The notes under the pieces are model-generated. The model had not been told where the DNA came from and searched no databases. It worked only from the letters and a program-made list of their open reading frames with translations. A program made the position numbers and the translations under genes. 64,000 bases of DNA from assembly GCF_016907275.1 (NCBI RefSeq), contig NZ_JAFBBP010000001.1:6376001-6440000 (forward strand). The letters are read 5' to 3'. Positions 1-64,000 of the stretch are shown here, one piece after another. Origin of the DNA: Micromonospora luteifusca (GTDB lineage Bacteria > Actinomycetota > Actinomycetes > Mycobacteriales > Micromonosporaceae). Position 1 is the first letter of the stretch. Every line of letters begins with the position of its first letter.

Positions 1-1305
1 GAGTTTGCGGTTGGGGTCGACCAGCAGCGAGGGGCCGGCGAAGCCGGTGTGGCCGAAGGTCCGACTCGAAGCGAGCCTGCCCATGAACCAGGTCTGGTTG
101 AGGACAACCCCGAGGCCGTGCGCGGCGGTCCGGTTGGGCCGCTCGGGGTCGACGGCGGGCTTGCCGGCGTTGTGGTTGGTCAGCATCTGGCGCACGGTCG
201 CCGCGGCGAGGATCCGCTTGCCCTGGTGAATCCCCCCGTTGAGGAGCATCTGCCCGATGGTGGCGAGATCGGTGGCGGTCGCGAAGACTCCGGCGTGACC
301 GGCGATGCCGCCGAGGTGGTTGGCGACGTCGTCGTGGACGGTGCCACGCAGCAGGCCCCGAGACGAGCGGGCGTCGGTGGCGACGAGGCGGCTGGCCTTC
401 GCGTTGCTCGACAGCCAGGTGTTGGGGTTGAAGCCGGTGTCGCTCAGGCCGAGCGGGCCGGTGAGGTTGCTCTTGAGCGCCTGGTCGAGCCGCTGACCGG
501 TGACCTTCTCGACGATCTTGCCGGCGACCATCAGCCCCACGCTGGAATAGCGGAACGTGTCCCCGGGCACGGCGCCGGAGATCAGCCCGGTGGTGAGCAC
601 GGCGTTCCAGCGTGCCGCGTTGTCGGCGAGGCCGGTGACCTTGGCGCCGACGGGGAGGCCGCTGGTGTGGGTGAGCAGCATCTCGACGGTGATCCGCTCC
701 TTGCCCGCCCCGGTGAAGGTGGGAAGGTAATCGCGGACCAGGGCACCCAGCTCGACACGCCCTTTGTCGACCTGCTGCAGCAGCAGGACGGCCGTGTAGA
801 CCTTCGTGACCGAGGCGAGGTCGAAGATGGAGTCGGGGCGCATCGCAACTCGCTTGCTCGCCGGGAGGAGCTTCGGCCCCGCGCCGTAGCGCAGCGCCTC
901 CCCGACCGCGGTGTGCACCGTCGTCTTCCCGTCAACCAGGACGACAGCGACGGCACCCGGGAAGCCCTTGTGCGTAACGGTCTGGGGTGTGGCGGGCAGT
1001 TGCTTGCGGAGCAGCGCGGTCACCCCCGGCGCGTAGCGCGCCTGGCCAGCCGGCGCGACACCGCCGTTCGGGGACGCGGTGGTGCTCGGCGCGCCGGAGG
1101 GCGGGCTGGTGTTCCCGGCCGAGCCGAACCCCACCCGGTTCCCGGCGGCGTCGGTCGTGGTCACCGCGTCGCCGGGGCCGGCCGCACCGGGCCCCGGCGC
1201 GCCGTCGTCACCGCAGCCGGTGAGGGCGGAGGCCGCGGCGGCCAGGCCGGCCCCGAGCAGAGTACGACGCGCAACGGGCATGCCGGAGATGGTGACAGTT
1301 GACAT
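1..1305 (-). CDS. Serine hydrolase (beta-lactamase/DD-peptidase class C fold) lipoprotein, 3' end outside window
   Basis: Only the N-terminal 435 residues are present; the gene runs off the left edge. The start at 1305 gives a short leader with a twin arginine (residues 13-14), a hydrophobic stretch and a lipobox ending at Cys31 (ALTGC), so a surface lipoprotein is likely; an ATG at 1281 is an alternative start. The class C beta-lactamase signature is visible: the SxxK motif SVTK at 165-168 (Ser nucleophile, Lys base), a YSS in the place of YxN, and an HTG near the left edge in the position of the KTG box. Members of this fold act as DD-peptidases, esterases or beta-lactamases, and the substrate cannot be read from sequence. 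A Ser/Thr/Pro-rich linker follows the lipobox. The gene is divergent from the FAD enzyme at 1459. Confidence 0.85.
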   Translation of the reverse strand, partial: MSTVTISGMPVARRTLLGAGLAAAASALTGCGDDGAPGPGAAGPGDAVTTTDAAGNRVGFGSAGNTSPPSGAPSTTASPNGGVAPAGQARYAPGVTALLRKQLPATPQTVTHKGFPGAVAVVLVDGKTTVHTAVGEALRYGAGPKLLPASKRVAMRPDSIFDLASVTKVYTAVLLLQQVDKGRVELGALVRDYLPTFTGAGKERITVEMLLTHTSGLPVGAKVTGLADNAARWNAVLTTGLISGAVPGDTFRYSSVGLMVAGKIVEKVTGQRLDQALKSNLTGPLGLSDTGFNPNTWLSSNAKASRLVATDARSSRGLLRGTVHDDVANHLGGIAGHAGVFATATDLATIGQMLLNGGIHQGKRILAAATVRQMLTNHNAGKPAVDPERPNRTAAHGLGVVLNQTWFMGRLASSRTFGHTGFAGPSLLVDPNRKL

Positions 1306-1458
1306 CGACGCGCGCCACCGACCCGCCCGAACGTCGATCGCGCTGCCCCATCAGGCGACACACCGTTACGGGACGGGCACTGTCAGTTGGCGTTCAGTGG
1401 TGTGCGACGATCGACGGGCGTCACGTCGAACGACCATTCGTACCCCTTGGAGAGCACG

Positions 1459-2835
1459 ATGTCCCTCTCCCCATCCCGGATCTTCGCCGAGCTGAACGCG
1501 GTGCGCCCTCCCGCGCTGCCGTCGCCGATCATGGGCACGGCGATCGTGGTCGGCGGCAGCGTCGCCGGTTTGCTGGCCGCCCGCGTGCTGTCCGACTACG
1601 CCGACAGCGTCGTCATCATCGACCGGGACGACCCGCAGGTGACCGGCGCGCGTCGAGGCGTACCCCAGGGGACGCAGCTGCACGCGCTGCTGCCCGGCGG
1701 CTTCTTCCAACTGGAGCGCCTGTTCCCGGGTTTCCGCGACCAGGCCGTGGCCCGTGGGGCGGTCGAGGCGCCACCCACGGCCAGGCGGAACTACCTCGAC
1801 GGTCGGCCGAGGGTCGTCGTCCCCGACGACGCCGACACCCTGGCGGGCAGCCGACCCCTCCTGGAGGGCCTGATCCGCCAGCAGGTGCTCCGCCTGCCGA
1901 ACGTCAAGACGGTCACCGCCCGTGCCACCGGCCTCGTGTTCGACGGCACCGCGGTCAGCGGCGTCCGTTACGACGTCGGTGGGGTGCCCGGCGTCGAGAG
2001 TGGTGACCTGACGGTGGACGCCATGGGGCGTTCGAGCAAACTGTCGGCCTGGCTGGAGCAGGCCGACTGGGACCGGCCCGTCACGCGACGGATGAGCGTG
2101 CACCTGAACTACGCGACCGCCCAGTTCCGACGCCCAGCGGCGACGCCGGCCTCGACGGTCGTCCTGGCGCTGCACACCGCGAAGACCGCCTCGGACGTGG
2201 CCGGCGCCGCGTTCTTCGCCATCGAGGATGGTCGGTGGATGGCCATGATGGCCGGATACGGCGACAACCGCCCCGGCCACACCGCAGAGGATTTCGTCCG
2301 CCGACTACGGGAGCAGTTTCCACCCGAGTTCGGCGATGTCGCCGGCCAGGAGATGCTCGGCGACGTCCAGACCTACCACCATGCCGACAGTCGACGACGG
2401 GACTTCCACGCGCTGAAGCGGTTTCCGGCCGGGCTCGTCAGCGTCGGCGACGCCGTCGCGTCCTTCAACCCGGTGTACGGCCAGGGAATGACGGCGGCGG
2501 GCCTGCACGCGGCCTGCCTGTCGACGTACCTGCGGTCCGGCCCGGATCTGACCCAGCCCGCGCACCAGTACCTGGCCCTGCAGAAAGTCGTGGTCGACGC
2601 CGCATGGTCGACGTCGACCTCCGCCGACCTGGCGCTACCCCACGTCGACGGGCCCTACCCGCGCGGCTACCGGATCACGAGCTGGGCCAGCAGGCAGATC
2701 ATCGCCGCGACCGTCACGGACCTGCCGACCGCGCGACGGTTCAACGAGGTCGTCTCCATGCGGGCGCACCCACTGTCCCTGGCCAGGCCGGGGGTGCTCC
2801 TCGGCGCCGTGCGGGCCAACCGCCGCGCACGCTGA
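1459..2835 (+). CDS. FAD-dependent monooxygenase / oxidoreductase
   Basis: A 458-aa flavoprotein. The N-terminal Rossmann dinucleotide fold is seen as VVGGSVAGLLA (residues 30-40), followed by an acidic strand end (IIDRD) that would hold the FAD ribose. The second FAD-contact motif, VGDAVASFNPVYGQGM, begins near residue 329 (Gly-Asp at 330-331). This layout is shared by the PHBH/geranylgeranyl-reductase/aromatic hydroxylase superfamily, but the substrate is unknown. The ATG at 1459 is preceded by TTGGAGAGCACG, a good ribosome binding site. No redox partner or pathway gene is adjacent: it is divergent from the serine hydrolase and converges with the UPF0303 gene, so it appears to be a single-gene unit. 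Confidence 0.8.
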   Translation: MSLSPSRIFAELNAVRPPALPSPIMGTAIVVGGSVAGLLAARVLSDYADSVVIIDRDDPQVTGARRGVPQGTQLHALLPGGFFQLERLFPGFRDQAVARGAVEAPPTARRNYLDGRPRVVVPDDADTLAGSRPLLEGLIRQQVLRLPNVKTVTARATGLVFDGTAVSGVRYDVGGVPGVESGDLTVDAMGRSSKLSAWLEQADWDRPVTRRMSVHLNYATAQFRRPAATPASTVVLALHTAKTASDVAGAAFFAIEDGRWMAMMAGYGDNRPGHTAEDFVRRLREQFPPEFGDVAGQEMLGDVQTYHHADSRRRDFHALKRFPAGLVSVGDAVASFNPVYGQGMTAAGLHAACLSTYLRSGPDLTQPAHQYLALQKVVVDAAWSTSTSADLALPHVDGPYPRGYRITSWASRQIIAATVTDLPTARRFNEVVSMRAHPLSLARPGVLLGAVRANRRAR

Positions 2836-2883
2836 CGGTTGGCCCGTCCTGAGCCAATGGCCGACGGCGAGCAGTTGATCCGA

Positions 2884-3360
2884 CTAGCGGGGCAGCTTGC
2901 GCAGGATGTCGACGACGAAGCGGTGGTCATCGAGCTGCGGAAGACCGGAGACGCCCACCCAGCCCACCACGCCGGTGCCCCGTACGCGCAGGGGCACCGC
3001 GCCCCCGGCCGCCGCGTACCGGGAGGCTGGCAGACTGAATCGCTCTGCCAGCGTCACCTGCTTGTCCTGGCACAACCGGGCCATGTACAGCGACGAGTGC
3101 TCGAAGCGCATCACCACCCGCCCCTTGCGACGCAGCCACCCGTCGTTGTCCGCCGTCGACCCCGGCAGGCCACAGTGGAACAGCTGACGCCCGGCCCGCC
3201 ACACGCCGACCGAGACCGGCAGCCGCTGTTCACTCGCGGCGGCGACGGCGAGCATTCCCAGCTGGTACGCGTCCGTCTCGGACAGGCCGGCGAGCTCCAG
3301 CTCGGCCTCCTCGCGCAGCAACTCGTCAAGCGTCGGCCACGGTTCACGGTCAACTGACAT
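2884..3360 (-). CDS. UPF0303 / GlcG-HbpS family protein (heme-associated domain)
   Basis: A 158-aa protein, the usual length for UPF0303 (DUF336) proteins. The body resembles the GlcG/HbpS fold, with the conserved C-terminal pattern GAVPLRVRGTGVVGWVGVSG. Relatives bind heme or degrade it, or sit near oxidative stress genes; the activity of this protein is unproven. The start at 3360 is chosen because GAGGAG lies just upstream (3366-3375 region, read leftward); a longer reading from 3387 would put that ribosome binding site inside the gene. It follows the zinc-ribbon dehydrogenase by 33 bp on the same strand, so it may be the last gene of the iron block, which would fit a heme-iron role. Confidence 0.75.
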   Translation of the reverse strand: MSVDREPWPTLDELLREEAELELAGLSETDAYQLGMLAVAAASEQRLPVSVGVWRAGRQLFHCGLPGSTADNDGWLRRKGRVVMRFEHSSLYMARLCQDKQVTLAERFSLPASRYAAAGGAVPLRVRGTGVVGWVGVSGLPQLDDHRFVVDILRKLPR

Positions 3361-3393
3361 GGGTTTCTCCTCGTTCAACGGTGGCAAAGTCGG

Positions 3394-4854
3394 TCACCAG
3401 GCGCAGGGCGCGTAGTCCTTCAGGAAACAGCCGTACAGGTCCTCGCCCAGCTCGCCGCGGACGATCGGGTCGTACACCCGGGCCGCACCGTCGACCAGGT
3501 CCAGCGGGGCGTGGAAGCCCTCGTCGGCCAGCCGCATCTTTGTCGGGTGCGGCCGTTCGTCGGTGATCCAGCCCGTGTCGACGCTGGTCATCAGGATGCC
3601 GTCGGTCAGCATCTCCTGCGCGCTGGTGCGGGTCAACATGTTCAGCGCGGCCTTGGCCATGTTGGTGTGCGGGTGCCCCGGACCCTTGTAGCCGCGGCCG
3701 AACTGGCCCTCCATCGCCGACACGTTCACCACGTATTTGCGGCGGGCCGACGCTGCGGCCATGGCCGGGCGGAGTCGGCTGACCAGCACGAACGGCGCGG
3801 TGACGTTGCACAGCTGCACTTCGAGCAGCTCGACGGGGTCCACCTCCTGCACCCGCTGGACCCAGCTGTTGACCGAGTCGAGGTCGGGCACGAGACCTCC
3901 GGCGTCGATGGCCGTGGACGCGGCGATCCGTTCCGGCGAGGCCGAGCCGCTGGTCAGGGCGAGCGCGGTGAGCGCGTGTGGGGTGAGCGCGGTCGACTGC
4001 GGCCCGGCGGTCAGGCTGCCGACCGGGCCGCCCTGGCTGTCCGGCTTGGCGAACGTGATCAGCTCCGGCAGCGGGCCGTCCGGCAGGGCCGCGGCCTCCG
4101 CGGCGATGAGCTGCGCGTACGCCCCGGGGGAGCGGCGGACGGTCTGCGCCGCGTTGTTGATCAGGATGTCGAGGGGGCCCTGGCTGCTGACCGAGTCGGC
4201 GAGGGCGATCACCTGGGCGGGGTCACGCAGGTCGATTCCGACGATGCGCAGGCGGTGCAGCCAGTCCCCGCTGTCGGGCATGGCCGCGAACCGGCGGACC
4301 GCGTCGTGCGGGAAGCGCGTGGTCACCGTCGTGTGCGCGCCGTCGCGCAGCAACCGCAGCGCGATGTACATGCCGATCTTCGCCCGGCCGCCGGTGAGCA
4401 GCGCGCGCCGGCCGGTCAGGTCGGTACGGGCGTCGCGGCGCTCCCGGTTGAGCGCTGCGCAGGACGGGCAGAGCTGGTGGTAGAAGGCGTCCACCTCGCG
4501 GTAGCGCTGCTTACAGACGTAGCAGCCGCGCGGATTGTGCAGGAACCCGGCCGTCTCGCCCGCCGCGGAGGACGCGAGGGGGATGCCCTGGGTCTCGTCG
4601 TCGATCCGGCCCGGGGCACCGGTGGCGGTGGCTTCCGTCACTGCCCGGTCGGCCGCGAGGATGGCGTCTCGCCGTTCCTCGCGTCGTCGCTGCTTGATCA
4701 CCTTGTAGAGGCGTGCGGTTGCCCGCTGCACCCGCACCACGTCGGGGTGGTCGGAGGGCAGCTCCTCCAACGCCTCGAAGACGCTGAGGCAGGCCTCCAG
4801 CCGGTCTCGGTCAATGCCGTTTTGACCGTTTTCGGTAATGTTGTCCACCGTCAT
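3394..4854 (-). CDS. Short-chain dehydrogenase-like protein with N-terminal helical region and zinc ribbon; catalytic Tyr absent
   Basis: A 486-aa protein, about twice the size of a classical SDR. Residues 1-80 are charged and helical. A CxxC...CxxC zinc-ribbon-like site follows (Cys111, Cys114, Cys129, Cys132). The SDR domain begins with TGGRAKIG at 154-161, an NAD(P)-binding loop, and has NNAA at 233-236. The catalytic Ser is likely Ser379 (NVSAMEG) and Lys401 is retained in TNMAK, but the residue four before the Lys, normally Tyr, is Thr397. The Rossmann half is intact, so cofactor binding is likely while ordinary SDR catalysis is doubtful. The ATG at 4854 lies 130 bp below the siderophore reductase on the same strand; an open frame extends further upstream but overlaps that gene and is ignored. 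Confidence 0.75.
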   Translation of the reverse strand: MTVDNITENGQNGIDRDRLEACLSVFEALEELPSDHPDVVRVQRATARLYKVIKQRRREERRDAILAADRAVTEATATGAPGRIDDETQGIPLASSAAGETAGFLHNPRGCYVCKQRYREVDAFYHQLCPSCAALNRERRDARTDLTGRRALLTGGRAKIGMYIALRLLRDGAHTTVTTRFPHDAVRRFAAMPDSGDWLHRLRIVGIDLRDPAQVIALADSVSSQGPLDILINNAAQTVRRSPGAYAQLIAAEAAALPDGPLPELITFAKPDSQGGPVGSLTAGPQSTALTPHALTALALTSGSASPERIAASTAIDAGGLVPDLDSVNSWVQRVQEVDPVELLEVQLCNVTAPFVLVSRLRPAMAAASARRKYVVNVSAMEGQFGRGYKGPGHPHTNMAKAALNMLTRTSAQEMLTDGILMTSVDTGWITDERPHPTKMRLADEGFHAPLDLVDGAARVYDPIVRGELGEDLYGCFLKDYAPCAW

Positions 4855-4984
4855 GCGTCTGTGTCTCGTCCCGTTTCCCGTGCCGGATCCAGCCGGCCCG
4901 CCCCAAGTCCGACCCGAAACTGTACGCACCGCGCGGTCCTCACCGCACCCCGCGCTCGCCGTGCGGCCTGAGCAGGGTCCGCGT

Positions 4985-5890
4985 TCAGTCGGTGTCGGCG
5001 CGGCCAAGACGCCAGTAGCCCATGAAGGCCACCGCCCGCCGGTCCAGGCCCCGCTCGGCGACCAGGTGCCGGCGCAGGTGACGGATGACGCCGGCCTCTC
5101 CGGCCAGCCACGCGTACAGCGGTGCTGCGGCCACCTCGTCGGGCACCTCCCACAGGATCTCGGTGTCGACGTCCACGTCGGGGACCGGCTGGGCGGCAGG
5201 CGTCGTGCCCGGGGCCAGCAGTTCGCCCGCCGCGTCGGCGACGGCGGGCACCAGCCGGCTGCCGTATCCGCTGACGCCCCGGGAGAGCCAGCGCACGTCG
5301 ACGCCGGGGGGAGCCACCAGGGGCAGCACGTCGTCGGCGTCGGGCACCTCCAGGACCACCGTGCCCCGGGCGGCGAGGGGAAGCCGCTCGCAGATGGCGC
5401 TGATCGCCGGCACGGCCGTTTCGTCCCCGGCCAGCAGCAGGGTGGCCCCCGTCGGCGGTCGGAACTCGACCCCGCCGTGGTCGCCGTCGTAACCGGCGTC
5501 CGGCCCGACCATGGCGATGTGGTCCCCGGCGTCCACCCGCCGAGCCCAACGCGTCGCCGGGCCGCTGTCACCGTGCAGCACCAGGTCGACGTCGACCTCG
5601 GCCAGGTGCGGTCGGACCGCCCGCACGGTGTATGTGCGTATCGGGTTGCGCAGGTGCTCCGGCAGGGCTCGCCACTGCGCGTACCAGTCCGCTCCCTCTG
5701 GCAGGGTCACCCCGTGCTGACCGGGCAGCGGCAGCGCCAGCTTGATCCGCTGGTCGTAACCGTTGTCGGCGAAGCGGTCGAGGTCTGCCCCGGTGAAGGT
5801 CACCCGGGCGAAGGACGGGCTGAGCCGGCGTACCGCGCGCACGGTGACGGCGAACACGCGCCACGGCGCGATGGGCAGGGTCGTGGTCAT
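4985..5890 (-). CDS. Siderophore-interacting protein (ferric-siderophore reductase, ViuB/SIP family)
   Basis: A 301-aa cytoplasmic flavoprotein. SIP-family proteins use FAD and NAD(P)H or ferredoxin to reduce Fe(III)-siderophores and release the iron. The FAD-binding motif RTYTVR is at residues 85-90, and the N-terminal beta-barrel pattern RVTFTG begins near residue 29. The C-terminal NAD(P)-binding half ends with YWRLGRADTD, typical of the family. It starts 27 bp after the permease gene on the same strand, so it belongs to the iron-uptake operon and would act on the imported ferric complex. Confidence 0.92.
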   Translation of the reverse strand: MTTTLPIAPWRVFAVTVRAVRRLSPSFARVTFTGADLDRFADNGYDQRIKLALPLPGQHGVTLPEGADWYAQWRALPEHLRNPIRTYTVRAVRPHLAEVDVDLVLHGDSGPATRWARRVDAGDHIAMVGPDAGYDGDHGGVEFRPPTGATLLLAGDETAVPAISAICERLPLAARGTVVLEVPDADDVLPLVAPPGVDVRWLSRGVSGYGSRLVPAVADAAGELLAPGTTPAAQPVPDVDVDTEILWEVPDEVAAAPLYAWLAGEAGVIRHLRRHLVAERGLDRRAVAFMGYWRLGRADTD

Positions 5891-5917
5891 GGTGCCTCTC
5901 TGGGTTCGGGCCGGCGT

Positions 5918-8026
5918 CTACCGGGTGTTGTGCGCCACGGCGCGGGACCGCCACAGCAGCCAGACGAAGTACGGGGTGCCGATCATGGCGGTGACCAGGC
6001 CGGCGGGGATCTGGGCCGGAGCGATGACCGTCCGGCCGAGGGTGTCGGCGATGCTGACCAGCGCCGCGCCGAGCAGGGCGGCCACCGGGAGCACCCGGGA
6101 GTGCCGCCCGCCGACGAGGGCCCGGGCGGCGTGCGGGGCGACCAGGCCGACGAAGCCGATGACCCCGACGGCCGAGACCGCGGTGGAGGTGAGCAGCGCC
6201 GCCGCGCCGAGCGCGACCAGCCGGGTGCGTTCCAGCCGGACGCCCAGCACCCGGGGGGTGTCGTCGTCCAGCGTCACCAGGTCGAGTTCGCGGCGGGCGG
6301 CGACCACGGCCGGAGTGAGCACCAGTAGGGCGATCAGCACCGGGAGCACCTGGGTGGACGTGCGGCCGTAGGTGGAGCCGGACAGCCAGGTCAACGCCTT
6401 TCCGGTGTTCCACGGGTCGAAGGCGACGATCAGGTACGTGATCAGGGCGATGCCGCCCTGCCAGGCGCCGAAGCCGATCAGCACCAGTCGGTCCGAGCTC
6501 AGGCCGCCGCGCCAGGCCAGGCCGTAGACCAGGGCGAAGGCCAGCATCGCGCCGAGTCCGGCGACGCCGGAGACGGCCCACACACCGGCCAGCGGCACGA
6601 AGGTGAGCAGTGCGACGGCGCCGAGCCCGGCACCGGCGGTGATGCCGAGGATGCCGGGTTCGGCCAGCGGGTTGCGGCAGACGGCCTGCACGGTGGTGCC
6701 GGCGATCGCGAGCGCCGCGCCGGCCAGGACCGCTGCGGCGACGCGTGGCCACCGCTGGTCCAGCACGAACGTGTACGCGGGCCCGGTGGTGCCGTTGACC
6801 CAGTTGACCAGGTCACCGAGCAGCACGAAGGTGTCACCGGCGAGCATGCCGACCGCCACGGCGCAGACGGTCAGCACGGCGGTGACGGCGACGACGCCGC
6901 GGTGGAAGGCGGCGGAGCGGACGGCCGCGTGACCGCCGGGCGGGCGGCGGGTGGGCCCCGCGTCGCGGTGCCGGCGGGCCAGCCAGATGAGGATCGTCGC
7001 GCCGAACAGGGTGGTGACCACGCCGGTGGGAATGTCGACCCCGGCCTGTCCACCCAGGACAGCGCGCAGCAGCACGTCGGAGCCGAGCACGATGATGACC
7101 CCGGCGATGCCGGACAACGGCAGCAGGATGCGGTGCCGGTGCACCCCGGGCACCACAGGGGCGAGTAGCCGGACGATCACCGGGGCGCACAGCCCGACGA
7201 AGCCGACCGGGCCGGTGAGGGTGACGGCCGCGGCGGACAGCAGCACGGCCAGCACGGTGACGACGAGTCGGGTGCGCCGCACGTCGAGACCGAGGACGGT
7301 GGCGGTGTCGTCGCCGAGGGCGAGGATGTCGAGGCGGTGCCCGAGTAGGACCAGGACGATGGCGGAGCCGACGATGATCGGGGCGAGCTGGGTCAGCGCG
7401 GTCAGGTCGCTCTGCACCAGCGAGCCGTTTCCCCAGGCGAACAGCCCGATGGTGGCCTGCTCGAACAGGAGCAGCAGCAGGGTGGTCACCGACCCGAGCG
7501 CCAGCGCGGTCGCCGAGCCGGCGAGGATGAGCCGGGTGGTGCCGGCCTGTCCTCCGGCGGACATCGCCATCACCAGGCCGGCGGCGGCCAGTCCTCCGCA
7601 GAAGGCGAGGCCGCCGGCCGGCAGCGCGGGCAGCGAGACCCCGAACGCGGCGATCGAGACGATCGCCAGGTGGGCACCGGCGTTGACCGCGAGGGTGTCG
7701 GGGGAGGCGAGCGGGTTGCGGGCGATCGACTGCAACGCGGCTCCGGCGAATCCGAGCGCGACGCCGATGGTCAGCCCGGCGAGCAGGCGGGGCAGCCGGG
7801 AGGCGATCAGGACGCGGGCCGCCTCGTCGTCGGTGCCGGTGACGAGCCGCAGTAGGTCGAGGGGTCCGACGGTGGAGGTGCCCTGGGTGAGGTGCACCGC
7901 GCCCACCACGAGCAGCAGGAGGATCACGGCGACGAAGACACCGACGACGCGGGGCGCGGTCGGGTGCCCGCCCGGAGCCGGCTGGGTGGCCTGCTCCGGG
8001 CGTGCGGGTGCGGTCAGCAGGGTCAT
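5918..8026 (-). CDS. Fused FecCD-type ferric-siderophore ABC permease (two permease domains in one chain)
   Basis: A 702-aa membrane protein containing two consecutive FecCD permease domains (about residues 20-350 and 370-700), an arrangement like FhuB in which one gene replaces two. Each half shows the family landmarks: RLPRL or RWPRV near the start, then GxxxQ...RNPLA(S/E)P, and the late GLVAPHAAR / GLCAPVIVR cytoplasmic loop that contacts the ATPase. The ATG at 8026 overlaps the stop codon of the binding-protein gene by 4 bp (ATGA), so translation is probably coupled. The longer upstream reading lies inside the binding-protein gene and is rejected. Confidence 0.92.
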   Translation of the reverse strand: MTLLTAPARPEQATQPAPGGHPTAPRVVGVFVAVILLLLVVGAVHLTQGTSTVGPLDLLRLVTGTDDEAARVLIASRLPRLLAGLTIGVALGFAGAALQSIARNPLASPDTLAVNAGAHLAIVSIAAFGVSLPALPAGGLAFCGGLAAAGLVMAMSAGGQAGTTRLILAGSATALALGSVTTLLLLLFEQATIGLFAWGNGSLVQSDLTALTQLAPIIVGSAIVLVLLGHRLDILALGDDTATVLGLDVRRTRLVVTVLAVLLSAAAVTLTGPVGFVGLCAPVIVRLLAPVVPGVHRHRILLPLSGIAGVIIVLGSDVLLRAVLGGQAGVDIPTGVVTTLFGATILIWLARRHRDAGPTRRPPGGHAAVRSAAFHRGVVAVTAVLTVCAVAVGMLAGDTFVLLGDLVNWVNGTTGPAYTFVLDQRWPRVAAAVLAGAALAIAGTTVQAVCRNPLAEPGILGITAGAGLGAVALLTFVPLAGVWAVSGVAGLGAMLAFALVYGLAWRGGLSSDRLVLIGFGAWQGGIALITYLIVAFDPWNTGKALTWLSGSTYGRTSTQVLPVLIALLVLTPAVVAARRELDLVTLDDDTPRVLGVRLERTRLVALGAAALLTSTAVSAVGVIGFVGLVAPHAARALVGGRHSRVLPVAALLGAALVSIADTLGRTVIAPAQIPAGLVTAMIGTPYFVWLLWRSRAVAHNTR

Positions 8027-9006
8027 GCCGTGTAGGTCTTGAGGAACTCGTCGATGTACTGCTTGCCGGAGAGCGGACCACCGAAGGTCCAGATGCCGTC
8101 GGGCATCTTGTGCAGGTTGCCCTGCCGGACGAAGGGCAGCGACTTCCAGATCGCGTTGGCGGCGAGGCCGTCGGCGAACACGTCGGTGCCGTCGGAGGCG
8201 TTGTAGAACAGGTGCAGGTTCGGATCCTTGAGGACGGTCATACCTTCGACATCGGTCTGGCCGAGGCCCCACGCCTCATCGGTCCTGCCCGTCCAGGCGT
8301 TGGTGAGACCGAGCTGGATGCCGATCTGCGAGACGAGCGCACCCGCGCCGAACATCCGGATGCTGACGGTGCTGCCCTCCTTCCAACCGTCGGCGATGGC
8401 GAACGGCCGGCCGGCGGCCCCGGCGTCGGCGATCTTTTTCCTGCCGTCGGCGATGGCCGCGTCGAAGTCGACGAGCAGCTTCTCCGCCGCAGCGGTCCTG
8501 CCGACGGCCTTCGCGATCATGTTGAGGTCCGCGCGCATCCGGCCGAGGTTGTCGGTGGCGTCGCTGCCCTTGGCGACCACGACGGGCACGTACTTCTCCA
8601 GTTGGTCGATCAGGTTGGCGGTCCCGTCGCCCTCCATCACCACCAGATCGGGCTGGAGAGCGACGATCGAGTCGACGCTCGGCTCGCCGCGGGTGCCGAC
8701 GTCCTTGACGCTCGGGTCGAGCTTGGCGGCGGTGACCCACGTGCCGTAGCCCTTGGGGTCGGCGACGCCGACGGGCATGACACCCAGGCTGACCAGCATC
8801 TCGACCTCACCCCACTCCAGGCCGACGACCTTGGTTGCCGGGGCCTTGAGGGTGACGGCCTTGCCGCGGCTGTCGGTGACGGTGACCGGGCCGCCGGCCG
8901 GCGACGGGGAGGATGCGGGGGCCGCGGCGTTCTCGGTGGTGCCGCAGGCGCCGAGCGTCAGCGCGGCCACCACGGCGATGAGGGCGGTGAAACGGGTACG
9001 GGTCAT
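8023..9006 (-). CDS. Iron-siderophore ABC transporter substrate-binding lipoprotein
   Basis: A 327-aa lipoprotein. The signal peptide ends in the lipobox LGAC with the acylated Cys21. The body is a class III (FepB/FhuD type) binding protein: PVTVTDSRGKAVTLKAPATKVV is the usual entry strand, and PDLVVMEGDG is the usual helix-strand switch. It would capture ferric siderophore outside the membrane and deliver it to the fused permease. The ATG at 9006 has AGAGGA upstream; a GTG directly before it (9009) is an alternative start. It begins 35 bp after the ATPase gene. Confidence 0.92.
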   Translation of the reverse strand: MTRTRFTALIAVVAALTLGACGTTENAAAPASSPSPAGGPVTVTDSRGKAVTLKAPATKVVGLEWGEVEMLVSLGVMPVGVADPKGYGTWVTAAKLDPSVKDVGTRGEPSVDSIVALQPDLVVMEGDGTANLIDQLEKYVPVVVAKGSDATDNLGRMRADLNMIAKAVGRTAAAEKLLVDFDAAIADGRKKIADAGAAGRPFAIADGWKEGSTVSIRMFGAGALVSQIGIQLGLTNAWTGRTDEAWGLGQTDVEGMTVLKDPNLHLFYNASDGTDVFADGLAANAIWKSLPFVRQGNLHKMPDGIWTFGGPLSGKQYIDEFLKTYTA

Positions 9007-9041
9007 CACGAACTTCCTCTGGCTGTGGATCGGGGTGTCGT

Positions 9042-9875
9042 TCAGACCGGGACGCGGGTCGAGTGCCGCCCCAGGGGGCGGGTGGTGACCAGTCCGCTCT
9101 CCGGATCGCTGGTCACCTCGATGCGAATTCCGTAGGTCTCGGTCAGGGCGTCCTCGGTGAGGACGGTGGTCGGGGTGCCGGTGGCGCGGACGCGGCCCTG
9201 GTGCAGCAGAACCACTTCGTCGGCCACGGCGGCTGCCTGGTTGAGGTCGTGCAGCACGACGCCGACGGCGACGCCGTGGTCGTCGGCGAGGTCACGCACC
9301 AGGTCGAGGATCTCCACCTGGTAGCGCAGGTCGAGGAATGTGGTGGGCTCGTCGAGGAGCAGCACCGGGGTGTCCTGGGCCAGGCAGGTGGCCAGCCACA
9401 CCCGCTGCAGCTCGCCTCCGGAGAGTTCGTCGACGGGACGCTCGGCCATGGTGGCGACGCCGGTGACATCCATGGCGCGGGCGATGGCGGCGGGACCGCT
9501 CGGATCCTCGGCGCGCCAGCGCCCCCGGTAGGGGTGGCGGCCATAACCCACGACGTCACGGACGGTGACCCCGCTGGGCACCGGTCGGCTCTGGGCGAGC
9601 AGGGTGACCCGACGAGCGAACTCCCTCGACGGGAGGCTGGCGGATGCGACGCCGTCGGCGAGGTGAACCAGGCCGGCGTCGATCGGATGCAGCCGGGCCA
9701 GGGCCCGCAGCAGGGTGGACTTGCCGCTGCCATTGGGACCCACCAGCGCGGTCACGGCACCCGCGCGAAGGCCGATCACGGCGTCGTGCACCACCGGCAC
9801 ACCGTGATAGCCCAGACGGAGATCGACGCCGGACAGGCTGTACTCCCCGTTGGCCGACGCCAACTCGCTCTGCAT
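9042..9875 (-). CDS. Ferric-siderophore ABC transporter ATP-binding protein (FecE/FhuC type)
   Basis: A 277-aa ABC ATPase and first gene of the iron-uptake operon. Walker A is GPNGSGKS (46-53), the signature is LSGGE, Walker B is VLLLDEPT and the switch His lies in VLHDLNQAA, all standard for FecE/FhuC proteins that power TonB-independent ferric-siderophore import in Gram-positive bacteria. The ATG at 9875 has no recognisable ribosome binding site, because the bases immediately upstream form an IdeR-like iron box. The transcript may therefore be leaderless or have a very short leader. Confidence 0.92.
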   Translation of the reverse strand: MQSELASANGEYSLSGVDLRLGYHGVPVVHDAVIGLRAGAVTALVGPNGSGKSTLLRALARLHPIDAGLVHLADGVASASLPSREFARRVTLLAQSRPVPSGVTVRDVVGYGRHPYRGRWRAEDPSGPAAIARAMDVTGVATMAERPVDELSGGELQRVWLATCLAQDTPVLLLDEPTTFLDLRYQVEILDLVRDLADDHGVAVGVVLHDLNQAAAVADEVVLLHQGRVRATGTPTTVLTEDALTETYGIRIEVTSDPESGLVTTRPLGRHSTRVPV

Positions 9876-9912
9876 GAAGTTAGGCTAACCTAACTAAATG
9901 GCGACGTGTCAA
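9875..9912 (-). promoter_or_regulatory. IdeR/DmdR-like iron box and -35 element of the siderophore operon
   Basis: Read leftward, TTAGGTTAGCCTAACTTCA (9875-9893) matches the 19-bp actinobacterial IdeR/DtxR consensus at all but two positions and has a near-perfect TTAGGTTAG/CTAAC dyad. A TTGACA hexamer lies upstream at 9907-9912. Iron-loaded IdeR binding here would block the promoter, giving iron-repressed expression of 9875-4985. The box runs into the A of the start codon, leaving no room for a Shine-Dalgarno sequence. Confidence 0.8.
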
Positions 9913-9988
9913 GCCGGCCGAGCGTCCGAGGCCAGCCTGGCGGACCGGTGGTCGTCGGGTCCGTGCACGCGTGGGGGATGCTGGTTGC

Positions 9989-12900
9989 GTGCAGATCACG
10001 ACCCTCGGCCCACTCGCCGTCGACGGCCAGCCCGTTCGGGGTGAACGGCTCGCGGCGGTGATCCGCGCGCTCGCCGACGCGCGTGGCCGGGCAGTCTCCA
10101 CGAGCCTGCTCGTGGACGCCGTGTGGGACGGCGCGCCGCCCGACGACGCGACCGGCGCCGTCCAGGCGCTCGTGTCCCGGGTGCGCCGTCTCGGGCTGCC
10201 CGTGGTCGCGGTGCCAGGCGGATACCGTCTGACCACCGAGGACGTCACCGTCGACGCGGTCGAGGCGCGGGCGCTCGTCGATCAGGCGCGGACCGTGCTC
10301 GGCAGCGGCGACGTCCGCGCCGCCCGCAACCTGGCCGATCAGGCGCGTGCCCTGTTCCCCGAGGTCCCGGAGCTCAGCACCGCAGAGGACACGCGACTGT
10401 TCGCGGACGTCGCCGCGCTGCGCGCGCAGGCGGCACTCGCCGGTGCGGGGGCGTTCGACGAGGTCGACCTGAGCCGCCTCGTCGCGCGTACGCCCCCGGA
10501 CGAGCCGTCCGCCGCCCTGCTCGTCCAGGTGCTCGCCGCCCAGGGGCGCGAGGCGGAAGCACTGGAGATGGTGGAGCGACTCCGGGCCGAACTGGCCGAC
10601 CGGTACGGCATCGACCCGTCACCCGTGATCGCACAGGTGCATCTGTCGTTGCTGCGCGGCGAACTCGCCGCACCGGCGGTCGTGACGCCACCCCGGCAGC
10701 CGGCGCGGATCGCCCTGCCCCCCGCGTGGCGGCGACGGCTGACCGCCCTCGTCGGTCGCGAGCGCGACGTCGAGACCGTGGGCGAGGCGCTGGCCGAGGT
10801 GGCCCTGGTGACGATCGTGGCGACCGGCGGTGCCGGCAAGACCCGCCTGGCCGCCGAGGTGGCCCGGCGCGCGGCGGCGGCCGGGCGGGCGGTACGGGTG
10901 GTCGAACTCGCCGGCCTGCGCTCGTCCGACGAGGTGCTGCCCACGGTGCTCGCGGCACTCGGTGGCGCGGACACCGCGGTGGCCGGGGGCAACCTGGGCC
11001 TTGAACGGCGGGTTCTCAATCCCGAGGAACGGCTGCGCGCCGTGGCGCCGGATCTCGACGGACTGGTCGTGTTGGACAACTGCGAGCACGTCCTCGACGC
11101 GGTGGCCACCGTCGTTGCGGACCTCCTCGCGGTGACCTCGCCGGAGGTCGCGGTGCTCGCGACGAGTCGGGCCCCACTGGGCCTGGCCGGTGAGCAGGTC
11201 CACCGACTGACCGCGCTACCCGACGCCGATGCGCTCTCGCTGATCGAGTCCCGGGCACGGGCCGGTGGCGCGGTGCCGACCTGGGACACGGCACGGACGC
11301 TCGCGCTGTGCCACCGACTCGACAACCTGCCACTGGCGCTCGAACTGGCCGCCGCGCGACTGCGGCACATGCCGATCGACGATGTGCTCGCCGGGCTGAC
11401 CGACCGGTTCGCGCTGCTCGACGACGCGCTGCGCGGCCTGCCCGACCGCCACGCGAGCCTGTGGGCGATGGTCGACTGGAGTCGGGAGCTTCTCGCCCCC
11501 GACGACCGTGCGCTGCTGCAGCGGATCGCGGTCATTCCCGCGCCGTTCACTGCGGACCTCGCCGCCGCGGTCGCGCAGAGGACGGACGTACGGCGAGGGC
11601 TCGCGACGCTCGTCGAACAGTCCCTGCTGACCCTGGTCGAGGGCGACGGGCCACCCCGCTACCGGATGCTCGAAACCGTCCGTGAGTACGGCGAAGCTCG
11701 CCTGGACGCCGCAGGTGACCGTGCTCCGGCGATGGCGGGCCTCGTCGGTTGGGCCCGGGCGGAGGCCGCCGCGCTCGCCGGCCGCTTCGTCGGCCCCGGC
11801 CAGGTCGAGGCGCTCGACCGCTGCGCCGCCGAGCAGGACAACCTGCTCGCGGGCCTGCGGTGGGCACTGGGGCAGGACGACGAGCCCGCCGCCGTCGACG
11901 TCGCCACCGCGTTGTTCCACCTCTGGACCGTGCGTGGCCTGCACCTCGAAGTCCTCGCGTGGGCGCGGGGGCTGCTGAACGTCGATCACCCGGAGCGGCG
12001 ACAGCGGTCGGCCATCCTGCGGGGCCGGGCCAGCGGCCGGCCACTGCCCGACGCCGATCGACTCGCCTGGACGTGCGTGGTGATCAGCGTGAACTCCGGC
12101 ATCAGTGGCGAGCTGCGGCTCGCCGCGCTCGCCCGGCGGGCCCTGCGGACGCTCCTGGCCGAGCGACCCGCCGAAGTGTCGCCCCGGCTGACCGCGCTCG
12201 CGTCGGCGTTGCCCGACTTCGACAGGTCCGATCTGGAGCGGAGCCTGAAGAGCGCGGGCGAGATGATCGGGCATCCGGACCCGTACGTGCAGGGACTCGG
12301 CCTGTTCGCGCGCGCGGCGGTACGGGAGAACGGCGGCATGTCGGAGGATTCGATAGTCGACGCCGAGCAGGCGTACCACCGCTTCGAGGTCGTCGGTGAC
12401 CACTGGGGAATGGCGGTGGCGGCGCAGGCCGCCGGGCACTTCTTCGCCCCGCGCGGTGACGCCCGCTCCACCGACTGGTTGGCGCGCAGCGTCCGCCACA
12501 TGGATCTCCTCGGAGCGACACAGGACGCCCGGTCGATCCGGGTGATGCTGGACGTTCAGCTCGCCCTCGCCGGCGACCCGGAGGCAGAGCGGCGCCTGGG
12601 TGAGACCGCCACACCGAGCCACGCTGAGCTGACGGACGTCGCGCAGGCGCGTCTCGGCCTGGCCCAACTGGCGTGGCAGCGAGGACGGTACGACGACGCA
12701 CTCGCCCACGCCGACGAGGTGACCCGCACCCTCGCCGGGTGGACCGGGCGGCCGGTTCAGCCGCGCGTCATACTCCGGGTCGCGGTGGCGGTCCTCTACC
12801 TACGCGTGGCCGAGACGCGGCGGGTGCCCGGGACCGAGGCCGCCGTCCAGGCCGCCGCGTTGCTGTCGCTCGCTCGCGACGAAGCGCTGGCCTCGAAGGA

Positions 12901-13168
12901 CCTTCCGGTGATCGGGGCGTGGGCCTCCGGCGGCGCGGAACTCGCCGCGTGCCGCGACGACGTCGGCGCCGCCCGCGCGCTGTCCGCACTCGCGACGCGC
13001 ATCGGCACCCACATCGAGATGTTCTTCCCCGCCGGGAAGGGCGAACGGCTCAACGCCGCCCTCGGAGACGAGGAGCAGCGTGAGCCGTTGCTGGCCGCGT
13101 GGCGTGAGGAGCCGGTCGCCGCGGCCGTCACCCGCATCCGCGAGCTGATGGACGACCTGCTCGCCTGA
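9989..13168 (+). CDS. AfsR/SARP-family transcriptional regulator with BTAD and NTPase domains
   Basis: A 1059-aa regulator. The N-terminal winged helix (about 1-85, beginning VQITTLGPLAV) is the OmpR-like SARP DNA-binding domain. The bacterial transcriptional activation domain follows (about 90-235, ending DRYGIDPSPVIAQVH). An NB-ARC-like NTPase starts with TGGAGKT at about 279-285 and includes VVLDNCEHVLDAV as Walker B and LATSRAPL as sensor. The rest is a helical, TPR-like array. Such proteins activate secondary-metabolite genes. GTG at 9989 is chosen because GGGGGA lies upstream and because the family starts at this strand; GTG at 9971 is possible. The gene is divergent from the iron operon and ends flush against the DrrB-like gene (13168/13169). 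Confidence 0.88.
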   Translation: MQITTLGPLAVDGQPVRGERLAAVIRALADARGRAVSTSLLVDAVWDGAPPDDATGAVQALVSRVRRLGLPVVAVPGGYRLTTEDVTVDAVEARALVDQARTVLGSGDVRAARNLADQARALFPEVPELSTAEDTRLFADVAALRAQAALAGAGAFDEVDLSRLVARTPPDEPSAALLVQVLAAQGREAEALEMVERLRAELADRYGIDPSPVIAQVHLSLLRGELAAPAVVTPPRQPARIALPPAWRRRLTALVGRERDVETVGEALAEVALVTIVATGGAGKTRLAAEVARRAAAAGRAVRVVELAGLRSSDEVLPTVLAALGGADTAVAGGNLGLERRVLNPEERLRAVAPDLDGLVVLDNCEHVLDAVATVVADLLAVTSPEVAVLATSRAPLGLAGEQVHRLTALPDADALSLIESRARAGGAVPTWDTARTLALCHRLDNLPLALELAAARLRHMPIDDVLAGLTDRFALLDDALRGLPDRHASLWAMVDWSRELLAPDDRALLQRIAVIPAPFTADLAAAVAQRTDVRRGLATLVEQSLLTLVEGDGPPRYRMLETVREYGEARLDAAGDRAPAMAGLVGWARAEAAALAGRFVGPGQVEALDRCAAEQDNLLAGLRWALGQDDEPAAVDVATALFHLWTVRGLHLEVLAWARGLLNVDHPERRQRSAILRGRASGRPLPDADRLAWTCVVISVNSGISGELRLAALARRALRTLLAERPAEVSPRLTALASALPDFDRSDLERSLKSAGEMIGHPDPYVQGLGLFARAAVRENGGMSEDSIVDAEQAYHRFEVVGDHWGMAVAAQAAGHFFAPRGDARSTDWLARSVRHMDLLGATQDARSIRVMLDVQLALAGDPEAERRLGETATPSHAELTDVAQARLGLAQLAWQRGRYDDALAHADEVTRTLAGWTGRPVQPRVILRVAVAVLYLRVAETRRVPGTEAAVQAAALLSLARDEALASKDLPVIGAWASGGAELAACRDDVGAARALSALATRIGTHIEMFFPAGKGERLNAALGDEEQREPLLAAWREEPVAAAVTRIRELMDDLLA

Positions 13169-13992
13169 CTAGACCTTCTTGCGGTACGCGCGCAGCGCCA
13201 GCGGCATGAACAGCGCCACGAAGCCGGCGCACCAGGCGAGCGTCCACCACACGTGGTTGCCGAGCGGGGTGCCGAGGAACAGTCCGCGTACCGACGCCAC
13301 CAGGTGGGTCATCGGGTTGACGTCCACGAAGGCCTGCATCCAGCCCGGCAGGGTGTCGGCGCCGACGAACACGTTGGACGCGAAGCTCAGTGGCATGATC
13401 AGCGCGAACATCACGCCCTGCACGGCACCGGCGGTCCGCACCTTCATCGACACGAGCACCGGCAGCCAGCTCAGGCAGAGCGCGAACAGCACCGCGAGCA
13501 GACAACCGGCGATCGCCCGGAACGGGTCGGTGTCGATCCGGAAACCCATCACGTAGCCGATCGCGAGGGTCGACACGGTGACGATGACGTACCGGACGAC
13601 GTCGCCGAGGACCGCGCCGACCAGTGGTGCCGAGCGGGGGATCGGCAACGACCGGAACCGGTCGAAGATGCCCTTGGCGATGTCGGTGTTGAGGTTGACG
13701 CCGATCGCGATGGCACCGGTGGCGATCGTCTGCGCCAGGATGCCGGGCAGCAGGAACTGCAGGTAGTCGTGGGTGGATCCGGCGACGGCGCCGCCGAAGA
13801 CGTACACGAAGATGATGAGGAACAGCACCGGTTGCAGGGTGACGTCGATGAGCGCCTCTGGCGTACGCCAGGTCTTGATGAGGCTGCGCTTGGCGAGCGC
13901 CAACGAGTGCCTGAGCAGCCGGAACGGCCGTGGGTTCGGTACGGAGTTCGAGAGCCGACGGCTTCTCGCGGGTGGGGCGTCGATCAGAGTGC

Positions 13993-13996
<4 letters not shown>
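13169..13996 (-). CDS. DrrB-type ABC-2 transporter permease
   Basis: A 275-aa membrane protein with about six transmembrane helices and the ABC-2 signature region (residues about 195-250, DTLPGWMQAFVDVNPMTHLV). DrrB-type permeases export daunorubicin-like drugs or other hydrophobic compounds together with a DrrA ATPase. The start codon overlaps the stop of the ATPase gene by 4 bp (ATGA), so the two are coupled. The last base of its stop codon touches the end of the convergent regulator gene. Substrate unknown. Confidence 0.9.
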
Positions 13997-14973
<977 letters not shown>

Positions 14974-14997
14974 GTCCCAGAGTGTGCTCGGCTCGCC

Positions 14998-15060
14998 TGA
15001 CACCGCCCCGACATGTCGCCGACACCGCCCCTGACATGCCGCCGACACCGACACCGACCC
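14998..15060. repeat. Short degenerate tandem repeats between divergent drrA-like and acylase genes
   Basis: The block consists of repeated GACACCGCCCC / GACATGYCGCC units (for example 14999-15009, 15021-15031 and 15010-15020, 15033-15043) followed by GACACCGACACCGACC. It lies 25 bp upstream of the DrrA-like start and about 150 bp upstream of the acylase start. It could be a multi-site operator for a direct-repeat-binding activator such as a SARP, but no binding protein is shown. Confidence 0.5.
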
Positions 15061-15213
15061 GCGGCCGAGCCCGTGTGGCCTCGCGGCGAACCGCCGCTGG
15101 CCGCAGTGGTCGGCGGTGAGGGGTGTACGGGGAGACCCGAGAGCGACGAGAATGCCGACCAACGTGAATGTCTCTCGGGCAGCGGCGCCCGGGGGCGACG
15201 GGGGGAGGACGCG

Positions 15214-17589
15214 GTGACAGCATCAACACGTCTCGGCGCGGCGGCGGTCGTCCTGGGCTTGATCCTGGTGGGCCTGAACGGCCCCCCGGCCGGCGCGCAC
15301 CAGCGCGACCGGGGCTACTCCGCCGAGATCCGCCGTGCGTCGTACGGCGTCCCGCACATCACCGCCACGAGCTACGCCAACCTCGGCTTCGGAGTCGGGT
15401 ACGTACAGGCGGAGGACAACCTGTGCGTCATCGCCGAGAAGGTGGTGACGGTCAACGGCGAGCGCTCCCGCTACTTCGGTGCGACCGGCCCGACCGACGC
15501 GAACGTGCGCAGCGACCTGTTCTTCCGCAAGGCCATCGACGACCGGTCGGTGGAGCGGCTGCTCGACGGCCGCCGCGACGGCGTGCACTCGCCGTCCGAC
15601 GACGTCCGCGACCAGATCCGTGGCTTCGTCGTCGGCTATAACTCCTACCTGCGCCGCACCGGCGCGTCGCGGCTCACCGACCCGGCGTGCCGGGCCAAGC
15701 CGTGGGTGCGCCCGCTGACCGAGCTGGACATCTGGCGCACCACCTGGGCCAGCATGGTCCGGGCCAGCTCGCGTGCCGTGCTCGACGGGATCGTCGCCGC
15801 CGCGCCGCCCACCGCCACCGGCCCGGCCGCCGTCCAGGACGCGCCCGGCGCGGCCGCCGTGCTCGCCGCCAGCGACGGCGCCCCCGCCGGAGTGGGCAGC
15901 AACGCGTACGGGATCGGCGAGGCGGCGACCGCCAACCGGGGCGGCATGGTCCTGGCCAACCCGCACTTCCCGTGGGACGGCGCGGAACGCTTCTACCGGA
16001 TGCACCTCAAGGTGCCCGGCCGATACGACGTCGAGGGCGCTGCCCTGATCGGCGACCCGATCATCGAGATCGGGCACAACGGCACCCTCGCCTGGAGCCA
16101 CACCGTCTCCACCGCTCGCCGGTTCGTCTGGCACCGCCTCGCACTGGTCGCCGGCGACCCCACCTCCTACTACGTGGACGGTCGACCACGAAAGATGACC
16201 ACCCGCACGGTCACCGTCCAGGTGCCCGACCGGAACGGCGGCACGGTGCCGGTCAGTCGGACCTTCCATGACACCCATTTCGGGCCGGTCGTGGTGGTGC
16301 CCGGCACGTTCGACTGGAGCGCCGACACGGCGTACGCCATCACCGACGTCAACGCCACCAACAACCGGGCGTTCGACGGTTGGCTGCAGATGGGCCGTGC
16401 CGAGACGGTCCGCGACCTGAAGCGGGTGCTCGACCGATACCAGTTCCTGCCCTGGGTCAACGTGATCGCCGCCGATGCCCGCGGCGAGGCGCTCTACGCC
16501 GACCACTCCGTGGTGCCCCGGGTGACCGACGCCCTCGCCGCCGCCTGCATCCCGGCGCCGTTCCAGCCGCTCTATGCCAGCAGCGGTCAGGCCGTCCTGG
16601 ATGGCTCCCGCTCGGCCTGCGCGCTCGGCGCCGACGCGGACGCCGCCGTGCCCGGCATCCTCGGCCCGGCGAACCTGCCGGTGCGCTTCCGCGCCGACTA
16701 CGTCACCAACTCCAACGACAGTTACTGGCTGGCCAACCCCCAGGCTCCGCTGGAGGGCTACGCGCGGATTCTCGGCGACGAACGCACCCCTCGCAGCTTG
16801 CGTACCCGCCTCGGCCTCGACCAGGTGCAGCAGCGCCTCGCCGGCACCGACGGGCTGCCCGGCCGCGGGTTCACCGCCGACCGGCTGTGGCGGACCGTCT
16901 TCGGTAACCGGGTGTACGGCGGTGAACTGGTCCGCGACGACCTGGTGGCGCTCTGCACCGCCCAACCGACCGGCACCGCCTCGAACGGCGCCACGGTGGA
17001 TCTGCGCGCTGCCTGCGCGGCACTGGCAAGCTGGGACCTGCACGTCGACCTGGACAGTCGCGGCGCACACCTGTTCACCGAGTTCACCCTGGCCAACGGG
17101 CTGCGTTTCGCGGAGCCCTTCGCCGCCAGCGATCCGGTGCACACGCCGCGCCGGCTCGACACCGCCAACCCTGGTGTGCGTACCGCGCTCGCCGACGCCG
17201 TGCAGCGCCTCGCCGGCATCCCGCTGGACGCACGTCTCGGCGACGTTCAGACCGAGCCGCGCGGTGACCGGCGCATCCCGATCCACGGCGGGCGCGCCGA
17301 GGCCGGAATCTTCAACATGATCGTCAACAACCGGGTGCCCGGCGTCGGCTATCCGAAGGTGGTCCACGGTTCGTCGTTCGTGATGGCCGTCGAGTTGGGC
17401 CCGCGTGGGCCCGCAGGGCGCCAGATCCTCACCTACTCCCAGTCGACCAACCCGAACTCACCCTGGTACGGCGACCAGACCGCGCTCTTCTCCGGCAAGG
17501 GCTGGGACACGATCAAGTACACCGAGGCGCAGATCAAGGCGGACCCGAACCTGCGCACCTACCGGGTGGTGGAGGGCCGCCACCACTGA
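15214..17589 (+). CDS. Secreted penicillin acylase-family Ntn hydrolase, aculeacin A acylase-like
   Basis: A 791-aa precursor with a signal peptide (about residues 1-29, ending AGAHQ). The family is made as alpha-spacer-beta and self-cleaves before the catalytic residue. Here the cleavage site is G228/S229 in VGSNAYGIG, so the mature beta chain would begin SNAYG, matching the family of aculeacin A acylase; the LANPHFPW and GHNGTLAWSHT segments that form the active site follow. Enzymes of this type remove fatty acyl chains from lipopeptides such as echinocandins, and several also cleave acyl-homoserine lactones or penicillin V. GTG at 15214 is chosen because GGGGGAGGAC precedes it. The gene is divergent from the DrrAB-like exporter and is followed by a strong hairpin. 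Confidence 0.9.
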   Translation: MTASTRLGAAAVVLGLILVGLNGPPAGAHQRDRGYSAEIRRASYGVPHITATSYANLGFGVGYVQAEDNLCVIAEKVVTVNGERSRYFGATGPTDANVRSDLFFRKAIDDRSVERLLDGRRDGVHSPSDDVRDQIRGFVVGYNSYLRRTGASRLTDPACRAKPWVRPLTELDIWRTTWASMVRASSRAVLDGIVAAAPPTATGPAAVQDAPGAAAVLAASDGAPAGVGSNAYGIGEAATANRGGMVLANPHFPWDGAERFYRMHLKVPGRYDVEGAALIGDPIIEIGHNGTLAWSHTVSTARRFVWHRLALVAGDPTSYYVDGRPRKMTTRTVTVQVPDRNGGTVPVSRTFHDTHFGPVVVVPGTFDWSADTAYAITDVNATNNRAFDGWLQMGRAETVRDLKRVLDRYQFLPWVNVIAADARGEALYADHSVVPRVTDALAAACIPAPFQPLYASSGQAVLDGSRSACALGADADAAVPGILGPANLPVRFRADYVTNSNDSYWLANPQAPLEGYARILGDERTPRSLRTRLGLDQVQQRLAGTDGLPGRGFTADRLWRTVFGNRVYGGELVRDDLVALCTAQPTGTASNGATVDLRAACAALASWDLHVDLDSRGAHLFTEFTLANGLRFAEPFAASDPVHTPRRLDTANPGVRTALADAVQRLAGIPLDARLGDVQTEPRGDRRIPIHGGRAEAGIFNMIVNNRVPGVGYPKVVHGSSFVMAVELGPRGPAGRQILTYSQSTNPNSPWYGDQTALFSGKGWDTIKYTEAQIKADPNLRTYRVVEGRHH

Positions 17590-17602
17590 CCCAAGCACGG
17601 AT

Positions 17603-17633
17603 CGGCCGGGCTCCCTGGCGGGGAGCCCGGCCG
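17603..17633 (+). terminator. Hairpin terminator after the acylase gene
   Basis: A perfect 13-bp GC-rich stem (17603-17615 pairs with 17621-17633) with a 5-base loop lies 13 bp after the stop codon. No T-run follows, as is common in actinobacterial terminators. Confidence 0.8.
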
Positions 17634-17738
17634 GTGCGGTCGACGCCGTCGCAGAGCTGTCCGGCTCAGCGGGGGGCGTGCTGCGTCGGAGGAGGTACGG
17701 GCGGCGCGACCGCTCTCCACACGGCGGTCTACCTGCTC

Positions 17739-18542
17739 TCAGCTCGGTAGGCGGCCCCGCGTGGAGACGAGGTGGTACGACATGACGGCGAAGCCGGGGT
17801 CACGGACCAGCCGCCGGAAGGCGTGCAGTTGGTCGGGCGACAGCCCCGCGGCGAGCAGGTCCGGCTCCAACTGCCGGGAGTTCGTCTCGTAGAGCGACGC
17901 CCCGGTCGAACCACCGGCCCAACTCTGCGAATGGGTGATGGTGTCCACCTCGGTCAGACCGGCGAGGGTCATCTCGGTGTGCACGTCCTGCGCCCATCCC
18001 AGGTCGGCTCCGTGTTCCTGCAGGACACCCATCATGGCGTCCATCACCTGCGCGAAGAGCTTCGCGGCGTCGTCGTTCGGTGCGGTCAGCACCCGCTGCG
18101 GCGCGGTGCAGTCGAACTCCTCGACCACCAGCCACCCGCCGGGGGCCAGCGCGCCGGTGAGCGTGCGGAGCACCCGCCGTCGTTCGGGGAGGTGCAGCAG
18201 CACCAGCCGGGCGTGGATCAGGTCGAACGCGTCTCCGGGTGGCGGTTCGGTGCGCACGTCGTGCCGGCGTACGTGCAGGTTGCCCTTCGCCACCAGGTGC
18301 GCGGGGTCGATGTCCGTGGCCAGCACGTGACCAGCGTCGCCGATCGCGCGGGCGATCTGCCGGGCGATCGAGCCGCCGCCCGCCCCGACCTCCCAGCAGG
18401 TGGCCCCTGGCCGCAGCACCGGGTGGGCCAGGCGACGCGTCGTGATGGGATCCAGGAAGGACTCCAGCGCGTGCATCTGTGCAACGGCGTCGGGTGCGCC
18501 GTTGTCGAACGTGTACGTGCCGTCGCTCGTAGCGGTTGCCAT
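17739..18542 (-). CDS. SAM-dependent class I methyltransferase
   Basis: A 267-aa methyltransferase with a Rossmann-type SAM site: motif I is CWEVGAGGGSIAR (about residues 49-61), the acidic residue that contacts the SAM ribose is in ATDIDP, and FDLIHARLVLLHLP is motif II/III. The substrate cannot be deduced. It follows the LivF-like ATPase by 32 bp on the same strand and has its own ribosome binding site (GGAGAGGTGG), so it may be the last gene of the long leftward transcript. Confidence 0.8.
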   Translation of the reverse strand: MATATSDGTYTFDNGAPDAVAQMHALESFLDPITTRRLAHPVLRPGATCWEVGAGGGSIARQIARAIGDAGHVLATDIDPAHLVAKGNLHVRRHDVRTEPPPGDAFDLIHARLVLLHLPERRRVLRTLTGALAPGGWLVVEEFDCTAPQRVLTAPNDDAAKLFAQVMDAMMGVLQEHGADLGWAQDVHTEMTLAGLTEVDTITHSQSWAGGSTGASLYETNSRQLEPDLLAAGLSPDQLHAFRRLVRDPGFAVMSYHLVSTRGRLPS

Positions 18543-18574
18543 CGGTGTCCACCTCTCCGAGGGGGTTCGGGTGA

Positions 18575-19344
<770 letters not shown>

Positions 19345-19345
<1 letters not shown>

Positions 19346-20088
19346 CAGGCCACCCCGTCGGCGTAGGCCTGCCGCACCAGCGGCGAGGTACGGATCTCGT
19401 CTGGCGTACCGGCGGCCAATGTCTGGCCGTCACGGAGCACGGTGACCGTGTCGGAGAGGGCGTACACCAGGTCCAGTCGATGTTCGACCAGCAGCATGGC
19501 GATCGCCCTGGGCAGCGCCCGGAGCAGGTTGACCAGCCGGCCGACCTCGGCGGCGGACAGTCCCGCCGCAGGTTCGTCGAGTAGCAGCAGCCGGGGGCTG
19601 CCGGCAAGGGCCATCGCGATCTCCAACTGGCGTCGTTGCCCGTGTGCGAGGTGCCCGGCGGGCACCGCCGCGACGTCGGCGAGGCCCATCCGCTCCAGCA
19701 GCGGGCCCGCCCGGTGTTGCGCGGTGCGGCGACGGCCACCCGGCCACCACCGACGTTGCGGAACGACCCGTGGCAGCGCGGCCACCACGACGTTCTCGGT
19801 CGCGGTGAGCGTCGCAAAGACCGCTGGTCGTTGGTGTATCCGGTTGATGCCTCGGCGAGCCCGTGCCGCCGGGCCGAGCCGGTTGATGTCCCGTCCGTCG
19901 AAGCGCACCGTGCCGCGCTGCGGCTTCGTGGCGCCACCGATCACGTTGAGAAGGGTCGTCTTTCCGGCTCCGTTGGGACCGATCAGGGCGTGCCGCTGAC
20001 CGTCGTGGATGGACAGGTCGACGCCGGCGAGTGCGGTGAGCGAGCCGTAGCGCACGCGGACCTCCTCGGCGCTGAGCAGGGGGTTCAT
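19345..20088 (-). CDS. livG: Branched-chain amino acid-type ABC transporter ATPase (LivG)
   Basis: A 247-aa ATPase with Walker A GPNGAGKTT, the LivG-specific loop RGINRIHQRPAVFATLTA (normally R..Q...LF..LTV), and Walker B LLLLDEPAAGLS. The signature position reads LAHGQRRQLEIAMAL, in which His replaces the usual Ser (LSYGQQR in typical LivG). Its start overlaps the livM stop by 4 bp. It would energise the LivHM channel with LivF. Confidence 0.9.
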
Positions 20089-21104
20089 GCGCGTAGCTCC
20101 GGTACCGCCGCGTGGTCACGGGCGGGCGGCGACTGCGGGTGGCCCGGCGCGGCGCTCGACGGGCGCAGCCGCACCCGTGCCTGGTTGACGCCGGTGGGCA
20201 GCAGGTAGACCGTCGCCACGAACAGCGCGCCCAGCACCAGCGGCGCGTGCCCGGGCAGCACCCCGAACAACCAGTCCCGAACAGCGATGACGAGTGCAGC
20301 GCCCACCAGGGCGCCGCCGATCGAGGCGGTGCCACCGATGACGACACCGAGCAACAGCAGCGCGGACGTGTCGAAGCCGAAGTCGGCGGGGGAGATGTAC
20401 TGCTGGGCGACGACCAGCAGCGAGCCGGCACCGCCGGCTATCGCCCCGGCGGCGATGTGCGCGCCGGACACGTGCAGCGCCACGCGGTGCCCGCTGGCCC
20501 GCAGCCGTGCCTCGTCGTCCCGGCCGGCACGCAGCAGCAGCCCGGCACGGGTACGCAGCAGTAACAGCACCGCGCCGACCAGCGTGGCCACGACGGCCAG
20601 GGTGTACATGTAACGCGCCTGATCGCTGGCCAGGGCCGGGAGGCCCCAGAATGGGCGGACCGCGGGCATGCCGGCCAACCCGTCCGTGCCACCGGTCACC
20701 GACCGCCAACGACCGAGGATGGTCACGACGAGTTCACCGATGGCCAGGGTGATCATCAGGACGATCACTCCTCGGGCGTGAACGACGAGCGGCACGGTGA
20801 GCGCGGCCAGCACCGCCCCGGCGCCCGCCGCGACGGCGAGCTGCACGACGCCGACGTCGGAGATCCGGCCGCCGACCACGACACAGGCGTAGGCGCCCGC
20901 CGCGTACGGTGCGGTCTGGCCGAGGGTGGGCATGCCGGCGACGCCGGTGAGCAGAGCCACGCTCACCCCGACCAGGGCCAGCGCCAGCGTCCGGGCGAGG
21001 ATCGCCGTCGTGTAGTCGTCGACCACCCAGGGCGCCACGACCAGACCGGCCAGGACGAGCGCCGCGACAGCGCCTCGTGCCCGCCGGATCACCTCGTCTC
21101 TCAT
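20085..21104 (-). CDS. livM: Branched-chain amino acid-type ABC transporter permease (LivM)
   Basis: A 339-aa membrane protein with about nine hydrophobic helices. LivM landmarks include LGQTAPYAAGAYACV (usually S.GQ..F.G.GAY), the EAR region LRASGHRVALHVSGAHIAAGAIAG, and the late GVVIGGTASIGGALVGAAL. The start at 21104 has GGAGGGCGAC upstream and overlaps the livH stop by 4 bp; an in-frame ATG at 21116 lies in front of that site and is less likely. A non-conserved hydrophilic tail of about 30 residues ends the protein. Confidence 0.9.
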   Translation of the reverse strand: MRDEVIRRARGAVAALVLAGLVVAPWVVDDYTTAILARTLALALVGVSVALLTGVAGMPTLGQTAPYAAGAYACVVVGGRISDVGVVQLAVAAGAGAVLAALTVPLVVHARGVIVLMITLAIGELVVTILGRWRSVTGGTDGLAGMPAVRPFWGLPALASDQARYMYTLAVVATLVGAVLLLLRTRAGLLLRAGRDDEARLRASGHRVALHVSGAHIAAGAIAGGAGSLLVVAQQYISPADFGFDTSALLLLGVVIGGTASIGGALVGAALVIAVRDWLFGVLPGHAPLVLGALFVATVYLLPTGVNQARVRLRPSSAAPGHPQSPPARDHAAVPELRA

Positions 21105-21997
21105 GTCGCCCTCCATCTGCTGGCGAGACCACGCGCCCGCACGGCCAGCACGGCGGCCATGGCGGCGAACAGCAGGAAAGGCGCGGCGGACGGCAGCAGC
21201 GCTACTCCCAGCGTCTGGATCTCGCCGATCGCGAGCGCGGCCAGCAGAGTGCCCGCCATGGATCCGAGACCTCCGAGGACCACGACCACCAGGGACAACA
21301 ACAGCACGGTGTCGGCGGTGTCCGTGCCGGGGCCGATGATGGGCGCGCCCAGGACCCCGGCCGCGCCGGCCAGCGCGCCGGCGGCGGCGAGCACACCGGC
21401 TCGGATCCGCGCGGGACTCACGCCCAGGCAGGCGACCATCTCCGCGTCGTCGACAGCCGCCCGCACCAGCATCCCGGCCCTGGTCCGCCGCATCACGAGG
21501 TAGAGCGCTGCGGCGATCACCGCGGCGACGACGATGAAGACCAACCGGTACGCGGCGTAGCGGTGGCCGGCGACCACCACCGACCCCTCCAGGGCGGCGG
21601 GCACCTGGACCCGCGGATCGTCTGGCCCGAAGCCGGCAACGAGGAGGCTGCCGCCGGCCAGCGCCACCCCGAACGTCAGCAGCGCCTGGGTCAGGTGGTT
21701 ACCGGTGGCGACCGGGGCGAGCAGGCCGGCCAGCAGCACGCCCGCCGCGGCGGCCGCCAGCACACCGACCGCCAGCGCCAACGCCAGGCTCGCCCAGCCG
21801 CCGTCGAGCAGCGCCGCGGCAGTGTACCCACCGATCGCGTAGAGCGTGCCGTGCGCCAGGTTGAGGATGTTGGCGACGCCGAAACAGAAGACCAGGCCCG
21901 ACGCGGCGACGAACACGAGCAGCCCGTAGGCGACCCCGTCCAGCGCCGGGATCAGGTACGGGTCGATCCGGTTCGTGCCGGCCGCCACCGCCATCAT
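21101..21997 (-). CDS. livH: Branched-chain amino acid-type ABC transporter permease (LivH)
   Basis: A 298-aa membrane permease. It shows the LivH entry motif GLVFCFGVANILNLAHGTLYAIGGY and the cytoplasmic coupling region RAAVDDAEMVACLGVSPARI (normally A..Q....A...GI). It pairs with LivM. The start overlaps the stop of the binding-protein gene by 4 bp, so all five transporter genes are tightly coupled. Confidence 0.9.
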   Translation of the reverse strand: MMAVAAGTNRIDPYLIPALDGVAYGLLVFVAASGLVFCFGVANILNLAHGTLYAIGGYTAAALLDGGWASLALALAVGVLAAAAAGVLLAGLLAPVATGNHLTQALLTFGVALAGGSLLVAGFGPDDPRVQVPAALEGSVVVAGHRYAAYRLVFIVVAAVIAAALYLVMRRTRAGMLVRAAVDDAEMVACLGVSPARIRAGVLAAAGALAGAAGVLGAPIIGPGTDTADTVLLLSLVVVVLGGLGSMAGTLLAALAIGEIQTLGVALLPSAAPFLLFAAMAAVLAVRARGLASRWRAT

Positions 21998-23187
21998 CGG
22001 CCGACGGTCGCGAGGTCACCCACGACGGTGTTGGACAGCGCCCGGCCGTCCTGGCGGACCTGCCGCAGGTACCACTTCTGCACGGGTGAGTGCGTGGTGG
22101 TGGAGAACTGCCAGGTGCCGCGCGGGCTGGCAATCTGGCCGAGCTGGCCGATGGCCGTGTTGATGGCCTCCGGAGTCGGGTCGTTCCCGGCGGCGCCGAT
22201 CGCCCGGTCCAGCACCGCGGCCGCGTCGTACGAGGCGAGTGCGTACGTCGTCGGTGAACCGTCGTGCTTGGCCTTCCAGGCCGCGACGAAGGCGCGGTTC
22301 TCCGCGTTGTCCAGGTCGGGCGAGTAGTTGAGCACCGAGTAGATGTCCCGGGCGGCCTCGCCCTGCGCGTTGAGCACTCCGCCCTCGGTGAGGAAACCGG
22401 CCGCGTACAGCGGAACGTCCTTGATCTCGGACTGCGCGTACTGCTTCACGAAGTCGACGGCGGCGCTGCCGGCGTAGAAGGTGTAGACGGCCGCCGCGCC
22501 CGAGGCCTTGATGCGGGCGAAGTACGGGGTGAAATTCGTGGTGGCCGGGAACGGGGTGAAGGTCGTCTTGCCGTCGGCGTTCGCGAGCTTCCCGCCGATC
22601 TTCCCGAACGTGTCGGTGAAACCACGCAGCTCGTCCCAGCCGCCCTGGTAGTCCGGGCCGATCGCGTACACGGAGCCCTGCACGTTGTCGCGGACGTGCT
22701 GGGCGATCGCCTCCCCCGGCTCGTCGGAGAGGTACGAGGTGTGCCAGACCCGGGAGACGTCCTTCAGCTCGGGTCGGCCGTTGGAACCGACGAGCGGCAC
22801 CTTGGTCTCGTTGAGCAGGGGAGTGACTCCGGCGACCGAGCCACCACCGACGATGCCGGTCAGCGCGGCCACCCGGTCCTGCTTGAGCAGTTTGGTCGCC
22901 GCCGGGACCGCGGTCTGGGCACCGTTGCCCTCGTCCGCGATGACGAGGTCGACCTTTCGACCGCCGAGCTTGCCGTCGTGGGTGTCCAGGTAGAGCTGGA
23001 AGCCGTCGCGGATCTCCGTGCCGACGGCCTGGTACGTCCCGGACAGCGACGCGAGCAGGCCGATCTTTATCGAACCGCTGGCGCTCGGGCCCGACCCGTC
23101 ATCGCCGCAGGCGGTGCCGACGGTCAGCACGACCGCGAGCAGTGTGGCGCCGAGGGCACGGCTGCGCCAAGGGGTGGTGTGAGGCAT
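21994..23187 (-). CDS. livK: ABC transporter substrate-binding lipoprotein (LivK-type)
   Basis: A 397-aa lipoprotein with lipobox VGTAC and the acylated Cys27. The type I periplasmic-binding fold is evident: SIKIGLLASLSGTYQAVGTEI at the first lobe, then VADEGNGAQTAVPAATKLL and the GIVGGGSVAGVTPLLNE ligand loop. Similar proteins bind branched-chain amino acids, amides or urea; the ligand here is unknown. It begins 52 bp after the roadblock gene, which is the position held by DUF742 and GTPase genes in conservons. Confidence 0.9.
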   Translation of the reverse strand: MPHTTPWRSRALGATLLAVVLTVGTACGDDGSGPSASGSIKIGLLASLSGTYQAVGTEIRDGFQLYLDTHDGKLGGRKVDLVIADEGNGAQTAVPAATKLLKQDRVAALTGIVGGGSVAGVTPLLNETKVPLVGSNGRPELKDVSRVWHTSYLSDEPGEAIAQHVRDNVQGSVYAIGPDYQGGWDELRGFTDTFGKIGGKLANADGKTTFTPFPATTNFTPYFARIKASGAAAVYTFYAGSAAVDFVKQYAQSEIKDVPLYAAGFLTEGGVLNAQGEAARDIYSVLNYSPDLDNAENRAFVAAWKAKHDGSPTTYALASYDAAAVLDRAIGAAGNDPTPEAINTAIGQLGQIASPRGTWQFSTTTHSPVQKWYLRQVRQDGRALSNTVVGDLATVGR

Positions 23188-23239
23188 CTCGTCTTCTCCA
23201 GGGGAAGGAAGGGTCTCCGGCGTGGGGGCGCCGGGGTTG

Positions 23240-23644
23240 TCAACGGCTGCGGGCGAGTGCCGCTCGGGCTGCGGGGGTCAGGGCGTCCCCGATGCGGTTG
23301 GCCAACTCGGTCATCTCGTAGGAGACCTTGCCGACGTCACACTCGGGTGCGGCGAGCACCAGCAGCGAGGCGCCGTCGTTGAAGGCCATCGAGAACATGA
23401 ACCCGCCCTCGAGTTGCGTGACGTTGGAGATCACCGCGCCGGCGTCGAAGAAGGCCGCCGCCCCGCGCAGCAGGCTGACCAGCCCGCTGCCCGTCGCGGC
23501 CAGTTGGTCGGCCCGGTCCGGCGGCAGGTCGCGGGTGGCGGCCACCATCAGGCCGTCGCTGGAGATGGCGATCGCATGGCTGACCTCGCTCGCGCGCGCG
23601 GCGAAGCTGTCCAGCAGCCAGCCAAGATCCTGTTGGTCGCTCAC
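23240..23644 (-). CDS. Roadblock/LC7 domain protein (CvnB-like)
   Basis: A 134-aa single-domain roadblock protein with the usual actinobacterial features: LGWLLDSFAARASEVSHAIA, then AISSDGLMVAAT and FDAGAVISNVTQLEGGFMF. CvnB proteins of Streptomyces conservons associate with a histidine-kinase-like partner and a small GTPase. The GTG at 23644 is chosen because AGGAGAGC precedes it; the reading from 23707 overlaps the kinase gene. It follows the kinase by 16 bp. The DUF742 and GTPase partners are missing. Confidence 0.88.
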   Translation of the reverse strand: MSDQQDLGWLLDSFAARASEVSHAIAISSDGLMVAATRDLPPDRADQLAATGSGLVSLLRGAAAFFDAGAVISNVTQLEGGFMFSMAFNDGASLLVLAAPECDVGKVSYEMTELANRIGDALTPAARAALARSR

Positions 23645-23660
23645 GTGCTCTCCTGTCGCG

Positions 23661-26132
23661 TCATTTGTTGGCGAGGTTGATCGGGGTGCGCCGTCGGTTC
23701 GCCACACCCCGCGCGTACGCGGCCATCGCCGTCGCCACCTGGGCCGGGTCGCGGTACTCGGAGCGTTGCCGCTGCTCGGGCACGGTCACGCCGCCGGGCA
23801 CGAGATGCCGCTGCGGTTGCCGTTTGGGCAGGCCGGCCGTGGTGGTCGTGGCGACCTCGGGGGCGGTCGCCTGGGCGGCCGTGCGCCAGGCATCGTCCGC
23901 GGGGCTGGACCACTCCGGGGCGTCGTGGCCGTCGACGGCATCCGTCTGGAACCAGTGGTTGACCTGTTCGAAGATGAGTAACTCCTCGGTGGGCGCGTCA
24001 CCCTGGTCCTGGGGTGGGGGAGCGGGAGCTGGTCGGAACACCGGCGCCGCCGGCAGGAGCCGCCCGGCCGGGGGCCGCCCGGCGGTGGGCTCGGGGCGTG
24101 GCTGGTACGGCGGCGGAGGGCTGGCCCTGCGCGCCGCCCGCCGTGACAGTCGGCCGGGTGCGAGCAGGAACTCCTCCGGTGGCATCGACCGGATGATCGC
24201 CGCGGGCAGCGTCGCCTCGGCGAGGGTGCCGCGGCGGGGACCGCGTCGCAGTTGGACGGTGGCGCCCAGCCGTGCCGCGAGCTGACCCACGACGACCAGC
24301 CCCATCGCCCGCACGGCGGCCACGTCGATGGCGGGTGGTCGGGCCAGCAGTTCGTTGAGCTGCTGCATTCGCTGCGGGGACAACCCCACGCCCTCGTCGC
24401 TGATCTGCACGATGACGCGGTCACCGAGGCTCCGGCCGCTCACCCACGTCTCGCTGTCCGGTGACGAGTACGTCGTCGCGTTGTCCATGAGTTCGGCGAG
24501 CAGGTGCACGACCTCGTCGACGGTTTTGGCCGCCACGGCGACGTCCCCGTCGATCATGCCGAGTCGGACCCGCGCGTAGTGCTCGATCTGGGACAGCGCC
24601 GCCTGGAGCACCTGTTGCAGCGGCACGTCGCGTTGGCGTACGCGACCGACGCCGACGCCGCCGAGCACCAGCAGACTGGCGTTGATCCGGCCCATCCGGG
24701 TCGCCAGGTTGTCCAGCGTGTAGAGCTGGTGCAGCCGGTCGGGGTCGGTCTCGTCCCGCTCGACCAGATCGACCTGGGCCAGGACGGCGTCGACGAGTCG
24801 CTGTTCGCGGCGGCTGAGGTGGATGAAGATGTCGGCGGTGTTGGCGCGCATGACGGCCTGCTCGGCGGCGGTCCGCACGGCGGCCTGGTGCACGGCGCTG
24901 AACGCTTGGCCCAGCTCGCCGATCTCGTCGTCGCTGGACGGTTCGAGGGCGTCGGTGGACTGTTGGCGGGCCAGCTGGTGCGGGTCGACCGCGGCGCTGC
25001 CCGGCTGCTGGAGTTGGGCCACCACGGCGGGGAGTTGTTCGAACGCCACGGCGTTGGCGGCATCCCGCAGGCGGCGTAGCCGCCGGGTGATCTGCCTGGC
25101 GACGGCCCAGGTCACCAGCGCGGTCAGGAGCAGTGCCAGGAGGACGCCGGCCGCCTCGGCCACTGCCCGGCGGCGCTGGTCGGCATGCGCGGCCCGGACG
25201 TCGTCGAGAACCGCGACGTCGACCCGCCCTCGCAGGTCGGCCAGGCGTGCGGCGCGCGTCTGTGTGGTGGACACCCAGGCTGGGGTCTCCAGTTGCAGCT
25301 GTGACCCCGGTTGGGCCCGGGACACCTCGTCCTGCATTCGTTGCAGGGTGAGCGCTTCCTTGCCGGTGCCCGCCTGCTCCCACCAGATGCTCCAGTCGGG
25401 CGGAGCCAGTGCCAGGAACGAGAGGCTCGACTCGGTGTAGCTGGTCCGGGCGGCGTTGATGTCCTGCTGCATGGCGGGGGTGAGTTCGCCCGCCGCGACC
25501 GCGCGCAACACGGCGACCTGCTGCTGGCCGATCGCCTCCGCCGTCTTCGACAGCGCCGCCGAGGCGCGGATCCCGTCGGCGAGCTGGGCGTTGACCACGC
25601 CGTGCGAGACGTTCTCCCGGAAGTTGATCAGGTCGGCGATCGCGATGCGGTAACTGAAGGTCATCGCCGAGACCGAGGCGTGCGCTGCCGTACGTACCTG
25701 GGTGCGTAGCGGAGCCAGGCCGTCGAGGGCCTCGTCGATGCGGCGCAGCAGGGGCTGGTTGGCCCCGGTGTCGGCGGCCAGCAGATCCCGTTGCCGGCGG
25801 TAGCGGGCGGCGGCCTCGTCGGTGGCGGCCATTTCCGTGCCGAAGGCGTCCTGCTGCTGCGCTGCGGGATAGGTGAGCAGGTCGGCCGCCGCGATGCGCT
25901 CGCGTTGCAGGCGATAGGCCAGGTCACCGGCCTCGGCGCCGACCCGGGCCAGGACCTCCAGGTCGTTGGCGCGGGTTGTCTGGCGTGCGCTCTCGGTCAG
26001 CGCGAGGCCGGCGAAGCCGATCACGGCGACGAGCGGCGCCGCGACGATGAGGCGCATCCGACCGGCAATCTTCCAACCGCGTCGGCGGGTCGGGTAGGGT
26101 CGGGCCGCGTGGGACCTCGTGCTCGACGCCAA
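23661..26132 (-). CDS. Nitrate/nitrite-sensor-type histidine kinase (CvnA-like)
   Basis: An 823-aa membrane kinase. The N-terminal transmembrane helix (about 27-47) is followed by an extracellular NIT-type sensor region (about 50-310), a second helix (about 320-345) and HAMP (about 346-410, ending [20 protein letters not shown]). The ATPase domain has [12 protein letters not shown] as the N box and DEGVGLS as the G box. The normal H-box is not obvious, as in CvnA proteins that signal without a cognate response regulator. Residues about 660-823 form a Pro/Ala-rich tail. The start is a TTG at 26132 with GGGAG eight bases upstream, and is uncertain. Confidence 0.82.
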
Positions 26133-26230
26133 GATTGACTCCCACGACTCGTCGATGACGGTCTATCCGCACATTGCCAAATGCAAGTCCCATTCGGCCG
26201 GAAGCCGCGCTCATAGGCCAGACCTGAGCG

Positions 26231-26251
26231 TGGTACAAACTGCCCGTACCA
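26231..26251. promoter_or_regulatory. Inverted repeat upstream of the kinase operon
   Basis: TGGTAC (26231-26236) and GTACCA (26246-26251) are perfect 6-bp arms around a 9-base spacer, about 100 bp upstream of the kinase start. A further CTGTACC lies just beyond. It may be a binding site for the XRE-type regulator encoded next to it. Confidence 0.4.
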
Positions 26252-26309
26252 GCATCTGTACCCAGCGTCAGCGAACGGTGACAGCGCGCGGCGTCACCCG
26301 ATCGCGAGG

Positions 26310-26789
26310 TCAGTGTTGGTCGCTGCGGTGCCCGGCCGGTGTGTCGCGCTCGGGGTCGTCCGTCTCGGATTGGCCGTTGAGGACCTGACCGATCAGCTCG
26401 CGCAACTCGTCGATGGCGTCCACCACGGCACCCGGGTCGCTGGCGTCCCGGCGACCGCGTTGACGTGGGACCGGCCGGTCCGACCGTGCCGGTTCGAAGG
26501 AACGTGGACCGCGGCGGCCGTCGGCCGCCAACTGCTCGGCGGCGACCTGCGGCCACAGCGCTGCCAGCAGGCCGTCGGTGTCGAGTACGTCGTCGCAGCG
26601 CACCGCGAACTCGTGACTGCCGAACCGGCGACCCGACTCCACCGCCGCGACCGTCTCCCGGCTGAACCGCACCAGATCCGCCAGCGCCCGCTGGGTCAGG
26701 CCCCGTCGAAGGCGGCAGTTGCGCAGTTCCCACCGGAACCGCTCGCTGGCCGCGGGTTGAGCGGAGCTCGACGGCGATGTGTGCTCCAT
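26310..26789 (-). CDS. XRE-family helix-turn-helix regulator
   Basis: A 159-aa protein with a single helix-turn-helix near residues 27-57 (RRGLTQRALADLVRFSRETV) and a hydrophilic acidic C-terminal tail ending DDPERDTPAGHRSDQH. No ligand domain is recognisable. The ATG at 26789 has GAAGGTGAG upstream. It lies between the P450 and the kinase on the same strand and may control the run that follows, in keeping with a palindrome in the 177-bp gap before the kinase. Confidence 0.8.
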   Translation of the reverse strand: MEHTSPSSSAQPAASERFRWELRNCRLRRGLTQRALADLVRFSRETVAAVESGRRFGSHEFAVRCDDVLDTDGLLAALWPQVAAEQLAADGRRGPRSFEPARSDRPVPRQRGRRDASDPGAVVDAIDELRELIGQVLNGQSETDDPERDTPAGHRSDQH

Positions 26790-27046
26790 GCGCTCACCTT
26801 CGTGGCAACGGGGAATCGGCAGCGGACAGATCAAACGTGTCGCTGCGCCGGGGCATTCGTAGAGGGCAATTCTTAACCCTGGACGTGATGGGTGTGAAGA
26901 CGTTGACCGACATGGATTGCTCGGCAAAGCGCAAAAGGTGTGTGCCGGACCCGGTGCGGGCGTCGCGTCGTGGCGGGTGGGAGCAGGGGTACGCCGTCCG
27001 CCCGCACCCCGCGTTCGGATGCGTGATGGGGCCGCCCGGTGCGCGC

Positions 27047-28345
27047 TCACTGTCCGCCGATGTACGCCTCGGCGCTGGCCGCCTCTCGTGTCGCCGGGAC
27101 GGAAGTGGGTGCCACGACGTCGATTATCGCGTTCAACCCGTGATGCGCGCGAAACGCGACATTGGGTTTGTATGAGCGACGGTGACCGGGCGTCAGTCGT
27201 AGGCCGGGAATGGCCTCGGCCAGTCGGGTGAGAGCAGTGCCGGCCTCAAGTCGCGCCAGTCCCGCCCCAATACAGAAATGTGGACCGTGGCCGAACGACA
27301 GGTGATCCCCGGCGTCCGACCGGTGCGGATCGAACCGGTCCGGATGGGCGAAGACCGCCGGATCCCGGTTGGCCGCCCCGATCAACAGCAGGCACCGCGC
27401 TCCCGCCGGAATGGTGACCTTTCCCAGCGTGACCTCTCGGCACGTCACCCGGAGCCAGCCGTCGATGGCGGGCGCGAACCGGAGCGTCTCGGTGACGAAA
27501 GCGGGGACGAGCCCCGGATCCGCCGCCATCGCCGACCATCGCTGCGGGGTGGACAGTGCCTGGTCGAGGGCGTGGGCGAGCAGCCCGGCGGTCGTTTCGT
27601 GACCGGCGACCAGGAGATTGAAGGCCAGGCTCGCCACCTCGGGCACCGTCAGCACCGCGTCGTCGTCGTCGCGGTAGATCAGGGCGCGGCTGATGAAGTC
27701 GTCGCCCTGCGGGCCGCTCTCCACCCGCTGGCGGACAATCTCCTCGCAGTAGTGCCAGAACTCCAGCAGACCCTGCGCCAGACGCACCTGCTCGGCCGGG
27801 TCCGGCTGCCCCCAGATGAGGGCGATCTGCCCGTCCGCCCAGCTCCGGATCCGCCCGATGTCGGTGTCCGGCACCCCGAGGATGTCGAGGACCACCAGCA
27901 GGGGAAGCTCGGTGGCGAACTCCGGGATCAGGTCGACCTCGTCGCCCTGACGGACGACGAGCCGGGACACCAGCTGGTCGACCCGGCGCCGAACGATCGC
28001 GCCGTACTCGGCCTCGACCCGGTCGGCGGTGTTCGCGAAGATTGCCCGTACCGCCCGACGCGTGCGGGGGTGCACCGGGGGGTCCGCGGCGGCCGTCGTC
28101 GGCGGCGCGTCGATCTGCGTGATCACGCTCATCGCCTCCGGGCAGACCTCGTAGACCGGCGCGAGGGTGAGGGCGTTGGCGAACGTCGCGGTATCGCCGA
28201 GAGCGCGCCGGACGTCCGCGTGTCCGCTGATCAACCACACGCCCAGATCTTCTGCGTAGTGCACCCCGTCAGGTTCGCCGAGAATGCGTCGCCACAACGT
28301 CGCCGGATCGTTGAGATAAGCCCCGGTGAACGGATTCAACCGCAT
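27047..28345 (-). CDS. Cytochrome P450
   Basis: A 432-aa soluble bacterial P450. The I-helix motif AGHETT is near residues 245-250 and carries the acid-alcohol pair for oxygen activation. The K-helix ExxR is ETLR. The heme loop FGHGPHFCIGAGLAR has the thiolate ligand Cys358. All key residues are intact. The substrate is unknown. The start at 28345 has AGGAGG seven bases upstream. No ferredoxin gene is adjacent. P450s are the CvnE members of conservons, and this one lies upstream of a CvnA/CvnB-like pair, although in conservons the P450 usually lies downstream. Confidence 0.92.
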   Translation of the reverse strand: MRLNPFTGAYLNDPATLWRRILGEPDGVHYAEDLGVWLISGHADVRRALGDTATFANALTLAPVYEVCPEAMSVITQIDAPPTTAAADPPVHPRTRRAVRAIFANTADRVEAEYGAIVRRRVDQLVSRLVVRQGDEVDLIPEFATELPLLVVLDILGVPDTDIGRIRSWADGQIALIWGQPDPAEQVRLAQGLLEFWHYCEEIVRQRVESGPQGDDFISRALIYRDDDDAVLTVPEVASLAFNLLVAGHETTAGLLAHALDQALSTPQRWSAMAADPGLVPAFVTETLRFAPAIDGWLRVTCREVTLGKVTIPAGARCLLLIGAANRDPAVFAHPDRFDPHRSDAGDHLSFGHGPHFCIGAGLARLEAGTALTRLAEAIPGLRLTPGHRRSYKPNVAFRAHHGLNAIIDVVAPTSVPATREAASAEAYIGGQ

Positions 28346-28642
28346 GGAACGCCTCCTGATGCACGCGGCGCGAAACCGGCAGGGCGACTATTTGGCGAAC
28401 CACGTCGGCCAAGCCGACGATGTCGCGCATCTGCCTTTGTCTCTTTACGTTCCGCTGAATGACCGTGCAAGTCAAGATTGACCGGCATCTAATTGATGGG
28501 CGGCTATTTGCGCGTTGCATGGATGGGCAATTCCAGGCCGGATGCAAGTTGCGAGCCGGTGCTTGCTCTGGCTCGGTCCAGTTGGGGCACTTCCCTCATG
28601 ACCGGGAAACGACACCCGCTACGGCAGGTGACGGTCGGTCGG
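28346..28642. other. Intergenic region upstream of the P450 gene, with a perfect hairpin
   Basis: This 297-bp gap has lower GC than its surroundings and no supportable gene. A perfect 7-bp inverted repeat, CGTCGGC-CAA-GCCGACG, occupies 28403-28419, about 60 bp upstream of the P450 start, and could be an operator or a leader hairpin. Near 28590-28605, TTCCC and GGGAA form a weak stem downstream of the DUF4185 gene. Confidence 0.45.
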
Positions 28643-29767
28643 TCACACCGAGCCGACGAACTGGCTGACGTGGTAGGCCGTGCTGCGGCCGTCGGGGGTG
28701 CGGGTCCACTTCGAGACCATCAGGTGCAGGTCGTTGGCGTCGCGGCTCGACCAGGGATGGATGAACCCACCGTAGAGGGCGGGCTCCTGCCAGCTCGTGA
28801 CCTGGATCTTCTCTGCCGTCCACACCTGGTCCGGTCCAGCAGCGGTCCGGGTGACCAGGCAACCGGTCTGGCAGTTCAGGTAGGACATCACCCAGGTGCC
28901 GTCAGCCAGGCGGCGTACGGACGGCTCGCCGAAGCGGCCGGTGAGGATGGGTGTGCAGGGCCGTCCCCAGCCCCAGTTCGTGCCGTCCCAGCCCCAGCCC
29001 TCGTAGGATTCCGGGTAGAAGAGGCGGTCCCATCGGACGCGACGCAGCATCATCGGGCCGCTCTGGCGTCCTGCTCGTACGGAGAAGACGTAGACGTGGT
29101 CACCGGCGCGCTGCATGGTCCACATCTGGAACGGGTCTCTGTTGTCCGTGCTGTTCCACCACTTCAGGGGCGTGCGCACAAAGTCGTTGCCGTTGTCGGA
29201 GTAGGCCAGCCCCGCGTAGCGGGACTTCCAGTGGGGTCCCGCCGGGCCGGCCGAGTTCCAGTTCTCGATGCTCATGTACGAGATGACCTGCCGGCCGGTC
29301 TCGGGGAAGCTGATGCCGTCGTTGGGGATGACGGTCACCTCGGGAAGACCGTCGATGCCGATGCCGTAATGGCCGTTGTGCAGCACTTCCGGAGCGCGAC
29401 CGTTGCCCGCGACCCGTGCCGCGCTGTCGAAGACCACTCCGCCCGGCGCCCCCGGGTGGATGGCGGAGCGCAACATGACCGGTGACCGCCAGTCGTTCGG
29501 CAGGGGTGGGCCCTCCGGCCAGGGTGTGTCGAAGGTGTCACCGAAGAGGTAGCCGATCGACCCGTTCTCCAGCACGTAGGGGATGCCCAGGTCGGTGCCG
29601 GCGACCCGCCAGCGGGCGTTGGTGTCGAGGTCCGCGCCGGTCAGCCGCTTCTTCCACGTCGCCGCCTGGGCGGGGCCGGCCGTGGTCAGGGCGCCGGCGG
29701 CACCGAGGGCGCTGGCCGCACCTACCGCGGCGACACGCTTGATGAACGAGCGGCGAGGCATGGCCAT
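28643..29767 (-). CDS. Tat-exported DUF4185 domain protein
   Basis: A 374-aa secreted protein. The N-terminus has a twin-arginine signal (RRSFIKRVAAVG) followed by a hydrophobic segment ending near AQAAT, indicating folded export. The body is DUF4185-like, a five-bladed beta-propeller type associated with carbohydrate-active proteins: GSIGYLFGDTF near residue 70, WTMQRAGDHVYVFSV, and GRFGEPSVRRLADGTWVMSYL. No catalytic activity is established for this domain. It is divergent from the FG-GAP gene and has a good promoter (TTGACA, 17 bp, TTTACT at 29806-29834). Confidence 0.8.
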   Translation of the reverse strand: MAMPRRSFIKRVAAVGAASALGAAGALTTAGPAQAATWKKRLTGADLDTNARWRVAGTDLGIPYVLENGSIGYLFGDTFDTPWPEGPPLPNDWRSPVMLRSAIHPGAPGGVVFDSAARVAGNGRAPEVLHNGHYGIGIDGLPEVTVIPNDGISFPETGRQVISYMSIENWNSAGPAGPHWKSRYAGLAYSDNGNDFVRTPLKWWNSTDNRDPFQMWTMQRAGDHVYVFSVRAGRQSGPMMLRRVRWDRLFYPESYEGWGWDGTNWGWGRPCTPILTGRFGEPSVRRLADGTWVMSYLNCQTGCLVTRTAAGPDQVWTAEKIQVTSWQEPALYGGFIHPWSSRDANDLHLMVSKWTRTPDGRSTAYHVSQFVGSV

Positions 29768-29805
29768 GATCGTCCTCCCGGACGGCTGGACGTCGGTTAC
29801 CGGCG

Positions 29806-29834
29806 AGTAAAGCTGCGTCGGTGGTCAATGTCAA
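29806..29834 (-). promoter_or_regulatory. Sigma-70-type promoter of the DUF4185 gene
   Basis: Read leftward: TTGACA (29829-29834), a 17-bp spacer and TTTACT (29806-29811), about 40 bp upstream of the start codon. The TTGACA is part of an inverted repeat whose other copy (ATTGACATTGGTC, 29881-29893) faces the FG-GAP gene, so the two divergent genes may share a regulator. Confidence 0.65.
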
Positions 29835-29987
29835 TACCTTCCCTCTTCTGCCCGCATGGCGAAGGAAATCTTCACCATCCATTGACATTGGTCATCGTCG
29901 TGATGGCACACTCGGCACTCGACATCGGCGCCGGAGGACAGGTACGCGACGTCACCCAGCTGATTCCCCGACCTCGCGAGGAGCACC

Positions 29988-31430
29988 GTGAGACGTACTC
30001 TGCCAGCCCTGCTGGTCGCCCTCGGCGTGGTCGTGGCGACGGCCGCCGCGGCGCCGGCCCACGCCGAGCCGATCGGCACCCTGGCCTGCCCCTCGATCCC
30101 CGCCAACCGGGACCCCGCCGTGACCCTGGTGGTCTATCGGGTCGCGCGCGCCTACAACGCCAACGACAAGGTGGCTCTGTCCGCCTTCGAGGCGGGCTGG
30201 GTCGAGTCGCACATGAACAACCTGCCGTGCGGTGACAAGTCGTCGCTCGGGGTGTTCCAACAGCGATGGGACTACGGCTGGGGCACCCCGGAGCAGATCA
30301 TGGACGCGGTCTACGCCAGCACCCAGTACGTGACCAGGGCGATCGTCTGCGACCGCAACAACCCCGGGTACAGCGCGGGTCAGGTCGCGCAGTGTGTCCA
30401 GAGATCCGGCTTTCCCGACCGGTACGACCAGGCGGCCGCCGTCGCCCGAAGCCAGCTCAACGAGGCGGCCCGTACCCACGCCATCGCCGGCGGTTCCCGC
30501 ACCGACGTCACCGGTGACGGCCGCGACGACATCGTCGCCTTCACCCAGAACACTCTCGCCGACGTCTACGTGGGCGCCTCCACCGGTAGTTCCTTCGCCG
30601 GCACCTCCGTGAAGTGGAATGACTTCTTCTCCATCGGCGGCGAGACCGCCTCGACCGGTGACGTCAACGGCGATGGCAGGGACGACATCGTCACCTTCGC
30701 CCACAGCAACACCGGCGACGTGTACGTCGCCCTCTCCGCCGGTACCTCCTTCGCTGGCGGCGGGAAGTGGCACGACTGGTTCGCGCCGGGCGCGGAGATA
30801 GGCGCGGTCGGCGACGTCGACGGCGACGGCCGCGACGACATCGTGGCGTTCACCCACGACGGAGCCGGGGACGTGTACGTCGCGCTCTCCACCGGCACCT
30901 CGTTCGGGCCCGGCCTCAAGTGGCACGAGTACTTCAGCCCGTTCGGCGAGTTTCCCGCTCTCGGTGACATCAACGGGGACGGTCGTGACGACCTGATCAC
31001 GTTCACTCAGGGCCCGGCGAGTGCCGCGGATGTGATCGTCGCGTTGTCCAGTGGCAGTGGGTTCGGTGCGCCGCAGAAGTGGCACGACCTGTTCGCCGTC
31101 GGTGCCGAGTTGCCGCGCGTCGGGGATGTCAACGGTGACGGTCGCGACGACATCGTGACGTTCACCTGTAACGCCGACGCCGACGTCTACGCGGCTGTCT
31201 CCACCGGGACGGGCTTCGCCGGGACCACGGTGAAGTGGAACGACTTCTTCTGCCTGGCCGGCGAGTTCCCCTACCTCGGTGACTACAACGGCGACGGCAG
31301 GGACGACATCATCGCCTTCACCAAGGGCAGCCTCAACGACGTCCACGTCGGTCTCTCCACCGGCACCGGCTTCCTCGGCGGCGCCAAGTGGCACGACTTC
31401 TTCGGCCTCAACGGAGAGACGACGCTGTGA
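29988..31430 (+). CDS. Secreted FG-GAP/VCBS repeat protein with lysozyme-like N-terminal domain
   Basis: A 480-aa exported protein. After a signal peptide (about 1-26, ending PAHAE) a domain of about 140 residues resembles transglycosylase-like domains (AFEAGWVESH...SLGVFQQR), so a peptidoglycan role is possible. Residues about 168-480 are seven repeats of about 45-50 residues, each built around a D-V-N-G-D-G-R-D-D calcium-binding loop and a KWHDWF/KWNDFF strand, typical of FG-GAP beta-propellers used for adhesion or carbohydrate binding. Bases 30981-31406 are almost identical to 33068-33493 in the next gene. GTG at 29988 follows GCGAGGAGCACC. Only 20 bp separate it from the amidase gene. Confidence 0.82.
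   Translation: MRRTLPALLVALGVVVATAAAAPAHAEPIGTLACPSIPANRDPAVTLVVYRVARAYNANDKVALSAFEAGWVESHMNNLPCGDKSSLGVFQQRWDYGWGTPEQIMDAVYASTQYVTRAIVCDRNNPGYSAGQVAQCVQRSGFPDRYDQAAAVARSQLNEAARTHAIAGGSRTDVTGDGRDDIVAFTQNTLADVYVGASTGSSFAGTSVKWNDFFSIGGETASTGDVNGDGRDDIVTFAHSNTGDVYVALSAGTSFAGGGKWHDWFAPGAEIGAVGDVDGDGRDDIVAFTHDGAGDVYVALSTGTSFGPGLKWHEYFSPFGEFPALGDINGDGRDDLITFTQGPASAADVIVALSSGSGFGAPQKWHDLFAVGAELPRVGDVNGDGRDDIVTFTCNADADVYAAVSTGTGFAGTTVKWNDFFCLAGEFPYLGDYNGDGRDDIIAFTKGSLNDVHVGLSTGTGFLGGAKWHDFFGLNGETTL
30981..31406 (+). repeat. Copy 1 of a near-identical 426-bp coding repeat
   Basis: This segment encodes the last three or so FG-GAP repeats of the first protein. It aligns without gaps to 33068-33493 (offset 2087 bp), with only scattered, mostly third-position differences. 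The preceding repeats of the two genes are clearly more divergent, so this pair looks like a recent duplication or gene conversion. Confidence 0.9.
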
Positions 31431-31450
31431 CCGACGAACTGGAGACCTCC

Positions 31451-33517
31451 ATGCGACTGACCAGGCTCTCGCGGTACGCCTGCGCCGTCCTCCTGGCGGC
31501 GGCACTCGCCGGTCAGGTGGCGTCCGCGCCGGCGACCGCCTCCCAACCCGCTGCCCTCGGTCCACTCGCGTCCGCCTTCGACCGGGCCGCCGACGAGTTC
31601 GACGTACCACGGGACCTGCTGGTCGCGGTCGCCTACGGTGAGTCGCGGCTGGAGGCGCACGGCGGCCTGCCCAGCCAGGCCAACGGTTACGGGGTCATGC
31701 ATCTCGTCAGCAACCCCACGCAGCACAGCCTCGAACGAGCGGCGACGCTCACCGGCGAGCCGGTCCACCGGCTGCGTTCGGTCACCTCCGTCAACGTCCG
31801 GGGCGGTGCCGCGGTGCTCCGCGAGCTGGCCGACGGCGAAGGACTGACGGCCGGTGCGCGGGACCGGCTCTCCGCCTGGTACCCGGCCGTGGCGCGGTAC
31901 AGCGCCGCCGTCAACGACGCGACGGCCCGCCTCTACGCAGACCACGTCTACGACCTTCTACGGGCCGGCATCAAGGCTGGCCCGGTGCAGGTCGCGCCGC
32001 AAGCGGTCCGACCCGAACTCGGCCGCTACGCGGGGATCGCCCCTGCGGGCGCCGCCGATCCGCACCTCGCCGCCGCGGCGGTGCCGGAGTACGGCCCGGC
32101 GCGTTGGGTTCCCGCCAACGGCGGTAACTATCAGGCGGGCCGATCGTCGCGGATCACCACAGTGGTGGTGCACGTGACCCAGGGGTCGTACGCGGGCACG
32201 GTGAGCTGGTTCCAGAACCCGTCGTCGGGGGTGAGCGCGCACTATGTCGTGAAGTCGAGCAACGGTGAGATCACCCAGATGGTGCGCGAGGGCGACACGG
32301 CCTACCATGCGCGCTCGGCCAATCCGTACGCCCTCGGTATCGAGCACGAGGGGTTCGTGGACAACCCGGCCTGGTTCACCGACGCCATGTACCGGTCGTC
32401 AGCCGCGCTGACCCGCTACCTCTGCGACAAGTACGGGCTGCCGAAGAACCGCACGGCGATCAAGGGGCACAACGAGATGCCCGGCAACGACCACACCGAT
32501 CCCGGCCCGAACTGGAACTGGAACTACTACCTCTCCCTGGTCGACGCCGGTGGTTCGGGAGGCCGGTACCTGGCGGGTTCACCGACGGACTTCACCGGTG
32601 ACGGTCGGGATGACGTGGTCACGTTCACGCAGGGCAGTCTCAACGACGTGTACGTGTCGGCGTCCACCGGATCCTCGTTCGCTGGGACGTCCGTGAAGTG
32701 GAATGACTTCTTCGGTCTGACCGGGGAGACGTTGCTGTCCGGGGACTTCAATGGTGACGGGCGTGACGATGTCGTGGCGTTCACTCACGGTTCGCTCGCT
32801 GACGTGTACGTGGCGCTGTCGACCGGGTCGTCGTTCGGGGGCGCCACGAAGTGGCATGACTGGTTCGCGCCGAACGCCGAGGTGGCCGCGGTGGGGGATG
32901 TCAATGGTGATGGCCGCGACGACGTCGTCGCTTTCACTCACGACGGCGCGGGGGATGTGTACGTGGCGTTGTCCACCGGGTCGTCGTTCGCCGGTACGGC
33001 GCTGAAGTGGCACGAGTACTTCTCGATCGCCGGGGAGTATCCGGCGCTCGGGGACGTCGACGGGGACGGTCGTGACGACCTGATCACTTTCACTCAGGGC
33101 CCGGCGAGTGCCGCGGATGTGATCGTCGCGTTGTCCAGTGGCAGTGGGTTCGGTGCGCCGCAGAAGTGGCACGACCTGTTCGCCGTCGGCGCCGAGTTGC
33201 CGCGCGTCGGGGACGTCAACGGCGACGGCCGCGACGACATCGTGACGTTCACCTGCAACGCCGACGCCGACGTCTACGCGGTTGTCTCCACCGGGACGGG
33301 CTTCGCCGGGACCACGGTGAAGTGGAACGACTTCTTCTGCCTGGCCGGAGAGTTCCCCTACCTCGGTGACGTCAACGGCGACGGCAGGGACGACATCATC
33401 GCCTTCACCAAGGGCAGCCTCAACGACGTCTACGTCGGTCTCTCCACCGGCACCGGCTTCCTCGGCGGCGCCAAGTGGCACGACTTCTTCGGCCTGCCCA
33501 ACGAGACGACCCTCTGA
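31451..33517 (+). CDS. Secreted N-acetylmuramoyl-L-alanine amidase with FG-GAP repeat C-terminus
   Basis: A 688-aa exported protein. The signal peptide (about 1-31) is followed by a helical lysozyme-like region (about 40-180, LLVAVAYGESRLEAHGG). An Amidase_2 domain comes next: the zinc ligand His241 in VVHVTQG, the E-H-E region GIEHEGF, and His348 with Asp350 in HTDPGPNW. This fold hydrolyses the amide bond between MurNAc and the stem peptide. Residues about 376-688 are FG-GAP repeats with the same loops as the upstream protein. ATG at 31451 is preceded by GGAGACCTCC. It probably forms a two-gene operon with the preceding gene and is followed by a strong hairpin. Confidence 0.9.
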   Translation: MRLTRLSRYACAVLLAAALAGQVASAPATASQPAALGPLASAFDRAADEFDVPRDLLVAVAYGESRLEAHGGLPSQANGYGVMHLVSNPTQHSLERAATLTGEPVHRLRSVTSVNVRGGAAVLRELADGEGLTAGARDRLSAWYPAVARYSAAVNDATARLYADHVYDLLRAGIKAGPVQVAPQAVRPELGRYAGIAPAGAADPHLAAAAVPEYGPARWVPANGGNYQAGRSSRITTVVVHVTQGSYAGTVSWFQNPSSGVSAHYVVKSSNGEITQMVREGDTAYHARSANPYALGIEHEGFVDNPAWFTDAMYRSSAALTRYLCDKYGLPKNRTAIKGHNEMPGNDHTDPGPNWNWNYYLSLVDAGGSGGRYLAGSPTDFTGDGRDDVVTFTQGSLNDVYVSASTGSSFAGTSVKWNDFFGLTGETLLSGDFNGDGRDDVVAFTHGSLADVYVALSTGSSFGGATKWHDWFAPNAEVAAVGDVNGDGRDDVVAFTHDGAGDVYVALSTGSSFAGTALKWHEYFSIAGEYPALGDVDGDGRDDLITFTQGPASAADVIVALSSGSGFGAPQKWHDLFAVGAELPRVGDVNGDGRDDIVTFTCNADADVYAVVSTGTGFAGTTVKWNDFFCLAGEFPYLGDVNGDGRDDIIAFTKGSLNDVYVGLSTGTGFLGGAKWHDFFGLPNETTL
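33068..33493 (+). repeat. Copy 2 of a near-identical 426-bp coding repeat
   Basis: This matches 30981-31406 in the upstream gene almost base for base and encodes the C-terminal FG-GAP repeats of the amidase. Both copies are in frame and end at the same place, a few codons before each stop. Confidence 0.9.
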
Positions 33518-33581
33518 GCGGCCCGTACGCGGCCGTCCGGATCGCAGCTCCCCATGCGCGGACGCCTGCGTCGCGCCCGCT

Positions 33582-33620
33582 GACCGCGGGGGTACCGGCC
33601 TGGCCGGAACCCCCGCGGTC
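33582..33620. terminator. Bidirectional hairpin between convergent amidase and GH2 genes
   Basis: The arms GACCGCGGGGGT (33582-33593) and ACCCCCGCGGTC (33609-33620) pair perfectly, and an inner CCGG/CCGG extends the structure. It lies between two convergent stop codons and could end transcripts from both sides. Confidence 0.8.
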
Positions 33621-33662
33621 GTCAGATGGCGGCGACGACCCTGTCGCGGGGCCTCTTTTCGA

Positions 33663-37142
<3,480 letters not shown>

Positions 37143-37157
37143 CCGTACGACCACTCG

Positions 37158-37187
37158 GGCGGCCCGGACGACGATGTCCGGGCCGCC
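37158..37187 (+). terminator. Hairpin terminator after the trypsin gene
   Basis: A perfect 12-bp stem (37158-37169 with 37176-37187) and 6-base loop begins 16 bp after the stop codon. Confidence 0.8.
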
Positions 37188-37284
37188 TGCTCGTGCCCCA
37201 CCGACGGGTGAGCGCCGAGTGGGCCACCCGACAGATTCGGCGGGCCGCGTGTGCGGTGCCTGCCGCAACGGCCATGATGAGCCG

Positions 37285-38136
37285 GTGAAGATCCTGTCCA
37301 TCCAGTCGTCGGTCGCCTACGGTCACGTTGGCAACTCGGCGGCAGCCTTTCCCCTGCAGCGGCTCGGTCACGAGGTCTGGCCGGTCCTGACGGTGCACTT
37401 TTCCAACCACACCGGGTACGGCGCGTGGCGCGGGCCGATGCTGGCGGCGGCCGACGTGGCTGAGGTGATCGAAGGTATCGCCGACCGTGGGGTCCTCGGC
37501 AGCGCCGACGCGGTGCTGTCCGGCTACCAGGGCGACCCGGCCATGGGCGCCGTGATCCTCGATGCGGTGGAGAAGGTCAAGGCGACCAACCCGGCCGCGG
37601 TGTACTGCTGCGACCCGGTGATGGGCGACGCAGGTCGCGGGATGTTCGTCCGGCCGGGCATCCCGGAGTACCTGCGGGACACCGTCGTGCCGCGCGCGGA
37701 CATCATCACGCCGAACCACTTCGAGCTCGACTTCCTCGCCGGCCGTACGACGAACTCGCTGGCCGAGGTGCTCGACGCGGTCGACGACGTGCGCGCGACC
37801 GGGCCCCGGCACGTCCTCGTGACCAGCGTGCTGCACGGCGACCTGCCACCGGAGTCGCTGGAGGTGGTGGCCGTCTCGGACGAGGGCGCGTGGGCGGTGA
37901 CCACACCGCTGCTGCCGATCAACCCGAACGGCGGGGGCGACGTCACCGCGGCGTTGTACCTCGCGCATCTGTGCACGACCGGCTCGCCCGCGACCGCGCT
38001 GGAACGCACCATCGCCTCGGTCTTCGCCGTCCTGGAGGCGACCCTCGCGGCCGGCACCCGGGAGATCCAGCTGATCGCGGCCCAGGACGTGATCGCCGAC
38101 CCGCCAGCCCGGTTCACCGCCCGCCGGCTTCGCTGA
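37285..38136 (+). CDS. pdxY: Pyridoxal kinase (PdxY type)
   Basis: A 283-aa ribokinase-superfamily enzyme that phosphorylates pyridoxal to pyridoxal 5'-phosphate in the B6 salvage pathway. Family features are present: ILSIQSSVAYGHVGNSAA at the N-terminus, SGYQGDP, the YCCDPVMGDAGRGMFV segment, ADIITPNHFELDFL, and the anion hole/catalytic NPNGGGDVTAALYL, in which the Asp acts as base. The usual signature ends GTGD; here it reads GGGD. The start is GTG at 37285 with only a weak ribosome binding site, and a hairpin follows the gene. Confidence 0.9.
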   Translation: MKILSIQSSVAYGHVGNSAAAFPLQRLGHEVWPVLTVHFSNHTGYGAWRGPMLAAADVAEVIEGIADRGVLGSADAVLSGYQGDPAMGAVILDAVEKVKATNPAAVYCCDPVMGDAGRGMFVRPGIPEYLRDTVVPRADIITPNHFELDFLAGRTTNSLAEVLDAVDDVRATGPRHVLVTSVLHGDLPPESLEVVAVSDEGAWAVTTPLLPINPNGGGDVTAALYLAHLCTTGSPATALERTIASVFAVLEATLAAGTREIQLIAAQDVIADPPARFTARRLR

Positions 38137-38153
38137 CGACGGGTCGGGAACCA

Positions 38154-38186
38154 CCCGCTGGCGGGTCGAAAGACACCGCCAGCGGG
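38154..38186 (+). terminator. Hairpin terminator between pdxY and the ABM gene
   Basis: CCCGCTGGCGG (38154-38164) pairs perfectly with CCGCCAGCGGG (38176-38186) around an 11-base loop. It sits between two convergent genes. Confidence 0.75.
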
Positions 38187-38210
38187 ATCGGTGTCACGCC
38201 TCGGCAGCGG

Positions 38211-38543
38211 TCAGCGGCCCTCGGGAACGGCCATCTCGCCCAGCAGCGACCAGTCCTCCTGCGCGACGGTGGCATTCACGATGCGCGGCGTCTCGGCCAG
38301 GTGCGGCGGCAGGGTCTCCTGCGCCGCGCGGAAGTGGGCGGACTGCACGTGAGCCCCGCCGGCCTGGTCGTCGCGGAAGGCCTCGACGAGGACGTACTCG
38401 GTCGGGTCGTCCACGCTGCGGGACCAGTCGAACCACAGGCAGCCCGGCTCGGCCCGGGTCGCCTCGGTGAACTCGGCGGCGATCTGTGGCCACCGGTCGG
38501 CGTGCTCGGGCAGGATCCGGAACTTGGCGGTAATAAAGATCAT
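38211..38543 (-). CDS. Antibiotic biosynthesis monooxygenase (ABM) domain protein
   Basis: A 110-aa single ABM-domain protein (YgiN-like dimeric alpha/beta barrel fold). The pattern MIFITAKFRILPEHADRW at the N-terminus, then EPGCLWFDWSRSVDDP and YVLVEAFRDDQAGGAHVQS, is typical. Cofactor-free relatives oxidise quinols or polyketides, and many have unknown function. It has no partner gene; it is the first gene to the left of the ATPase cluster, 37 bp away on the same strand, so read-through from that cluster is possible. Confidence 0.82.
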   Translation of the reverse strand: MIFITAKFRILPEHADRWPQIAAEFTEATRAEPGCLWFDWSRSVDDPTEYVLVEAFRDDQAGGAHVQSAHFRAAQETLPPHLAETPRIVNATVAQEDWSLLGEMAVPEGR

Positions 38544-38580
38544 GGCTCCAGGCTACGTCCTGACGGAGCCCGGGAGCCGG

Positions 38581-41500
38581 CTACCCAGACCGGCCGCCGT
38601 TCGAGTGCGCGCGGGCGATGACCTCCTCGGGGCTCAACGGCGCCTTCGGATGGTGCGTGAGGCACAGCGGGGTACGCACCTTGACGAACGAGAACCCCTC
38701 CCCGGCGGCGTAGAACTCACCGCTGTTCAGCAGGCCGATGTCCGGAAGTCGCCCACCCTTGGCCTCGGCGAGCTGGCGGGCCGCGTCAATCTGCGCGGGC
38801 GCGTTGAGGAGCCCGAAGAATTGCGTCGTCGCGTTGCCGGAGATCTGGTTGTGCAGACCCTTGGGCGCCTGGGTGGCGAAGACCAGCCCGAGCCCGTACT
38901 TACGGGCCTGTGCGGCGAGCGCGATCGAGCTGGCCGTGCAGGCCGTGGTGCCGGTCGACGGCGCGAGCGTCTGCGCCTCATCCATCACGAACAGCCCACC
39001 CAGCGGTCGATCACCGGCGGGGTGCCGCTTGATCCAGGCGAAGAGCGCCATCTGCAACTGGTTGACGAAGCTCTGCCGCTCCTGATCGGACGTGAGGCCG
39101 ACGAAGCTGATCACCGACACCCGAGCCCGCCGGCCCGGCGACGGCGTCAGCAGCAGCCCGGGGTCAGCCGGCGCACCGACCCCGCCGAAGAGTGGATCGG
39201 TGACCATCGCCGCCTTGAGAGCCTCCGCCAACTCCTCGGCGAGCTTGCCGGCACGGGCCAGCCGACTGACCCCCTCGGGCAGGTCGGCAAGGAACTCGGT
39301 GAAGCCGGGCAGACCCACCATCCCGCTTCGTGCGTATGCCTGGAGGGCCTCGGTGAGGACGGCCTTGCCCTGCTGGGCGAGCCTGCTCGACCGGTCGACG
39401 CCGGCCCGTGGCGCGAGCGCCTCCACGGCGGAGCGGACAGCCTGGTCGAACTCGTCGGGCCACTCCCGCAGCGAGGTGAAGTCGGGCAGCGGCTGGAAGC
39501 TCAACGGCCTGCCGGCGGTGACCCGGGGTGTCCACACCACCACCTCGGTGTGTGCGAGGTAGTCCGTGGCCCGTTCGGCGTCGCCGGGACCCCAGCCGCT
39601 CGGCGGCTCGGGCCACGCGTCCCCGAGCCGGGCGAGGTCGTTGTTGGGGTCGAGCACGATCGCGGAGACACCCTCCCGGGCGCACTCCTCGACCAACCGG
39701 CGGATGAGCACCGTCTTGCCCGAGCCGGACCCGGCGAACACGACGGCGTGCCGGCGCAGCGACTCCAGGGGCACCGTGAACGGGTGACCACCGTCGACGG
39801 TCTGCCCCAGCCCGACCGCCTGACCGCCGGCGCGGACCGCGACGTCGGCCGGGTCAGCGGGTACGGGCGCGGCCGACGAACCGGTCGACGGACCACCTGC
39901 CACGTCGGCGACCGGCACGTTGGTGGGGTCGGAACCGGGGCCGCCGGACGATGGCTCGCCGTCATCGGGCGTCGTCGGCGGGGCACCGCCGCGCGTCCCG
40001 TCGGGCCCGGGCAGGACCGTGCGGAACAGCTCGGTGCCGCTGGCCGGGCGACGGGCCACCAGCCACTCCTGCAGGGCCGTGGACGGCTCGGTTGCCATGG
40101 CCCGCAACGCGGCGAAGACCCGCAGGTCCGCCTCCGGCACCGCGCACCGCAGGCCGCCGGCCGCGTCGAAACCGGTCAACACCTCGGTCGTACGCTTCCC
40201 GGTCGGCCATGGACCGTTGCGCAGCAGGATCAGTCGCCGTTGTGGCAGGTCCCGGTCCAACCCTGCGAGGGTGCACGCGGCCTTGACCCGCGCGGTCACG
40301 GCGATGGCATTGGGGTGCGCGATGGCCCGGAAGCACCAGTGCGCCTCGTTCTCGGTGGCCTCGTCGAGCACCTCGATCAGCCGCCCGTGCAGCGCGGGCT
40401 TGCGCCCGGGCGGCGGATCGTACTTGTAGGTGGCGCCGGTCGGCGCCTGCTCGGCGATCCAGGCGGCCAGGCCGGCGGCGAGCAGCGGCGGCATGTGCTC
40501 GTCCTCGCCCGCCGGGTCGACGGCGGCCGACACGTCCGCGGCCTCGACCAGCTCGGCGAACCGTGCGTCCAACTCATGCAGGCGACGCTCGTCCGTCGCG
40601 GGGTCGGCGGAAGCGCCACGGACGGTGCTGACCGTCGGTGTCGACTCGGCGCCGTCGATGAGCCGGTCCAACTCGACCACCTCGTCGCTGTCCCGGCACC
40701 AGGCGAGGTGGCGGTCCACCCGGCGGAGCAGGGCGCGTGGCGTCAGGGTGGGTGCGTCGGCGAAGGCGGCGGGGGCGATCGGCCATGTGGGGTGCGGTGG
40801 CACGAAACGCGGACCCGCGAACGCGCCGGCGAGACGCTTGGCCACGATCGCCTGCCCGATCTCCGGGGTGGGGATCCGGTCCGGCAGGGTCGCCGTGCGA
40901 AAGCGGTCGGCGACCGGGGTGGGCGCGGTGCGGGTCATCAGCACCCAGGTGTCCGGCAGGCACGAGACCACGACCAGCGTGCGGCGGGTGATGTCGCGGA
41001 GCTTGAGCAGGCCGTCGGCGATCGGGCCGAGCACCTTGGCCTGGCCGTCCTCCAGCCCCTGATGGTGGTTGAGCAGCGAGGTGCTGGTCTGGGCGAAGAG
41101 CGTGTCGAGCTGGTCCACGGCGATGACCGTGGGATCCAGGGTCAGGGCCATCAGTCGCGAGATGTCCTGCACGACCTGCTGCGGGGTGCGGATCGCGGCG
41201 CTCAACCCCCAGGCCGCCCGCGCGGCCGGCTCACCCGGTTCGGAGATCAGGTGGCCGTAACCGACGTCCTGTGCCTCGAAGTCGGTGGCACCGTGCAGGA
41301 CGAGCGCCCGGGCGGTGTCCTGGGCGTCGCGCCCGACCTCCCGATCGCGCTCGCGCAGTGCCCAGATGAAGGTGTCGAGCTGGGCACGGGTCACCGGTCG
41401 GGCACCGGCGACCGCGTCGCGGACCTCCATCGGCAGGCCGAGCTGGGGGGTGAGTCGACGCAGAAAGGTCTTCAGTTGGGTGCCCCAGCCGACGTGGGTG

Positions 41501-41841
41501 CGGCCCATCCCCTCCACCAGGGCCAGGGCCACGCTCTCCCAGAACGTCTTGCCACTGACCATGTCGACCAGGAAGAAGTAGCCGCCGTCGCGTTGGATCC
41601 GTTCGCGGACCGCCCCGAGCAGGTGCGTCTTGCCGGCGCCCGCGCGGCCCTGCATGGCCACGCCGAGCGGCATGCTCGTGTCGTCGGTGCGGGCCCGCGC
41701 CACCCCGCGCAGGATCTCCGCGGCCACCTTCTCGTGCAGCTCCGGCACGTTGTGCGGGCTCGGTCGCCAGACGTCGTCCGGGGTGACCGCCGGGTTGAGA
41801 CTCACCGCTTCCAGCGCGGTTCGCTGCTCGTCAGAGATCAT
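38581..41841 (-). CDS. Large dual-ATPase protein: N-terminal AAA-type ATPase and C-terminal HerA/FtsK-like translocase
   Basis: A 1086-aa protein with two P-loop domains. The first has Walker A GRAGAGKT (65-72), a Walker B-like strand TVIAVDQLD (238-246) and a sensor strand VVVSCLPDTW, like ORC/STAND-type AAA ATPases. The second has Walker A AGSGSGKT (703-710), VLDPNNDLARLG after the first helix, Walker B LFVMDEAQ (950-957) and FATQAPKG (988-995), as in HerA/VirB4/FtsK-like DNA pumps. A Pro/Gly/Ser-rich linker (about 613-665) separates the halves. It has no signal peptide. Its start overlaps the winged-helix gene by 4 bp. Architecture and partners suggest DNA recognition and translocation, possibly in defence, but this is inference. 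Confidence 0.75.
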   Translation of the reverse strand: MISDEQRTALEAVSLNPAVTPDDVWRPSPHNVPELHEKVAAEILRGVARARTDDTSMPLGVAMQGRAGAGKTHLLGAVRERIQRDGGYFFLVDMVSGKTFWESVALALVEGMGRTHVGWGTQLKTFLRRLTPQLGLPMEVRDAVAGARPVTRAQLDTFIWALRERDREVGRDAQDTARALVLHGATDFEAQDVGYGHLISEPGEPAARAAWGLSAAIRTPQQVVQDISRLMALTLDPTVIAVDQLDTLFAQTSTSLLNHHQGLEDGQAKVLGPIADGLLKLRDITRRTLVVVSCLPDTWVLMTRTAPTPVADRFRTATLPDRIPTPEIGQAIVAKRLAGAFAGPRFVPPHPTWPIAPAAFADAPTLTPRALLRRVDRHLAWCRDSDEVVELDRLIDGAESTPTVSTVRGASADPATDERRLHELDARFAELVEAADVSAAVDPAGEDEHMPPLLAAGLAAWIAEQAPTGATYKYDPPPGRKPALHGRLIEVLDEATENEAHWCFRAIAHPNAIAVTARVKAACTLAGLDRDLPQRRLILLRNGPWPTGKRTTEVLTGFDAAGGLRCAVPEADLRVFAALRAMATEPSTALQEWLVARRPASGTELFRTVLPGPDGTRGGAPPTTPDDGEPSSGGPGSDPTNVPVADVAGGPSTGSSAAPVPADPADVAVRAGGQAVGLGQTVDGGHPFTVPLESLRRHAVVFAGSGSGKTVLIRRLVEECAREGVSAIVLDPNNDLARLGDAWPEPPSGWGPGDAERATDYLAHTEVVVWTPRVTAGRPLSFQPLPDFTSLREWPDEFDQAVRSAVEALAPRAGVDRSSRLAQQGKAVLTEALQAYARSGMVGLPGFTEFLADLPEGVSRLARAGKLAEELAEALKAAMVTDPLFGGVGAPADPGLLLTPSPGRRARVSVISFVGLTSDQERQSFVNQLQMALFAWIKRHPAGDRPLGGLFVMDEAQTLAPSTGTTACTASSIALAAQARKYGLGLVFATQAPKGLHNQISGNATTQFFGLLNAPAQIDAARQLAEAKGGRLPDIGLLNSGEFYAAGEGFSFVKVRTPLCLTHHPKAPLSPEEVIARAHSNGGRSG

Positions 41842-42566
41842 GCCGGGCCGATCGACAGGGCGTGGTTGTCCTCGTTCCCGATGCGGACGGCCGCGGCCCG
41901 GTCCCGTGCGGTCAGTGACTTGGTGTTCGCCACCGGGATGATGCGGACGTCATCCCGGCCGATCATCGCCCGCAACGCCGCGTCCAGGGCGGCCCGGTCG
42001 GTGTCGGCGAGCCGGTCCCGGACGTCGGCGAGGCCGACCCAGGCGCCCGGCGCGGTGGCCAGATCGCGGTACGCCGACCGAACCAGCGCCTCCACCTCCG
42101 CCGCCGCCGTGGGTGCCGCCGCCGTGGGTGCCGCCGCCGTTGGTGCCACCGCGGCGGGTGCCGGTGCTTCGTGCGGAGGCTTGCTGGCCGCCAGCGCCGT
42201 TGCTCCGGTCTGCTTGAAGAAGTCGCCGTGGCTGACCCGGAGCCGGTCCAGCGAGCGGTGCAGGTTGGACAGGACGACGAACAGCGACCGGGTCGTCGAG
42301 CCGCCCTGCTTCGGCGGCGTGGAGGTGTGCAGCTGACGGACCACCCGCCAGCCCTCGTCGGTCAGCTCGTGGGCGAACGGCCGGTGCGTCCGATCGGTGT
42401 CCACCAGGCCCAGGTCGACGAGCTTCGTGTTGTCCTTGCCGGTCAGCGTGAAGCCGGCCAGCTCGCGCAGCTCGACGTTGGTGAGTCGGCGTGCCTCGAC
42501 CATCAGCACCACGAGGGCGTTGATCTGGTTCGGCGTCAGGTGCGGGACGTCCGCCGGGCTCGTCAT
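41838..42566 (-). CDS. Winged-helix-like protein with Ala/Pro repeat linker (partner of the dual ATPase)
   Basis: A 242-aa protein I do not recognise by name. Residues about 8-80 look like a winged helix (TPNQINALVVLMVEARRLTNVELREL, then a KLVDLGLVDTDR wing). Residues about 138-160 are a low-complexity linker with three APTAA units encoded by 15-bp tandem repeats (42100-42144). A second small helical domain follows (about 165-242). It may bind DNA or act as an adaptor for the nuclease or the ATPase. Start and stop codons overlap both neighbours by 4 bp (ATGA), so the three products are probably made in fixed ratio. Confidence 0.7.
   Translation of the reverse strand: MTSPADVPHLTPNQINALVVLMVEARRLTNVELRELAGFTLTGKDNTKLVDLGLVDTDRTHRPFAHELTDEGWRVVRQLHTSTPPKQGGSTTRSLFVVLSNLHRSLDRLRVSHGDFFKQTGATALAASKPPHEAPAPAAVAPTAAAPTAAAPTAAAEVEALVRSAYRDLATAPGAWVGLADVRDRLADTDRAALDAALRAMIGRDDVRIIPVANTKSLTARDRAAAVRIGNEDNHALSIGPA
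42100..42144. repeat. Three 15-bp tandem repeats inside the winged-helix gene
   Basis: The unit GCCGCCGCCGTGGGT occurs at 42100-42114 and 42115-42129, and again with one change at 42130-42144. Each unit encodes APTAA-type residues on the minus strand, so copy number can change by slippage without breaking the frame. Confidence 0.85.
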
Positions 42567-43666
42567 GATGTCTCATCTCCGTGGGGGTGCGTGCCGCCCG
42601 CGCGTCGCCGGGCCAGCAGCCGACGGATCCCGTCGACCACCGCCGGCGCGTCGGTCAGCACCTGCTCGTTGGTGAAGCGAAGCACGTCCAGCCCGAGGAG
42701 TTGCAACTGCACGTCTCTCCGCCGATCGTTGGCGAAAGCGATTCGCCCACGATGCTCCGGGCCGTCCACCTCGACCGCAAGACCCTCCACGGGCCAAAAC
42801 AGATCCAGTCGGTACGCCGCACCCAGGACATGCCACTCGTAGGTCTGGTTCCACCGCCGGCCCCGCGCCCAGTCGTGCGGCGCGAGCGCGCGTTCCAACG
42901 CCTGCTCGGCGGTGCTGTCACCGCGTGGCACGCCCGCGATCGGCGGCCAGGCCAGCACCGTCGACTCCGGCTCGACGGCGGTGGCCGGAATCCGTTCGTT
43001 CGTGCTGGCCAGCTCGGCGAATCGTGCCGGCACCGGCACCGGGACCGAGCGCACCCGGTCGGCGTGGCGCAGCGGGCCACCGGCCAACCACACCGTGAAG
43101 CCGCCGTGCCGCACGAGCCACTCGGCGGCGGCCACCAGCGTCCGCTCGGCGTCCGCATCCAGGTCAGGCAGGGCCACGACGAGTACGCAGCTCTCCCGGT
43201 CGTACGCCTCGGCGATCACCCGGGCGAGCCCGGCGGCGCGTACCCCCGGGGCGAAGCGGGACCGGCCGGCGGGGCGGCGCCGACCGCGCAGCCCACGCTC
43301 GGCGAGGTCGGCGAGGAACGGGCCGAAGTGCCGGGAGCGGGCGGCGGTACGGGCCGCGAGGGCGCGCACCGCCGCCACGCCGAGCGTGCCCTCGCTGTCG
43401 AAACGGTCGGCCCCTGCCAGCCAGCGGGGAAACATCGCGAGGGCTGCGGTGTCCAGTTGGTCGAGCAGGGTGTCCACGAGGTCACCGAGCGGACCCGCCA
43501 CCGTGGGCCGGTAGTGCACGATCGCGGGCGCTGCCGGTGGCAACGGGTCCAGTGCCACCCGCAGCAGCTCCGGGTCGACGTCCGGCAGGTGACTCACTCG
43601 CCGCGTCGGCGGGGTAGCCCACCAGGCCCCGTTGGCGTCTACGTCGACCCAAACGGGCTGCGCCAT
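42563..43666 (-). CDS. DUF559-type endonuclease (PD-(D/E)XK / Vsr-like fold)
   Basis: A 367-aa protein. The C-terminal 115 residues carry the DUF559 signature: Asp288 in YRLDLFW, then the E-x-D pair Glu299/Asp301 in LAVEVDGPEH, and DRRRDVQLQLLGLDVLRF followed by TNEQVL. A supporting Glu is in TAEQALERAL near residue 254. This fold is related to very-short-patch repair and restriction endonucleases. The N-terminal 240 residues are unrecognised and contain several Trp/Pro-rich segments. It begins 65 bp after the WGR gene and its stop overlaps the winged-helix start by 4 bp. Confidence 0.8.
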   Translation of the reverse strand: MAQPVWVDVDANGAWWATPPTRRVSHLPDVDPELLRVALDPLPPAAPAIVHYRPTVAGPLGDLVDTLLDQLDTAALAMFPRWLAGADRFDSEGTLGVAAVRALAARTAARSRHFGPFLADLAERGLRGRRRPAGRSRFAPGVRAAGLARVIAEAYDRESCVLVVALPDLDADAERTLVAAAEWLVRHGGFTVWLAGGPLRHADRVRSVPVPVPARFAELASTNERIPATAVEPESTVLAWPPIAGVPRGDSTAEQALERALAPHDWARGRRWNQTYEWHVLGAAYRLDLFWPVEGLAVEVDGPEHRGRIAFANDRRRDVQLQLLGLDVLRFTNEQVLTDAPAVVDGIRRLLARRRAGGTHPHGDETS

Positions 43667-43731
43667 GCCGGCACCCTACGACACGGGCGTGCGCGACCGG
43701 GACCCCCTCGGCAGCGGTTGCGATCGGTTGC

Positions 43732-45150
43732 TCAGCGCAGACGGCGGATGTCGCCGAACGCCCGGTAGAACCCGCCACGGCTGGACTCGCGGACCTCGGT
43801 CACCAGATAGCGGGCGCCCGGCTCGCGGATCCCCTTGGGGAACTGCACCGACCAGTCACGCCGGTAGCCGTCGGACAGCACCTGAACCCGCATCCGCCCC
43901 CGATCGTCGAGGCACTGCACGATCACGCCGCCGCCCGCGTCGCTGGTCACCTCGACGATCGTCGGCTCGACCGGCCGAGGCGCCTGGCGGGGAGCCTTGA
44001 TGTCGCGCACCGCGGGCACATCCCCGGCCTGGGCCGCCCGGATCGCCGGCTCGCTCGCGTCGATGCAGGCGAGATGGCCGCCGGTGGTGACAACATAGAG
44101 CCGGTCGTCGTGATACTGCATCGAGTACGCCGAGCCGCAGCCGGTGCCGAGTTTCCACAACCGGGTGCCCGCCGCGTCGAAGCAGTAGATCGAGGACTGG
44201 CTGTCACCAGCGAAGACGTACCGGCCGCCCTCCGCCGTGGCGCAGGAGAACACCGGGGCGTCGCACAGGTAGCTGCGTTCGAACCGACCGGCCTTGGACA
44301 GGCGCACCACCTCACGGGTGCCAGTTCCGGCGAAGACGCTGCCGTGCTCCTGCCAGCCGAAGAGCACCGAACCGGTCCTGGTGTGCCACAGTTCGCGGCC
44401 GGTACGCCACTCGTAGCCGGTCACCCCCTGCGAATGGCCGTGGTAGATCGCGTCGGTGTCGCACCGCACCATCCAGGCCGAGCGGCCCCGCCCGGGCCTG
44501 CGCCACAGGAACTCGTCCTCGTGGTCGACCGCGGTGATCCCGCCGTCGGCGTCCGAGACGCCCAGGACACCGTCGTGGATGTCCAGCCAGTAGATGTCGA
44601 TCTCCGGAGCGATCGCGTACGCCACCCGGGGGACCTTCCCGGAGAGGTCGTAGACGTTGCCGTCATCGCATCCGGCGTAAATCCAGGCGTCGTCGGCGAC
44701 GATGCACTTCACGCCGTCGGGGAGGCGGACCTGGCTGCGCACCTGGGCGTCGTGGTCGAGCGTGGTGATCACACCGTGCTCGTTGCCGACCATGCAGTGC
44801 CGCCCGTCGACGAAGATGCCGAAGGCGGGGGCGCCGGAGTCGTAACGCCAGAGCACCGGTGCGGTGTGGGCGGTGGAGCGGGTGCTGACGATCTGCCGTC
44901 GGGAGACGGTGCGCTTCTGTCGGACGCCGGGGACCGCCGGTGCATAGCCCTTGCGGACCTTCTCCCCGATCTTCTTCGCCGCGGCTGCCCGGGCCCGCGC
45001 ATTGTCCGGATAGGCGCTCGCCTTGACCTGCCCCTGGTCGCCGATCCGACCGAAGCGCACGGTCAGTGTGGCATCGTCGACGCTGACCTCGTAAAACTTG
45101 TGCGCACCGTCCACTTCGGACAGTTCGAGGTAGGTCGTCTCCTGGGACAT
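43732..45150 (-). CDS. WGR domain protein with PQQ-like beta-propeller
   Basis: A 472-aa protein. Residues about 5-75 match a WGR domain, with FGRIGDQGQV in place of the WGR motif; in PARPs and bacterial proteins this domain contacts DNA ends or nucleic acid. Residues about 95-470 form a WD40/PQQ-type propeller with repeated blades such as GNEHGVITTLDHDAQV, YVFAGDSQSSIYCFDAAG and LYVVTTGGHLACIDAS. The protein has no signal peptide and is probably cytoplasmic. GGAGGTTCCC precedes the ATG. It is the first gene of a leftward run with the DUF559 nuclease 65 bp downstream, so it may be a DNA-sensing component of that system, or an unrelated neighbour. Confidence 0.78.
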   Translation of the reverse strand: MSQETTYLELSEVDGAHKFYEVSVDDATLTVRFGRIGDQGQVKASAYPDNARARAAAAKKIGEKVRKGYAPAVPGVRQKRTVSRRQIVSTRSTAHTAPVLWRYDSGAPAFGIFVDGRHCMVGNEHGVITTLDHDAQVRSQVRLPDGVKCIVADDAWIYAGCDDGNVYDLSGKVPRVAYAIAPEIDIYWLDIHDGVLGVSDADGGITAVDHEDEFLWRRPGRGRSAWMVRCDTDAIYHGHSQGVTGYEWRTGRELWHTRTGSVLFGWQEHGSVFAGTGTREVVRLSKAGRFERSYLCDAPVFSCATAEGGRYVFAGDSQSSIYCFDAAGTRLWKLGTGCGSAYSMQYHDDRLYVVTTGGHLACIDASEPAIRAAQAGDVPAVRDIKAPRQAPRPVEPTIVEVTSDAGGGVIVQCLDDRGRMRVQVLSDGYRRDWSVQFPKGIREPGARYLVTEVRESSRGGFYRAFGDIRRLR

Positions 45151-45258
45151 GGGAACCTCCGAGGGGTCAGCGATCGGCTCGACGTGGCCGGCGCGGCGAC
45201 AGTGCCCACACGCTAACGGCGACCCCCGACACGATCGGCTCGTCCGAGCCTCGACACG

Positions 45259-46197
45259 TCAGTGCCCCGGCCGGCGCAGCGCGTCGTCACGGAGCACCGC
45301 GTGCGCACCGACGGTCTGGTTGACGATCTGCGTCACCCGTACGTCGACAGTGACGCTGGCCAGCGCCACGGCGTCCGGGCGGCTGAGGCCGTGCAACCGC
45401 TGCATCAGGGTCAGCATCGAGTCCAGGGCCATGAACGTGGCGTCGTCGAGGGACGCGCCGATCCCCTGGGTCAGCCAGGCGTCGGCGATGCGGGCCACCG
45501 GCCCGGTGACCGGGAAGTCGTCGCGGACGTCGAAGGTCAGCGTCACCTCGTCCATCGGACATTCGATGGCGGTGCCGCCCACCTCGCCGTCGCCCTGTGC
45601 GGCGTGCCCGTCCCCGACGGAGAACAGCGCCTCGTCGACCGGGATCGGCAGCAGCAGGGTGCTGCCGGCGGTGAGGTCCTTGCAGTCCAGGTTGCCCCCC
45701 CAGGCGCGCGGCGGGATCGTCGAATGACGCCCCGGCTCGGCGGGTGGCATCCCGAGCACACCCATGAAGGGCCGGAGCGTGACGGTGTGGCCATGCTGGT
45801 TGCGACCGGTCATCGTCACGGGGTCCAGCTCCCAGGAATGCACGACGCCTTCCTGGTCGACGCCGTACCGCTGGTTGAAGCCGCTGGGCCAACCGCCGGC
45901 CACGGTGGTGCCCCAGGTGGCCGGGACGACCGCGTCGATGCGTACCGCGAGGGTCTGGCCGGCGCGAGCGCCACGGACCGCGACCGGACCGATCAGCGCG
46001 TGCCCGTGGTCGGGTTGGTACTGCGGCGCCCGGGGTCGGTCCCGGTGCGAGCCGCCGGGATACGCGCCGGCCGACCACCAGCAGTCCAGGGTGCGGTAGG
46101 TGACGGTGTCGCCGGGGTCGATGGTGAGCACGGGGGCGAAATCGGGGGAGAAGTGGCCGTGCAGGGTGTCGTCCCCGGGCGTGAGGGTGTGTCGCAT
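45259..46197 (-). CDS. Acetamidase/formamidase family protein
   Basis: A 312-aa enzyme of the FmdA_AmdA family, which hydrolyses formamide, acetamide or related amides to ammonia and acid. The family landmarks are HTLTPGDDTLHGHFSPD at the N-terminus, the HALIGPVAVRGARAGQTL barrel strand, WGGNLDCKDLTAGSTLLLP and FSVGDGHAAQGDGEV, which includes zinc-liganding and catalytic residues. ATG at 46197 is taken as start (a TTG at 46200 precedes it). It lies downstream of a strong hairpin and has no pathway neighbour. Confidence 0.88.
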   Translation of the reverse strand: MRHTLTPGDDTLHGHFSPDFAPVLTIDPGDTVTYRTLDCWWSAGAYPGGSHRDRPRAPQYQPDHGHALIGPVAVRGARAGQTLAVRIDAVVPATWGTTVAGGWPSGFNQRYGVDQEGVVHSWELDPVTMTGRNQHGHTVTLRPFMGVLGMPPAEPGRHSTIPPRAWGGNLDCKDLTAGSTLLLPIPVDEALFSVGDGHAAQGDGEVGGTAIECPMDEVTLTFDVRDDFPVTGPVARIADAWLTQGIGASLDDATFMALDSMLTLMQRLHGLSRPDAVALASVTVDVRVTQIVNQTVGAHAVLRDDALRRPGH

Positions 46198-46238
46198 CAA
46201 TGCAGGCTAGTGGCCTCTGATCCGCGCCGGAGTGCCGC

Positions 46239-46270
46239 TGTGCGGCGGGTGCCGGAGCACCCGCCGCACA
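46239..46270 (-). terminator. Hairpin terminator after the deacetylase gene
   Basis: A perfect 14-bp stem (46239-46252 with 46257-46270) and 4-base loop lies 20 bp below the stop codon of the CE4 gene, separating it from the formamidase gene. Confidence 0.8.
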
Positions 46271-46289
46271 CCTAGTCGGTCCGGGTGGG

Positions 46290-47336
46290 TCAGCCTGCGG
46301 TGCAGGAGCGGATCTGCGGGCGGGCGCTGCTGTTGCCGTTGGTCATCGTGGTGAAGCCGAAGGTGTTGCCGCTGCCGTTGGACCGCATGGTCATGACGGT
46401 GCCGCTGCTGTCCCAGGTGGCGTTGCCGTTCCAGATGGTGGAGACCCGCTGCGGTGCGGTGATGGCCACCACCACGGTCCACGTGCTGGCGCCGCTGACC
46501 GTCACCGACGTGTTGTACCGGTCGCCCCAGACGTTGGGGGTCGTCGCCGTCGCGGTGCAGCTGCCGTTGCCGGGCGGCGGAGTCCCCGTGCTGGGCGGCG
46601 GGGTGCCGGTGCTGGGCGGCGGGGTCGAGCCGTCGGGCGCGACCGCACGGCCGGTGGACGGCGAGATCATGCCGGGGCACAGGTTGCGGCTGGTCAGGTT
46701 GGCGACGATCTGGGGGATCGCGTCGCGGGTGTTCTGGATCCCGTCGTGCATGAGGATGACCTGACCCGCCTGGAGGCGGCTCGCGTTGGACACGATCTGG
46801 CCGACGCTCGCGCCGTTCCAGTCCTGTGAGTCCACGTCCCAGATCACCTGGCGCATGCCGAGCGAGGACGCGACCGACTGGAGGGTGGAGTTGGTTTCCC
46901 CGTACGGCGGCCGGAACAACTGCGGTCGGACGCCGGTGGCCGACTGGATCGCCGAGCTGGTCTGGGACAGGTCGGACTGCATCTGAGACTGGCTCATCGA
47001 GGTCATGTGGGCGTGGTTCCAGCTGTGGTTGGCGACCCACATGCCGGCGGCCACCTGTGCCTGCGCCGCCGACCGGTTGTTCTGGACGTTCTGCCCGACG
47101 TTGAACATCGTGGCCCGTACGCCGTTGTTGCGCAGCACGTTCAGCAACGCGCTGGTGTTGCCGGTCGGGCCGTCATCGAAGGTGAGGCCGACGTAGCCGT
47201 TGCAGGTGGCGGCGCTCGACGGGGTCGAGGTGGCCGCGAGGACGACGCCGCACATCGCCACGGCGGTGGTGAGGACGGCCAGTGCCGCGCGCAACCGCCT
47301 CGACCGCGGGGCCGTGCCGGGGGAGAGCCTGCTCAT
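46290..47336 (-). CDS. Secreted CE4 polysaccharide deacetylase with CBM2-like cellulose-binding module
   Basis: A 348-aa exported enzyme with a signal peptide (about 1-43). The CE4 (NodB) domain has TFDDGP (Asp54/Asp55, catalytic base and metal ligand), HSWNH (His104/His108, metal ligands), RPPYGE and VILMHD (C-terminal motifs). Such enzymes deacetylate xylan, chitin or peptidoglycan. A Thr/Pro/Ser/Gly linker (three near-copies of PPPSTGT, encoded by 21-bp repeats at about 46573-46625) leads to a C-terminal CBM2-like domain of about 85 residues bounded by two cysteines, consistent with binding to cellulose or chitin. ATG at 47336 has GAGAAGGGG upstream. Confidence 0.9.
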   Translation of the reverse strand: MSRLSPGTAPRSRRLRAALAVLTTAVAMCGVVLAATSTPSSAATCNGYVGLTFDDGPTGNTSALLNVLRNNGVRATMFNVGQNVQNNRSAAQAQVAAGMWVANHSWNHAHMTSMSQSQMQSDLSQTSSAIQSATGVRPQLFRPPYGETNSTLQSVASSLGMRQVIWDVDSQDWNGASVGQIVSNASRLQAGQVILMHDGIQNTRDAIPQIVANLTSRNLCPGMISPSTGRAVAPDGSTPPPSTGTPPPSTGTPPPGNGSCTATATTPNVWGDRYNTSVTVSGASTWTVVVAITAPQRVSTIWNGNATWDSSGTVMTMRSNGSGNTFGFTTMTNGNSSARPQIRSCTAG

Positions 47337-47632
47337 CTGGTGCCCCTTCTCGCAGGCCGGATGCGCCCAGTGTGCGGGCAGCACAGTCCGGACAGGTGTG
47401 GGTGGGTGGGGAGGTCGAACCGAAACCGTCACGACGTCGATCGCATTGACCTCAATGGATCGGAGTATTGCAGTGAGAATTCCAACACGTCAACAAGTTC
47501 CGGTAACACTCCGAAACGAGTCGGGGTGACGCGCGGCGGGTCACGTCGGGTCTGGCCAGGGTGGGCTGGCCGTAGGTGTGCACCCTTTGGCCGTCGGCGG
47601 ACAAGGTCCCGCTCGAAGTGATCCGACATTTG

Positions 47633-47645
47633 CCGAAACTATCGG
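47633..47645. promoter_or_regulatory. Palindromic operator candidate CCGAAACTATCGG
   Basis: CCGAAACTATCGG is symmetrical except for one central pair, extends to 15 bases with the outer G and C, and resembles the CGAAANTTTCG operators of xylan-type LacI regulators. A weaker copy, CCGGAACTATCAG, is at 47835-47847 and overlaps the likely -10 region of the GH92 promoter. Confidence 0.45.
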
Positions 47646-47814
47646 CGTCGATCCGGTGGCATGAGCGGGTCGGCTCAGGAGGCGGGACTCGGCACCGGTC
47701 GGTGTGCGCGATCGGCGGGCTCTTCGCCCCCGCATGCACCGCGGCGCCGACGGTCCGACACGCTGACCCGGGCCCTGACCGGCACCCGGTGGACGTTTCG
47801 CTTCGATCAACCCG

Positions 47815-47844
47815 TTGACACCGTCGTGCTGTGCCCGGAACTAT
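47815..47844 (+). promoter_or_regulatory. Candidate promoter of the GH92 gene
   Basis: TTGACA (47815-47820) and AACTAT (47839-47844) are separated by 18 bp. The -10 match is imperfect. It overlaps the second copy of the AACTATC motif, about 170 bp upstream of the start codon. Confidence 0.4.
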
Positions 47845-48010
47845 CAGCGGCAGTCCACTGCTCCCGCCCTCATCGGTCGAGTCTCATGACAACGATGTCA
47901 GGCCTACTCCGAAGGAGAGCGTATTGGCCGAGACCGGCGGGCCCAGCGGTCCACTCTGCCCAGACGTTCGACGTACTCGACCCCGATCGAGTCGAAAGGC
48001 ACCGTCCCTC

Positions 48011-51000
48011 ATGTCGCACAGCCCCCATGCGCGTTCCCTGCCACCCCGCCTGATCGCCGTGACAACAGCCGCCCTGCTACCGCTGGGACTGCTCGTCGCC
48101 GCGCCCCTGGCCCACGCCGCTCCCGCCGCGGCAACGCCCGGCAACTTCAGCTCCTCGTTCGAGCCGGCCGACCCGCAACCCGTCACCAGCACTGTCGAGC
48201 TTGGCGCGAACGGAAAGCCGGTCCAGGCGAACGCGAGCGGCCAGGTCAACACGCTGCCCGGCAGCCTGCTCGGCCAGGTCAGCACCGTGACCGCGAGCGC
48301 CGAGCACCCGCCGGACGAGGTCGCCGCGAACCTCAAGGACGCCGACCCGTCGACCAAGTGGCTCATGTTCCAGCCGAGCGGCTGGGTGACCTACCAGCTC
48401 GCCAAGCCCGCGACGGTGGTGCGCTACTCGCTGACCGCGGCCAACGACGAACCGACCCGGGACCCCAAGGACTTCGTCGTGCAGGGGTCCAACGACGGCA
48501 GCACGTGGACCGACCTGGACAAGCGCGCCGGCGAGACGTTCAGCGGCCGCTTTGCCACCAAGACGTACAGCTTGACCAACACGAGCGCCTACGGCTTCTA
48601 CCGGCTGAACATCACCGCGAACTCCGGTGACTCGCTCGTGCAGCTCGCCGACTGGAACATCAGCGACGGCTCGGACGTCCTCCCGCCGATGGTCAGCGAA
48701 GCAACCGCCGGCCCGAGCGGTGGCTACACCACGAAGCCGGACGTCGGGTTCACCGGACTGGCGGCGCTGCGCTACGCGGGCGGTGCCGAGGGCAACGGCC
48801 GCTCGTACGCGACCAACAAGCTGTTCGACGTCCACATCCCGGTCGGACCCAAGACCCGGCTGTCGTACAAGCTCTTCCCCGAGTTCACCGGTAAGGACGC
48901 CGGATACCCGTCCACCTACGCCGCCGTCGACCTGCACTTCACCGACGGCAGCTACCTGAGCGGACGCTCACCCGTCGACCAGCACGGCTACCCGTTGACG
49001 GGCGCCGGACAGGGCGCATCGAAGGTGCTCTACGCCGACCAGTGGAACCTGGTGCAGGCCGACCTCGGCACCGTCGCACCCGGCAAGACGATCGACCGCA
49101 TCCTGCTCGCGTACGACAACCCGCAGGCCACCGGGGAGACCCGGTTCCAGGGCTGGATCGACGACATCGAGCTGACCGCCGCACCGGCGTCGATCGACGG
49201 CTCGAAGCTGACCAACTACGTCGACACCCGGCGCGGCACCAACTCGACGTCCGGCTTCTCGCGCGGCAACAACCTGCCGATCACCTCGGTGCCGAACGGC
49301 TTCAACTTCTTCACGCCGGTGACCGACGCGACCTCCGACACGTGGGAGTACCAGTACCACCGGATCAACAACGAGGCCAACCTGCCCATGCTGCAGGGTC
49401 TCGCGATCTCCCACGAGCCCAGCCCGTGGATGGGTGACCGCAACCAGATGTCAGTCATGCCGGTCGCCGGCGACGGACCCCTCACCGGCGCGCCCGCCAG
49501 CCGTGCGCTTGCCTTCCGCCACGACGACGAGACGGCACAGCCGGACCTCTACCGGGTCACGCTGCAGAACGGCCTGATCGCGGAGATGTCGCCCACCGAC
49601 CACGCCGGGATCATGCGGTTCACCTTCCCGGCCGGGCAGGCGACCGGAAGCCTCGTCTTCCACAACGGCACGTTCACCATCGGCGCGGACGGCACCTTCA
49701 CCGGCTGGGTCGACAACGGCAGCCCCCTGTCGGCCGGTCGGAGCCGCATGTTCGTGTCCGGTGCCTTCGACCGGGCACCGACCGCTTCCGCGGCGACGTC
49801 CGCCACCTTCGACCTCTCTGCGAGCCGGGAGGTGACGATGCGCCTCGCGACGTCGTTCCTCTCCGTCGACCAGGCGCGCCGGAACCTCGACCTGGAGGTC
49901 ACTGGTAAGAGCTTCGACCAGATCCACGCCGCCGCGACGGCCGCGTGGAAGGACCGGCTCGGCCGGGTCGAGGTGCGCGGCGCCACCGAAGCGCAGTTGG
50001 TCACGATGTACTCGAATCTGTACCGGCTGAACCTCTACCCGAACTCGCAGTCGGAGAACACCGGCACCGCCGCCGCACCACGCTGGCAGTACGCCAGCCC
50101 GGTCTCGACGCCGACCGGTGCATCGACCCCCACCCACACCGGCGCGAAGATCGTCGACGGGCAGATCTACGTCAACAACGGCTTCTGGGACACCTACCGC
50201 ACCGTGTGGCCCGCCTACGCTCTGCTGTACCCGGACATCGCCGCCAAGATCTCCGATGGGTTCGTGCAGCACTACCGCGACGGCGGCTGGATCGCCCGCT
50301 GGTCGTCCCCCGGCTACGCCGACCTGATGACCGGCACCAGCGCCAACGTGGCCCTGGCTCAGGCGTACCTCACCGGGGTCAAGCTGCCCGACCCGCTCGC
50401 GGCGTACAACGCGGCCGTCAAGGACGCGACCGTCGCGTCCGGGCGCGGCGAGGTCGGCCGCAAGGGCATCGAGACCTCCCTGTTCCTCGGCTACACGCCG
50501 ACCTCCACCGGGGAGTCGGTGTCGTGGGCGCTGGAGGGTTACATCAACGACTACGGCATCGGCAACATGGGTGCGGCCCTCGCCGAGGACCCGGCCACGC
50601 CGAAGTCGGAGCGTGCCCGACTCAAGGAGGAGTCGCGGTACTTCCTGGAGCGGGCCCAGAACTACGTCCACCTCTTCGACCCGAAGACGAAGCTCTTCCA
50701 GGGTCGCGACGCGGCCGGCAACTTCCTCGCCGGTGACCCGCTGGACTGGGGTGGCGTCTACACCGAGACCAACGGGTGGAACTTCACCTTCACCGCCCAG
50801 CAGGACGGTCAGGGCCTCGCCAACCTGTACGGCGGGCAGAAGGCGCTGCAGGACAAGCTCGACACGTTCTTCTCCACCCCCGAGAACGCCGACCGCCCCG
50901 GCGGGTACGGCGGCATCATCCACGAGATGATCGAGGCGCGCGCGGTGCGGATGGGGCAGCTCGGCATGAGCAACCAGCCGTCGCACCACATCCCGTACAT

Positions 51001-53620
51001 GTACAACTTCGCTGGCGCGCCGGCCAAGACCCAGGCGGCGGTACGGGAAATCCTGCGCCGCCTCTACGTCGGTAGCGAGATCGGCCAGGGCTACCTGGGC
51101 GACGAGGACAACGGCGAGATGTCGTCGTGGTACATCCTCAGCTCGCTGGGCATCTACCCCCTGCAGGCCGGGTCGTCCGAGTGGGCCATCGGCTCGCCGC
51201 AGTTCACCAGGATGACCGTGCGTCGCCCCAGCGGCGACATCGTCGTCAACGCGCCGAACAACAGCACGCGCAACGTCTACGTGCAGGGCGTGTTGGTCAA
51301 CGGCAAGAAACAGCGCAGCCTGTCCCTGGACGTGGCCACGCTCGCCAAGGGCGGCACCATCGACTTCCAGATGGGCCCCAACCCGTCGTCGTGGGGCAGC
51401 GGCAAGAAGGACGCGCCGCCGTCGCTGACCAAGGGCGACAAGACGCCGGAGCCGTTGCAGGACACCACCGGCCCCGGTCTCGGCACCGCGACCGCGAGTG
51501 GCGGTCAGGACGCGTCGAAGCTGTTCGACGACTCGTCGACCACGCAGGTCACCTTCACCTCGGCGACCCCGCAGATCAACTGGGCCTTCCGTAACGGCAA
51601 GCAGAAGCCGACCTACTACACCGTCACGTCCGGGGCGAGTGCCGGCGATCCGGCCGACTGGCGGCTGCAGGGTTCCAACGACGGCCTCACCTGGACCACC
51701 GTGGACACCCGCAAGGACCAGGTCTTCCCGTGGCGTAACCAGACCCGGCCCTACACCGTCGACAAGCCGGGCCGGTTCACACAGTTCCGTCTCGCCGTGA
51801 CGAAGACCCTCGGCGCCGCGCAGACCAACCTCGCCGAGATCGAGCTGCTCGCCGGGGGCGACCTCGACCTAGACGGAGGCGACATCACGGTGACCGCCGC
51901 GGACAGCGTGCACCCGACCGCCGGCGTGCCGGTCTCGGGACCGCTGGCCCTCGTCACCGGCGGCACCGCCAGCAGTTACCAGGCCACGATCGACTGGGGT
52001 GACGGCACGCCGGTCACCGAGGGCACCGTGACGCTGAGCTCGCGGGCCGTCTACCGCATCGGTGGGTCACACACCTACGCCACGCCGGGCTACCACCAGG
52101 CGAACGTCACGGTGACCGACGGCGAGAGCCAGAGCTCCGCGACGGTCGGCGTCGAGGTGGGGTACGCCCCGAGCACCGGTCTCACCGCCGCGTTCGACAC
52201 CGTCTGCGTCGGCGACGAAGGAGTTCTCGCGGCGGACTGCGACGCCAAGACGTGGGCGTACTCGCGGGCGGCCCTGACGGCGGGCGGCGCAACCCAGGGG
52301 CAGCGGCAGCAGGTCCCCGGAACGGCACTGCAGTTCACGCTGCCGGTGATCCCGGCCGGGCTGCCGGACAACGCCACCGGTAACGGTGCGACGATCGGGC
52401 TCGACCTTCCGGACGACGCGAGGAGCATCTCCTTCATCGGCGCCGGAACGCAGGGCAACCAGAGCACCACCGCCACGGCGACGTTCAGCGACGGCAGCAC
52501 GGCCAGCGTCCCGATCCAGCTGAGTGACTGGACGTTGGGCGGCAACCCCGACGGCACCCCGTCGTACGGCAACACCATCGTCGCGAAGACGGCGTACCGC
52601 CTGTACGGCACGAGCCGGGACGGCGCCCAGCCGTTCCTGTTCGCCACCGCGCCGTACCAGATCCCGGCGGGCAAGACGCTGGTGTCGGTGACCCTGCCGA
52701 CGCAGACCGGTGACCCTCGCTCGGCGGGCCGGATCCACGTGTTCGCCGTCGCCAACGACGGCACGCCGGCCCCCGCACTCACCACCGTCGCCCCGAAGGA
52801 CCAGACGGCGAACGCCGGTCAGGATCTCGCGGCGAACCTCGGTTCGGTGACCGGCGGCGTTCCCGGCACGACGGGCTACCGCGCCCGCGTCCAATGGGGA
52901 GACGGCACGGCTCCGAACGACGCGACGATCGGTGCGTCCGGTGCGATGAGCGGGCAGCACACCTACGCGCGGGAGGGCACCTACACCGTGCGCGTCACCG
53001 CGTGGGACACGCTGTCGAGCAGCACCGGGTCCTTCACCGTGACCGTGGCACCTGGCAGGTCCCAGCCGACGATCGCGCTGTCGGCCGCCAGCACCACCGT
53101 CACCACCGGTGCGGCGATCACCGTCGACGGCAGCGGGTTCGCCGCCGGCGAGCAGGTGACCGTCACCGTCGGCACCAACCCGGCACGGACCACGAAGGTC
53201 GCGGCCTCCAAGGCGGGAACGGTCCTAGCCTCGGTCGCGATGTCCGGTGACGAGCAGCCCGGCCGGTACGCCGTCACCGCGACGGGAACGTCCTCCCGTA
53301 CGCCGGCCACGGCCACCGTCCGGGTGACCGAGCGGCAGCCCGCGTTGACGTACCAGCCGAGGGTGGCGCTGACGACCACCTCGGGGCCGCGCGCCACGTC
53401 GATCACGGTTGACGGTTCCGGGTTCGCACCGAACGAGGCGGTCACGATCGCCTTCGGCAACGGTCTCGCGGTGAGCACCGTGCGCGCGAATGGCGACGGT
53501 GTCATCTCCGGCGCGACGGTCAGCGTCCCGGGTGTGGCGAAGGCGGGCGCGACAAGCGTCACGCTGACCGGTGCCACGTCCGCGACGGCGGTGGCCCGAC
53601 CGTTCACCGTCACCGGCTAG
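48011..53620 (+). CDS. Secreted GH92 alpha-mannosidase, multidomain
   Basis: An 1869-aa exported enzyme with a signal peptide (about 1-36, ending AHAAP). A discoidin/F5-8C domain comes first (about 75-225), then the GH92 beta-sandwich (about 390-640) and (alpha/alpha)6 catalytic barrel (about 650-1110). The family signature DEDNGEMSSWY starts at residue 1031 and contains the acidic catalytic residues; EGYINDYGIG and GWNFTFTAQQD are also conserved. GH92 enzymes are calcium-dependent exo-alpha-mannosidases acting on N-glycans or yeast mannan. A second discoidin domain (about 1135-1285), PKD-like domains (about 1290-1380, 1590-1680) and two tandem IPT-like repeats (about 1685-1869) follow. The ATG at 48011 is preferred because it begins the signal peptide. 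Confidence 0.9.
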   Translation: MSHSPHARSLPPRLIAVTTAALLPLGLLVAAPLAHAAPAAATPGNFSSSFEPADPQPVTSTVELGANGKPVQANASGQVNTLPGSLLGQVSTVTASAEHPPDEVAANLKDADPSTKWLMFQPSGWVTYQLAKPATVVRYSLTAANDEPTRDPKDFVVQGSNDGSTWTDLDKRAGETFSGRFATKTYSLTNTSAYGFYRLNITANSGDSLVQLADWNISDGSDVLPPMVSEATAGPSGGYTTKPDVGFTGLAALRYAGGAEGNGRSYATNKLFDVHIPVGPKTRLSYKLFPEFTGKDAGYPSTYAAVDLHFTDGSYLSGRSPVDQHGYPLTGAGQGASKVLYADQWNLVQADLGTVAPGKTIDRILLAYDNPQATGETRFQGWIDDIELTAAPASIDGSKLTNYVDTRRGTNSTSGFSRGNNLPITSVPNGFNFFTPVTDATSDTWEYQYHRINNEANLPMLQGLAISHEPSPWMGDRNQMSVMPVAGDGPLTGAPASRALAFRHDDETAQPDLYRVTLQNGLIAEMSPTDHAGIMRFTFPAGQATGSLVFHNGTFTIGADGTFTGWVDNGSPLSAGRSRMFVSGAFDRAPTASAATSATFDLSASREVTMRLATSFLSVDQARRNLDLEVTGKSFDQIHAAATAAWKDRLGRVEVRGATEAQLVTMYSNLYRLNLYPNSQSENTGTAAAPRWQYASPVSTPTGASTPTHTGAKIVDGQIYVNNGFWDTYRTVWPAYALLYPDIAAKISDGFVQHYRDGGWIARWSSPGYADLMTGTSANVALAQAYLTGVKLPDPLAAYNAAVKDATVASGRGEVGRKGIETSLFLGYTPTSTGESVSWALEGYINDYGIGNMGAALAEDPATPKSERARLKEESRYFLERAQNYVHLFDPKTKLFQGRDAAGNFLAGDPLDWGGVYTETNGWNFTFTAQQDGQGLANLYGGQKALQDKLDTFFSTPENADRPGGYGGIIHEMIEARAVRMGQLGMSNQPSHHIPYMYNFAGAPAKTQAAVREILRRLYVGSEIGQGYLGDEDNGEMSSWYILSSLGIYPLQAGSSEWAIGSPQFTRMTVRRPSGDIVVNAPNNSTRNVYVQGVLVNGKKQRSLSLDVATLAKGGTIDFQMGPNPSSWGSGKKDAPPSLTKGDKTPEPLQDTTGPGLGTATASGGQDASKLFDDSSTTQVTFTSATPQINWAFRNGKQKPTYYTVTSGASAGDPADWRLQGSNDGLTWTTVDTRKDQVFPWRNQTRPYTVDKPGRFTQFRLAVTKTLGAAQTNLAEIELLAGGDLDLDGGDITVTAADSVHPTAGVPVSGPLALVTGGTASSYQATIDWGDGTPVTEGTVTLSSRAVYRIGGSHTYATPGYHQANVTVTDGESQSSATVGVEVGYAPSTGLTAAFDTVCVGDEGVLAADCDAKTWAYSRAALTAGGATQGQRQQVPGTALQFTLPVIPAGLPDNATGNGATIGLDLPDDARSISFIGAGTQGNQSTTATATFSDGSTASVPIQLSDWTLGGNPDGTPSYGNTIVAKTAYRLYGTSRDGAQPFLFATAPYQIPAGKTLVSVTLPTQTGDPRSAGRIHVFAVANDGTPAPALTTVAPKDQTANAGQDLAANLGSVTGGVPGTTGYRARVQWGDGTAPNDATIGASGAMSGQHTYAREGTYTVRVTAWDTLSSSTGSFTVTVAPGRSQPTIALSAASTTVTTGAAITVDGSGFAAGEQVTVTVGTNPARTTKVAASKAGTVLASVAMSGDEQPGRYAVTATGTSSRTPATATVRVTERQPALTYQPRVALTTTSGPRATSITVDGSGFAPNEAVTIAFGNGLAVSTVRANGDGVISGATVSVPGVAKAGATSVTLTGATSATAVARPFTVTG

Positions 53621-53631
53621 CGCTACTGCCG

Positions 53632-53671
53632 CCGTGTCGGGCGGGCCGTGTTCACGGCCCGCCCGACACGG
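53632..53671 (+). terminator. Strong hairpin terminator after the GH92 gene
   Basis: The two 19-bp arms at 53632-53650 and 53653-53671 are perfectly complementary around TT, beginning 12 bp after the stop. It is the strongest hairpin in the window. Confidence 0.85.
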
Positions 53672-53704
53672 GGTGGGACTGATCGCCTGTTAGCGTCGGT
53701 GGCC

Positions 53705-54364
53705 GTGGCCGATCTCGCACTGCTCGCGTCCGGGCGCGACGCCGATGTCTTCGCGCTCGACGAGTCGAGGGTGCTGCGTCACTACCGCCAGGGCGGGGAC
53801 ACCGCGCCGGAGGCCGACGTGATGGCGTACGTCGCCGCCGCCGGCTACCCGGTGCCGGCCGTGTACACCGTGGATGGCCCCGACCTGGTGCTCGAACGAC
53901 TCGACGGCGAGACCCTCCTCGACGCGCTCCTCGCCGGGCGCGTCGCCGTTGACACCGCCGCCGACCTGCTTGCGGACCTGCACGATCGCCTCCACCGCCT
54001 GCCGGCTCGGTTCAGCGCCGAGCCGACGGACCGAGTCCTGCACCTCGACCTGCACCCACAGAACGTCATGATGACCTCGCGGGGGCCTGTGGTGATCGAT
54101 TGGCGCAACGCCGCCGAGGGGCCGCCCGACCTGGACGTGGCCATGACCGCCCTGATCTTCGCCGAGGTGGCGGTCGGTCCGGACGCGCAGCTCGCCGACT
54201 TTGCCCGGGCGGGACTCGGCGCCTTCCAACAGCGGGCGGAACCACCCCGTGCCACCCACCTGCGGACCGCGCTGGGCATGCGCAGGGTCAACCCCACACT
54301 CTCTGTCGCCGAGAAAGCTGCCCTGGACGACGCCGCCGCCCTGGTCCACACCCGCGCGGGCTGA
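53705..54364 (+). CDS. Aminoglycoside phosphotransferase-like (APH) kinase
   Basis: A 219-aa small APH-fold protein. The catalytic Brenner motif HLDLHPQNVMM is followed by VVIDWRNAAEGPP, giving the catalytic Asp, Asn and the metal-binding Asp. The N-lobe has RVLRHYRQG with the likely ATP Lys replaced by Arg. The substrate is unknown; relatives phosphorylate aminoglycosides, macrolides, choline or hydroxy acids. Longer readings begin inside the upstream terminator. GTG at 53705 is chosen (GTG at 53699 also possible); TAGCGT at 53691-53696 is suitably placed for a leaderless transcript starting at that GTG. Confidence 0.75.
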   Translation: MADLALLASGRDADVFALDESRVLRHYRQGGDTAPEADVMAYVAAAGYPVPAVYTVDGPDLVLERLDGETLLDALLAGRVAVDTAADLLADLHDRLHRLPARFSAEPTDRVLHLDLHPQNVMMTSRGPVVIDWRNAAEGPPDLDVAMTALIFAEVAVGPDAQLADFARAGLGAFQQRAEPPRATHLRTALGMRRVNPTLSVAEKAALDDAAALVHTRAG

Positions 54365-54415
54365 CCCGCCCTACCCGATCGTGGTTGCCGGGGCGGCCCG
54401 GGCTTCCGGTCCCGG

Positions 54416-55033
54416 TCAGCGGGGTGGCAGCAGTGCGTCCACCAGGTCACGCAGGGGGCCGACCAGGTCCTGTTCGGTGGCGGAACTCAGCGGGTCCAGC
54501 CGGATCGACGAGCGCAGCACCGCCACCCCGATGCCGGCGGCGAGCGCCATCTGGGCGCGGAGGAGGACCTGGTCGCTGCCCGGCTCGTCGGGGCGCCACC
54601 CGCGGGCCGCCGCCAGCTGTTCGCTGGAACGGGCCAGGACGGCGCGTCGGATCTCGTCGGCCCCCGCGTCCCCGGACGACCGCAACAGCAGCGCGAGCTG
54701 GCTCGACAGCCCTGCCGCGCCGAGGTCGGCGATGTGCCGGGCGATGGCCTCGGGCACCCGGTCGGCGGGCGTCTGGTCGGTCGTTCGGCGCAGTTCGTCG
54801 CCCGCAGCCCGCAGGCACTCCTCGAACAGGCCCTCCTTGGAGACGAAGTAGCGGCTGATGAGCGCGACGTTGACGCCCGCCTCGTCGGCGATGTCTCGGA
54901 CCGTGGTGGCTGCGTAGCCATCCTGGGCGAAGCGGCGGCGGGCGGCGTCGAGCAGGAGCTGCCGGGTTTCGCTCGCGTCCCGGCGCCGGCGGCGGGCCGG
55001 TTGCCCCGATGGTGGGGCAGTGTCACTGGTCAC
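54416..55033 (-). CDS. TetR-family transcriptional repressor
   Basis: A 205-aa TetR protein. The N-terminal helix-turn-helix is at about residues 22-68 (LLLDAARRRFAQDGYAATTV, then ALISRYFVSKEGLFEECL). The C-terminal ligand domain is helical and unassigned. GTG at 55033 is preceded by AGAGAGGACACGCC. It is divergent from an MFS efflux gene, and the 320-bp space between them has three related palindromes, so it probably represses itself and the efflux pump and is released by the pump substrate. Confidence 0.9.
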   Translation of the reverse strand: MTSDTAPPSGQPARRRRRDASETRQLLLDAARRRFAQDGYAATTVRDIADEAGVNVALISRYFVSKEGLFEECLRAAGDELRRTTDQTPADRVPEAIARHIADLGAAGLSSQLALLLRSSGDAGADEIRRAVLARSSEQLAAARGWRPDEPGSDQVLLRAQMALAAGIGVAVLRSSIRLDPLSSATEQDLVGPLRDLVDALLPPR

Positions 55034-55210
55034 GGCGTGTCCTCTCTCGCTCTGGCCGGGGCGGTGGCGCGGTCGGCGCCCACACCGCCCGGCACCGCTG
55101 GTGCGGCCCGCGAGGGCGCAGCGGTGTCGCTGTCGGTCGGGATACCGCAGAGTCATATCCCTACCGGCGAGGTAGATCGCACTCTGGACCATGCCCCGGC
55201 CGTTCGCTGC

Positions 55211-55246
55211 TCGTCCGAAAGTAAACATATGTTGACTTGCGGACGA
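55211..55246. promoter_or_regulatory. 36-bp palindromic operator of the TetR/MFS pair
   Basis: The palindrome is symmetrical except for two base pairs, centred on AACATATGTT (55224-55233) with outer arms TCGTCCG and CGGACGA. The length fits a TetR dimer or a dimer of dimers. It lies in the TetR leader, about 180 bp upstream of the TetR start. Confidence 0.75.
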
Positions 55247-55274
55247 AATGCAAGGCGCACTGCGGCGGCGTGAC

Positions 55275-55290
55275 GTAAACAACTGTTGAC
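55275..55290. promoter_or_regulatory. Second TetR operator copy overlapping the MFS -35 element
   Basis: GTAAACAACTGTTGAC repeats the core of the large palindrome (GTAAACATATGTTGAC) with two changes. It overlaps TTGACA at 55286-55291, the -35 of the MFS promoter (TTGACA, 16 bp, GATACT at 55308-55313). Confidence 0.7.
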
Positions 55291-55322
55291 ATGACTCCAG
55301 CGCTGCGGATACTGGTAAGTCA

Positions 55323-55334
55323 GCAAACGTTTAC
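55323..55334. promoter_or_regulatory. Third operator-like half-palindrome near the MFS start site
   Basis: GCAAACGTTTAC shares the GTAAAC/GTTTAC arms with shorter spacing. It lies between the predicted MFS -10 element (55308-55313) and the start codon at 55354. Confidence 0.5.
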
Positions 55335-55353
55335 ATCTAGTTTCGGGGATCTC

Positions 55354-56856
55354 ATGACCCACACCATCCAGGAGTCGACCCCGGTCGGCGCCACGGCCGA
55401 TGGCGCCCCACGCGCCCGCAGCACCCTCCTGGTGCTGTACCTGTCACTGGGCGGCCTGGCGTTCGCGGTGTTGCAGTCGCTGGTCGCGCCCGCTCTGTCG
55501 ACCATCGCGAGGGACCTGAGCGTCTCGACCGGAGACATCAGCTGGGTGCTCACCGCCTACCTGTTGGCAGCCTCGGTGCTGACGCCCATCCTCGGCCGTC
55601 TCGGTGACATGGTCGGCAAGCGCAGGGTCCTCATCGGCGTCCTCGCCGCCCTCGCCGCAGGCACCCTGCTCGCCGCGCTGGCCCCCAACCTGGCCGTGCT
55701 GATCGTCGCGCGGGCGCTGCAGGGAGCCGCCGGAGCGATCCTGCCCCTGTCGATCGGCATCGTTCGCGACGAACTGCCCCGGGAGAAGGTCGGCGTCACC
55801 GTCGGCCTGCTGTCGGCGATCTTCGGTGTCGGTGCCGGCGTCGGCATCGTGGCCGCGGGTCCGATCGTGGAGCACCTGTCGTGGCACTGGCTGTTCTGGT
55901 TGCCGCTGGTCCTCGTCGTCGTCGCGCTGCTCGGGGCCGTCTTCGGGATGCCCGAGTCACGGGTCCGCACGCCCGGACGGCTCGACATGCTCGGCGCCGG
56001 CATCCTGTCGGTCTCGCTGGTCGCACTGCTGCTGGCGGTGAGCAAGGGGCAGGCCTGGGGTTGGGGTGAGACGAAGACCGTCGGCCTGTTCGTGCTCGGT
56101 GTGGTCGCGCTGATCGTGTTCGTCCTGGTCGAGCTGCGGGTACGCGAGCCGCTCATCGACATGCGACTGATGAGGATTCGCGGTGTCTGGGCCACCGACC
56201 TCGTCGCCCTGATCCTCGGCTTCGCGATGTTCGGGACGTTCGTGCTCGTGCCGACCCTGCTCCAACTCCCCGCGGCCACCGGGTACGGGTTCGGCAAGAC
56301 GGTGTCCCAAGCGGGTCTGTTCCTGCTGCCCACCGTCCTGATGATGGTGGTCTTCGGGCCCCTCGCGGGTCTGCTGGACCGTCGCTTCGGTCCCAAGGTT
56401 CCGATGTTCCTCGGCGCGGTCGCGGTCGTCGTCGCGTTCGTGCTGCCGGCCCTCGCCCACGGCGCGTCCTGGCAGGTGCTGCTCTCCGGAGTGCTCACCG
56501 GCGCCGGCATCGGACTTGCGTTCGCGGCGATGTCCAACGCCATCATCGAGAGCGTCCCGGCCGGGCAGACCGGTGAGGCGAGCGGTGTCAACACCATCGC
56601 GCGGACCATCGGCAGCAGCATCGGCGCGGCGGTCGTCGCGGCCGTCATCACCTCGCACAGCACGCCGCAGGGCCTGCCCACCGACGGGGCCTTCACCGCG
56701 GGCTTCTGGGTCTGCGCCGGCGTTGCCGTCCTGGCCGTCTTCGCCTCGCTCGCCCTGCCCTCGGCACACCGCCGCCACCAGCAGGCCGTCGCCGCCGGTG
56801 TCGACGACCTCCCGCCCGAGCCCGTCGAGCTGCACCTGCCCCACCGGCACCACTGA
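55354..56856 (+). CDS. MFS drug efflux transporter (DHA2, EmrB/QacA type)
   Basis: A 500-aa membrane protein with about 14 helices. MFS motif A is LGRLGDMVGKRRV after helix 2, and motif C is GVGAGVGIVAAGP in helix 5, the antiporter signature. TGEASGVNTIARTIGSSIGAA near the end is characteristic of DHA2 pumps, which expel drugs or dyes by proton antiport. The ATG at 55354 is within a divergent regulatory region containing three TetR-type operators. The substrate is unknown. Confidence 0.9.
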   Translation: MTHTIQESTPVGATADGAPRARSTLLVLYLSLGGLAFAVLQSLVAPALSTIARDLSVSTGDISWVLTAYLLAASVLTPILGRLGDMVGKRRVLIGVLAALAAGTLLAALAPNLAVLIVARALQGAAGAILPLSIGIVRDELPREKVGVTVGLLSAIFGVGAGVGIVAAGPIVEHLSWHWLFWLPLVLVVVALLGAVFGMPESRVRTPGRLDMLGAGILSVSLVALLLAVSKGQAWGWGETKTVGLFVLGVVALIVFVLVELRVREPLIDMRLMRIRGVWATDLVALILGFAMFGTFVLVPTLLQLPAATGYGFGKTVSQAGLFLLPTVLMMVVFGPLAGLLDRRFGPKVPMFLGAVAVVVAFVLPALAHGASWQVLLSGVLTGAGIGLAFAAMSNAIIESVPAGQTGEASGVNTIARTIGSSIGAAVVAAVITSHSTPQGLPTDGAFTAGFWVCAGVAVLAVFASLALPSAHRRHQQAVAAGVDDLPPEPVELHLPHRHH

Positions 56857-56866
56857 GGGGCGTTCC

Positions 56867-57463
56867 TCACCCTGCTCGCGGTGCGGGTAGTCGTAACTGC
56901 CACCGCCCACCCTGGCTGGTGAGCCGGATGATCGCCAATGGCTCCACGTCCAACTGCCGGTACGTCGCGATCGGCAGGTCGAGGGCGTGGACCACCGCGA
57001 TCCGGATCACCAGCGGGTGGGCGACGGCGACGATCCGCTGGCCGCGTGTGCGTTGCCCGTCCAGCCAACGACCGACCCGGTCCCGCACCGTCGCGACGGA
57101 TTCGCCTCCGTGCGGGGCCGAGTCCGGTATGGACATCCACTCATGCAGCGCCTGCGGCTGCTCGACGGCGATCTCCTCGAACGACCGTCCGGTCCAGTCG
57201 CCGTAGTCACAGTCGGCCAATGCCGCTTCGATGGTGGGCAGCAGACCGAAGGCGTCGGCGGTCTGTGTGGCGGCCGCCTCCGGACCGGACAGGCAGGCAT
57301 CGTCGACACGCAGGTGCCCGCGCCGGCCCGATTCGGTGCGGGCCTGGGCGAGGGCGGCACGCAGGCCGCCCTCGTCCAAGCCGTCGTCCGCCCCACCGAA
57401 CCGAGCCCGGCGCAGGGCGGTGGTGTGACCGTGGGCGACCAGCCGGAGGCTGGTGGGGATCAC
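56867..57463 (-). CDS. Histidine phosphatase-like protein, degenerate active site, in the cobalt operon
   Basis: A 198-aa protein related to the histidine (phosphoglycerate mutase-like) phosphatase superfamily. The phosphoacceptor His is probably His11, but the preceding Arg of the RHG motif is Ala10 (VAHGHT), and the second Arg-containing motif reads CLSGPEAAATQTA with no Arg. His149 in VAHPLVIR may be the second catalytic His. The fold is kept while the phosphate-binding arginines are lost, so activity is doubtful or altered. It starts with GTG at 57463, overlapping the CbtA stop by 4 bp. Position suggests a cobalamin-related role, possibly like alpha-ribazole phosphatase. Confidence 0.72.
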   Translation of the reverse strand: MIPTSLRLVAHGHTTALRRARFGGADDGLDEGGLRAALAQARTESGRRGHLRVDDACLSGPEAAATQTADAFGLLPTIEAALADCDYGDWTGRSFEEIAVEQPQALHEWMSIPDSAPHGGESVATVRDRVGRWLDGQRTRGQRIVAVAHPLVIRIAVVHALDLPIATYRQLDVEPLAIIRLTSQGGRWQLRLPAPRAG

Positions 57464-58233
57464 GTGCCCGGCAGCGCGGCGGCGGCCCGGCGACGCCGGT
57501 CGTGGTGCATCAGCGCCGCGAACAGCAGGCCGATCCCGGTCCAGAGCACCACCTGGGTGCCGAGCGAGGCCAGCCGGAAGTCCCACAGCAGAGTCGCGGG
57601 GAAGTCGTCCGGGACCTCCTGGAAGGAGGGCATCACCACGTAGGCCACCACGGTGACCAGCAGGAACCCGGCAGCGGCCGCAGCGGCGCGTTGCCACGTC
57701 GGCGCCGCGTCGCCGACCGCCCGATAGCCCAGCGACCCGCTCCACACCGCCACCAGACCGAGCACCACCATCAGCAGATAGGTGACGGTGCGCTGGTTGA
57801 AGGTGGCCGGGTCGCCGACGGCCGGAGGGTTCGCCGGATATTTCAGGAACGGCACGATCACTGCGCCGAGCAGTGCCGCGCCGGCCAGCAGCAGACCCGC
57901 CCGGCCGTCGTCGTCGTAGATCCGTCGCCGACGGGACAGCAGGGCGTACGCCGTGGCCAGCAGGCCACCCATCGCGGCGCCGAACAGGCCGGTGGCCAGG
58001 AACAGGCCGCCGCGCTGACCCGTCCGGCTGACCAGGGCGTCCTCATGATCGTGCCCACCGGCCGCGGGCTCGGCGTGCGCCGCCGCCTCCTCGATGGCGA
58101 TGGCCGCCTCGACGTGCGGCTCACCGGCGACGTAGGCGAACGCCCCGGCGAGCAGGCCGGCGATCAGACCGGCGAGCAGCCCACGGACGAGGACGGTGAC
58201 GAACGGGGGAGCGGTGGTGGCTGTCAGTGGCAC
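57460..58233 (-). CDS. cbtA: CbtA-type cobalt transporter subunit
   Basis: A 257-aa membrane protein with about five transmembrane helices and a His-rich segment between helices 1 and 2 (EPHVEAAIAIEEAAAHAEPA, then GGHDHED), features of CbtA, predicted with CbtB to import cobalt under cobalamin riboswitch control. The GTG at 58233 overlaps the CbtB stop by 10 bp, and the following gene starts 4 bp before its stop, so three genes are coupled. A start further upstream is possible but runs through CbtB. Confidence 0.85.
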   Translation of the reverse strand: MPLTATTAPPFVTVLVRGLLAGLIAGLLAGAFAYVAGEPHVEAAIAIEEAAAHAEPAAGGHDHEDALVSRTGQRGGLFLATGLFGAAMGGLLATAYALLSRRRRIYDDDGRAGLLLAGAALLGAVIVPFLKYPANPPAVGDPATFNQRTVTYLLMVVLGLVAVWSGSLGYRAVGDAAPTWQRAAAAAAGFLLVTVVAYVVMPSFQEVPDDFPATLLWDFRLASLGTQVVLWTGIGLLFAALMHHDRRRRAAAALPGT

Positions 58234-58427
58234 GGAACGCCCAGCAGATGCCGGCCGTCGTGCATCAGCTCGTGCAGGTACATGCCGCTGCGCGAGACGG
58301 CTCCCTGATCGAAGGCGACGAGGTAGGCCAGCAGGCTGAGCACCGCAACGGTCGCCAGGACCGTCCACAACAGACGCGCACTGGCAGCGGGGTGCACCAA
58401 CGGCTGGCTGGACGTGGAAGTAGACAT
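58224..58427 (-). CDS. cbtB: CbtB-type small cobalt transporter subunit
   Basis: A 67-aa protein with one transmembrane helix (about 17-40) and the CbtB C-terminal metal motif HELMHDGRHLLGVPCH, rich in His and Cys. CbtB partners CbtA. ATG at 58427 follows the riboswitch leader, with GGGGAGG about 11 bases upstream. It is the first gene of the operon and too short for standard gene callers to set confidently, but the motif is diagnostic. Confidence 0.88.
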   Translation of the reverse strand: MSTSTSSQPLVHPAASARLLWTVLATVAVLSLLAYLVAFDQGAVSRSGMYLHELMHDGRHLLGVPCH

Positions 58428-58479
58428 GGAACACGAACCTCCCCGGGGATGACGCGTCCCCATCGCAAGGCTGCGGACG

Positions 58480-58607
58480 ACCGAGCGTCCTGGCTCGCGG
58501 TCCCCGTGGTGAGACTGAGGAACCGCTTACAGTGGCGCGACCGCGCCGGATTCACACCGGCTTCCCTCGCGTCGCCGCAGATAGTGGGTCGACGGTATCG
58601 GTGCCGC
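58480..58607 (-). promoter_or_regulatory. Cobalamin riboswitch
   Basis: Read leftward, the leader contains the B12 box GCCACTG (58530-58536), the upstream GGGAAGCCGGTGTGAATCC and the GAGCCAGGACGC region (58485-58496), all conserved in cobalamin riboswitches. The Shine-Dalgarno GGGGAGG follows a CCCC tract that could pair with it, so control may be at translation. It lies 50-180 bp upstream of cbtB. Confidence 0.88.
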
Positions 58608-58729
58608 CGCAGTCGGTCAACCCGGCCCCGCCAGCCGAACGGGCCGACGAGAGGGTAGCCATGGGGGTGGATGTCAAAGATATGATGCTTGATTGGTCGT
58701 GGCGCGCCGCCTGCGACCCGCGAGCGCCC

Positions 58730-58743
58730 TGTTACCGCTAACA
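58730..58743 (+). promoter_or_regulatory. LacI-type operator candidate upstream of the L-fucose-type block
   Basis: TGTTACCGCTAACA is a near-perfect palindrome resembling the TGTTAGCGCTAACA operators of actinobacterial LacI-family sugar regulators. It is about 100 bp upstream of the lactonase gene. The encoded local regulator is GntR-type, so the binding protein may be encoded elsewhere. Confidence 0.5.
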
Positions 58744-58845
58744 TGGTCAAACTGCCGGATGGGTCCGAAGCACCGGGCCGACCCGGACGTCTGACCAATG
58801 ACTGGGCGGGGTGTGGGTGTACGTGAGCGCGCTGGGACGTGTCCG

Positions 58846-59724
58846 ATGACGACCAACGAAACCCCGTCGGGACCGGGCATCGTGGACGCGCACCACCACC
58901 TCTGGGTCCGGGCACGGCACCCGCAGCCCTGGATCGATCCGCACACCATGGCCGTGATCGACGACGACTTCACTCCGGTCGACCTGGCCCCGGCAGCCCG
59001 GGCCGTCGGGGTCACCCAGACCGTCGTCGTGCAGTCCGTCGCCGCCCGGACGGAGACGCCCGAACTGCTGGGCATCGCGGCCGACGACCCCCTCATCGCC
59101 GGAGTCGTCGGCTGGGTCGACCTCACCGCGGACGACGTCGACCATCGCCTCGACCGGCTCCGGGCCGCACGGGGTGGAGACCGGCTGGTCGGGATCCGGC
59201 ACCTCGTCCAATCCGAACCTGACCCGGCGTACCTCGACCGCCCGGAGGTCCGGCGGGGCATCGCCGCGGTCGGCGCCGCTGGCCTCGCCTTCGACCTGCT
59301 GGTGCGCGACCACCAACTGCCGGCGGCCACCCGGCTCGTCCGCGATCTGCCCCAGATGCGGTTCGTCCTGGACCACCTCGGCAAACCGTCGCTCGGGCGT
59401 GCCGGCCTCGGCGACTGGCCCCGTGACCTGCGTACGCTCGCCGCCGAGCCCAACACGACGGCGAAGCTCTCCGGCCTGGTGACCGAAGTGGACGGCCCGT
59501 CCTGGACGACGGCGGATGTGCGGCCCGCCGTCGAGCACGCGCTCGACGTGTTTGGCCCGGACCGGTTGATGTTCGGCTCGGACTGGCCGGTGTGTCTGCT
59601 CGCCACCTCGTACACCCGCTGGGTCGAGGCCCTCACCGACCTGCTGGACCCGCTCCGCGACGACGAGCGTGCGGCGATCTGGCGACAGACGGCCCGTCGG
59701 GCCTACCGGCTGGAGACGTCGTGA
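58846..59724 (+). CDS. Amidohydrolase, L-fucono-lactonase-like
   Basis: A 292-aa amidohydrolase_2 family protein. The metal site starts with DAHHHLW (His pair near residues 14-16), then HLGKP and GSDWPVCLLAT with the metal Asp, and ends KLSGLVTE before it. This is the layout of L-fucono-1,5-lactonase and L-rhamnonolactonase, which open aldonolactones. The ATG at 58846 is used; the longer reading has no ribosome binding site. It is the first gene of a block containing a sugar transporter and an L-fuconate dehydratase, which supports the lactonase call. Confidence 0.82.
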   Translation: MTTNETPSGPGIVDAHHHLWVRARHPQPWIDPHTMAVIDDDFTPVDLAPAARAVGVTQTVVVQSVAARTETPELLGIAADDPLIAGVVGWVDLTADDVDHRLDRLRAARGGDRLVGIRHLVQSEPDPAYLDRPEVRRGIAAVGAAGLAFDLLVRDHQLPAATRLVRDLPQMRFVLDHLGKPSLGRAGLGDWPRDLRTLAAEPNTTAKLSGLVTEVDGPSWTTADVRPAVEHALDVFGPDRLMFGSDWPVCLLATSYTRWVEALTDLLDPLRDDERAAIWRQTARRAYRLETS

Positions 59725-59854
59725 GGCCGCAGCGGCTCGCGGCCTGACGGGCCGAAAGCCCCTCCCCGCCTGGGCATGGTGATCGATCGGTCGCAGGTTG
59801 TGCCAGTTTGATCAGACGTATGCCCGTGGTGGCCTGGGCATCGCTGACAAAACA

Positions 59855-59876
59855 TGTCGGCAAGACCTTGGCAACA
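59855..59876 (+). promoter_or_regulatory. Dyad operator candidate upstream of the sugar permease gene
   Basis: TGT-G-CAAG and CTTG-C-ACA arms (59855-59864 and 59867-59876) form a 22-bp imperfect dyad about 90 bp upstream of the permease start. It may bind the FadR-type GntR protein encoded at 62891-63613. Confidence 0.4.
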
Positions 59877-59964
59877 TATGTAGATGCGTGGCAAGGTAAC
59901 GCCTGATCGAGGGAAACATCCGACCTATCTCTACGGGCGGTGCCCGGGCATGCGAGGTCCGACG

Positions 59965-60972
59965 ATGAGTACGGTCGAGGCAGCCGCCGGCTCGCAGCGC
60001 GGCGAACTCAGCGATTGGTTCCGGGAACGGATCTCCCACGCCGTCTCCGAGCTGACCGCCGCGACCGCGCTCGTGGTCCTGTTCATCGCGTTGACCCTCG
60101 CCAGTCCCTACTTCCTGACCGCGGACAACCTCTTCAACATCGGGGCGCAGACCGCGGTGATCGCCATCATCGCCACGGCGCAGACGATGGTCATCATCAC
60201 GAAGGGCATCGACCTGTCCGTGGGGTCGATCGCCGCGCTGGCCGGCGTCGCGGGCGCGATGGTCGTCCGCGACCTCGGCTTCTCGCTCTGGGCGGCGACG
60301 ATCGTGGCGATCGGCGTCGGCGCGCTGGCCGGGCTGCTGAACGGGCTGCTGGTGACCGTGGCCCGGATTCCGCCGTTCATTGCGACGCTGGGAACGATGT
60401 CCGTGGGCCGCGGTCTCGTCTTCATCGTCAGCGGAGCGGTCGGCGTCTACGGTTTGCCCCGATCCTTCCAGCTGCTCGGCAACGGGGAGATCCTCGGCAT
60501 CCCGTTCGCCGTGGTGATCACCGTCCTGGTCGCCGTCGGGGTTGCCTTCCTGCTCTCCCAGACGCGCTTTGGCCAGTACACCTACGCGATGGGCTCCAAC
60601 CTGGAGGCGGCCCGCCGCTCCGGCATCGGGGTGCGGCGCCACCTGACCGGGGTGTACGTGCTGGCGGGTGTGCTGGTCGGGTTGGGCGGCATGATCGCCG
60701 CGTCCCGGGTCAACTCCGGCCAGCCGAACTATGGGATCTCGCTGGAGCTCGATGTGATCGCCGCCGCGGTCATCGGTGGAGCCAGCCTCTTCGGGGGCCA
60801 GGGCCGGATCGTCGGGACCATCATCGGCGCGTTCCTCATCGCCCTGGTGCGCAACGGCGCCGTCCTGCTCGACATCAGCATCCACTACCAGCAGGTGATC
60901 GTCGGCCTGATCATCTGGGCCGCCGTCTACTTCGACCAGTACCGCCGACGGCGGCTGGAAGCACGGGGTTGA
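59965..60972 (+). CDS. Sugar ABC transporter permease (RbsC/FrcC family)
   Basis: A 335-aa membrane protein with about ten helices. The permease signature is ITKGIDLSVGSIAAL, followed by GLLNGLLVTVARIPPFIATLG and MGSNLEAARRSGIGVRRH, the EAA-like coupling loop of RbsC-type permeases. ATG at 59965 is chosen (GAGGTCC upstream). It would import a sugar with the binding protein and single-domain ATPase encoded downstream; the neighbours suggest L-fucose or a related deoxyhexose. Confidence 0.88.
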   Translation: MSTVEAAAGSQRGELSDWFRERISHAVSELTAATALVVLFIALTLASPYFLTADNLFNIGAQTAVIAIIATAQTMVIITKGIDLSVGSIAALAGVAGAMVVRDLGFSLWAATIVAIGVGALAGLLNGLLVTVARIPPFIATLGTMSVGRGLVFIVSGAVGVYGLPRSFQLLGNGEILGIPFAVVITVLVAVGVAFLLSQTRFGQYTYAMGSNLEAARRSGIGVRRHLTGVYVLAGVLVGLGGMIAASRVNSGQPNYGISLELDVIAAAVIGGASLFGGQGRIVGTIIGAFLIALVRNGAVLLDISIHYQQVIVGLIIWAAVYFDQYRRRRLEARG

Positions 60973-61012
60973 CATGCCATTCCGAGAGTCCGAACGAGGA
61001 AGGACACGCATC

Positions 61013-62065
61013 ATGGCGCACACCACCACCAGCCGACGGACGCGACGGCCCATCCTGCGCGCACAGGCCATGTTGGCCGTAGCCGCGGCGACCGCTCTTC
61101 TCAGCGCCTGCGGCGGAGTCGACGTCCGCGACGGAGGCGATGGCGCGACCAAGGACGCGAGTGGCCCGTTGAAGCTCGCCGTCGTCCCGAAGGCCGTCGG
61201 GGCCGACTACTGGAACACGGTGAAGGCCGGGGCGGAGTGTGCCGCGCAGCGCGCCGGCGACGTCACCGTCCAGTGGGACGGGGTGACCACCGAAACCGAT
61301 GTCGAGGGCCAGGTCAACCTGATCCAGAACTTCGTCACCAAGAAGGTCGACGGCATCGTCTACGCGGCGACCGACTCCCGCGCGTTGGCACCGGCGACCG
61401 ACCAGGCGATCGGCGCCAACATCCCGGTCGCGATGATCGACTCCGGCACCAGCCCGCAGCCGTCGAGCGTGCCCCTCTTCGCCACCGACAACCGTGCGTC
61501 GGCCACCGAGGCGGCGAAGATGCTCGCCACCGAACTCGGCCCCGGCAACCACGAGGTGGCACTTGTCGAGTTCCAGCCCGGATCGCAGACCAACACCGAG
61601 CGGGTCGACGGCTTCAAGGCCGGCCTCGCCCAGTTCCCCAACCTGAAGCTGGTCGGCCAGCAGCCCAGCCGCAGTGACGTCAACGAGGCACGACGCGTCA
61701 CCGAGAACATCCTCACGGCCAACCCCAACCTCGCCGGCATCTTCGCGGCCAACGAGCCGAGTGTGCTCGGCGCCGCGCAGGCCATCCAGGCGGCGAACAA
61801 GTCGGGCAAGGTGGTCATCATCGGCTGGGACGCCGCCCCGGACGAGATCGCCGGCGTGCGTAGCGGCCAGATCTCGGCGCTGGTCGTGCAGAACCCGTTC
61901 AAGATGGGCTACTTCGGCGTCGACAAGATGGTCAAGCACCTGCGGGACAAGGCGCCGCTGGCGTCGGCGGACACCGGCGTCACGTTCGTCACCAAGGAGA
62001 ACATCGACTCCGCGGAGATCAAGGCGGTGCTCGAACCGAGTTGCGCCAACCCCCCGGTGCAGTGA
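61013..62065 (+). CDS. Sugar ABC transporter substrate-binding lipoprotein (RbsB type)
   Basis: A 350-aa lipoprotein with lipobox LLSAC (acylated Cys33). The type I sugar-binding fold shows KLAVVPKAVGADYWNTVKAGAE, DGIVYAATDSRALAPATDQA, and GIFAANEPSVLGAAQAI with the ligand loop. GAGGAAGGACACGC precedes ATG at 61013. It starts 40 bp after the permease gene. Its stop overlaps the ATPase start by one base. Confidence 0.9.
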   Translation: MAHTTTSRRTRRPILRAQAMLAVAAATALLSACGGVDVRDGGDGATKDASGPLKLAVVPKAVGADYWNTVKAGAECAAQRAGDVTVQWDGVTTETDVEGQVNLIQNFVTKKVDGIVYAATDSRALAPATDQAIGANIPVAMIDSGTSPQPSSVPLFATDNRASATEAAKMLATELGPGNHEVALVEFQPGSQTNTERVDGFKAGLAQFPNLKLVGQQPSRSDVNEARRVTENILTANPNLAGIFAANEPSVLGAAQAIQAANKSGKVVIIGWDAAPDEIAGVRSGQISALVVQNPFKMGYFGVDKMVKHLRDKAPLASADTGVTFVTKENIDSAEIKAVLEPSCANPPVQ

Positions 62066-62883
62066 TGGGCACGACCCCGACGGCCACCGCCGACAGCGAA
62101 CGGCAGCCGACCGCCGACGAACCGCCGGTCCTCGAAGCTCGTGGCATCGTCAAGCGGTTCGGGCACGTCGAGGCGCTGCGCGGTGCCGACTTCACGGTCC
62201 ACCGGGGTGAGGTCGTCGCGCTGATCGGCGACAACGGCGCCGGAAAGAGCACCCTGATCAAGACGCTGTCCGGCGTGCACCCGCCCGACGAGGGCGAGAT
62301 CCGGGTGGGCGGTCGTCCCGTCCAGTTCTCCACCCCACTGGACGCACGGCGCGCAGGGGTGGAGACCGTCTACCAGGATCTCGCCGTCGCCGACGACCTC
62401 AGCGTGGCCGCCAACCTGTACCTCGGGCGGGAGATCCTGCGCTCCGGGCCGCTCGGCCGGCTGGGGCTGCTCGACAAGCGCGCCATGCGGCAGGGTGCCG
62501 CCGCGGCCCTCGACGAACTGGGTGTCCGGATCCCCCGGGTCACCACCCCGATCGCGATGTTGTCCGGTGGGCAGCGGCAGTGCGTCGCGGTGGCCCGCGC
62601 CATCATCTGGGCCACCAGCGTGGTCATCCTGGACGAGCCCACCGCGGCGCTCGGCGTGGTCCAGACCCAGCGGGTGCTCGACGTCGTCCGGCGTGCCCGC
62701 GACGCCGGCATGTCGGTGGTGCTGGTGAGCCACAACATGCCTCAGGTGCTCGAGATCGCCGACCGGGTCGAGGTGCTGCGTCTCGGCCGGCGGGCCGCCC
62801 GGCTGAGCGCGGACGAGGTCACCACCGACGATCTGGTCGCGGCGATGACCGGGAGCATCAGCGCGGAACGCGACGAGCGCTGA
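62065..62883 (+). CDS. Sugar ABC transporter ATP-binding protein, single nucleotide-binding domain
   Basis: A 272-aa ATPase. RbsA-type sugar ATPases usually carry two fused nucleotide-binding domains of about 500 residues, whereas this has one. Walker A is GDNGAGKST, the signature is LSGGQRQCVAVARAI, Walker B is VVILDEPTAAL and the H loop is LVSHNMPQVLEIA. As a homodimer it could serve the RbsC-type permease; single-domain versions are common in actinobacteria. The start overlaps the binding-protein stop (TGATG) and the gene ends 7 bp from the convergent GntR gene. Confidence 0.9.
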   Translation: MGTTPTATADSERQPTADEPPVLEARGIVKRFGHVEALRGADFTVHRGEVVALIGDNGAGKSTLIKTLSGVHPPDEGEIRVGGRPVQFSTPLDARRAGVETVYQDLAVADDLSVAANLYLGREILRSGPLGRLGLLDKRAMRQGAAAALDELGVRIPRVTTPIAMLSGGQRQCVAVARAIIWATSVVILDEPTAALGVVQTQRVLDVVRRARDAGMSVVLVSHNMPQVLEIADRVEVLRLGRRAARLSADEVTTDDLVAAMTGSISAERDER

Positions 62884-62890
62884 CGGCGGC

Positions 62891-63613
62891 TCAGAACCGA
62901 GCGGGCTCGGCGTTCGTGTCACCGTCGTCGGGCAGCCCGTGCAACGACTCCTCCACCCCGATCAGGTGGTTGGCCATCCGGATGCGGGCCCGCTCCGGGT
63001 CGCGTGCCAGGAGAGCCTGCAGGATTGCGACATGTTCGTCATGAGTACGCCGGTCCGCGCCCTCCTCGTGCAGGCTCCGCCAGAGCCGCCCGCGTAGAGT
63101 GCGCCCGGCGAAGGCCTCGATCAGACCGACGAGCACCGGATTCTCGGCGTGCACGGCGATGATCCGGTGGAACGCGATGTCGATCTCCATGATCCGCTCG
63201 TGGTCCTGCGGTGACCGACCGGCGATCCGGGCCGCCTCGTCGAGCAGTTCTCCCGCCTGGGCGAGAGCCTCGTCGGTGATCCTGGTCGCCGCCAACCGGG
63301 CGGCCTCGCACTCCAGCAGCCGCCGGACGGTGTGGATGTGCCGTGGGTCGCCCTGGCCCTGGAAGTCCACCACGAAGCCCATCGGGGCCAGCAGTTGCGG
63401 CGCGTCGAGGTTGGTGATGTAGGTGCCGTCACCCTGGCGGATGTTGACGATGCCGAGGATCGACAGGGCGGACATCCCCTCACGCAGCGATCCCCGGGAG
63501 ACGCCGAGCGACTCGGCGAGGTCCTTCTCGATGGGCAGCCGGTCCCCGGGCTTGAACCTTCCTTCGAGGATCATCCGCTTGATGCCGTTCACCACCTCGT
63601 CGGTGCGCGACAT
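62891..63613 (-). CDS. GntR-family regulator (FadR subfamily)
   Basis: A 240-aa regulator. The winged helix (about 1-70, GDRLPIEKDLAESLGVSRGSLREGM) is followed by the FCD effector domain with its helical bundle; histidines at IDIAFHRIIAVH and the RTHDEH region could be the metal ligands common in this subfamily. ATG at 63613 has AGGAGG upstream. It is convergent with the transporter operon and shares an upstream end with the L-fuconate dehydratase gene (8 bp), so it likely senses a sugar acid and controls these genes. Confidence 0.9.
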   Translation of the reverse strand: MSRTDEVVNGIKRMILEGRFKPGDRLPIEKDLAESLGVSRGSLREGMSALSILGIVNIRQGDGTYITNLDAPQLLAPMGFVVDFQGQGDPRHIHTVRRLLECEAARLAATRITDEALAQAGELLDEAARIAGRSPQDHERIMEIDIAFHRIIAVHAENPVLVGLIEAFAGRTLRGRLWRSLHEEGADRRTHDEHVAILQALLARDPERARIRMANHLIGVEESLHGLPDDGDTNAEPARF

Positions 63614-63621
63614 GACACCTC

Positions 63622-64000
63622 CTAGCGGCCGGCGGGGGTGGCCGTTCCACCCGCGATCACGTACGGCTCCGGAGATGACACGGTAGTCGGCTGTGCCGCA
63701 GCCCAGTAGGGGCCGTCGGGAAAGCGGTAGAGCGCGACCGACTGGGGACGCATCCGCGTGGAGTAGCCGGGCTGGCTGGGCAGGACGTAACCGCTGCCCG
63801 AACCGGCGTCGCGGACGATGCACGGGTCGGTGAAGTGCTCGTGCAGGTGGTCGACGAACTCGGTGACACGGTCGGTGAGATCTCCCGAGATCGAGACGTA
63901 GTCGAGCACCGAGACGTGTTGCACCATCTCGCACAGCCCGACACCGCCGGCGTGTGGGCAGACGGGGACGTCGAACTTCGCGGCGAGGAGCAGCACGGCG
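63622..64000 (-). CDS. L-fuconate dehydratase, C-terminal part (enolase superfamily), cut by window edge
   Basis: At least 126 C-terminal residues are visible; the 5' end is beyond the window. The sequence VPVCPHAGGVGLCEMVQH and VDHLHEHFTDPCIV is characteristic of FucD-type L-fuconate dehydratases, which convert L-fuconate to 2-keto-3-deoxy-L-fuconate. The C-terminal tail (YSTRMRPQSV) is also typical. The reading frame is open to the edge. It is 8 bp upstream of the GntR gene on the same strand, so the two are probably co-transcribed. Confidence 0.82.
   Translation of the reverse strand, partial: AVLLLAAKFDVPVCPHAGGVGLCEMVQHVSVLDYVSISGDLTDRVTEFVDHLHEHFTDPCIVRDAGSGSGYVLPSQPGYSTRMRPQSVALYRFPDGPYWAAAQPTTVSSPEPYVIAGGTATPAGR

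Follow-up and report, generated by a model that had tools for sequence, protein, structure and literature searches.

Three adjoining minus-strand genes in the window (the whole 64,000-nucleotide stretch of DNA that was analysed) encode a DUF559 nuclease, a winged-helix protein and an ATPase that joins an AAA half to a HerA half, and together they make up a unit at 38581–43666 that we consider probably to be a self-contained defence against invaders, spread by horizontal transfer and belonging to the predicted "HerA/FtsK capture" type. The first-pass annotation had described a same-strand run of genes with 4-bp overlaps and characteristic motifs, all of which is borne out by the ORFs, Pfam and the alignments, and had placed a fourth gene, encoding a WGR/propeller protein, in the same system. 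The ORF calls are as follows:

43732–45150, minus strand: WGR/propeller gene, 472 aa.
42563–43666, minus strand: DUF559 nuclease gene, 367 aa.
41838–42566, minus strand: winged-helix gene, 242 aa.
38581–41841, minus strand: AAA–HerA ATPase gene, 1086 aa.

From these coordinates, the 4-bp overlaps fall at the DUF559/winged-helix and winged-helix/ATPase junctions, and the WGR gene lies upstream of the DUF559 gene across a gap of 65 bp. In relatives, the winged-helix/ATPase overlap was also 4 bp in 52 of the 70 pairs measured. The GC content of the trio is 0.729 against 0.709 for the window, and the idea of a GC anomaly was rejected on these values.

The WGR protein had been proposed as the DNA-end sensor of the system, a role that did not hold. 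The protein matches the WGR family in Pfam (9.7e-15, above the family cut-off), but across the genus its gene is common in genomes that have no such ATPase (22 of the 41 Micromonospora genomes carrying it), and two relatives (L052 and L068) have clean empty sites showing that the inserted piece is the trio alone. We therefore rejected WGR as a component and, since it is a resident neighbour, corrected the unit to the trio. The insertion and its flanks are:

38557–43731, no strand: insertion, as delimited by comparison with the empty sites of L052 and L068 (the alignment ends at 43730–43732 and restarts at 38556).
43732–45150, minus strand: WGR and beta-propeller gene, resident left flank outside the unit (Pfam, genus distribution, empty sites).
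38211–38543, minus strand: 110-aa ABM-type monooxygenase gene, resident right flank (PF03992, 7.3e-24).

No repeat pair was found at the two insert ends among the families listed (20/21 direct and 23 inverted pairs). There is no clear defence island at the window's copy, where the six closest scanned neighbours encode a monooxygenase, a kinase, a trypsin, a glycoside hydrolase, an acetamidase and a polysaccharide deacetylase, two of the six having generic PADLOC matches only. When 10 hand-picked large neighbours from six other loci were compared with PADLOC at 1e-10, five had no match and the other five matched kinase models (two), a subtilase model, mad3 (4.3e-52) and a beta-galactosidase-containing model. 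This outcome is compatible both with islands at those loci and with their absence.

The ATPase comprises an AAA half (about residues 1–395), an alpha/beta middle domain (414–610), a disordered linker (613–672) and the HerA half (672–1072), with these elements:

41626–41649, minus strand: Walker A GRAGAGKT of the AAA half, residues 65–72 (ORF translation and alignment).
39712–39735, minus strand: Walker A AGSGSGKT of the HerA half, residues 703–710 (ORF translation and alignment).
38869–38994, minus strand: HerA Walker B LFVMDEAQ (residues 950–957), Arg980 and Gln991 (alignment).
40012–40602, minus strand: middle domain, residues 414–610, whose helix/strand order may resemble a restriction-endonuclease core lacking D...ExK.

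Pfam places the HerA central domain (DUF87) at residues 686–740 (1.3e-7) and AAA_30 at residues 62–88 (5.5e-7), both above their cut-offs, with AAA_16 and NACHT below theirs. The core letters of all three motifs are invariant in an alignment of 54 rows, as are Arg980 and Gln991 (54/54), which we assign as the likely Arg finger and sensor-1 Gln used as the criterion for HerA/FtsK ATPases (PMC10853773). The Walker B of the AAA half (DQxD) carries an invariant Gln at the usual Glu position, which the first-pass annotation had missed. In a structure model, the predicted fold of the HerA half resembles HerA and DndH-C. Against PDB profiles the AAA half gave only weak, general AAA matches, which do not show a placement in Orc/Cdc6. 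Profile searches with the middle domain gave no convincing match and do not show an inactive nuclease there. The VIA structure-match list has no Orc-like or REase-like entry; it is filled by the HerA half and so does not address the other domains.

The 242-aa protein encoded between the nuclease and ATPase genes appears to be a DNA-binding subunit:

41838–42566, minus strand: predicted winged-helix DNA-binding protein with an N-terminal MarR/TubR/RosR-like domain (structure model and fold match).

The order of elements in the C-terminal half suggests a second winged helix there. No Pfam family was found for this protein, and 17 of its relatives were likewise without a convincing match (best 0.0022, for one member). 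Calmodulin-like matches of its profile (best 2e-6) were set aside as low-information, as the structure model shows a winged helix and no EF-hands. Mean column identity is 30% for the winged-helix family (59 rows) against 53% for the ATPase (54 rows), the two row sets being overlapping but different, and this greater divergence fits what is expected of a recognition subunit.

The nuclease matches DUF559 in Pfam (3.4e-9, above the cut-off), and a profile search gives a match to the endonuclease-like protein 3hrl (9.2e-9). Its catalytic stretch was located in an alignment of 82 DUF559 rows:

42764–42805, minus strand: Asp288...Glu299-x-Asp301.

Acidic residues are kept at positions 288, 299 and 301 in 80, 80 and 81 of these rows, respectively, and by its residues the protein is likely an active nuclease. 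Of 101 genomes, 21 carry a DUF559 homologue above 100 bits, and in all 21 it adjoins the winged-helix–ATPase core, the one in G014 being split over two contigs.

Upstream of the nuclease gene lies a promoter-like element:

43673–43678, minus strand: TAGGGT, -10-like, 6 nt 5' of the DUF559 start codon and conserved in the clade.

It is kept in the window's clade though the 5' flanks differ, and is probably the trio's own leaderless promoter. Scans for sigma-70 consensus promoters and for terminators returned nothing at this site or in the locus. In a partial control, made on 800-nt stretches that do not necessarily include the DUF559 start, the pattern was present in 4 of 49 loci outside the clade.

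The distribution of the trio was followed with scan patterns drawn from the HerA half, and close relatives from Micromonospora are over-represented; gene calls came from a simple script based on codon usage and were checked by six-frame profile searches. Confirmed relatives in named genomes number 494, and all partner counts refer to the best 80 of them. The gene order proved conserved: 78 of these 80 loci have the winged-helix gene directly upstream of the ATPase gene and co-oriented with it, and cut contigs account for the remaining two. Nor is this an invariant core locus of all relatives: an ATPase match above 400 bits occurs in 27 of 61 genomes of the genus and in 4 of 40 others, and across the phylum the ATPase was found in 4 of 296 genomes, the window's own included. 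The trio occupies unrelated genomic positions, the Tsukamurella copy sitting inside a ribosomal-protein gene cluster, and has the same gene order in Methylobacterium (Alphaproteobacteria). With the Methylobacterium ATPase as the query, 275 homologues were retrieved, the named ones among the 120 listed being mostly Methylobacterium, where the trio may be near-fixed. Among 72,556 plasmid records 3 had matches, one of these records being 11.8 Mb long; none of 50,697 phage records did, and none of the 44 viral-contig stretches that fit the pattern was confirmed as a relative; carriage by phages or viruses was rejected on the last two results. Together, these data support the nuclease, winged helix and AAA–HerA ATPase being a single conserved mobile unit.

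The nuclease is not the only partner of the core, an exchange that the first-pass annotation had not seen. A DUF559-family match is present in 60 of the best 80 loci (L096 retaining only a remnant), and 4 have a core with no recognisable partner (L105, L123, L131 and L145). In three Kribbella loci the place of DUF559 is taken by the PADLOC candidates PDC-M02A/B, and in one clade of 10 loci by a trypsin–STAND–WD40 protein, accompanied in 8 of the 10 by Trypco1. The trypsin loci cluster as a single group in the ATPase tree, which was built with FastTree and has long branches for Methylobacterium, Tsukamurella and L138. The literature searched contained no mention of PDC-M02 and no description of the gene set or of the protease exchange.

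The first pass recognised no named system for these genes, and this stands, given that PADLOC gives part-matches only (mad8 at 1.4e-22 on the HerA half and generic HerA at 4e-11) and all NCBIfam matches are far under the family cut-offs. The label "undescribed" holds only in part, as Rakesh, Aravind and Krishnan (2024, PMC10853773) had predicted a class of HerA/FtsK systems that combine a nuclease and a winged helix with an AAA+ ATPase of the Orc/Cdc6 type. Our trio shares with this Orc/Cdc6-coupled capture class a HerA/FtsK ATPase, an AAA+ ATPase, a winged helix and a nuclease, the compact mobile neighbourhood and the putative Arg finger and sensor-1 Gln of the HerA ATPase, and since the class allows single- or multi-polypeptide arrangements, the AAA–HerA fusion is by itself no novelty. 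The class has an inactive REase after the AAA core, where residues 414–610 have a compatible helix/strand order but no convincing profile match. It is described with two nuclease families, and the words "DUF559" and "trypsin" are absent from the main text of that paper; here the partner is DUF559 or, in some lineages, trypsin–STAND–WD40 or PDC-M02.

Other HerA systems differ further. None of the four proteins matched DndF, DndG or DndH (PADLOC, up to E 0.1), SIR2 or DUF4297 (Pfam, PADLOC), and SIR2–HerA (Nezha) and DUF4297–HerA also lack the extra AAA half and winged-helix subunit seen here. Archaeal and Deinococcus HerA–NurA likewise combines a HerA motor with a nuclease, but here this is DUF559 rather than NurA (Pfam, four proteins) and the ATPase joins its HerA half to an AAA half and a middle domain. 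Identity with MADS was rejected, as the mad1–mad8 set is absent and only mad8 matches, on the HerA half (PADLOC, four proteins). The seven-component BRC systems (Rakesh and Krishnan 2026, PMC12839542) also have HerA with an AAA+ ATPase and a winged-helix protein, but their PglZ, DUF6079 and DUF4007 are unmatched here (Pfam, PADLOC, four proteins). Trypco1 is part of published NTP-dependent conflict systems, and our trypsin clade shares Trypco1 and a trypsin protein with them; the sections of Kaur et al. (2020, PMC7159879) considered here describe VMAP, iSTAND, vWA and GTPase partners and no HerA core, and the word "HerA" occurs once elsewhere in the paper.

In the anti-invader reading, the winged-helix protein, perhaps as a dimer, and the AAA half would detect DNA that is foreign or has been processed wrongly. 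The AAA half would bind ATP and act as a gate, possibly hydrolysing poorly given the invariant Gln that replaces the usual Glu of its Walker B, while the HerA half, presumably a hexameric ring, would engage and pump the duplex and pass it to the DUF559 nuclease for cutting. Counted against this reading were the lack of a clear island at the window's copy, the possible near-fixation in Methylobacterium and the four partnerless cores. We think that the core serves chiefly to sense engagement with DNA and to fire the attached effector, rather than only feeding DNA to one nuclease, because one clade retains it with a protease-type partner. A tentative extension, which we hold possible without expecting it, is that winged-helix–AAA–HerA is a swappable DNA-sensing chassis carrying DUF559, PDC-M02A/B or trypsin–STAND–WD40 with Trypco1 according to lineage, in which engagement of invader DNA would trigger either cleavage of DNA or a response by proteolysis that might be suicidal.

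The protease-linked loci could instead be a separate conflict system merely lying beside the winged-helix–ATPase pair, with the core specific for the nuclease, as might be expected from the trypsin and Trypco1 genes being divergently transcribed, outside the winged-helix–ATPase operon; this seems distinctly unlikely, since all nine full-length trypsin–STAND–WD40 copies among the 101 genomes adjoin a core with no orphan, their loci have no DUF559 gene and they group together on the ATPase tree. The same clade weighs on a HerA–NurA-like machine for DNA-end processing or repair, kept by some lineages for host DNA maintenance, in which HerA would pump, DUF559 replace NurA and the winged helix and AAA half regulate. 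A resection machine would not be expected to tolerate a whole clade with protease–STAND–WD40 in the nuclease position, and with the trio missing from most relatives and the empty sites clean we regard this explanation as unlikely. A selfish or plasmid-derived segregation or transfer unit, in which a TubR-like binder, a coupling-protein-like pump and a nuclease would spread a mobile element, appears improbable given the three plasmid records, the lack of phage records or a confirmed viral-contig relative and the lack of a listed repeat pair at the insert ends.

HerA-type motors recur in antiphage systems, and to our knowledge it is not settled in general whether such a motor feeds DNA to its partner or acts as a sensor that fires an effector. 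The trio is a further candidate defence unit, compact at three genes, present in both Actinomycetota and Alphaproteobacteria and unnamed in PADLOC and NCBIfam. Because its one conserved motor has a nuclease as neighbour in most lineages and a protease-type protein in one clade, the choice between feeder and sensor can be tested directly with natural variants.

Open reading frame calls bore out all four gene positions, each on the minus strand, that the first-pass annotation had assigned to a candidate nuclease-translocase system, and the 4-bp overlaps are present at both the DUF559/242-aa protein and the 242-aa protein/ATPase junctions:

43732-45150, minus strand, WGR/beta-propeller gene (ORF)
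42563-43666, minus strand, DUF559 nuclease gene (ORF)
41838-42566, minus strand, gene of the 242-aa winged-helix protein (ORF)
38581-41841, minus strand, gene of the AAA–HerA ATPase (ORF)

The WGR gene ends 65 bp from the DUF559 gene. Residues 1-270 of the DUF559 protein (42857-43666 in the window) form a large N-terminal region without a Pfam match, and every named sequence among the 120 homologues listed for the 242-aa protein is from Micromonospora.

The WGR gene had been counted as a system component, a claim contradicted by its distribution and by empty sites. Full-length WGR genes (>800 bits) occur in 41 of the 61 genus genomes, and 22 of the 41 lack an ATPase match of >400 bits; the trio of DUF559, winged-helix and ATPase genes adjoins WGR in 8 of the 61, namely the genome of the window and seven relatives. 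Conversely, a full-length WGR gene is absent from 8 of the 27 ATPase-bearing genus genomes (G008, G012, G014, G017, G018, G037, G046, and G054). In two loci, L052 (genome G053) and L068 (G055), WGR directly precedes the 110-aa monooxygenase gene, which in the window lies on the far side of the trio. The alignment of both loci to the window runs out at the stop codon of WGR (43730-43732), then restarts at 38556, 13 bp ahead of the 110-aa gene, so that the inserted stretch of ∼5.17 kb corresponds to the trio. We saw no target duplication at the insertion site in this comparison, and none of the repeat families listed for the window contained a pair joining both insert ends. The empty sites may reflect gain of the trio or its precise loss.

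A TAnnnT element lies 5-8 nt upstream of the ATG (the called DUF559 start, or one in frame close by) in 19 of the 21 loci of the window's clade, many of which are close relatives; the exceptions are L078 and L080, whose contig starts within DUF559. Since the element is also kept where the 5' flank differs (e.g., L077, L081, L085, L088, and L090), whereas outside the clade the pattern occurs in 4 of 49 stretches, its sequence conservation suggests that the trio carries its own leaderless promoter.

Within the genus, 27 of the 61 genomes gave ATPase matches of >400 bits, as did 4 of the 40 others. Across the phylum, the AAA-half profile matched 4 of 296 genomes, including that of the window. Of 494 confirmed relatives from a scan of named genomes, the best 80 were retained, all actinobacterial by title. 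The winged-helix gene lies immediately upstream of the ATPase gene in 78 of these 80 loci, the two exceptions (L089 and L099) being cut by contig ends. The trio genes occur in identical order on Methylobacterium aquaticum pMaq22A_1p (profile E-values of 9.9e-36, 8.8e-29, and 8.5e-172), and in Tsukamurella tyrosinosolvens the trio keeps both 4-bp overlaps and lies in an island flanked by rpsQ and rplN. The ribosomal-protein gene cluster around the latter copy (L150:6293-11261) is on a record labelled plasmid, and a DEAD-box helicase and a PIN/VapB pair lie near the trio. Only 3 of 72,556 plasmid records matched, and phage records gave no match. A purely accessory role is counted against by the Methylobacterium ATPase, which has 275 homologues, most of the named ones among the 120 listed being from Methylobacterium. 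The trio is a real, mobile, and conserved three-gene unit.

The gene beside the winged-helix–ATPase core varies. A DUF559-family partner is found in 60 of the 80 loci (only a remnant in L096), a trypsin protein in 10, and neither in 10. Three of this last group (L089, L091, and L099) lie at contig ends; the other seven are three Kribbella, three Pseudonocardia, and one Mycobacterium locus. No recognisable partner was found in the Pseudonocardia and Mycobacterium loci; L131 and L145 carry small unassigned genes upstream. Core pairs without a recognisable adjoining effector were seen in L050 (G092), L105, L123, L131, and L145. In such loci, either the core works alone or its partner is of an unrecognised kind. 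In L051:7944-9656 (G037), a 570-aa protein without a clear family (nSTAND3 only at 0.032) occupies the DUF559 position, and a 511-aa relative of it adjoins a DUF559 gene in L135. One further locus (L040:9437-9601, G060) has intact winged-helix and ATPase genes but no more of DUF559 than a remnant. This copy, which has decayed or been re-used, adjoins genes of the cytochrome P450, AMP-binding, and acyl-CoA dehydrogenase types.

The trypsin protein is 1291-1368 aa long in the ten loci and combines WD40 repeats with a trypsin-like domain, for which two members pass the Trypsin_2 cut-off (1e-8 and 4.3e-13), and a P-loop ATPase region of STAND/AAA_16 type, which passes a cut-off in one of these two. 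A Trypco1 neighbour is present in 8 of the 10 loci (PF19493, 1.3e-17 in L032), and the Trypco1 and trypsin genes both diverge from the winged-helix gene. Among the 101 genomes, all nine full-length copies adjoin the core, and three more matches, in other proteins, cover the P-loop part only at 33-35% identity. In each of the three Kribbella loci, the PADLOC candidates PDC-M02A (1.8e-49 to 2.9e-66) and PDC-M02B (2.6e-69 to 4.9e-98) lie directly upstream. Distant M02B relatives occur in 2 of the 101 genomes, both without a strong ATPase match, so PDC-M02 also occurs independently of the core.

The partner labels can be placed on the ATPase tree (86 rows) with 5 changes, the minimum possible being 4, and shuffled labels need a mean of 20.3, with none of 200 shuffles as low as 5. 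The 12 trypsin rows fall in a single group with starred support, and the 3 PDC-M02 rows in another. Close relatedness also produces such clustering, which therefore shows that exchanges were few, not that they were frequent. DUF559 is probably the older partner state, because it is found in both deep branches and in the chosen outgroup of a tree whose root the tool does not infer.

Other genes lie near the loci. A 533-aa neighbour in Nonomuraea (L139:6336-7937) matches PADLOC mad3 (4.3e-52) and mad8 (7e-26), and side-by-side genes of ∼451-468 and 101 aa recur near L043 (8412-10069), L044, L062, and L038; the 451-aa protein of L043 had no match in Pfam or PADLOC. Among PDB sequences, the winged-helix family profile (alignment A5) gave calmodulin matches down to 2e-6, probably an artefact.

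The gene set appeared in no title or abstract among the matches listed for HerA with Trypco, mad8/MADS, or antiphage winged helix, or for DUF559 with antiphage; papers matching HerA with DUF559 look unrelated as listed. We found no report of the trio's composition in the literature searched. The main text of PMC10853773, from which "DUF559" and "trypsin" are absent, describes HerA/FtsK capture neighbourhoods of an Orc/Cdc6 ATPase, inactive and active REases, HerA/FtsK, and a winged helix, encoded as single or several polypeptides and proposed to intercept invader DNA. The trio is most likely an anti-invader system of this predicted capture type, and in one clade the nuclease is naturally exchanged for a protease-type protein.
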